DNA from: a bacterium
GTDB taxonomy: Bacteria > UBP15 > UBA6099
Length of the DNA stretch: 29,461 nt
Reading direction: 5' to 3'
Assembly (NCBI GenBank): GCA_029564595.1
Contig: JAKQPS010000112.1
Coordinates: 1-29,461, forward strand
A model generated the notes under the pieces. That model was not told the DNA's origin, made no database searches, and saw only the letters and a program-made list of their open reading frames with translations. The position numbers and the translations under genes were made by a program. This document shows, piece after piece, positions 1 through 29,461 of this stretch; within the stretch, counting starts at the first letter, position 1; the number at the start of each line of letters is the position of its first letter.

Positions 1-1399
1 AGCACGCCACTCCTGTGTCTTTACGAGTGTTTACTGTGAGCCTTTGTTGATTGCTCCCGTCAGAATTCATCGAATATATTTCCTTATTGCCATCCCTGTC
101 TGATGTGAAATAAATCTTGTTGTCAGCGCACCAGTCCGGAATACCGTCATACGCCGCATTGTCCGTCAGCCTAGTCTGACCGCTTCCGTCCGCATTCATC
201 TTGTATATCTCTGCGTTCCCGTCCCTGTTGCTGAAAAACACTATCTGCGTCCCGTCCGGCGACCATCGCGGCCATCCGTCGAACGCGTCGTCGATCGTCA
301 GTCGTTCAAACCCTGTTCCGTCCGCATTTACTTTGAATATGTCGCTGCTTTTTTGATACAAAGTTGATGTGTAAACGATTTTGCCGCCGATTTTTGCAAT
401 TTCCACATCGATATCGTCGCTTACGCTGTCATGATATCTATCATTGACGCGAAGGTTAAATTTATATACTCCTGCTTCAATCGGGGTGAATGTGGCGATG
501 CTTGATGTCATATCCTTTATTTCAATGATCGGTCCTTCAACTTGTTCCCATATGTACGTCAGTTCATCTCCGTCAAGATCGGAGCTTGCGCTTCCGTCAA
601 GCGCATAGCTAATTGGAATAAGATCATATACAACCACATCTCCATCCCACCTATGGTTCTCATGTTTATAACCCGCCAACCACTTTCCGCCCGCGCCGGC
701 ATTCGCCACGGGAGGCCTATTGCCTATCGGCGTCATTCGTATTTCCACACTTGCAATGCTTCCCGATAAAACCTCCACTTCAACCGGACTTACAGATTCA
801 AACCCTTCCTTTGTTATTCCGATTGTATGGTTCCCGGGTTGCACATATGGGAAATCACAATACAAATCAGATGGCATGATCACATCCGTGAGTTCTCCAT
901 CCAACACTATTACTCCGCCCTCCACATTCGACGTCACCCTTATCACGCCATGTGTTATCGGCGTCATCGTTGTTCCTTGCGCGCCTCCAACTCTCACTGT
1001 TTGATTCGTGGTCACGCTTATCTGATAAGGAACTTTTGTGAATCCATTTAAGCTGATTTCAACTAAACATGAAGCAACAGGCAATTTCTGTATATAAAAA
1101 TAGCCATCTGCATTCGTCGCCGCGCTTTTAACAGTGTCTCCGCATGTGGCGCTTACAACAGCGTCTTTCGCCGGTTTAGTCCCTATCACATCATTGGCGA
1201 TCCTCGTCGCTGAACTCCCGTATGGCATAAAAACATAGCCGTCCATATTGCCATACATAACAATCTGAGGCGGCTGCGGCATAAGCCCCCCGCCACAGGA
1301 AGTCATTGACATTGACATTGATAATATGCCGATGACTCCTAGAAATATGCTTTTTATGCATTTGTTCATGTCTTTATATCTTTTCATCCCTGTACTCAT
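1..1399 (-). CDS. PEGA/PKD/PD40-propeller surface lipoprotein, 3' end missing
   Basis: This large open frame enters from the left edge, so its C-terminus is missing. A signal segment with hydrophobic run FLGVIGIL ends at a lipobox-like MTSC (Cys 35), followed by GGG, which suggests a lipoprotein. Next come a carboxypeptidase-regulatory-like segment (about residues 45-130), a PEGA domain (about 140-215) and a PKD/REJ-like Ig domain containing DGSASSDLDGDELTY. The final part is a TolB-type PD40 propeller with repeated units such as WSPDGTQIVFFSNRDGNAEIY and NADGSGQTRLT. Such proteins usually sit on the outer membrane or cell surface and bind partners or glycans; no enzyme motif is seen. The start at 1399 forms an ATGA overlap with the upstream gene, implying translational coupling. 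In-frame ATGs at 1387 and 1369 are alternatives, and 1369 would give a more ordinary signal-peptide length. The domain calls are firm and the function is unknown. Confidence 0.85.
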   Translation of the reverse strand, partial: MSTGMKRYKDMNKCIKSIFLGVIGILSMSMSMTSCGGGLMPQPPQIVMYGNMDGYVFMPYGSSATRIANDVIGTKPAKDAVVSATCGDTVKSAATNADGYFYIQKLPVASCLVEISLNGFTKVPYQISVTTNQTVRVGGAQGTTMTPITHGVIRVTSNVEGGVIVLDGELTDVIMPSDLYCDFPYVQPGNHTIGITKEGFESVSPVEVEVLSGSIASVEIRMTPIGNRPPVANAGAGGKWLAGYKHENHRWDGDVVVYDLIPISYALDGSASSDLDGDELTYIWEQVEGPIIEIKDMTSSIATFTPIEAGVYKFNLRVNDRYHDSVSDDIDVEIAKIGGKIVYTSTLYQKSSDIFKVNADGTGFERLTIDDAFDGWPRWSPDGTQIVFFSNRDGNAEIYKMNADGSGQTRLTDNAAYDGIPDWCADNKIYFTSDRDGNKEIYSMNSDGSNQQRLTVNTRKDTGVAC

Positions 1400-2226
1400 G
1401 GCAAACAATCCGTATAGCTTGTCGGCGACGCATCATCATCGCAGACAAGACATGTTTCTATTTCTCTTTCCAAATAACTGCATCTGTTTTTCCCGAGTTC
1501 CATCAGTTCCTCGTCCTTAAAGTCGATGACGCCGTCTTCGTTGAAGTCCAGCCGCGCCATCCCGCGCATCTCTTCTGGTAATACGCCGCGCAAGACGTCT
1601 TTCTTGGCTCTCGGCCCGCAATCAAGTCCGAAATTCCTCTTCAACGGCCCAAGATCAGCAACGCTCACCTTTCCGTCATTGTTCCAATCAGCGTCGGAAT
1701 ACTTAATGAAACCCAACGGATCGGTTTCCTTGCTCCTGCAACACTTCTTTGCATTAACAAGGTCATCCGACGGATTGAAAGGCGCAGTGTTTTCGCAACC
1801 CTCTCTTTTTTTATCGACAATACAATAATTCCATTCCGCATTTGTTGCATCATACACGCTACGCGTAAAAGCAGCTTTCAGAAATTGCAACTCATGCATG
1901 CTTATCTTTCCGTCCTTATTCGTGTCTGTGCGAGAATGCTCTTCGCCCCACAAAACGCCATATCCATACAAAATGATGGTTTTTATTGCTCTTATCAGGC
2001 TTTTATGTCGTTTGATGTATCCACCGCCTGTTTTTGAGCGGCACCGCCGCAAAATTATTGCGTAGTTGTTGTCATGTTCGTAATAGTTGCTAATAGTTAT
2101 TTTATCATATATTGGCTTATTTTTCGCAAACAAAAACAAAACGTGTCCCACCGCTGAATCTCGCGCCAACGCATCCGGAGCTTTAAATTGGGATGTTTTG
2201 GGTTGACTGGAGTTTATAACAAGCAT
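1396..2226 (-). CDS. EF-hand/dockerin-like calcium-binding protein, N-terminus doubtful
   Basis: The 276-residue frame has three calcium-loop motifs: DTNKDGKISMHE (101-112), DWNNDGKVSVAD (180-191) and DFNEDGVIDFKDEE (227-240). The second, followed by LGPLKRNFG, looks like a dockerin repeat. The C-terminus is cysteine-rich (C249, C259, C262, C274), consistent with export, but no signal peptide is visible. Residues 55-110 (AIILRRC..., GGGYI, then TII before the EF loop) loosely recall the catalytic-Cys half of C13/caspase-like peptidases that also end in an EF-type loop. No His half precedes it, and the same frame upstream has two adjacent stops just before residue 1. The gene may therefore be a fragment of a longer ancestor, or its start may lie further in. 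It overlaps the downstream lipoprotein gene by ATGA. Calcium binding is likely; enzymatic activity is speculative. Confidence 0.6.
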   Translation of the reverse strand: MLVINSSQPKTSQFKAPDALARDSAVGHVLFLFAKNKPIYDKITISNYYEHDNNYAIILRRCRSKTGGGYIKRHKSLIRAIKTIILYGYGVLWGEEHSRTDTNKDGKISMHELQFLKAAFTRSVYDATNAEWNYCIVDKKREGCENTAPFNPSDDLVNAKKCCRSKETDPLGFIKYSDADWNNDGKVSVADLGPLKRNFGLDCGPRAKKDVLRGVLPEEMRGMARLDFNEDGVIDFKDEELMELGKNRCSYLEREIETCLVCDDDASPTSYTDCLP

Positions 2227-2532
2227 CCAATAATGCTTTTCCGTGAATCCATATTTGAATTCTTTCTATCAATGCTGTTCGATCAAATAACGCCATGATT
2301 TGTTGTTTATTAGGATATTCGACAAATATATCGGCGGCATTCGATGATGTCGCCCTGCGCCAATATAAATATCGCAGTAAAAGTTTCTCTTTTGACTGTT
2401 CAATGTTTGAACATCCTTTATCTTCTATGGATTTGCGTGGAAAACATTCTTCTAAATATTTCCCCGTTCGCTGATGGCGAAAACCGGCATGTGCGGTTTG
2501 TTGTTTCAGCCGGAGCCGGCGTAATTTGCGGG
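2227..2532 (-). other. Intergenic gap, possible decayed coding sequence
   Basis: About 300 bases separate the pilin-like gene from the EF-hand gene on the minus strand. In the frame of the EF-hand gene this stretch has four stops: two adjacent ones immediately upstream of it and two near 2450-2480. It is open for about 48 codons between them. A weak ATG near 2491 begins MPVFAIS before a stop. This could be the decayed N-terminal half of the EF-hand gene or plain spacer. No RNA gene, promoter or terminator of convincing quality was seen. Confidence 0.3.
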
Positions 2533-3264
2533 TCAATGCTTTCTGTTTGCATCCGTATTCTCTTCGTCGCGAATCCGTTTGTTGCTCTTGCACTCCCAAT
2601 GATGCCATCTGTTAATTCCTTCCGGAGTGATGATGATATTGCAGTTCGTCCTGTCCTTAGTTCTTGCTTCTAATTTGTATCCGCCATCTTCTGCCAATGA
2701 TAAGCTGACGCTTCTGCATGCGTCTTTCAACTCTTGTTCTGAGAGGTTGCAATAATATTCGTTTGCCGGGCAAAGTTTTTGGGCGCGTTCATAAAGCTGA
2801 TCAAGGCCGCCGGCGTATGCGCCGTATTCTTCGTAATGCTCCTTTTGCAATGTTTCAAGTGGGTATAGCGCCTTTGCGCATTGTCCAAAATGATGCTTAA
2901 GAGACGCTTCAGCAAAGTTCTTGCGAGCAACCGCCGTCGCGCAACCCGCTAACAATAAGAACGCTGTAAAATAGAGCGCCGCTATTATTCTGAACGCTTT
3001 TGTTTTGCCACGCATCAATAATACTCCGCAGGCGGGCAAATAAACGAACAGCGAAACAACCATCGCAATATAAAGAGAGCTGATCATGCAATAGCTAGCG
3101 ATTATGCAAACTGATCCTATTAAGCAACCTGCGCCTCCAGTGATTCTGCCCAACAAGCCTGTCGTCGCGTCTTTAGAAGAGCGCACATAGAGGATAACCC
3201 CGCCGCAAAGCAGAAATACGCAGATAGCTTTGACAAGAGCTTCTATTTGCGCGTCTGTCGCCAT
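2533..3264 (-). CDS. Four-helix membrane protein with C-terminal type IV pilin-like domain
   Basis: The 243-residue product has hydrophobic segments at about 10-27, 40-60, 62-82 and 92-113, then a soluble domain. The soluble part reads like the globular half of a type IV pilin or pseudopilin. It has LETLQKEHYEEYGAYAGGL (about 136-154) in the usual position of the pilin alpha/beta loop, GYKLEARTKDRTNCNIIITPEG (195-216), and a terminal W-E-C (223-225), so C208 and C225 could form the usual disulfide. True pilins carry one N-terminal helix with a prepilin peptidase site. Here four helices precede the domain and no G|FxxxE site is seen, so assembly into a pilus is unlikely. The ATG at 3264 follows an AGGTGA ribosome site. 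It lies 25 bp after the caspase-like gene, so the two are probably co-transcribed. Confidence 0.7.
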   Translation of the reverse strand: MATDAQIEALVKAICVFLLCGGVILYVRSSKDATTGLLGRITGGAGCLIGSVCIIASYCMISSLYIAMVVSLFVYLPACGVLLMRGKTKAFRIIAALYFTAFLLLAGCATAVARKNFAEASLKHHFGQCAKALYPLETLQKEHYEEYGAYAGGLDQLYERAQKLCPANEYYCNLSEQELKDACRSVSLSLAEDGGYKLEARTKDRTNCNIIITPEGINRWHHWECKSNKRIRDEENTDANRKH

Positions 3265-3289
3265 CGTTCACCTGTTCGGAAACAGTATA

Positions 3290-4018
3290 TCACTCTTTTG
3301 TCTTCGGCAACGCCCAATCGAAACCTGTCGTTTTATCAAACAACCGTTGACTTGGATTGACATATACGCCTCTTTTATTTTCCACCCGAACAAAAGGAGG
3401 CCATAAGCTTACCCCTGATTTACTTGCCCATACCTTAACTCCGAAGTGATTTGCCATTGCATGAGCAATGTCACTTCCTGAATCACTGATTGCATTACAC
3501 GAGTATAGATGGATGAACCCATCCGGAAGAACATTTGCTTTGTGCAGCTTGTTCACCGGAATACTTCTTTTCATGTTTTTACTATAAGCAATATTATACC
3601 TTTCATGCCGGCGGTCGCTGATTCCAATGCCCGCGCTCCCTCCAAAGCTGTGTCCGTAAATAAAAATCGCGAATATGTTTCTATTATTCACTAAAGCGTC
3701 ATTAATATCTCTAATATTGTGCGCGTCTATTAAGCGAACTTGATCTAATGAGGGATTGAAATCGTAATCGCCTCTTCTGATTCTCCTCCTTAAAGCTTGG
3801 GCAGGATAGATAAACGCATTGTTTTTGTCCTCAAAAACAAATATAAGAAATGTTCTTGACGCTCTTGAACGCATCGGCATTCGCTGAATATCACGCAAAT
3901 AATTATAATGCTGTTCATCGCAAATATATCGCTCAAACATATCTTCTTTGCGATCGAGTTCTTTTGCGTCAACGCCGCTAAATATATAGTCTTCTAAAGC
4001 ATTTTTCATTTTATTCAT
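3290..4018 (-). CDS. Putative clan-CD (caspase-like) Cys/His domain protein
   Basis: The 242-residue protein has two blocks typical of the caspase/gingipain/DUF4347 fold. One is a strand ending in YGHSFGG (His 123). The other is GFIHLYSCNA (Cys 174), followed by a helix with SDIAHAMANHFG and then KVWASKSGVSL. This H...C spacing, with the G-I-A-x-x-L-A-x-x-x-G-V-x-V-x-A pattern after the Cys, matches clan CD cysteine peptidases and related surface domains; the dyad reading is an inference. The GHSFG string also fits a lipase nucleophile elbow, a weaker alternative because the downstream LYSCN block would be unexplained. There is no signal peptide or membrane segment, and the N-terminus (1-60) is charged. 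AGGAGG lies 8 bases before the ATG at 4018. It is the first full gene of the minus-strand surface cluster. Confidence 0.6.
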   Translation of the reverse strand: MNKMKNALEDYIFSGVDAKELDRKEDMFERYICDEQHYNYLRDIQRMPMRSRASRTFLIFVFEDKNNAFIYPAQALRRRIRRGDYDFNPSLDQVRLIDAHNIRDINDALVNNRNIFAIFIYGHSFGGSAGIGISDRRHERYNIAYSKNMKRSIPVNKLHKANVLPDGFIHLYSCNAISDSGSDIAHAMANHFGVKVWASKSGVSLWPPFVRVENKRGVYVNPSQRLFDKTTGFDWALPKTKE

Positions 4019-4030
4019 AATTATATCCTC

Positions 4031-4075
4031 CTATTTCAATCCGATGTGCCCCAGCAATCCTGTTGTCATAATCAT
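4031..4075 (-). CDS. Possible 14-residue leader peptide MIMTTGLLGHIGLK
   Basis: A short frame starts at ATG 4075 directly after a purine-rich AAGGGGGGA ribosome site. Its TAG stop abuts the AGGAGG site of the caspase-like gene. The placement would suit a leader peptide coupling translation, but no attenuator hairpins or regulatory codon run are visible. It may be chance. Confidence 0.25.
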   Translation of the reverse strand: MIMTTGLLGHIGLK

Positions 4076-4104
4076 TCCCCCCTTGTTATGCATTTTAAAC
4101 CCTA

Positions 4105-4127
4105 GCGCGTAGTATGCCTTTACAGTT
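4105..4127 (-). promoter_or_regulatory. Predicted MerR-family operator, downstream copy
   Basis: This 23-bp stretch matches 4671-4693 at 21 of 23 positions, with core GCCTTTACAGTT on the plus strand. It lies between the MerR-like gene and the surface cluster. On the minus strand it falls between a possible -35 TTGCCA and a weak -10 TACTAC, the usual position for an operator of a MerR activator. The repeat is seen directly; the role is inferred. Confidence 0.5.
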
Positions 4128-4141
4128 TTGTGGCAAATTAT

Positions 4142-4657
4142 TTATTTCATAAGCTCGTCGATATCTTCGCTCTTGAGCGCGTCAGGCTCGAAGCCTATTT
4201 GTCTAAGCGCTTCTGTTATCGCCTTGAGGTTTTTCTTCTTTGCTTTCAGGTATATGAACTGGCCGTCTTTGCTGAGCGCGGACATGGTCATCAAGGCGGT
4301 GTTCTGCTCGAATCCGAAACGCGCTTCAACGTCCCTCACGGCGTCGCAGACGGCGGATGCGAATTCAGCCTTCGCCCCTTTTTTCATATACTCGGCTATA
4401 TCGTCTAGGGATTTTCCTTTCTCTTTCAGCAGCCGGATCGTGAGGAATTCGCTTATAACGATGTTGTGATAAAAAAGGGTGAGGCGTTTTCCGACCATTT
4501 TACGGATGGGCGGCGTGATAAGTCCTTTGTACCTGTAGTAATAGAGGACGCGGCGCACGTTCCGGTTGCTGCGCTCCTCGGCAAGGTCAACACCCGCGCG
4601 TTTAAGTTCCGCCTCTAGTTCTTCCTGCGTCAGCCATTCTTTTATAGGTTTAGACAT
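4142..4657 (-). CDS. MerR-family transcriptional regulator
   Basis: The product is 171 residues when started at the ATG at 4657, which has GGAGGG seven bases upstream; an in-frame start 17 codons earlier lies inside the promoter and is rejected. A MerR-type winged helix follows a variable N-terminus: RNVRRVLYYYRYKGLITPPIR, then an ISEFLTIRLLKEKGKSLDDIAEYM helix pair. The C-terminal half (about 90-171) is helical, has a single cysteine (about residue 103) and lacks the metal-binding cysteine pattern of MerR, ZntR or CueR, so its effector is unknown. It has its own sigma-70-type promoter with a repeated motif just downstream of the -10, which fits autoregulation. The second motif copy in front of the caspase-like gene suggests it also controls the surface cluster. 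Confidence 0.75.
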   Translation of the reverse strand: MSKPIKEWLTQEELEAELKRAGVDLAEERSNRNVRRVLYYYRYKGLITPPIRKMVGKRLTLFYHNIVISEFLTIRLLKEKGKSLDDIAEYMKKGAKAEFASAVCDAVRDVEARFGFEQNTALMTMSALSKDGQFIYLKAKKKNLKAITEALRQIGFEPDALKSEDIDELMK

Positions 4658-4670
4658 AAAACAACCCTCC

Positions 4671-4693
4671 GCGCGTCGTAAGCCTTTACAGTT
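4671..4693 (-). promoter_or_regulatory. Predicted MerR-family autoregulatory operator
   Basis: On the minus strand this is AACTGTAAAGGCTTACGACG and flanking bases, containing the short palindrome GTAA-AGGC-TTAC. It begins right after the -10 box of the regulator's promoter, so binding would block or tune transcription start. The near-identical copy is at 4105-4127. Confidence 0.5.
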
Positions 4694-4722
4694 ATCATAT
4701 CGCGACATCGGTCCATTGTCAA
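4694..4722 (-). promoter_or_regulatory. Sigma-70 promoter of the MerR-like gene
   Basis: On the minus strand TTGACA (4722-4717) and TATGAT (4699-4694) are separated by exactly 17 bp. This is close to the sigma-70 consensus and about 36 bp before the start codon. Confidence 0.8.
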
Positions 4723-4772
4723 CCGCGCTTGAAATATTTATGCGATTGGGTTGCGCTCATCTAGGCAAGTGG

Positions 4773-4860
4773 TTGTATATACCAGTTCTTAATTGGTTTT
4801 ACCCATCTCACACCCACAACGGGGTTGTGGGTGGCGCCCTTCACGATGGGTAAAACCAAA
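4773..4860. repeat. Nested-hairpin palindromic repeat, copy 1
   Basis: A perfect 15-bp outer stem (4793-4807 with 4845-4859, arms starting TTGGTTTTACCCAT) encloses a perfect 10-bp inner stem CACCCACAAC/GTTGTGGGTG (4811-4820 with 4824-4833, loop GGG). A related copy in opposite orientation lies at 12151-12236. The shared block includes the flank TCTTAATTGGTT. There is no poly-T tract, so a mobile palindrome (REP/MITE-like) fits better than a terminator. It lies just past the 3' end of the DUF5693 gene. Confidence 0.75.
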
Positions 4861-4893
4861 TAATACATCTCGTAAGTGTGCGCGAGGCCGGTT

Positions 4894-6786
4894 TTATTTC
4901 CGGGGCAGCGTGAAAACGTCGGCTATCTCAAGAAATATCATAGCGGCGGTCCTCGCGCCGACGCCGATTATCAACCCGATTATTATGCCGAGAATTGTTC
5001 TAATGTAAGAGATTTCCAGCGGAGTGTGGAGGTGACAGAATGTGTTGAACATGCTCGCCTGCCCTATGACGCCTAAAAAAAGAAGGGCGAGAGCCGCGTA
5101 GCGTCTTTTCGCGAGCGGGGCCACGCCGATAAGCAACATGGCGGGATGGCCTATGGCGAACTCCTTGAACCGGGGCCGGACACTGAGCAGGCCTTCGAGC
5201 CGGGAGCGCAGAGCGCCCTCCGCCGAGGTGACGGCTCCGCCAGCTTCGTTGCCTGAGCGCAACAAATAGAGAGCGACCACCACTAAAAGAACCGCGCATG
5301 CCGCCGCCTCCGCTTTTCTCACAGGCGATTCCAGAAAAGACGCGAGCGTCTCTCCCGTGTGCCTGAGATAGAGAACCGCGATAATGATGAGAGGAACCAG
5401 CAGAGCAATTTTTACGCCGGAAAAAGAGTCGAGCCTGAGGAAGAAATCTCTGTGGGAAAGCAGAGCCGCGGCAAAGGCGGCTCCTGCTAGGGTGATGGCG
5501 CAAGCGGCGGCCCACCTTGCAATCGCTTCTCCAAGTCCGGGCATCGACCGAGTGGCCTTCGACCTCAACCCGACGAGGAAAGCGACGCCGACCGCGAGCG
5601 CGGGAGTGAGCGCGCCGACTCCCAGAGAGACGAGTTTGAGAGCCTGCCTGTAATGCCCGGCGGTCTCAGGCATGGCGAACATCGCCGCGAGAGTCAACAA
5701 GGAGGCTGCCAGAGATATCCAAGCGGGCAGCCCGAACGCCACCGCGCAAAGAAGCCCGACAAACGCCACCGCGCCCGCCGCCGCCGCCGCGCGCGACCGT
5801 TTGGAAATTATGAGCGGTTTTTGAGGCTCGGCCTTTCCGATGACGAATCCGTCCTTTCGGAGCGCGTCCGCGATTCTGCCGACGTACTCTATGTTGCGCT
5901 CGATTTCCTGCCGGGCGGGTTGTCCATACATATTGGAATAGAACCTGACGTAGAGGACGCGCACGCCGCGCTCGCGGGCCGCGCGCCTGAACCGCTCCAC
6001 CGCTTTTCTCTGTGGAGTAATGGCGATTTCTTCAGCGGAAATGCTGTGCGCCACGAGCACCCTGCCGGGCAGCTTCTTCGCGAACGTCCGCGCGCCTTCC
6101 TGCGCCGTCATTTCCACCATGCCGAATGCCCAGCCCTCGCGCCGTTTCATCTCCTCCACAGCCGCTTCAATTAGAGTCGGGCTGCCCAAGACGGCGGATC
6201 CGTCGAATATCACGACCGAAGGCTCTTTCTCCGCGTCGAGCGCTTTCATTTTCAGAGCTATGGATTCCCTTTTTTCAAACGGGGTGTTCAGCGGTCTGGG
6301 CGTCGTGCGGAAATCATATTCAGTCGCCGGCATGCCGAAAGAGAAATCCGATCTTTTTTCTCCTAGCGCCGGGATGCGGCAAATCATAGTGGCGGCGTCG
6401 CAAGCGCCCGGCCCGAAATGAGCCTCGAAGAAAGAGGACGCCAGCGCCCACGCGTTCGGGTCGGCGACTTTGGCTTCCCAGCCTCCGCCCGCTCCGCCCT
6501 TCGGCACGGTGTTCACTTCCAGCGACCCGTTGCCTACTAGATCATCGATTCTGGTTTCGAACACGCCGAAGCTGTAAACCCCGATTTCGGTCAGGCGTTC
6601 GACTGCCAGCCGGGCCGATTCGCCGTCCGGCGACAGGGCCAGAATTGAAGGGTAGTCTACGACGATCTGCACGGTTTTGTCGGCGCGCTCGTGAGCGACC
6701 CTTTTTTTTAAAATCCATCCTGAAGCGACAAGCCCCGCAAGCGAGAGAGCCGCAAGCAACATAAACGCCAATCCCGGTTTTTTCAT
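4894..6786 (-). CDS. DUF5693 family polytopic membrane protein
   Basis: The 630-residue protein starts with a membrane anchor (about 7-26) followed by KTVQIVVDYPSI and a soluble domain (about 35-325), then many membrane helices (about 335-610). The order and signature blocks match DUF5693. These are VDY near the N-terminus, the ERLTEIGVYSFGVFE segment, and the C-terminal RPRFKEFAIGHPAMLL and FNTFCHLHTPLEISYIRTILG. The family's biochemical role is not established; in other bacteria it is often found beside the polysaccharide pyruvyltransferase csaB, so an envelope role is plausible. The ATG at 6786 follows GAGGG by five bases and lies 37 bp after the glycosidase gene. It is the last gene of the GH38 operon. 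Confidence 0.85.
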   Translation of the reverse strand: MKKPGLAFMLLAALSLAGLVASGWILKKRVAHERADKTVQIVVDYPSILALSPDGESARLAVERLTEIGVYSFGVFETRIDDLVGNGSLEVNTVPKGGAGGGWEAKVADPNAWALASSFFEAHFGPGACDAATMICRIPALGEKRSDFSFGMPATEYDFRTTPRPLNTPFEKRESIALKMKALDAEKEPSVVIFDGSAVLGSPTLIEAAVEEMKRREGWAFGMVEMTAQEGARTFAKKLPGRVLVAHSISAEEIAITPQRKAVERFRRAARERGVRVLYVRFYSNMYGQPARQEIERNIEYVGRIADALRKDGFVIGKAEPQKPLIISKRSRAAAAAGAVAFVGLLCAVAFGLPAWISLAASLLTLAAMFAMPETAGHYRQALKLVSLGVGALTPALAVGVAFLVGLRSKATRSMPGLGEAIARWAAACAITLAGAAFAAALLSHRDFFLRLDSFSGVKIALLVPLIIIAVLYLRHTGETLASFLESPVRKAEAAACAVLLVVVALYLLRSGNEAGGAVTSAEGALRSRLEGLLSVRPRFKEFAIGHPAMLLIGVAPLAKRRYAALALLFLGVIGQASMFNTFCHLHTPLEISYIRTILGIIIGLIIGVGARTAAMIFLEIADVFTLPRK

Positions 6787-6823
6787 TTATCCCTCGTCCC
6801 CGCCCCTCGGCGGAATCCCTGCC

Positions 6824-9202
6824 TCACGAAAATGTGACCTCTATCGATTTGACTTCCGGGTCCAGCTCCACCCTGTCCGTGAACCCGAGAACCTCGCTCT
6901 TGCCGTCCACGGTGAGAGTGGAAATCTTTTTCGGGAAACGAATCTCGATGCGTCGCGGAGTGTTGAAATACCTGTTGTCGAAGGAGACCGACGCGCGCCC
7001 GCCCTCGATTTTCATCGAAACATTTATCTTGCCGAAATGAGTCGGGGCGTCGAAGATGGAAACGGATTTTCCGTCCTCCGCCCACTCCGGAGGTAAAAGC
7101 GGGAAGACGACAAGACTGTCGCCATCCTCTGCGAGCAGCAGGTTGCGGACCATGTGTAGGAAGTCCGCCGCGGCCCATCCGTGATGCCCGTCGCCCATCA
7201 CGCCGCCCCGCGTGCGCGGATGCACAGCCTCCGGCCAAGTGAAAGTCGGGGTCGCCAGATCAAGAATGTGTTTGAGCATCTTCCACGCGTAGAGGTCTCC
7301 CCTCTTCGCCAAACACTGCGCGATTTGCAGCGACAGATACGCGTTCACCCCCGAATGAAACATGTTCTGAAAGAAACCGTCCTCAAAGAACGAGAACCGG
7401 CGAAGCTCGTCGAGAGTATTCTTCATGCGGGCGTCTCCGGGCGGGTAAAGATCGAGCGGATACTGGGCGCAAACCGAGCCGATGGCGCCGGAGTTCATGC
7501 GCCTGTACGGCGAAGCCGGTATCAGTTCCGCGCCGAGCCGCCGCGCGGTCTTGGACAGCGAAGCCTCTATGTGCCCCATGTAGCGGTCGAACTCCTGATG
7601 GAACTGCTTGAGGTCCTCTTTCTTTCCGAGAGCCTCGGCCGCCTCCGCCGCCGCCCGCACTCCAGCCGCGCACCAGAAATTGTCCCAGTAAAAATAATCG
7701 TTCGGCCCCAGATGCTCCGCGCTGAACCCGGCGGGCATCAGCCCGTAAACCTCGCTGTCCCTGTCCGAGGTCGTGGACATCCTTTTCTTCTTAATCCATT
7801 CCGCGCCTTTGACGATTGAAGGATAAACTGTCTCAAGGAACTTCTTGTCGCCCGTATATTTATAATGTTGAAGAAGAGTCCACATCGCCTGTCCGTTGGC
7901 GTCCCACTCCCCGTTCTGGGAGATGAAGAACCCGTCCTTGCGCTGACGCCCCGGATAAGAGGCGACGACTTGAGCGGCCTCCCTCTCGAACCCCATTTTT
8001 TCGAGCGCCGTCACTTGATACGCCGCGTCCCTGAACCAGAAATGGTGATAAGTGAAAGGCCCCGGGCAGATGGCGTCTCCGTCCCAGAGGAGCAGCAGGT
8101 ACGCCTTGTTGACGTCGAAAGCGCGTTGGAGCTTGTCGTCCGGAATCTCTACGCGGGTCGTCCCCGCAAGCCTTTCCTTCCACTGGCGCAGGACGTCCTC
8201 CATCTCTTTTTTCAGGTTGGCGTTATGTACCTGAGCCGACCATTCGCGCGGGGCAGCTCCCGCCTTGACCGGCATCGCGAACCAGAACACGCGCTCGGCC
8301 CTCGGCTCGACCGGCAGGCTGAACTCCGCCACCGCTGTGGCCATGCCGCAACGGCACTTCGACCGCGTTCTGCCCAGCCCGGCTCCGAGCGACAGAGAGA
8401 CATCCCCGTCCTCCTCGTTCGAGCAGTCCACCGAGTCCGGCTCAACCGTGAAAGCGACCGCGCGCTTGCCGTTGACGAGAAAACCGTCGGCGTCCGCCCC
8501 GGCCTCCCACACGACGCTTATGCCCTCCGGATTGTACGGCCTGAGGCTGAACGCCAGAGACGCGCTCTTGAGAGTCGCCCCTACGTTCCTAGTCGTCACC
8601 CTCATAACCACCGATTCAACACCGGCCACAACCGCGCCGAACGCGTCGCTCTCGACCTCCCTGCCGCCCGCCTCGAACACCGTGCGCACGACGGGAACCC
8701 TGTTCACGTTGTACTGTTTCACTTCCGGCATGCGGGACGGCGCGTGAAGCTTTTCTCCTTCCCGCAACCAGACATCCGCCGACCATCCGTTATACTGAGG
8801 CGTGACAAGCCCCCTCGGATCAACAACCGCTTCGTGGTCCGAGCCGACGCGGCCTATGGCCGTCCAGTTGCGGTGGGTCGTGTTCAGCGCGATGAAGAGA
8901 TGCCCGCGTCCCGCGAAATCAGGCGAATGAGGATCGAACTGCCGCTCGATGAAAAATGGCCACACCCAGTCCGGGTTAGGCTGAACCGCCATGTAAGTGA
9001 GCGCGCCGCGCCCGTACAACCGGGCGGCGAGCGGAAACATCTCGGACGGAAACGCGGGGTCTGACGGCCTGCCCACTTTCATAAACGCCCTGAATGTGTC
9101 TAGGATGTCTCCTTTGAATTCCTTGCGCGCCGCGAGTTTCCTCATAATGCTGTTCTTGAACAGCGATTCAAGCAGATCCATACGCCCCCCGCGCCGCGAC
9201 AT
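6824..9202 (-). CDS. Six-hairpin (alpha/alpha)6-barrel glycoside hydrolase
   Basis: From the ATG at 9202 (AAGGAG eight bases upstream) the protein has 792 residues; ATG 9181, after GGGGGG, is an alternative. The N-terminal 330 residues look beta-rich, as in glucan-debranching and GH15/GH63-type enzymes. The following barrel has HHFWFRDAAYQVTALEKMGF (about 387-405), NGEWDANGQAMWTLLQHYKYTGD (about 430-452) and HPRTRGGVMGDGHHGWAAADFL, all typical of inverting six-hairpin glycosidases. The Asp of WFRD and the Glu of NGEWD are candidate substrate-binding or catalytic acids. The exact GH family and linkage cannot be fixed from sequence alone. No signal peptide is seen, so it probably acts in the cytoplasm with the neighbouring GH38 enzyme. 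The C-terminus (about 700-792) is a small beta domain. Confidence 0.75.
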   Translation of the reverse strand: MSRRGGRMDLLESLFKNSIMRKLAARKEFKGDILDTFRAFMKVGRPSDPAFPSEMFPLAARLYGRGALTYMAVQPNPDWVWPFFIERQFDPHSPDFAGRGHLFIALNTTHRNWTAIGRVGSDHEAVVDPRGLVTPQYNGWSADVWLREGEKLHAPSRMPEVKQYNVNRVPVVRTVFEAGGREVESDAFGAVVAGVESVVMRVTTRNVGATLKSASLAFSLRPYNPEGISVVWEAGADADGFLVNGKRAVAFTVEPDSVDCSNEEDGDVSLSLGAGLGRTRSKCRCGMATAVAEFSLPVEPRAERVFWFAMPVKAGAAPREWSAQVHNANLKKEMEDVLRQWKERLAGTTRVEIPDDKLQRAFDVNKAYLLLLWDGDAICPGPFTYHHFWFRDAAYQVTALEKMGFEREAAQVVASYPGRQRKDGFFISQNGEWDANGQAMWTLLQHYKYTGDKKFLETVYPSIVKGAEWIKKKRMSTTSDRDSEVYGLMPAGFSAEHLGPNDYFYWDNFWCAAGVRAAAEAAEALGKKEDLKQFHQEFDRYMGHIEASLSKTARRLGAELIPASPYRRMNSGAIGSVCAQYPLDLYPPGDARMKNTLDELRRFSFFEDGFFQNMFHSGVNAYLSLQIAQCLAKRGDLYAWKMLKHILDLATPTFTWPEAVHPRTRGGVMGDGHHGWAAADFLHMVRNLLLAEDGDSLVVFPLLPPEWAEDGKSVSIFDAPTHFGKINVSMKIEGGRASVSFDNRYFNTPRRIEIRFPKKISTLTVDGKSEVLGFTDRVELDPEVKSIEVTFS

Positions 9203-9327
9203 TGCGCGCGCTCCTTGAATTTTAACAGATAGACGCCCGCCGCGCGCGGCATTATTCAATTTTCAATAATTGACGGTATGTGGGTTTTTCTCAGGATGCA
9301 GAATCAGCGCGCCGCCGACGGATTGCG

Positions 9328-12006
9328 TCATTGGTCCAGTTTCATCGTTTCGACCAGAGTTATCTTGACCGTCTTTATCTCGAACGGTTTCATAGGAACG
9401 GAAAGTTCGCCTATCTTCTGGTCGGGGATGGGTTTCTGGCTGAATTCGAGCAGGTCGGTTTCTTTTGAGTCGGTGATGGTCATGCGCGGGCCGAACTTGA
9501 GGGTGACACGGTCGTGAGCGCCTTCCGCCTCGACCAGCCGGACGACGACCTGATGATATTTCGCGGTCGGCGTGTCCGGGCTGTCCTCCGGTCTTTTTAG
9601 CGCGCCGATATATGTCGAATTTGAAGAGCAGGAAAGAGCGGTCGCCTCCCGCGGAAGCGCCCCGGGGTGATGCTCGGCGCGGACAACCATGAGAGTGTTG
9701 CTGAACTCGGCGCCCATGCGCCACACCTTGGCATCCCGCCAGTCGCCGGCGTGAGGGAACGCCGCGTAGCGGATGAGATGCTCGCCCTGATCAGTGTAAA
9801 CGGGGCGCTCCGACGCGGGCGGAAGCCCCCATGCGTTGACAATCGGCATCGGATACTTCGGCGCTCTCAGTAGCGTGACCGACAGCTTGTTCTCGAACAC
9901 GGAGAACCCGTATTTGTCCTGATTGAGAACCGCCAGACCGTTGGTTCCGTCGCTCAAGTCGATCCACTTATGGGCAGAAAGCTCCCAGCGGGCTTTCTGC
10001 GCGGGCAGCCTCGGATGCGTCGGCCTAGATATCGCGCCGTAAGGTATCTCGCTGACCACCCTTTCAGCCTTTATCGCCGTGTCGAAGTCCACCTTGAGAA
10101 TGGCTTTCTTTTCCTGCCAGTTTACATTCGTGGTGAATATGAGCATCTGCCTGCGCGGAAACAGCGTTATCAACTGGGAGACTTCGGACGCGTCGCCGAT
10201 TTTTCTTTTAATTTCGACGGACGCGCCAAGCTCGCCGTTGTCCACAATCGTCGGAGGGCTTGTCGGCGGACCTATTTCGATTTCCCTGTGCCTGTATCTT
10301 TTTTCAATATTCCACGCCGGATACGCGATGTTGTCATCGTGATAAAGCCTCAGCCTGTTGGACGGCCCGGCGAGCGTCTCCGCTCCCGTCGTCTTGTCCA
10401 CGAGGCTGACTAGCCATCCGGTCTCGCCGTCCACCACCGCCCTAATCAGCTCGTTCTCAAGCTGAATGGAGCCGTCTTCCAGCGGCCTCGCGGTGGGGAT
10501 CGCCGGAGCCGCGCACGTCCCCGGCTCCCTCTTCCTCAGATAATATGTTTTGTACCCAATGTCCGGCACGTTCTCGGCGGTGAACGCCAGAGTCCTGTGT
10601 CCGTCGAGGTCGATCACCTTGGAATTCGTCGGGCAGCCCTCGGCATCCAGAACCTGCATGTCTTCCTCTTCCACCCTAAGGAACGCCGTGGATGTCCTTT
10701 TCCACGAAAGAGTGTTGAACACAATCACGGGAGTGGCGTCCGCCAGTTTTTCGTTGACGGTGTGAATGCGGCGGCCTATGGATTCGATTCCCGAGCGGAT
10801 CAGCCCGTGCGTGGCGGAGAAAAATTCCTCGAAGTCCACCCGCGCGTCTTCGTACACCTCCGGGATGCTGCTGCCGGGAAGTATGTCGTGGAACTGGTTG
10901 AACAGCAGTTTTCTCCAGTTCTCCCTGATAATCTCGCCCGGATACGGGTCGCCGAATAGAGAATTCATCGTGTGGGTGATTTCCGCGTTGCGAACCGCTA
11001 TCTCCGCCTTCCTGTTCGCGCTCTTTATCCAGCCCTGCGTTGTGTAGCATCCCCTGTGGAATTCAAGGTACATCTCGTCGTTCCACACCGGCAGGCGCTC
11101 GCCGTGCTTTTCCAGCTTGCCGAAGAACTCCTTGGCCGTCCCTATCTCCACCATCCCCGCGTCGTACAACTGATGGACCGCCTCGACCTCAAACGTCCTC
11201 GGTCCCGCCCCGCCGTCGCCCATCCCGTAGACTATCGCCGCCTCCGGAACAATATCGTTCGACAATCCGGCCTGAATGTCTCCGGGCCTCGTGTCATAGT
11301 TCGCCACAAGCTCGCTTCGGAAGTTCGCCAGCCTGTTCGTCTTCTTGTAGTTCGCCATGTTCAGGAGGCCCTTGGCTTGCAGGTCTGAGATGTGGACAAG
11401 AACCTCCGAGCCGTCCGGCCCGCGCCATTTGAATGTGCTGAACGGAAATCTCGTCGTGTCGTTCCAAACGGGTTTCGCGGTGTAGAAATACTTAGCGCCG
11501 CTTTTGGCCAGTATCTGAGGCAGAGTCCAGCAGAATCCGAACGTGTCCGGCAGCCACTCAACCTCGCTCATCCGTCCGAAGTTGTTCAGGTAGAAGTGCT
11601 GGCCGTACAGACGCTGGCGCACGAGGCTCTCCCCGTCCGGCAGGTTCAGGTCGGGTTCCACCCACATCCCGCCCACAAGCTCCCAGTGTTTGCCTCTCAC
11701 CGCGTCCTGCACCGCCCGGAATATCGCCGGGTTGCGGTCTTTCATCCATTCGTAATATTGGGGCGAGGACATGGAGAACTTGAACTCGTCATAGTTCGCC
11801 ATCTGCCGGAGAGCGTTCTTGAAGGTCTGCTTGGCTTTGCTCTTTGTCTGGAAAACGCGCCATTTCCACGCCGCGTCTAGGTGGCTCTGGGCAATGGCGG
11901 TGAAACGCCACATCTGATGCGGCGCGTTCTGCGCGCCGAGGACTGCCTCGAACAGAGGCCTCGCAAACCGGCCCGCCAAATCCTTCAGCGGATCAAACCT
12001 CGCCAT
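9328..12006 (-). CDS. Alpha-mannosidase, glycoside hydrolase family 38
   Basis: The 892-residue protein has the complete GH38 signature. SHLDAAWKW supplies zinc ligands H42 and D44. GGMWVEPDLNLPDGESLVRQ forms the substrate loop. EWLPDTFGFCWTLPQIL carries the expected nucleophile D154. The helical middle domain holds NQFHDILPGSSIPEVYEDA, and a large C-terminal beta-sandwich follows, as expected for the family. GH38 enzymes remove alpha-mannose residues with retention, usually using zinc. There is no signal peptide, so it is probably cytoplasmic. The ATG at 12006 has a modest AAAGG site about ten bases upstream. It leads a three-gene operon, with 125 bp to the next gene, behind a strong promoter and operator-like palindrome. 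Function is confident; the natural substrate is not known. Confidence 0.93.
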   Translation of the reverse strand: MARFDPLKDLAGRFARPLFEAVLGAQNAPHQMWRFTAIAQSHLDAAWKWRVFQTKSKAKQTFKNALRQMANYDEFKFSMSSPQYYEWMKDRNPAIFRAVQDAVRGKHWELVGGMWVEPDLNLPDGESLVRQRLYGQHFYLNNFGRMSEVEWLPDTFGFCWTLPQILAKSGAKYFYTAKPVWNDTTRFPFSTFKWRGPDGSEVLVHISDLQAKGLLNMANYKKTNRLANFRSELVANYDTRPGDIQAGLSNDIVPEAAIVYGMGDGGAGPRTFEVEAVHQLYDAGMVEIGTAKEFFGKLEKHGERLPVWNDEMYLEFHRGCYTTQGWIKSANRKAEIAVRNAEITHTMNSLFGDPYPGEIIRENWRKLLFNQFHDILPGSSIPEVYEDARVDFEEFFSATHGLIRSGIESIGRRIHTVNEKLADATPVIVFNTLSWKRTSTAFLRVEEEDMQVLDAEGCPTNSKVIDLDGHRTLAFTAENVPDIGYKTYYLRKREPGTCAAPAIPTARPLEDGSIQLENELIRAVVDGETGWLVSLVDKTTGAETLAGPSNRLRLYHDDNIAYPAWNIEKRYRHREIEIGPPTSPPTIVDNGELGASVEIKRKIGDASEVSQLITLFPRRQMLIFTTNVNWQEKKAILKVDFDTAIKAERVVSEIPYGAISRPTHPRLPAQKARWELSAHKWIDLSDGTNGLAVLNQDKYGFSVFENKLSVTLLRAPKYPMPIVNAWGLPPASERPVYTDQGEHLIRYAAFPHAGDWRDAKVWRMGAEFSNTLMVVRAEHHPGALPREATALSCSSNSTYIGALKRPEDSPDTPTAKYHQVVVRLVEAEGAHDRVTLKFGPRMTITDSKETDLLEFSQKPIPDQKIGELSVPMKPFEIKTVKITLVETMKLDQ

Positions 12007-12079
12007 CCCGCGCCGCCTTTCATCCGTAACAGTTTCCAGACACTATACTAACACACCAGCGACATCCCGCAACAGTTTG

Positions 12080-12111
12080 ATTATAACCGCTTGTGGCATT
12101 TTTCACAAGCG
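12080..12111 (-). promoter_or_regulatory. GH38 operon promoter with overlapping palindromic operator
   Basis: On the minus strand TTGTGA (12108-12103) and TATAAT (12085-12080) are spaced by 17 bp, a near-consensus sigma-70 promoter. A perfect palindrome CGCTTGTG-N8-CACAAGCG (12088-12111) covers the -35 box and most of the spacer, a position suited to a repressor. No cognate regulator gene is adjacent. Confidence 0.65.
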
Positions 12112-12150
12112 CGAACATGCTAATCTTCACAATGAATTAATCGAAGTAAT

Positions 12151-12236
12151 ATTTAACCTTGCCCATTGTGCCGGGTGGCACCCACAACCCGTTGTGGGTG
12201 CGCTATGGGCACAACCAATTAAGACCTAGCATATAT
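12151..12236. repeat. Nested-hairpin palindromic repeat, copy 2
   Basis: This is the inverse-orientation relative of the element at 4773-4860. The inner stem GCACCCACAAC/GTTGTGGGTGC (12178-12188 with 12191-12201) is perfect with a CC loop. The outer stem is weaker (GCCCAT/ATGGGC at 12161-12166 and 12205-12210). The AACCAATTAAGA flank matches the reverse complement of the copy 1 flank. It lies between the GH38 promoter and the NDT/TIR-like gene. Confidence 0.75.
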
Positions 12237-12271
12237 GGTAATACTTCCAAGTCCTCGTCTATACTGCTCAT

Positions 12272-13057
12272 CTAATCATTCTCGAAATATCTTTCTAGGT
12301 CTTGTTTCTTTGGGGGATTAATTTCGTATGTTCGAATGTTGCTTGACTTTCCCGATTCAAACAGAAATGTTCCTGTTCCAACTGATACACTGTGAATTAA
12401 ACCTGTCTTTTCCAACTCAAAATATCTATCTGGCATTAGCTTAAATTTTTCATATAGATCTTGATTTGAAACAGGCACATTCTCTGTCAGCATATATTTT
12501 ATTGCTTCTTTTTCGTTCGCCTGTAAATCTCCCATTTTTCTTGTTATGCTATCCAACCTCATATTGCTTATCTTGCTAGATTGCGATCCTGCATACCCTA
12601 ACAGCTCTCCAACTTTACTATCCGCTTTGCTGAGATGTTTCTCCACATAGTCTATCAGCTTCTTTATTCTCGCTATAAAAACATTTTTTTCATTTTCGCT
12701 TTCATATTCATATATGTGCGATGCTTCGTCTTGAAGGTCAAATGGAAAGTCTTTCCTATCTTGTGCTACTAGAATCGTTCCGATACGCCTGCAATGACGT
12801 ATTCCTAATTCGTAAAACACGTTTCCATTTCTTCCTGTACAATCTGCGATAACAATATCTGCTTGATCCAGATTTCTTATAATTTCGTTGGTGATGCTTC
12901 CGGTATTCGCCTCAGACCTACAGACCTCATAAGCTCCTTGTGTCGCAGTTTCCACGCATTCTTTAAAGAAGTCAAATATCCGGTTCCATTTTTCTTCTGA
13001 AGCATCATTCTTGTCAGGATCCCTGAATGGCATTATAACAAAACATTTTTTCGCCAT
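12272..13057 (-). CDS. Nucleoside deoxyribosyltransferase/TIR-like fold protein
   Basis: Started at the ATG at 13057 it has 261 residues. GGGGAGG lies 12 bases upstream, which is rather far, and an in-frame ATG at 13099 without a clear ribosome site is the alternative. The N-terminal domain has KKCFVIMPFRD (3-13), SITNEIIRNLDQADIVIADCTGRNGNVFYELGIRH (54-88) and TILVAQ. This is the pattern of the NDT-like/TIR-like nucleotide-processing superfamily, with E83 of YELGI as the likely catalytic glutamate. The C-terminal 80 residues (about 180-261) look like a winged-helix domain. Members of this superfamily act in nucleotide salvage, or as NAD- or nucleotide-cleaving effectors in phage defence. No partner gene is adjacent here. 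The gene is clearly AT-richer than its flanks, suggesting transfer. Confidence 0.7.
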   Translation of the reverse strand: MAKKCFVIMPFRDPDKNDASEEKWNRIFDFFKECVETATQGAYEVCRSEANTGSITNEIIRNLDQADIVIADCTGRNGNVFYELGIRHCRRIGTILVAQDRKDFPFDLQDEASHIYEYESENEKNVFIARIKKLIDYVEKHLSKADSKVGELLGYAGSQSSKISNMRLDSITRKMGDLQANEKEAIKYMLTENVPVSNQDLYEKFKLMPDRYFELEKTGLIHSVSVGTGTFLFESGKSSNIRTYEINPPKKQDLERYFEND

Positions 13058-13099
13058 CTTGCAATCTTGCCTCCCCTTCTTGAATTCACATGTATACAT

Positions 13100-13226
13100 T
13101 TTATATTGCTAATCGTTATTTTTCCATCCAAACCAATGATAATAAAAACTTAGCAACGAATAGACGCCATCGCTAAGCTACTGAAGCTTTAATAGTTTTT
13201 TGCGCTGCATTCAAGCATCTTCCTAT
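13100..13226. other. AT-rich divergent intergenic region
   Basis: This spacer separates the minus-strand NDT/TIR-like gene from the plus-strand hydrolase. It contains a small inverted repeat CTTAGC/GCTAAG (about 13151-13179). No reliable minus-strand promoter could be picked, although several AT-rich -10-like strings occur. Confidence 0.3.
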
Positions 13227-13255
13227 TTGACATTCGTTTTCATTTTTCATAGTAT
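13227..13255 (+). promoter_or_regulatory. Probable promoter of the secreted hydrolase
   Basis: A perfect TTGACA (13227-13232) is followed after 17 bp by TAGTAT (13250-13255). It lies about 80 bp before the start codon. Confidence 0.55.
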
Positions 13256-13335
13256 GCTACGCGAAAGACGACGATATGCAGACATGCGGACGCCGCGCCT
13301 TCTGAGGAGACGGGGGCGCAACGCTGGGGGACTTC

Positions 13336-15429
13336 ATGAAAAAAACATTATTAATGGCCATGTTGATTGCGATATCCGCTGCCGCCGCCCTGTCGGCCGC
13401 GCCGGAGAAAAAGATAAGCCAACCTTTTGAATACTCCGGTTATTCTTCAAAGGAATACGACAGCTACGCGAAAACAACATACCTCGTCGAGATGTCGGAC
13501 GGGGTGAAACTGGCCGTCGACGTCTATCTGCCCGACAAGGGGCCGAAAAGAGACAAGTTTCCGACGGTGATGGAGTTCACGCCGTATTCGAGGGCGTTCA
13601 TCAGCGCCGCTTTCAAGCCTTTGGAAAAAACCAAGGCGAAGAACCTGATGGGCGGTCGGGGCGCTGAGATTCCCATGCCCTTTTGTTTCAGCAAGCTGCT
13701 CCTTGAGCGCGGGTACGCGCTCGTCATCGCCGATATCAGAGGCTCAGGAGCCTCTTTCGGCCACAGGCTGGACCTCTCTCCCGAAATCGGCAGAGACGGC
13801 GCGGAGATCGTCGATTGGATAGCTTCCCAGCCATGGAGCGACGGCTCAGTCGGAATGAAGGGCGGCTCGTACATGGCTATATCTTCCATCCTCACAGCCT
13901 CCCGCAAACCCGAAGCCCTCAAGGCCATCTTCATCATGGTCTATCCGTTCGGATATCAGGACATCTATGTAGGCGGCGTCTTTAATCAAGGGTTCATCAC
14001 TTCCTACGCTGAACTGCTGCGCACAATGAACCTTAATATGAACAAAACCGCCGGGACTTTCCCGGTGATGCCAAGCGCCCCGGCAGTCGACGAGGACGGA
14101 GACGGCGAACTGCTCGATGAGATTCCTATAGACAAGAATAAAAACGGCGACTTCTTGGACGACTACGCGTATCCCGACGACCCGAACGACCCGCCGGAAT
14201 ACGCGGACGGCAGCCCGCGCGAGCATATCTACTATCTAGCGACTCGCGACCATCTGAAGAACGCTTCTCTTAATGATTGGATATCAAGGGCGCTGTTCAT
14301 CGACAGCGACACCTCTCAATTGGGGCTAGACCCGTCCTTCGGCAGTTTCTCCGGCTATGACATCAGCCCAATCGCGCGCGTGCCCGAAATAATGAGTTCG
14401 GGCATCCCCCTCTACCATGTCGGCGGATGGTTCGACGCCCAGCCCCGCTCAACCATGACATTCTTCTCCACCGCTCGCGAAACCAATCCTTCCAAACTTC
14501 TGATGATTCCCGGTTCACACATCCTCATGTCCCCGTTCTACAAACACCTCGGAGTCAGCCAAGATAAAACTCTCAAGGGCGTCGAAACTGAAACTCTCCG
14601 CTTCTTCGACAGATACCTTAAGGGGATAGACAACGGAATCGATGCCGAGCCGCCGATTACCATTCAGGTCATGGGCAAGGGCTGGCGGAGCGAAAACGAA
14701 TGGCCCCCGGCGCGCGCGAAAAACGTGGATTTCTTTTTCTCGGAAAGCAATTCCCTCTCGACGGCGCAAGGAACCGCAGGCTCCGATTCACACAAATCGG
14801 ATTTCAGCCACGACTCCAGTTTCGGGCCGCGAAAAGGCAACCGCTGGCTAATGTACATTCTCGATGAAGATGTTCCCGACCGCTCTGAACTTGATAAAAA
14901 ATGCCTGACGTACACTACCGCCGAGTTGGAATCCGACATCGAAGTCACAGGCCACCCGGTCGCTCATTTCTGGGCGTCCTCGACCGCCGGCAACGGCGAT
15001 TTTTTCCTTTATCTCGAAGACGTGCATCCAGACGGCAGGGCCGTGCTCATAACAGAAAACCCCATGCGCGCCGGGTTCGCCGGACTGAAAGACATCAATA
15101 AGATAATACTCCGCGGCTCAACCGGAGTGGAAGTTCTGCCGAAGCTTCCGTGGCACGGTTATGAAAAAGCTGATTACGTTGATGGGATATTCAATGGAGG
15201 GAACGTGGTCGAACTCAAGTTCGACCTCATGCCGACATCATGGGTGTTTAAAAAGGGGCATCGCATACGTCTGTCTATTGCGACATCCGACTGGCCGACG
15301 TTCCGTCTCGACCCGGCGCTCTCGCCTTCCAACAACCCCGCCGCTCCGGACAACATCCTGCCTACGATCACAATATACCGCGACGCGGCGCGCTCTTCCC
15401 GCATCACGCTTCCTGTCATTGAGGATTAA
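13336..15429 (+). CDS. Secreted CocE/NonD-type (X-Pro dipeptidyl-peptidase S15-like) hydrolase
   Basis: The 697-residue protein has a signal peptide (MKKTLLMAMLIAISAAAALSA). An alpha/beta hydrolase domain follows, with DGVKLAVDVYLP, DIRGSGASFG, the nucleophile elbow KGGSYMA (S178), VGGWFD and IPGSH (candidate acid and His). A C-terminal jelly-roll (about 505-697) contains WASSTAGNGDFFLYLEDVHPDG and GHRIRLSIATSDWP. This is the CocE/S15 layout, and members hydrolyse acyl esters, beta-lactam-type amides or prolyl peptides; the substrate is unknown. The usual GxSYxG ends in Ala instead of Gly. An insertion at about 250-292 in the cap region contains two calcium-loop-like strings, DEDGDGELLDE and DKNKNGDFLDD. 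GGGGGA precedes the ATG by five bases. It seems to be a single-gene unit. Confidence 0.88.
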   Translation: MKKTLLMAMLIAISAAAALSAAPEKKISQPFEYSGYSSKEYDSYAKTTYLVEMSDGVKLAVDVYLPDKGPKRDKFPTVMEFTPYSRAFISAAFKPLEKTKAKNLMGGRGAEIPMPFCFSKLLLERGYALVIADIRGSGASFGHRLDLSPEIGRDGAEIVDWIASQPWSDGSVGMKGGSYMAISSILTASRKPEALKAIFIMVYPFGYQDIYVGGVFNQGFITSYAELLRTMNLNMNKTAGTFPVMPSAPAVDEDGDGELLDEIPIDKNKNGDFLDDYAYPDDPNDPPEYADGSPREHIYYLATRDHLKNASLNDWISRALFIDSDTSQLGLDPSFGSFSGYDISPIARVPEIMSSGIPLYHVGGWFDAQPRSTMTFFSTARETNPSKLLMIPGSHILMSPFYKHLGVSQDKTLKGVETETLRFFDRYLKGIDNGIDAEPPITIQVMGKGWRSENEWPPARAKNVDFFFSESNSLSTAQGTAGSDSHKSDFSHDSSFGPRKGNRWLMYILDEDVPDRSELDKKCLTYTTAELESDIEVTGHPVAHFWASSTAGNGDFFLYLEDVHPDGRAVLITENPMRAGFAGLKDINKIILRGSTGVEVLPKLPWHGYEKADYVDGIFNGGNVVELKFDLMPTSWVFKKGHRIRLSIATSDWPTFRLDPALSPSNNPAAPDNILPTITIYRDAARSSRITLPVIED

Positions 15430-15452
15430 CCCGCATTCCCCACCAATGCGGG
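15430..15452 (+). terminator. Hairpin after the hydrolase gene, possible terminator
   Basis: A perfect 8-bp stem CCCGCATT/AATGCGGG with a 7-nt loop begins just after the stop codon. There is no U-tract, so intrinsic termination is uncertain. Confidence 0.4.
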
Positions 15453-15454
15453 CT

Positions 15455-15577
15455 GAAATCGAAGAAAGGGATGAGATACGAGGCGAATCGAGCGAGAACA
15501 AGGGAGCATACTGTTTCGTATGTGACGGCAGTTCGAGTCGATGATTCAACGACGTAGATCGCCCTTTATTCGATTTC
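15455..15577. repeat. Long imperfect palindrome (123 bp)
   Basis: The outer arms GAAATCGAAGAAAGGG (15455-15470) and its near reverse complement (15562-15577) match at 15 of 16 positions. Inside is a further hairpin CATAC-TGTTTC-GTATG and partially pairing GAATC/GATTC blocks, so the whole unit can fold as one long stem. It lies between convergent genes, a common site for mobile palindromic repeats. No second copy is in this window. Confidence 0.55.
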
Positions 15578-15643
15578 TCGGATTTTCTCGCGAAAAATCC
15601 GGGCCGACGCAACAGATAATGAGATAGCCTGACTCCCAGCGCG

Positions 15644-16672
15644 TCAGTTTAATTTAAGAACCTTGCGGGCGTTTTCTCGCAGAATTTTCTTTCTTACTTC
15701 CGGCATCCCTTCTGTCGAAACAAGGACTTTTGCGATGGCGGTGGCTTGAGGATATATCGGCCAATCCGAGCCGTACAGAAGGCGGTCGGGACCGAGGCGG
15801 TCAAGCATCTCGCTCACGTGCGCCGGCGGCTGTCCGCCTATCTCAAGATACACGTGAGGATGCTTCTCGGCAATCTCTATCGCTGTCCGGTACTGATTCA
15901 TGGAAGAGTGTCCCATAATCGCCGGAGAGCCTTCCAGCGCTTCCGCAAACGCCCAGTAATGCTCCACCGCCGCGTGTTCCTTGGAACTCTTAGGCTCGAA
16001 CCCGTTGAACCCGCTGTGCGCCAGAACCGGCAGCCCGCCCGATTTCTCCTTCCACAACTTCAACATGCTTATCATCTCCGGCTTGTCTACCGAGCTGAAC
16101 TGCATTTCCGGATGTATCTTCAGTCCTTTTGCCCCCATCTCCAGAAACTCTTCCATAGTTCGCTCCCGTTTTTTGCTCTTCGGGTGCGTCATGCAGAAAA
16201 ACACGAAACGGTCATTCCCCTTCAGCGCCTTTCCCATCTTCCTCGTGTTGTAGTTCGACCACTTGAAATCCAGCGACAGCATCACGTTCTTTTGTATCTT
16301 AAGCGCGTCCATCTCCCGGATTGCGTTGGGTATCGTGTGCGTGTGGTGTTTTCCCTTTATGAAAGGCTTGACGGTGCAGGCCGTGTAGTCCTGTACGCCC
16401 CATTTCGGCCTTTCGTTGTAAAAGTTCTGCCCCATGTAGATATCCATATCCACCGCGAGGTCCGGATGAAAATTATGTTTCGTTTCAGGCGTCTCGCGAG
16501 TCACATCCACCCTAGCCGCGATAAGCGACGTCCATCCCAGATGCGTATGGAAATCAATAATTCCCTCAACGCCCGGCTCTACAAGCGCCAGACGCCCGTC
16601 TTCGAGCTTCTTGAAATATCCCAGTTCAGTTAGTTGCCGCCAGTTGTCGAATTTCCTTTTTGTCTTATCCAT
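15644..16672 (-). CDS. Amidohydrolase-2 family metal-dependent hydrolase or decarboxylase
   Basis: The 342-residue product carries the amidohydrolase-2 (PF04909-type) metal-site series: DFHTH (H42, H44), GLKIHPEMQ (H187), VLAHSGF (H219), IMGHSSM (H255) and LYGSDWP (D303). The family includes ACMSD-like decarboxylases and hydrolases acting on ring-type or lactone substrates; nothing here fixes the substrate. There is no signal peptide, so it is cytoplasmic. AAGGAG precedes the ATG by seven bases. It is monocistronic, convergent with the secreted hydrolase and divergent from the antiporter. A candidate hairpin lies in its 5' region. Confidence 0.85.
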   Translation of the reverse strand: MDKTKRKFDNWRQLTELGYFKKLEDGRLALVEPGVEGIIDFHTHLGWTSLIAARVDVTRETPETKHNFHPDLAVDMDIYMGQNFYNERPKWGVQDYTACTVKPFIKGKHHTHTIPNAIREMDALKIQKNVMLSLDFKWSNYNTRKMGKALKGNDRFVFFCMTHPKSKKRERTMEEFLEMGAKGLKIHPEMQFSSVDKPEMISMLKLWKEKSGGLPVLAHSGFNGFEPKSSKEHAAVEHYWAFAEALEGSPAIMGHSSMNQYRTAIEIAEKHPHVYLEIGGQPPAHVSEMLDRLGPDRLLYGSDWPIYPQATAIAKVLVSTEGMPEVRKKILRENARKVLKLN

Positions 16673-16722
16673 TTGCCGCTCCTTTTCCGTTCCTCGATCC
16701 CCAACCTGCCGGATTGGTTATT

Positions 16723-16751
16723 CCGCGCGGCTCCTGATTCAGGGCGCGCGG
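16723..16751. promoter_or_regulatory. Strong hairpin in the 5' region of the amidohydrolase gene
   Basis: CCGCGCG (16723-16729) pairs with CGCGCGG (16745-16751), enclosing an inner CCTGA/TCAGG pairing. It lies about 50 bp before the amidohydrolase start and could be an operator or mRNA structure. Its role is unknown. Confidence 0.35.
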
Positions 16752-16792
16752 CAGATTTGAATTCTACATCTTTTTGCTCCATAGTTCTATTT

Positions 16793-16812
16793 AAAACCAA
16801 CTTGGTTTTTTT
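16793..16812. terminator. Weak terminator-like hairpin with T-tract
   Basis: AAAACC-AACTT-GGTTTT followed by further Ts lies between divergent genes. The stem is short and AT-rich and no gene ends nearby, so terminator function is doubtful; it may overlap promoter DNA. Confidence 0.2.
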
Positions 16813-16919
16813 AGTCCGGCGTTTTCTTGAACAAAAGGAATTTTAAAGAGGCGATTGTTTTCCCGGCGCGATACACAAACAATTAATCAATGGCAGACTG
16901 ATTGCGGTTGCGGAGGATC

Positions 16920-17861
16920 ATGGTTATAGACATCGTATATCTGGCGGCAGGGTTGGCAGTTATTTATTTCGGGGCCGAGTTTCTGGTGCGCGGCTCGAAA
17001 AACCTTGCTCTCGCAATGGGCATACGTCCGATGATTGTCGGCCTGACCGTCGTCGCTTTCGGCACGAGCATGCCCGAATTCTTCGTCTCATTCACCTCGG
17101 CTCTGAAAAACTCATCCTCAATCGCCGTCGGCAATATCGTGGGAAGCAACATTTGCAACATAGGACTGATACTCGGCATGGCCGCGCTTGTCAGGCCGCT
17201 GACGGTTGACAACGGAATGTTGAAACGGGAAATGCCGATAATGCTCGGCGCCTCCCTGCTTTTCTGGGCGCTCATTGCGGACGGCTCCATCGGCAGGTTC
17301 GACGGCGTTCTGCTTATGGCGGGCATCGTCTTGTTCACTTTTCAACAAATCAGGTCTGCGCGAAAAGAAATTTCAGACGGAAAAAACGGCGGCGGCGAAG
17401 AGTCCGCCCCTGACAACTCCAAACTGAAAAACATCCTTTTCGCGCTTGGCGGAATCGTAGGGCTGGTGGTCGGAGCAAACCTCATGATAACAGGAGCCGT
17501 CTCTCTGGCTCTAAAAATAGGCGTAAGCGAACTGGTTGTGGGACTCAGCATCGTGGCTTTCGGCACATCTCTTCCGGAGCTTGCCACATCGATGGTCGCC
17601 GCGGCGCGGAAAGAATCCGATATCAGCATCGGCAACGTTGTCGGCAGCAACATTTTTAACATTCTTTTCGTCATAGGTCTCACAGCGCTAGTCAGCCCCA
17701 TCCCGGTCGAAGCGTCCGTCATTTCGACTCAAACGCCGGCCATGCTGGCATTTTCCGTCGTTCTGCTGCCTTTCATGATTTTCAAACGGGACATCAACCG
17801 CCTTGAGGGATTCATCCTCCTTGCGGCTTATATCGCCTATGTCGTTTGGATTTTCTCTTAA
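16920..17861 (+). CDS. Ca2+/cation antiporter of the CaCA family (YrbG-type Na+/Ca2+ exchanger)
   Basis: The 313-residue protein contains both inverted alpha-repeats that define the CaCA fold. The first is AFGTSMPEFFVSF with AVGNIVGSNICNIGLILG; the second is AFGTSLPELATSM with SIGNVVGSNIFNILFVIG. The two acidic residues of TSMPE and TSLPE bind the exchanged ions. About ten membrane helices are expected, split by a charged cytoplasmic loop (about 145-175 by this start). It should extrude Ca2+ across the inner membrane against Na+ or H+. The ATG at 16920 has GGAGG unusually close (three bases). A TTG six codons upstream is a possible start but has no better site. No clear promoter was found. 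Confidence 0.9.
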   Translation: MVIDIVYLAAGLAVIYFGAEFLVRGSKNLALAMGIRPMIVGLTVVAFGTSMPEFFVSFTSALKNSSSIAVGNIVGSNICNIGLILGMAALVRPLTVDNGMLKREMPIMLGASLLFWALIADGSIGRFDGVLLMAGIVLFTFQQIRSARKEISDGKNGGGEESAPDNSKLKNILFALGGIVGLVVGANLMITGAVSLALKIGVSELVVGLSIVAFGTSLPELATSMVAAARKESDISIGNVVGSNIFNILFVIGLTALVSPIPVEASVISTQTPAMLAFSVVLLPFMIFKRDINRLEGFILLAAYIAYVVWIFS

Positions 17862-17920
17862 CCAATGCAAGCCGTTTGATGCGCCTCTTAAAATATTATT
17901 TACCCCTTTATCGCTCTTGC

Positions 17921-17929
17921 TGATATAAT
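17921..17929 (+). promoter_or_regulatory. Extended -10 promoter of the OPA transporter gene
   Basis: TGATATAAT is a perfect extended -10 (TGnTATAAT) about 30 bp before the start codon. The -35 region is weak, as is usual for this promoter class. Confidence 0.55.
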
Positions 17930-17957
17930 TGCCGGAAAAAGAAGGCGGAGCGACAAC

Positions 17958-19310
17958 ATGTTTTCTATGATAACCAACTTTTTCAAAACCGGCCCTGACG
18001 CTCCGAGGCTGGATCTTTCCGGCGCCGAACTTCGAAAAAGATTTACTTTCAGGCGATGGTCCGTGTTCATCGGCATAACCATCGGGTATGGTTTTTTCTA
18101 CGTCACCCGGCTGAGCCTGTCCGTAGTGAAAAAACCCATGATGGAAGCCGGCATTGTCGACGCGGCGCAACTTGGAAAGATCGGCGCTATCCTGATGGCG
18201 ACTTACGCCTTCGGCAAGTTTTTTAACGGCGTCCTCGCAGACAGATGCAACATAAGGAAGTTCATGTCGGCGGGACTGTTGATATCCGCGCTGATAAACT
18301 TGGCGATGGGTTTCTCTTCTCTCTTCTGGGTATTCTTCGTTCTCTGGGGAATGAACGGCTGGTTTCAGGCGATGGGGGCCGCGCCCAGCGTCGTTAGCCT
18401 TTCTCAGTGGTTCTCAAAAAAAGAGCGCGGCACTTGGTACGGCATCTGGTACGTCTCCCACAGCATAGGCGAAGGAATCACCTTCATCTGCACTTCCGTT
18501 GTCGTCAGCTATTTCGGCTGGCGGTACGGCTTCGGCGCTTCGGGAACCCTCGGCGTTCTGATGGCCATAGCTCTGGTGTTCATGCTTTCGGACAGGCCGG
18601 AGACTCAGGGCCTTCCCAACATCGCGGAATACAAGAATGAACCGATGCCAGACCCCGCCACCGCTTCCGAATCTTTGCTCAAGCAGCAGTTGCAGGCGAT
18701 GAAATACCCCGCGGTCTGGGTTCTCGGCCTCGCCAGCGCGCTGACATACGTCGCCCGCTACGGCATAAACAGTTGGGGCATCCTTTACCTTCAGGAAGTC
18801 AAACATTACAGCTTGGTCGAAGCCGGCGCGATACTCGGAATGTCTCCCATCGTCGGCATCGCCGGCGGAGCGCTTTCAGGCATCATCTCGGACAAGGTGT
18901 TCAACTCGAACCGCCACAAAGCCACCCTTCTTTACGGACTTCTCCAAGTCTCAGCTCTGGCTGTTTTCTTCTACGCGCCGCCCGGACACAAATGGCTGGA
19001 TGTGCTCAGCCTTTCCGTATTCGGGTTCGCCGTCAGCGGAACAGTCGCCTTTCTCGGCGGCCTGACCGCTATCGACCTCACCCCCCGCAGAGTGACGGGC
19101 GCGGTCATGGGATTCATCGGCCTTTTCAGTTACATGGGAGCCTCCGCTCAGGAGTTAATCAGCGGACATCTCCTCGAAAAAAATAAAATCATCTGCGACG
19201 GACAGTGCGTTTACAACTTCGACGCCGCAATTTACTTCTGGCTCGGCTCCGCCGTCCTGTCCCTGCTTCTCGCTATGACAGTCTGGAAGGTAAAACCCAG
19301 AGCCGACTGA
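17958..19310 (+). CDS. MFS transporter, organophosphate:phosphate antiporter (GlpT/UhpT/UhpC) family
   Basis: The 450-residue product has twelve expected membrane helices and OPA-family blocks. These are GYGFFYVTRLSLSVVKKPMM near helix 1, GKFFNGVLADR after helix 2, NGWFQAMGAAPSVVSLSQWF, and KKERGTWYGIWYVSHSIGEG with the conserved Arg. Members exchange sugar phosphates or glycerol-3-phosphate for phosphate, or act as sugar-phosphate sensors (UhpC), in the inner membrane. The first helix retains the Arg (YVTR) used for phosphate binding. The substrate cannot be told from sequence, and no two-component partner is adjacent. The ATG follows a GGCGGAG site. Confidence 0.88.
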   Translation: MFSMITNFFKTGPDAPRLDLSGAELRKRFTFRRWSVFIGITIGYGFFYVTRLSLSVVKKPMMEAGIVDAAQLGKIGAILMATYAFGKFFNGVLADRCNIRKFMSAGLLISALINLAMGFSSLFWVFFVLWGMNGWFQAMGAAPSVVSLSQWFSKKERGTWYGIWYVSHSIGEGITFICTSVVVSYFGWRYGFGASGTLGVLMAIALVFMLSDRPETQGLPNIAEYKNEPMPDPATASESLLKQQLQAMKYPAVWVLGLASALTYVARYGINSWGILYLQEVKHYSLVEAGAILGMSPIVGIAGGALSGIISDKVFNSNRHKATLLYGLLQVSALAVFFYAPPGHKWLDVLSLSVFGFAVSGTVAFLGGLTAIDLTPRRVTGAVMGFIGLFSYMGASAQELISGHLLEKNKIICDGQCVYNFDAAIYFWLGSAVLSLLLAMTVWKVKPRAD

Positions 19311-19379
19311 CGCTCGCAAGTTGACGCCGGAGAGCCGTTTGTTTATACATTCGTATATGCTTTGCGGGAGACGCGGGAT

Positions 19380-19739
19380 ATGCCTTTAACAAATCTGCAC
19401 GCCGTTGTCGGCGGAATAGCCGGAGCATCGTTCTACGCCGTCGAAAGAACCCTTGCGGACAAGGAAATCGATCGGGACGACGCAATAGCCCATTTCCTGT
19501 TCGGCGCGCTTGCAGGCTCCCTCCCGGACATCCTTGAGCCGCCCCTTCACCGTCGGCACAGACGCTTCTTCCACAGCTATTTCACCCTCGGCGCCGCCGC
19601 TCTTGCCCTTGCCGCCGTGGACAACCTCAAGGACGCTTCCAACGACAACAAACTCGCTCTGAAAGCCATGCTTTCCGCGTATATGACCCATCTTCTGCTC
19701 GATTCCACAACTCCTATGGGCCTCCCGACAATCATCTAG
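19380..19739 (+). CDS. YdjM/DUF457-like membrane-bound metal-dependent hydrolase
   Basis: The 119-residue protein has LHAVVGGIAGASFYAVE at the N-terminus, LPDILEPPLHRRHRRFFHS (about 45-63) and MTHLLLDSTTPMGLP at the C-terminus. The spaced His and Asp residues are those of the YdjM/DUF457 family of small inner-membrane proteins predicted to be metal-dependent hydrolases. The ATG at 19380 with GGGAG nine bases upstream is chosen over an in-frame TTG at 19362. It lies about 70 bp after the transporter and may be co-transcribed with it. It is short for the family, which often has one or two further helices. Confidence 0.7.
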   Translation: MPLTNLHAVVGGIAGASFYAVERTLADKEIDRDDAIAHFLFGALAGSLPDILEPPLHRRHRRFFHSYFTLGAAALALAAVDNLKDASNDNKLALKAMLSAYMTHLLLDSTTPMGLPTII

Positions 19740-19811
19740 CCCCGGCCAGATTCTCAGAGAATACCCCGAACCAATTTTTATTACTTCCATATTATTGCGA
19801 GAAAAGGTAAA

Positions 19812-19862
19812 ATGAACTCCGTGATTTTTCATTCTGTAATTGACTTGCCTTTCGTGGTTTAG
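19812..19862 (+). CDS. Possible 16-residue leader peptide
   Basis: The frame MNSVIFHSVIDLPFVV starts five bases after AAAAGG and ends 25 bp before the cyclase start. The ribosome site is better than that of the cyclase gene itself. A leader role is possible, but no attenuator structure is evident. Confidence 0.25.
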   Translation: MNSVIFHSVIDLPFVV

Positions 19863-19887
19863 AATCGAACGGCTGAGAAAAAACATT

Positions 19888-21423
19888 ATGCAAACCCCGG
19901 ACGGCGGCAATCCGGCAAAAAAAAGAATTAACCTATCCGACAAAGCGAGATGGGGGTTGATTTTTTTTGAGTTCCTCGCGGCATACGCTGTCTTTTATAT
20001 TTCATTCTCCGGGGAATGGAAAAGCCACATCTATTTGAGATTCTTAATGATAGTTCCCTTGTATCATGCGGGCGCGACTTTCGGCTACACGGGAAGCATA
20101 ATCAGCAGCTTGTTGAATATTTTTATGTTCGTTCCGATTATCCCCATAGCGGCCCGCTCTCAGACATACGATTTCGACCCGTCATCGGCGATTATAATTC
20201 TCTTCTTCTATATCTTCTTCGGCATATTCGTCGGCGGAACGGTGGGCAAAACGCGAAAAACAAGCAGGTACGTCGACACATTGTCGCAGGTTTTTATGAG
20301 GATTCTGGCCGAGCCGGACGAAGCGTCGATAATCCGGCGCTCATGCGAGGAAGCCGCAATCCTGACCGACGCTGCGGGCGGATCCGCCCTTGTTTGCCGC
20401 GACGCAGAAATCACTCCCGGCAAATGCTCTCTGTTCTCCGTGTTCTCCCAAGACCCTCCCGGCGAGGAAACCGTAGAGCCGACACCCGACAATATTCTGC
20501 TCTGGTGCGCGCGCGCCAACGCCCCGATATCCACCAACAGCGCCGGACACGACAAACGCCTGTCAGTCGGCCCCCGCGCCGCCCACGTCAAATCCGCTCT
20601 GGTCGTCCCCGTTTCATTCGAAAGTTCCGTCTACGGCTCTTTCCTCCTTATGGACAAGAAAAACAACGAGAACTTTTCCGACAAAGACATGTCCATCGCG
20701 AAAGCGATCGCTGAGACCGCCGGAAGCGCCATTCACAACATCTTTCAGGAAAAAGAAAGCCAGCAGGAAAAGCTGCGCGAGGAGCAGATGCGGGAGCTTT
20801 TTTCCCGCTTCGTATCTTCTTCCGTAGCCGATTACGTGCTCGAACGGCCCGGCTTGCTTAAGGGACGCTGGGAGGAAGTGACCGTGCTGGTTTCCGACAT
20901 CAGGGACTTCACGGCCATCTCTGAAAAAGTCTCGCCCAAGGATCTTGTCAGCCAGCTCAATGAATACTTCACCGCGATGGTGGACGTCATTTTCGACAAC
21001 AAAGGAACGATAGACAAATTCATCGGGGACTGCATAATCGCGTACTGGGGAGCGCCGGCCCCCGACCCGGAACACGCCGCCCGCGCCGTCAAGGCTGCCG
21101 CCGAGATGTCCCGCGCGCTCGATTCCCTCAACTCCGACTGGGCGCGACGCTCCATGATCCCTCTCTCCTCCGGCATCGCCATCCACACCTGCAAGGCGCT
21201 TATCGGCAACCTCGGAGACGAGCGCAAGAAAACTTTCACCATCATGGGCGAGGAAGTCGAAAAGGCGGTAAAAATGGAGTCTCTGTCCCGGACTCTGAAC
21301 AAAAAAACCATAATCTCCGAAAGCGCGGCCGGAGCGTCTAACCTATCATCCGCACTGACGGAAATCCCTGATTCGCCGCCTGAATTCGGCAGACTTTTCA
21401 GTCTCTCGCTGGAGCGGACATGA
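19888..21423 (+). CDS. Membrane-bound class III nucleotide cyclase, N-R pair missing
   Basis: From the ATG at 19888 (weak ribosome site; a TTG 16 codons upstream is the alternative) the protein has 511 residues. The N-terminus has four to five membrane helices (about 22-118). A GAF-like domain (about 130-285), a short helical linker and a class III cyclase domain (about 325-480) follow. Both metal aspartates are present: D337 in VSDIRDFT and D381 in IGDCIIAYWGAP. K377 and T451 fit adenine selection of class IIIb. The block that should read GxxVNxxxR reads GEEVEKAVK, so the transition-state Asn and Arg are replaced by E458 and K462. A homodimer should be poorly active. The paired cyclase at 23240 retains N and R. 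It is the first gene of the operon, and its stop overlaps the next start (ATGA). Confidence 0.88.
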   Translation: MQTPDGGNPAKKRINLSDKARWGLIFFEFLAAYAVFYISFSGEWKSHIYLRFLMIVPLYHAGATFGYTGSIISSLLNIFMFVPIIPIAARSQTYDFDPSSAIIILFFYIFFGIFVGGTVGKTRKTSRYVDTLSQVFMRILAEPDEASIIRRSCEEAAILTDAAGGSALVCRDAEITPGKCSLFSVFSQDPPGEETVEPTPDNILLWCARANAPISTNSAGHDKRLSVGPRAAHVKSALVVPVSFESSVYGSFLLMDKKNNENFSDKDMSIAKAIAETAGSAIHNIFQEKESQQEKLREEQMRELFSRFVSSSVADYVLERPGLLKGRWEEVTVLVSDIRDFTAISEKVSPKDLVSQLNEYFTAMVDVIFDNKGTIDKFIGDCIIAYWGAPAPDPEHAARAVKAAAEMSRALDSLNSDWARRSMIPLSSGIAIHTCKALIGNLGDERKKTFTIMGEEVEKAVKMESLSRTLNKKTIISESAAGASNLSSALTEIPDSPPEFGRLFSLSLERT

Positions 21424-22271
21424 GCGCGCCATTCGCAACCGGAGCCGGTTATTATCCCGGCTTCCAGAAATTCAAGATAACCGCCGACCCGGCTTTCCGC
21501 AGATGCCTGCTGGCTTTCATCCCCCTAATGGCCATGCTGATTCCGGGGGTGAGCATAATCCCGCCGGGAATGCGCAGGGAAATCTTCTTCATCTCCGTCT
21601 TTCTCGTTTACATGTTTCCCGCCGCCATAGTCATCGCGGGAGGGCTGCCTGTTTCGGGCTGGCTATGGTACTCCTCCTCCGCCGCCCTGTTCGCCGCAGC
21701 CACTATCCCTATCCCTCTCGGTTTTTCCTACAATTTTCTGTTTTTGATAATTCCGTCCTTGTTCTGCCTCTCGAAAGTCAACAGGGCAAACCCGCTTGTG
21801 TTCCAAGCTCTCGGATACACCACGCCGGCCAAACCGGGAGCGGAAATAGTTTTCACCGCTCTTGCGGCGTCAGTCCTGATTTCATACGTCTGGATCGGTC
21901 AGGCGTTCATAAGAAAAATGGGCGTCGACGTACTACCGTTGAATAAATATATCTGGTTTGCCGCCACCAGCGCCCTCTATTACGGCGTCCTTTGGGGAAT
22001 CCTCTACGGCGTCCTGATGCGCAGGTTCATGGAGTTCCGCTACAACATCATTCTGCCTATCGCCCTCAACATATTTATCTTGTTTGTTTACTGGATCCCT
22101 TCAATACTCAGTTATGACATGAAACTTGAAATAGCCATCGGCGGCTCCATCATGCAGAGCTTCTCCTGCCAAGTCGCTCTTGGAATGACATATTTCTACT
22201 GCCGCACGACCAGACCCCTGCTGGCGGCTTTCGTCATTCACTATTTATTCATCAAGACAGTCAGCATCTAG
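21420..22271 (+). CDS. Multispanning membrane protein of unknown family
   Basis: The 283-residue product has about eight hydrophobic helices and almost no soluble domain. Near the C-terminus FYCRTTRPLLAAFVIHYLF faintly resembles the last helices of CPBP (Abi-type) intramembrane proteases, but the EExxxR motif is absent, so an active protease is unlikely. I do not recognise the family. The ATG overlaps the stop of the first cyclase (ATGA), indicating coupled translation and a role linked to cyclase signalling. Confidence 0.7.
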   Translation: MSAPFATGAGYYPGFQKFKITADPAFRRCLLAFIPLMAMLIPGVSIIPPGMRREIFFISVFLVYMFPAAIVIAGGLPVSGWLWYSSSAALFAAATIPIPLGFSYNFLFLIIPSLFCLSKVNRANPLVFQALGYTTPAKPGAEIVFTALAASVLISYVWIGQAFIRKMGVDVLPLNKYIWFAATSALYYGVLWGILYGVLMRRFMEFRYNIILPIALNIFILFVYWIPSILSYDMKLEIAIGGSIMQSFSCQVALGMTYFYCRTTRPLLAAFVIHYLFIKTVSI

Positions 22272-22295
22272 GCGGAGGAGCCGGACCGGAAACAA

Positions 22296-23243
22296 ATGAA
22301 GAACGACTCGCAACATGACAACGGAGCGAACCGCGAGCGACGCAAACAGGAAGCGGTTCACGCTTCCTCTTACGGCGTGGCCGTCGCCGCAGATATAAGC
22401 GCGGCTATGGATTCTCTCCGAGAGCAATCCCGTCCCGGCGCGTTCGCCAATTCTATCATTATCAAAGCGTCCATCATTCTGGCCTTCGGCAGCCTCGTGT
22501 CAGGCGTTCTTTCCATCTTTTGGGAAAAGGGCGCTATAACCGTCGAGACGAAGGACATACTGGTGGGCGCGCTGTACATTCTGGGGTTCGGCGGCGCTCT
22601 CCTGTTTTCGGGAGGCCTGACTGCAAAACGAGCGCTTATGCTCGCCGCCGCGACTGTTTTGTTCCAGACATGGAATACTATTTTCTACAGCAACCCCCCG
22701 GTTGCGGCTTTCGTTCTTGCTCTGGGATTGTGGCTGCCCGCTTATTGGACCGTCTCCGACCCTGCCGCGATGGAAAAGCTGGGGTTAGTCCGCAAAGGGC
22801 TTGTCGTCAACTCTATCGCCGGACTGGCAATAGCCGCCGCCCTAGCTCTATACATGGCTTGGGGAATGAAAAACTTCGGGTTTGATTTTAAAATCGAGCC
22901 GTGGCGGCTAATAGTCAACACCGCTCAGGTGTTCCCGATGTATCTTGCGGTGTTCTGCCTTTTCTTTGCCGTCTGGAACAAACTGAAATCATGGGGCGCG
23001 TCGCCTTCCGACATGCTTATAGCTCTCGCCTTTATGTCCGTTTTTCTAAGCGCCCCTTCGTTCGCGGGCGTGGCGATAGCTACAAAGACTCCGCTCGGAA
23101 CCACCGTCGCCGGGCTTGCCGCCAGCGTCGTCATTATGATTCTTTCGTCTTACATTACTTTTTCGAAATTCAGGAGCGCCGTCCCGGCGGCATGCCTTTT
23201 CTCCGCTCTCGCCGCGCTCCTTTTAATCACGGGCCTGACATGA
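22296..23243 (+). CDS. Multispanning membrane protein of unknown family with soluble N-terminus
   Basis: The 315-residue protein begins with about 45 hydrophilic residues (NRERRKQEAVHASSYGVA) and continues with eight or nine hydrophobic helices. A short hydrophilic loop with SDPAAMEKLGLVRKG lies near the middle. No family motif was recognised. A GGAGGAG site lies rather far (about 14 bases) from the ATG at 22296. The stop overlaps the start of the second cyclase (ATGA). Its fixed position between two cyclases suggests it belongs to the same membrane complex or signal input. Confidence 0.7.
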   Translation: MKNDSQHDNGANRERRKQEAVHASSYGVAVAADISAAMDSLREQSRPGAFANSIIIKASIILAFGSLVSGVLSIFWEKGAITVETKDILVGALYILGFGGALLFSGGLTAKRALMLAAATVLFQTWNTIFYSNPPVAAFVLALGLWLPAYWTVSDPAAMEKLGLVRKGLVVNSIAGLAIAAALALYMAWGMKNFGFDFKIEPWRLIVNTAQVFPMYLAVFCLFFAVWNKLKSWGASPSDMLIALAFMSVFLSAPSFAGVAIATKTPLGTTVAGLAASVVIMILSSYITFSKFRSAVPAACLFSALAALLLITGLT

Positions 23244-24709
23244 AGAAGACCGCAACCTTAGCAGCCCTGAGCGTCGCAATCATCGCCATTGTGGCGGTCG
23301 CCCATTACTTCGACCGGGAGCACTGGGGCTTGGGCTGGGTTCGCATGCTTCTGGCCGTCCCAATCGTTTATGCCGGACTCAACTTCCGCCGCTCCGGCGC
23401 CATCGCGCTCTCGCTTGTCATCTGCGTTCTGCAAGGCCCGCTCGTTATCATAAAATATTCAAAATACGGAAACTTCAGCCCGGACCACGTGACGGCAGTT
23501 ATTTTCATCGCTATCTTTTCCGTCATGTTCGCCCACATACTCCGCAAGGAGCGGGAAAACAACGACTCGCTCGAATACATTCACGAACTGATACGCGCGA
23601 CGCGCGGTAGCATTGACGAAAACAAGCTGTTTGTCACTCTTGAAAACGCGTTCGCGGACAGATGCCAGACGAATGAAACCGCCATACATGTCTTCGGGCC
23701 GGACGGAGCGCTCAGACCATGGAGAGACCCCGGAGCGGCCCCTCTGCCCGCGGGGCATCTTTTCTACAAGGTCGCCGAAACGCGACATTTCATCGTCAGC
23801 GCCAGCCCCGCGCACGACTCCCGCATGGTGTGGACCGGGCATGAAGGCGGCCTCGCCTCAATCTCCCATCTTGCCGCTTTCCCTCTAGGATACGCCGGAA
23901 CCGTGAAAGGCGTAATCTCCGTCCTCAACTCTCCCCCGGAGCGCTTCGACAAAGAGACCATAACATTCTTGGAAGCCGTCAAACAGACCGTCGAAAACAC
24001 TCTCCTGCTAGGCGAAAAGCTCCGCTCCCGCGTCCACCACGAAATGCGAAAAATAAAAATCCGCGACACCTTCACTTCCTACCTTTCTCGCTCAGTCGCC
24101 GAGGAAATTCTTAAAACCCCGGACAAAATCGACCCCGGCGGCGAACTCCGCAACGTCTCCATCATGTTCACCGAAGTGACCAATTTCAGCCTCCTTATGA
24201 AAACCTCGCCCCCGGAACAACTCCTTTCCGACCTCAATGAATTCTTCTCGGCCGCGATAGACACCGTGTTCGAGCACGACGGCGCTCTGGACAAGTTCAT
24301 CGGCGACAATGTCATGGCGTTCTGGGGCGCGCCCCTCGCCGACCCCGACAGCGAGATGAAAGCCGTCTCCTGTGCTGTCAAACTGCAACAGAAACTCGTC
24401 CTTCTGAACGAGAAATGGCAGAGCGAAGGCCGCTCCCCCTTCAACGTCTGCATCGGCATAAACTCCGGCCCCGCCGTCGCAGGCAACATCGGCAGCGTCC
24501 GCCGCATGGAATACACCGTCATCGGCGACAACGTGAACCTCGCCGCGCGCATCAAATCCCTTTCCAGCAAAGACAACATCCCCATCCTCGTCAGCGCCTC
24601 CACCTTCGCAAAAACCAAAGACGCCTTCAGCTATTCCGACCCGCTCGAAGCCGCCGTCAAAGGAAAATCCTCCTCCATCACCGTCTTCCGCCTTTTGATA
24701 GACGACTGA
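23240..24709 (+). CDS. Membrane-bound class III nucleotide cyclase, first metal Asp replaced by Glu
   Basis: Started at the ATG overlapping the previous stop, the protein has 489 residues. Three short membrane helices (about 5-22, 33-72, 84-100) precede a degenerate GAF-like region (about 105-260) and a cyclase domain (about 300-450). K352 and D356 (DKFIGDNVMAFWGAP), T426 and the full GDNVNLAAR block (N433, R437) are intact. The first metal site, normally F-S-D-I/V, reads IMFTEVTNFS, so the Asp is replaced by E312. This is complementary to the upstream cyclase, which keeps both metal Asps but lacks N and R. Because class III active sites form at dimer interfaces, a C1/C2-like heterodimer is a reasonable inference. 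Glu may still bind metal, so partial homodimer activity cannot be excluded. Confidence 0.9.
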   Translation: MKKTATLAALSVAIIAIVAVAHYFDREHWGLGWVRMLLAVPIVYAGLNFRRSGAIALSLVICVLQGPLVIIKYSKYGNFSPDHVTAVIFIAIFSVMFAHILRKERENNDSLEYIHELIRATRGSIDENKLFVTLENAFADRCQTNETAIHVFGPDGALRPWRDPGAAPLPAGHLFYKVAETRHFIVSASPAHDSRMVWTGHEGGLASISHLAAFPLGYAGTVKGVISVLNSPPERFDKETITFLEAVKQTVENTLLLGEKLRSRVHHEMRKIKIRDTFTSYLSRSVAEEILKTPDKIDPGGELRNVSIMFTEVTNFSLLMKTSPPEQLLSDLNEFFSAAIDTVFEHDGALDKFIGDNVMAFWGAPLADPDSEMKAVSCAVKLQQKLVLLNEKWQSEGRSPFNVCIGINSGPAVAGNIGSVRRMEYTVIGDNVNLAARIKSLSSKDNIPILVSASTFAKTKDAFSYSDPLEAAVKGKSSSITVFRLLIDD

Positions 24710-24722
24710 AAACATATTAACA

Positions 24723-26948
24723 ATGGCTGAAAACGCTCAACACAATCATATTGCGGAACACGCCGACGGCTGCGCAAAGACGGGCCGTTTCGTTTTGATG
24801 TCGCTGTTCGCATTGTGCCCGTTCGCGGCGCTGCCTGCCGCATATAATCCGTACGGCGTAAAGACAGCGTTCTTCATGACGGGCATCGCCGTGTTATTTG
24901 CGACTGTCTCCATGTTCCGAGGCGGAGCGCCCGCAGCGGGCGCTTTGCGCGCCCCTGTCGGAGCTTCAATTGTTTTTATGACTTTAGTCGCGGCCGCCTC
25001 TTTCGCAGTGGCGGCAAACCGTTATCTGGCCCTAAAGGACATCATGCTGTTTATCGGTTTTTCTTTGATGTTCATATCAACGGCCGCAATCATCCGCGAT
25101 TCAAGGCAGATTAAAACGCTGATGTCCGTTTCGGTGGTCGCCGCCGTTCTCATGTCTATAATAGCTCTCCTTCAATACATAAGGATTCTTCCTTACTTGT
25201 ACGTTGACTGGGGCGTGAGGGTGGCCGGAATGTTCGACGACCCGAACATTCTGGGCGGATATATCCTGTGGAACTTCGTTTTCGCGGTCGTCCTCATGAT
25301 ATTGGAGGAAAGAAGTCGGGCAAAGCTGTTCTGGAGCGCAAGCTGCCTTATGCTTCTTATATGCCTGCTGATAAGCTACAGCCGCAGCGCTTGGCTTGCG
25401 GGCATCGCAGCTTTCGCCGCTCTGCTCGTCTGCTTGTTGATTATCGACAGAAAACGTTTTCGCGCGCTCATCAAGCTTGCCGTCGCGATTGCTCTGGTGG
25501 GAGCGCTTTTTGCCGCTTACACATACAAATATTCTCCGCGCGGCTCGAACATCGTTCACAGGGCGCAAAGCTCCTTGTCATTCGCGTCCGGCGAAGGCAA
25601 ACCGCGCTTGGTCATGTGGCGCGGCGGCGCGGAAATGGCTTTGGACAACCCGCTCTTGGGCGTCGGAGCCGGCAACCTTAAAATCTTTCTCCCTCTTTAC
25701 ACTAAAGACTCGCTCGCCAGAAACAGCGATTTGGATTTTATTTATGTTTCGCACATTTATAACGATTACATTCAGATGGCCGCGCAGTCAGGATTCATCG
25801 GTCTTGCCGCCCTGCTCTTTTTCGTGTTTTCTTTCTTCCGCGTTTCGGCAAAAAACATCCGCGCTCGCAGCGAGCTTTGCGTCGAAGACAAAATCATTGC
25901 CGCCGCCCTTTGCTCCGCCGCCGCCGGAATCCTTTTCAGGGGCATGGCTTTTCAGTCCGTAATATACAGTCCTTTGGAGTGGTTTCCGCTCGCGGCGTTC
26001 GCCGGTTGCGTGTCGGTACTGAGGTCAAGCGGCGCTTCCGTGTCGCGCAACCATAATGCAAACCCTTCAGCGGCGTCCAGATACGGGCTTCCGCTCGCCG
26101 CGCTGATATTCCTATGCGCGTGCCTGATGATATATGTTCCCCAAACATTCGCCGATGTCTCGTTTCGAAAAAGCGTGGAAGCCTCGAACAATCTCGATTT
26201 CGACGAAGCCGAACTCCATGCCCGGCGCGCCATCGAAGCCTCTCCTTATGACGAAGAGCTAATTTTTCATTATGCGGCGTCGCTGAATGACGCAGGCAAA
26301 TCGGACGACGCTCTTTGGACTTTTTTCAAGGCCCGCGACATACAGCCCAATTACGCCCCGGTATATTTCAGAATCGGGAGCATACAGTTCAAGAAAGGCA
26401 GGCATGTCGAAGCGCTGGAGCAGTTCCGACGCTCGCTGTGGCTCGCTCCCAACCACGCGCCCTCAAAGGCTATGGCTGCCAGATGCTTTTTGCTGTTGGG
26501 CGATTATAAGGCCGCCGCCGCAGGATACTCCGCCCTTGCGGAACAATTCCCGGACTCCTTCGAATACCGTCTTTACCTCGGAATATCCTATCGCAGACTG
26601 TTGCGGCTTGAAGACGCCCGCAGGCAGCTTCTCGAAGCGCGCCACTTAGACCCGAAATCCCAGCTTGCCGCTTTCAACTTAGCCGCCGTCCTTTCTATGC
26701 AGGACAAACATGACAACGCCGTGACGATTCTTGATGAATTGCTGTCAACCAATCCCTCGCATTCCGAAGCTTTGCTGCTGATGTCCTATGTGAGTTTCAA
26801 GCTTAATAAATTTGACTCGGCGGAGAAATATCTTAGACAATATCTGGCCGTCAAAGGAACCGCCATCGAAACTATCCTCGCAGAATTGGGACAAGATTCC
26901 CTGAACGAAGCAAATTACTTATCCATATACGATAAAGCCGCCAGATAA
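24723..26948 (+). CDS. O-antigen ligase (WaaL/Wzy_C-type) with C-terminal TPR domain
   Basis: The 741-residue protein has about twelve membrane helices up to residue 460. It carries the Wzy_C signature: RVAGMFDDPNILGGYILW (166-183, R166), SRSAWLAG (220-227) and GVGAGNLKIFLPLY with SHIYNDYIQMAAQSGFIGL (312-361, H344). About six TPR units follow (485-735). Members join or polymerise lipid-linked glycans at the periplasmic face of the inner membrane. The TPR tail is found in some bacterial ligases and in PglL-like oligosaccharyltransferases, so protein O-glycosylation is also possible. It starts 13 bp after the second cyclase with no strong ribosome site, so it is probably the last gene of the cyclase operon. 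Confidence 0.85.
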   Translation: MAENAQHNHIAEHADGCAKTGRFVLMSLFALCPFAALPAAYNPYGVKTAFFMTGIAVLFATVSMFRGGAPAAGALRAPVGASIVFMTLVAAASFAVAANRYLALKDIMLFIGFSLMFISTAAIIRDSRQIKTLMSVSVVAAVLMSIIALLQYIRILPYLYVDWGVRVAGMFDDPNILGGYILWNFVFAVVLMILEERSRAKLFWSASCLMLLICLLISYSRSAWLAGIAAFAALLVCLLIIDRKRFRALIKLAVAIALVGALFAAYTYKYSPRGSNIVHRAQSSLSFASGEGKPRLVMWRGGAEMALDNPLLGVGAGNLKIFLPLYTKDSLARNSDLDFIYVSHIYNDYIQMAAQSGFIGLAALLFFVFSFFRVSAKNIRARSELCVEDKIIAAALCSAAAGILFRGMAFQSVIYSPLEWFPLAAFAGCVSVLRSSGASVSRNHNANPSAASRYGLPLAALIFLCACLMIYVPQTFADVSFRKSVEASNNLDFDEAELHARRAIEASPYDEELIFHYAASLNDAGKSDDALWTFFKARDIQPNYAPVYFRIGSIQFKKGRHVEALEQFRRSLWLAPNHAPSKAMAARCFLLLGDYKAAAAGYSALAEQFPDSFEYRLYLGISYRRLLRLEDARRQLLEARHLDPKSQLAAFNLAAVLSMQDKHDNAVTILDELLSTNPSHSEALLLMSYVSFKLNKFDSAEKYLRQYLAVKGTAIETILAELGQDSLNEANYLSIYDKAAR

Positions 26949-26966
26949 TTACTTCCGCTCTTGAAA

Positions 26967-27030
26967 ATAGGTGCGGGGTTTCCCCGCCCCTAATTGCCCC
27001 CGTTATCAGGCGCGGAAACCGCGCCCTTTA
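26967..27030. repeat. 64-bp MITE-like palindrome, copy 1 (degenerate ends)
   Basis: It aligns without gaps to 28201-28264 with 7 differences in 64. The inner GCGGGG-TTT-CCCCGC hairpin is kept and the terminal inverted repeats are damaged. It directly follows the O-antigen ligase gene. Confidence 0.75.
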
Positions 27031-27127
27031 AGCAGGATGCCATATCCGGAAAGATACGATTCTGTGACGGTCGCGCGAAGATGTGTTATCATATAAATAA
27101 ATACCTGCGGCAAGCGGGTGGCGGACA

Positions 27128-27259
27128 ATGACACAGACAGAACTTCTGCAACTCATTAAGAATAAGCTCAAAGAACTCTACGGTTTCCGTTTTCATGGAC
27201 TGGCGCAACGTTTTTTGCGGCAAGGAGAAGGATTTGAAAAAACTCAGACTATACCTTGA
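27128..27259 (+). pseudogene. Truncated MNT-type nucleotidyltransferase N-terminus
   Basis: A 43-codon frame reads MTQTELLQLIKNKLKEL, then YGFRFHG. This matches the first helix and strand of minimal nucleotidyltransferase-domain proteins, where a VVLFGSxARGE block should follow. Instead the frame reads LAQRF and ends inside the PIN gene. The catalytic GSxxR and DxD motifs are absent, so it cannot be functional. It is best read as a deletion remnant joined to the leader of the PIN gene. Confidence 0.55.
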
Positions 27260-27716
27260 AACTTCTGTCTGGAACTTTCTTTTCGCGGACGACGCGCCCT
27301 ATAAAAAAGAGGCTACGGAGAAGCTGTTTTCCGAGATAGAACAGGGCGAATATTCCATATTTATTTCCGATATCGTCTTGAGGGAAATTAATAACGCAAG
27401 CGATCTAAAACGAAAGAAACTTGTTGATAAGATTGTAAAATATTCGCCTGTGGCGCTCGATGAGGATGCTGAAGTCGCAAATCTTGTTCAGTATTATCTT
27501 GAGAACGGTCTTCTAACAGAAAAACAGTCAGCGGATATCAGCCACCTTTCTGTCGCCACCGTGAATGATATCGATGTGCTTGTGAGTTGGAACATGCGAC
27601 ATATTGTTAAGCGGAAAACAAAAATACTCGTTAACGCGTTGAATCAAATCAGGGGATACAGACCTAATGAGATTTGCACCCCCGAAGAGGTGATTGATTA
27701 TGACACAGATGAATGA
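27234..27716 (+). CDS. PIN-domain protein, probable VapC-like toxin
   Basis: The 160-residue protein starts at TTG 27234, which has AAGGAG six bases upstream; a longer ATG frame at 27195 lacks a site and adds non-family residues. It carries LYLETSVWNFLFADD (7-20, first acid E9 instead of the common Asp), VLREINNA (E51), SADISHLSVA (D101) and DIDVLVSWNMRHI (D114, W-N-x-x-H). This is the PIN ribonuclease subgroup with a Glu in the first site. It likely cleaves RNA when not held by its partner. It overlaps the following small gene by 17 bases, as in toxin-antitoxin pairs, although the toxin comes first here. Confidence 0.8.
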   Translation: MKKLRLYLETSVWNFLFADDAPYKKEATEKLFSEIEQGEYSIFISDIVLREINNASDLKRKKLVDKIVKYSPVALDEDAEVANLVQYYLENGLLTEKQSADISHLSVATVNDIDVLVSWNMRHIVKRKTKILVNALNQIRGYRPNEICTPEEVIDYDTDE

Positions 27717-27888
27717 GCCGAAAGCGATGGCTGAAATCAGAGTCATCAGAGAAAAACTGTCCGAGGAACTCAACAACATGACGCCCGAAGAGCGCATAGC
27801 TCACATAAAAAAAGGCGCGACTGATATTGAACGCGAATTCGGATTCAAGTTGAAAAGACATAAAAAAGAAACTTCCGCCACAGCATAG
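27700..27888 (+). CDS. Small partner of the PIN protein, putative antitoxin
   Basis: The 62-residue protein (ATG 27700, GAGGTG nine bases upstream) is charged and helical: AMAEIRVIREKLSEELNNMTPEERIAHIKKGA, ending in a basic tail KRHKKE. Small proteins with the I-R-E-K...MTPEE pattern are commonly found beside PIN proteins of this subgroup. No DNA-binding fold is obvious. The antitoxin role is inferred from overlap and pairing. Confidence 0.65.
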   Translation: MTQMNEPKAMAEIRVIREKLSEELNNMTPEERIAHIKKGATDIEREFGFKLKRHKKETSATA

Positions 27889-28019
27889 TTCCGCTAAAAT
27901 GCGCATCGCGCGCGTTTATATCAATTCTTAACTAGAAAACTAGAGACAATGATGCTGTTGAAAAAAGATACAAGCTCCAAGTCGCCGCCCCTAAACTTGC
28001 TTTGTTGACGCACGCCATA

Positions 28020-28183
28020 TTGAAAAACGGGACTGGCAACGCAGCCTCTGCGGCTGCCTGTGCCCGCTTTTCGCCGCTCCGCTATTTCAACATCATAAAC
28101 AAGCGACACTCATCGTTGCCAAGGTCTCCTTGGCAACGGATAGTCAGAAAGCTCTGCTTTCTCCGCTCTCGTTTAGTCGTTCG
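28020..28183 (+). repeat. Long repeat unit A
   Basis: Unit A shares its whole length with unit B (28327-28482). The last 96 bases (28088-28183 versus 28387-28482) differ at only two positions, so duplication is recent. It contains hairpins CGTTGCCAAGG-TCT-CCTTGGCAACG (28114-28138) and AGAAAGC-TCT-GCTTTCT. No coding signal is seen. Confidence 0.8.
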
Positions 28184-28200
28184 AAAGGCGCTTTTTTGCG

Positions 28201-28264
28201 GTAGGGGCGGGGTTTCCCCGCCCCAAATTGCCCCCGTTATCAGGCGCGGAAACTGCGCCCCTAC
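28201..28264. repeat. 64-bp MITE-like palindrome, copy 2 (intact ends)
   Basis: Perfect 9-bp terminal inverted repeats GTAGGGGCG/CGCCCCTAC (28201-28209, 28256-28264) enclose a perfect hairpin GGGGCGGGG-TTT-CCCCGCCCC. The size and ends fit a non-autonomous palindromic element. Confidence 0.75.
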
Positions 28265-28326
28265 ATAACAATACAAATACGGTCGACACCCTCATCACCT
28301 TTGTGGGAGCGCTCCGTGCGAATATC

Positions 28327-28482
28327 GGGGACTGGCAGCGCGCGTCATAGCGATGCCTGTGCCCGCTTTTCGCCGCTCCGCGAATACAACATCATAAACA
28401 GGCGACACTCATCGTTGCCAAGGTCTCCTTGGGAACGGATAGTCAGAAAGCTCTGCTTTCTCCGCTCTCGTTTAGTCGTTCG
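28327..28482 (+). repeat. Long repeat unit B
   Basis: This is the near-identical partner of unit A, with a related TGCCTGTGCCCGCTTTTCGC block at its left. Its CGTTGCCAAGG hairpin carries one mismatch (28413-28437). Confidence 0.8.
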
Positions 28483-28505
28483 TTGCCAAGGTGACCTTGG
28501 CAACG
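28481..28505. repeat. Third CGTTGCCAAGG hairpin
   Basis: A perfect 11-bp stem CGTTGCCAAGG/CCTTGGCAACG with loop TGA is attached to the end of unit B. The loop differs from the TCT of the other two, so the stem spreads as its own unit. Confidence 0.75.
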
Positions 28506-28571
28506 ATGAGAAGATCAGCCAAATATCATGTGGAACTTTGGAGCGTCACAATTCATTGTCGCTTTGCTTTT

Positions 28572-28633
28572 GCCGGGAATTCATTCCCGGCTCCCGTGTA
28601 GGGCGGGAACGCCGATTCCCGCCGCCAATTGCG
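28572..28633. repeat. Two adjacent hairpins of the palindrome family
   Basis: GCCGGGAAT-TC-ATTCCCGGC (28572-28591) is followed by GTAGG plus GGCGGGAA-N6-TTCCCGCC (28602-28623) and CCAATTGCG. The second resembles a diverged member of the 64-bp element. No open frame of substance overlaps. Confidence 0.55.
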
Positions 28634-28712
28634 AAAAACGAGGACTTGCAACACGACCTTTGCGGCTGCCTGTGCCCGCTTTTCGCCGCTCAGCAGATAC
28701 AACACAATAAAT
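28632..28712 (+). repeat. Long repeat unit C (partial)
   Basis: It matches the left part of unit A (GAAAAACG..GACT.GCAAC, GCGGCTGCCTGTGCCCGC, TTTTCGCCGCTC) but lacks the right half with the hairpins. The stretch from 28713 to 28906 is AT-rich and shows only a weak promoter for the next gene. Confidence 0.65.
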
Positions 28713-28856
28713 AGGTGGGTGTCTTAATTATCCTATTTTCTATTTTTTTATCACTGTCCATATTATTTCCTTTACTTCAACAATCTCATAGAACTATAAT
28801 TTCAATAATCTTTGCTTATTGTAGATATTGCGCAAATGAAATGATTTATTTCTATA

Positions 28857-28886
28857 TTGATGTTATAGTTAAAACCCTAATTTTAT
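28857..28886 (+). promoter_or_regulatory. Weak promoter of the orphan gene
   Basis: TTGATG (28857-28862) and TTTTAT (28881-28886) with an 18-bp spacer precede the orphan gene. Both boxes are imperfect. Confidence 0.3.
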
Positions 28887-28906
28887 AGGTTTTATGGAGT
28901 CATAAA

Positions 28907-29269
28907 ATGCTTTCTGGAGAACAAAAGAAGGATATAATCGAACACATAAACCTTAAGTATGCTAAAATTGCTGATAATATCCAATCTAGCAAGCAAGAGA
29001 TCTTCAATCGCATTGAGCATGAAATGGCAACTAGAGGCATTCGCAAATCAGGAATAATGTATGGCAAGATTCTAGAAGCTCAAAAAACAGCACTCAAGGA
29101 TATGATTACAGCAAGAGCTGATTTGATTAAAGAATGTGTTTTAATAACAACCGATAGTCTTGAATCTGAAGATATTGATTGGATTTACAGCGATGTGCTC
29201 AAAACATTTGAATACGAGTTCAAGAAAGCTTACAAGGAAATGCTCAGCAGTCGTTTTGTATCAGATTGA
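28907..29269 (+). CDS. Orphan helical protein, probably truncated by an IS insertion
   Basis: The 120-residue product is charged and mostly helical (EQKKDIIEHINLKYAKIADNI, FEYEFKKAYKEML), with no membrane segment or recognised domain. GGAG lies seven bases before the ATG. The gene is AT-rich, unlike the backbone. Its TGA stop (29267-29269) is exactly the first three bases of the predicted IS3-family terminal repeat, so the original reading frame probably continued further. No function can be given. Confidence 0.6.
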   Translation: MLSGEQKKDIIEHINLKYAKIADNIQSSKQEIFNRIEHEMATRGIRKSGIMYGKILEAQKTALKDMITARADLIKECVLITTDSLESEDIDWIYSDVLKTFEYEFKKAYKEMLSSRFVSD

Positions 29270-29461
29270 TCTGCCCCCATTTATAGTACCAGTCAGAAAG
29301 TTAGGGTTTTCTCTTTCGTAGTCTCCGTCTCCGTCGAAGTGTCGTCAATGCTGTCTCCGCTATGGAAGCGTAAGGAGACAGGAGGTCGACTGGAGCTTCC
29401 ATAGCGGAGTGAAAATTCCGACGGCGTCATGTATCCAAGCGAGCTATGCGGCCGGAACTCA
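29267..29461 (-). mobile_element. IS3-family insertion sequence, right part at the window edge
   Basis: The element begins with TGATCTGCCCCC (29267-29278), the TG-initiated C-rich end typical of IS3-family terminal repeats, followed by the 3' end of a transposase gene on the minus strand. The rest of the element lies outside the window. Confidence 0.75.
29293..29461 (-). CDS. IS3-family transposase C-terminus (rve integrase), 5' end missing
   Basis: The minus-strand frame entering from the right edge reads EFRPHSSLGYMTPSEF, the hallmark end of the DDE integrase domain in IS3-family OrfB transposases. A low-complexity tail rich in Ser, Thr and Glu follows, with a stop at 29293-29295. The catalytic Asp residues lie outside the window. 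It moves the element by a copy-and-paste circle mechanism, as known for the family. Confidence 0.85.
   Translation of the reverse strand, partial: EFRPHSSLGYMTPSEFSLRYGSSSRPPVSLRFHSGDSIDDTSTETETTKEKTLTF

Follow-up and report, generated by a model that had tools for sequence, protein, structure and literature searches.

Two neighbouring bacterial class III cyclase genes with complementary half-sites, probably encoding a heterodimeric membrane adenylyl cyclase

The window analysed here, a 29,461-nucleotide stretch of bacterial DNA, contains two class III cyclase genes, cyc1 and cyc2, whose products very probably form an obligate or strongly preferred heterodimeric membrane adenylyl cyclase with one live and one dead site. 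In a class III site the two metal Asps come from one chain, and the base-binding residues, the Asn, the Arg and the Lys come from the other; phosphate is bound by the stretch that holds the Thr located five residues past the first Asp. Among eukaryotes, heterodimeric class III cyclases are textbook enzymes. The two-gene bacterial split is a variant of this known logic, and in the literature we searched, mostly papers available without subscription, bacterial class III cyclases are described as identical pairs and we found no natural bacterial heterodimer encoded by two genes.

Both genes lie on the forward strand. cyc1 (19888..21423) encodes 511 aa with a 4-TM domain, a GAF domain and a class III cyclase domain, and cyc2 (23240..24709) encodes 489 aa with a 4-TM domain, a weak GAF domain and a class III cyclase domain. 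Both belong to class III, as Pfam Guanylate_cyc (PF00211) matches cyc1 with 61.3 bits (E 1.2e-16) and cyc2 with 86.7 bits (E 2e-24) against a curated cut-off of 21.9. The first-pass annotation of this DNA had given each cyclase its own membrane and GAF-like sensor. This holds, since a 4-TM domain and Pfam GAF_2 are found in both, the cyc2 match being slightly below the cut-off (27.8 against 28.6 bits). Homology also links the N-terminal membrane domains of the two proteins (hhalign E 4.6e-13).

The catalytic residues named by the same annotation are exact by translation. cyc1 has the first and second metal Asps, D337 (GAC, 20896..20898) and D381 (GAC, 21028..21030), with E458 and K462 at the transition-state Asn and Arg positions (21259..21273). 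In cyc2 the first metal Asp position is occupied by E312 (GAA, 24173..24175), and the transition-state residues N433 and R437 (24536..24550) are present. The other site residues are T342, K377, T451 and E455 in cyc1, and S317, K352, D356, T426, D430 and K476 in cyc2. The metal half-site of cyc1 is therefore intact (D337, D381, T342) and its transition-state half-site is lost (E455, E458, K462, no GK). The transition-state half-site of cyc2 is intact (K352, T426, D430, N433, R437, K476) and its metal half-site is degraded (E312, S317). Three losses had gone unmentioned before: in cyc1, those of the C-terminal GK and of the Asp conserved in the GD-x-VN motif, and in cyc2 that of the conserved Thr five residues past the first metal position. 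Unlike a homodimeric bacterial class III cyclase, neither protein has all catalytic residues in one chain. The residue roles used here are taken partly from PMC3591389.

The complementary pattern exceeds chance because unpaired domains almost all keep all four residues, that is the two metal Asps, the Asn and the Arg. As controls we used the 44 members of the tree set found outside any complementary pair, with the odd first domain of locus L214 set aside. All four residues are kept in 42 of these, the remaining two have a change of the Arg only, and the first metal Asp is invariant. A scan of the best 80 loci of our collection by closeness to cyc1 gave 80 of 82 domains with all four residues, using the patterns [IV]DK[FY][IV]GDC and LNEYFTx[MI]V, which themselves partly require the second metal Asp. 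The two exceptions are L065, which is a cyc1 of the same family as the one in the window, and L069, in which the Arg is replaced by Tyr.

The split is also conserved among relatives. We found nine complete pairs of the cyc1/cyc2 type, which we call type A, in five genomes: three in the window's own genome (G000, with 12 cyclase domains), one each in G001 and G002, and two each in G003 and G004. A survey of homologous operons had been set beforehand as the refuting test for the heterodimer, and none of the nine complete pairs is canonical; all show the same complementary split with an intact composite site. Of the cyc1-type domains, 11/11 retain both metal Asps and the Thr, 11/11 have Asp or Glu at the Asn position, 1/11 has the Asp of GD and none has the GK. 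The Arg is retained in 4 of the 11, where the losses are those of the Asn, the GK and mostly the GD Asp. In the cyc2-type domains the first metal Asp has become Glu and the Thr is lost in 10/10, and the Lys, Thr, Asp, Asn, Arg and GK of the other half are kept in 10/10. Since the losses are block-wise, with one half-site lost per gene, the composite site of cyc1 metal and cyc2 transition-state residues is complete and the mirror site is broken in each complete pair. Single subunits are found near contig ends at L048 and L051 (cyc1 with memA, a membrane protein gene described below) and at L229 (memB with cyc2). A partial pair exists in G006, a genome of the same order but a different family, with a cut first gene in which Asn has become Asp and Arg has become Ala, and a second gene in which the first Asp has become Glu. 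G005, which is 95% complete, has neither the cyclase pair nor memA. Type A was seen in one small phylum only, and the genomes of this phylum are drafts.

The first-pass annotation had predicted an obligate or preferred heterodimer. The nine pairs split alike and the further pair types described below support a heterodimer, but "obligate" is unproven, because Glu is a conservative substitute for the first metal Asp. A metal ion could still be held by E312, and the proposal that it abolishes the homodimer site of cyc2 is the weakest step of our reading. For this reason we considered whether cyc2 might be a slow but functional homodimer, with cyc1 as an inactive regulator tuning it through heterodimers. 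The conservative nature of the exchange and the second metal Asp, kept in 9 of 10 cyc2-type domains, would fit this. We nevertheless regard it as unlikely, given that no unpaired domain of the set has lost the first metal Asp, that the neighbouring Thr is lost together with it in every cyc2, and that the remaining cyc2, that of L009, has Glu at both metal positions. The Asp, Asp and Thr kept throughout the cyc1-type proteins would moreover be needless in a mere regulator. The loss of the Thr and the two Glu residues of L009 argue for a dead cyc2 homodimer site.

Compared with two congeners, dN/dS is 0.07-0.11 for cyc1 and 0.06-0.11 for cyc2, so both genes are under purifying selection, and these values contradict a decay to pseudogenes. 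The pairwise distances of cyc1 and cyc2 are correlated (r 0.81, computed on six pairs with near-copies left out), and only 1 of 720 permutations is as high, this one being the observed order itself. The pairs co-diverge and the genes are co-inherited. One might still suppose that these are ordinary duplicated cyclases with one or both copies drifting to pseudogenes, and three type A pairs in one genome are what duplication would give. Drift of this kind is extremely unlikely in view of the open frames, the congruent distances and the identical split in all relatives. We infer the formation of a heterodimer, and the loss of homodimer activity, from the residue split together with its conservation, the co-inheritance and the purifying selection.

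Complementary pairs are not restricted to the cyc1/cyc2 type. Among the matches listed, at least four further types of adjacent-gene pairs (B, C, D and E) show the same complementarity. Type B consists of adjacent CHASE2-cyclase genes and is found in 7/7 genomes of the phylum, at L011:3764-9972 in the window's genome (contig C139) and at L061, L062, L063, L064, L230 and L231. One of its proteins carries Met/Leu and Ala/His/Ser in place of the metal Asps and retains the Asn and Arg; the other retains both Asps, with Asp/Glu and His at the Asn and Arg positions. In a search for its metal-less relatives in 386 genomes, the matches beyond the phylum whose DNA was read are canonical, so that type B is not seen outside the phylum at that similarity. 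Types C, D and E come from other bacterial lineages (loci L216, L217, L218, L219, L220, L221, L222 and L223). In type C (G035, G317, G182, G074) one protein has Ser/Ala/Trp and His with the Asn and Arg kept, next to a neighbour with both Asps and with Thr/Ala and Glu. One gene of type D (G036, G183, G318) has both Asps, with Lys changed to Met, Asn changed to Asp and the Arg lost; its neighbour has Glu (a gap in one case) and Asn/Glu, and keeps the Lys, Asp, Asn and Arg. Type E (G023) has Ser and Glu with the Asn and Arg kept, and a neighbour with both Asps and with Ile and Glu.

This breadth bears on another explanation, namely that both domains are pseudo-enzymes that signal by protein contacts and make no cyclic nucleotide. 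Each chain's own site is indeed incomplete. A dead pair would however be expected to lose both sites, whereas here no pair lacks a complete composite site, and five unrelated pair types each retain the two halves in the appropriate partner, which makes this explanation very unlikely compared with a catalytic heterodimer. Complementary pairs are common among the neighbours that we examined, though not universal, in a non-random sample of loci picked where matches clustered closely. Three pairs on the same strand, adjacent or close together (L068, L089 and L224), are canonical. The adjacent pair at L214:3293-7838 has a first cyclase that is degenerate in most of its site residues (Val, Thr, Asp/His) and a second that departs from the canonical set only by a Glu where the adenine-binding Lys belongs; judged by these residues, the second may be a guanylyl cyclase and the first its pseudo-cyclase partner.

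We built the trees without the four trait columns. Type A cyc1 and cyc2 form separate clades (support 100/100 and 100/99), and types B, C and E are placed elsewhere among canonical domains, the relative placement of B and C resting on branches with 89-93% bootstrap. Type D falls outside in the quick tree and was left out of the careful tree for its long branches. Of the two trees, only the quick one groups cyc2 with the phylum's own canonical single cyclases (94). Well-supported branches force at least four separate changes for the metal-less state and at least five for the Asn/Arg-less state, in a count that is blind to gain versus loss and in which the single L054 accounts for one of the five. 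These trees support an origin of complementary pairs on about five separate occasions. A wider proposal would be that two-gene heterodimers of the C1/C2 or soluble guanylyl cyclase (sGC) kind have arisen in bacteria about five times from cyclases that were duplicated or lay side by side, and that the version in the window sits in a membrane complex with paired non-catalytic proteins of a protease fold, so that two distinct inputs would be needed for one cAMP site. We see the case for and against this combined proposal as evenly balanced.

Among known systems, animal sGC is the closest in logic. It is likewise made from two genes, with the metal Asps from one subunit and the Asn, Arg and Lys from the other; in the human enzyme these are alpha D486 and D530, and beta N548, R552 and K593, and the mixed alpha/beta dimer alone is active (PMC3591389). 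The isolated sGC catalytic interface permits homodimers too (PMC3591389), which counts against inferring a heterodimer here. cyc1 and cyc2 fall outside sGC because they have no H-NOX, the Pfam scan giving GAF and Guanylate_cyc only, and because their base-binding residues are of the adenine type: the subunit with the Asn and Arg has K352 and T426 instead of the guanine-specific Glu/Cys. They also differ from sGC, with its H-NOX/PAS sensors, in their 4-TM and GAF domains and in sharing a bacterial operon with genes for two membrane proteins. The membrane adenylyl cyclases of mammals similarly have one productive and one degenerate site, with the metal half in C1 and the nucleotide and transition-state half in C2. 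There the two halves are in one polypeptide with two 6-TM bundles, whereas here they are in two bacterial genes with 4 TM each, separated by memA and memB. The duplication and fusion of C1/C2 has been dated to early eukaryotes (PMC9552081). The closest solved relatives of cyc1 and cyc2 by sequence are bacterial adenylate cyclases. Homodimers such as CyaC and Rv1625c share the catalytic fold and the family PF00211, but each of their chains has every catalytic residue, giving two equal sites, and a review from 2022 describes the bacterial class III adenylyl cyclases as homodimerizing (PMC9552081). The chytrid rhodopsin-guanylyl cyclases (RGC/NeoR) are obligate heterodimers from separate genes (PMC8815786). 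Unlike the half-sites of cyc1 and cyc2, RGC1 and RGC2 keep all catalytic residues and the need for a partner lies elsewhere.

The operon order is cyc1, memA, memB, cyc2, head to tail on the forward strand; the first-pass annotation had not mentioned the two middle genes. memA (21420..22271) and memB (22296..23243) encode polytopic membrane proteins of 283 and 315 aa, which are paralogues (hhalign E 1.9e-9). ATGA overlaps join the cyc1 stop to the memA start and the memB stop to the cyc2 start, and so are found at both junctions between a cyclase and a mem gene. The gene order is kept in relatives with the exception of L009, which has a single memB-like gene between its two cyclases. A memA profile search of 193 genomes found 11 places in 6 genomes, all 11 directly after a cyc1 and none away from it. 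Pfam gave no convincing match for either protein. Structure models (mean pLDDT 83.8 for memA and 79.5 for memB) both have 4cad, the Rce1 CAAX protease, as their best VIA match, with Z 13.5 (rmsd 3.8 over 206 residues, next row 7.0) for memA and Z 11.1 (rmsd 4.0 over 208 residues, next row 5.7) for memB, values that for helical bundles can reflect merely a common helix arrangement. Foldseek gave no match for these models at E 0.001. No His is conserved in at least 8 of 10 rows of the memA or memB alignment; a CPBP/Rce1 protease would have conserved catalytic His residues. memA and memB are probably non-catalytic partners of the cyclase complex. Past the operon, 13 bases after cyc2, comes a gene (24723-26948) that encodes an O-antigen ligase-like (Wzy_C) TPR protein and also adjoins cyc2 in the two close congeners L045 and L046.

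In the mechanism that we propose, the catalytic domains of cyc1 and cyc2 would pair head to tail. From cyc1 the live site would take D337, D381 and the conserved Thr; cyc2 would contribute K352 and T426 to contact the adenine, the transition-state residues N433 and R437, and K476 to contact the phosphates. The mirror site would be dead and could be a regulatory pocket, and homodimers of either protein would be inactive or nearly so. Each subunit would have a separate 4-TM and GAF input, both feeding the one live site, probably with memA and memB as partners. The predicted product is cAMP, because Lys and Thr occupy the base-binding positions. If this is true, conserved two-gene heterodimers exist in bacteria and the split active site has evolved there repeatedly. 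Such pairs would be simple, separable systems for probing the role of the dead mirror site, and would also suit studies of the way in which a single catalytic site integrates two sensors.

The window's genome has ten matches to cNMP-binding domains, which are possible readers of cAMP. Two cNMP-binding genes in this genome, at C88:19980-21420 and C97:41880-45344, lie about 0.6 and 3 kb from other cyclase genes. Finally, L225, L227 and L228 each encode one protein of about 1140-1300 aa whose chain holds two cyclase domains, partly degenerate, a layout that resembles soluble adenylyl cyclase.
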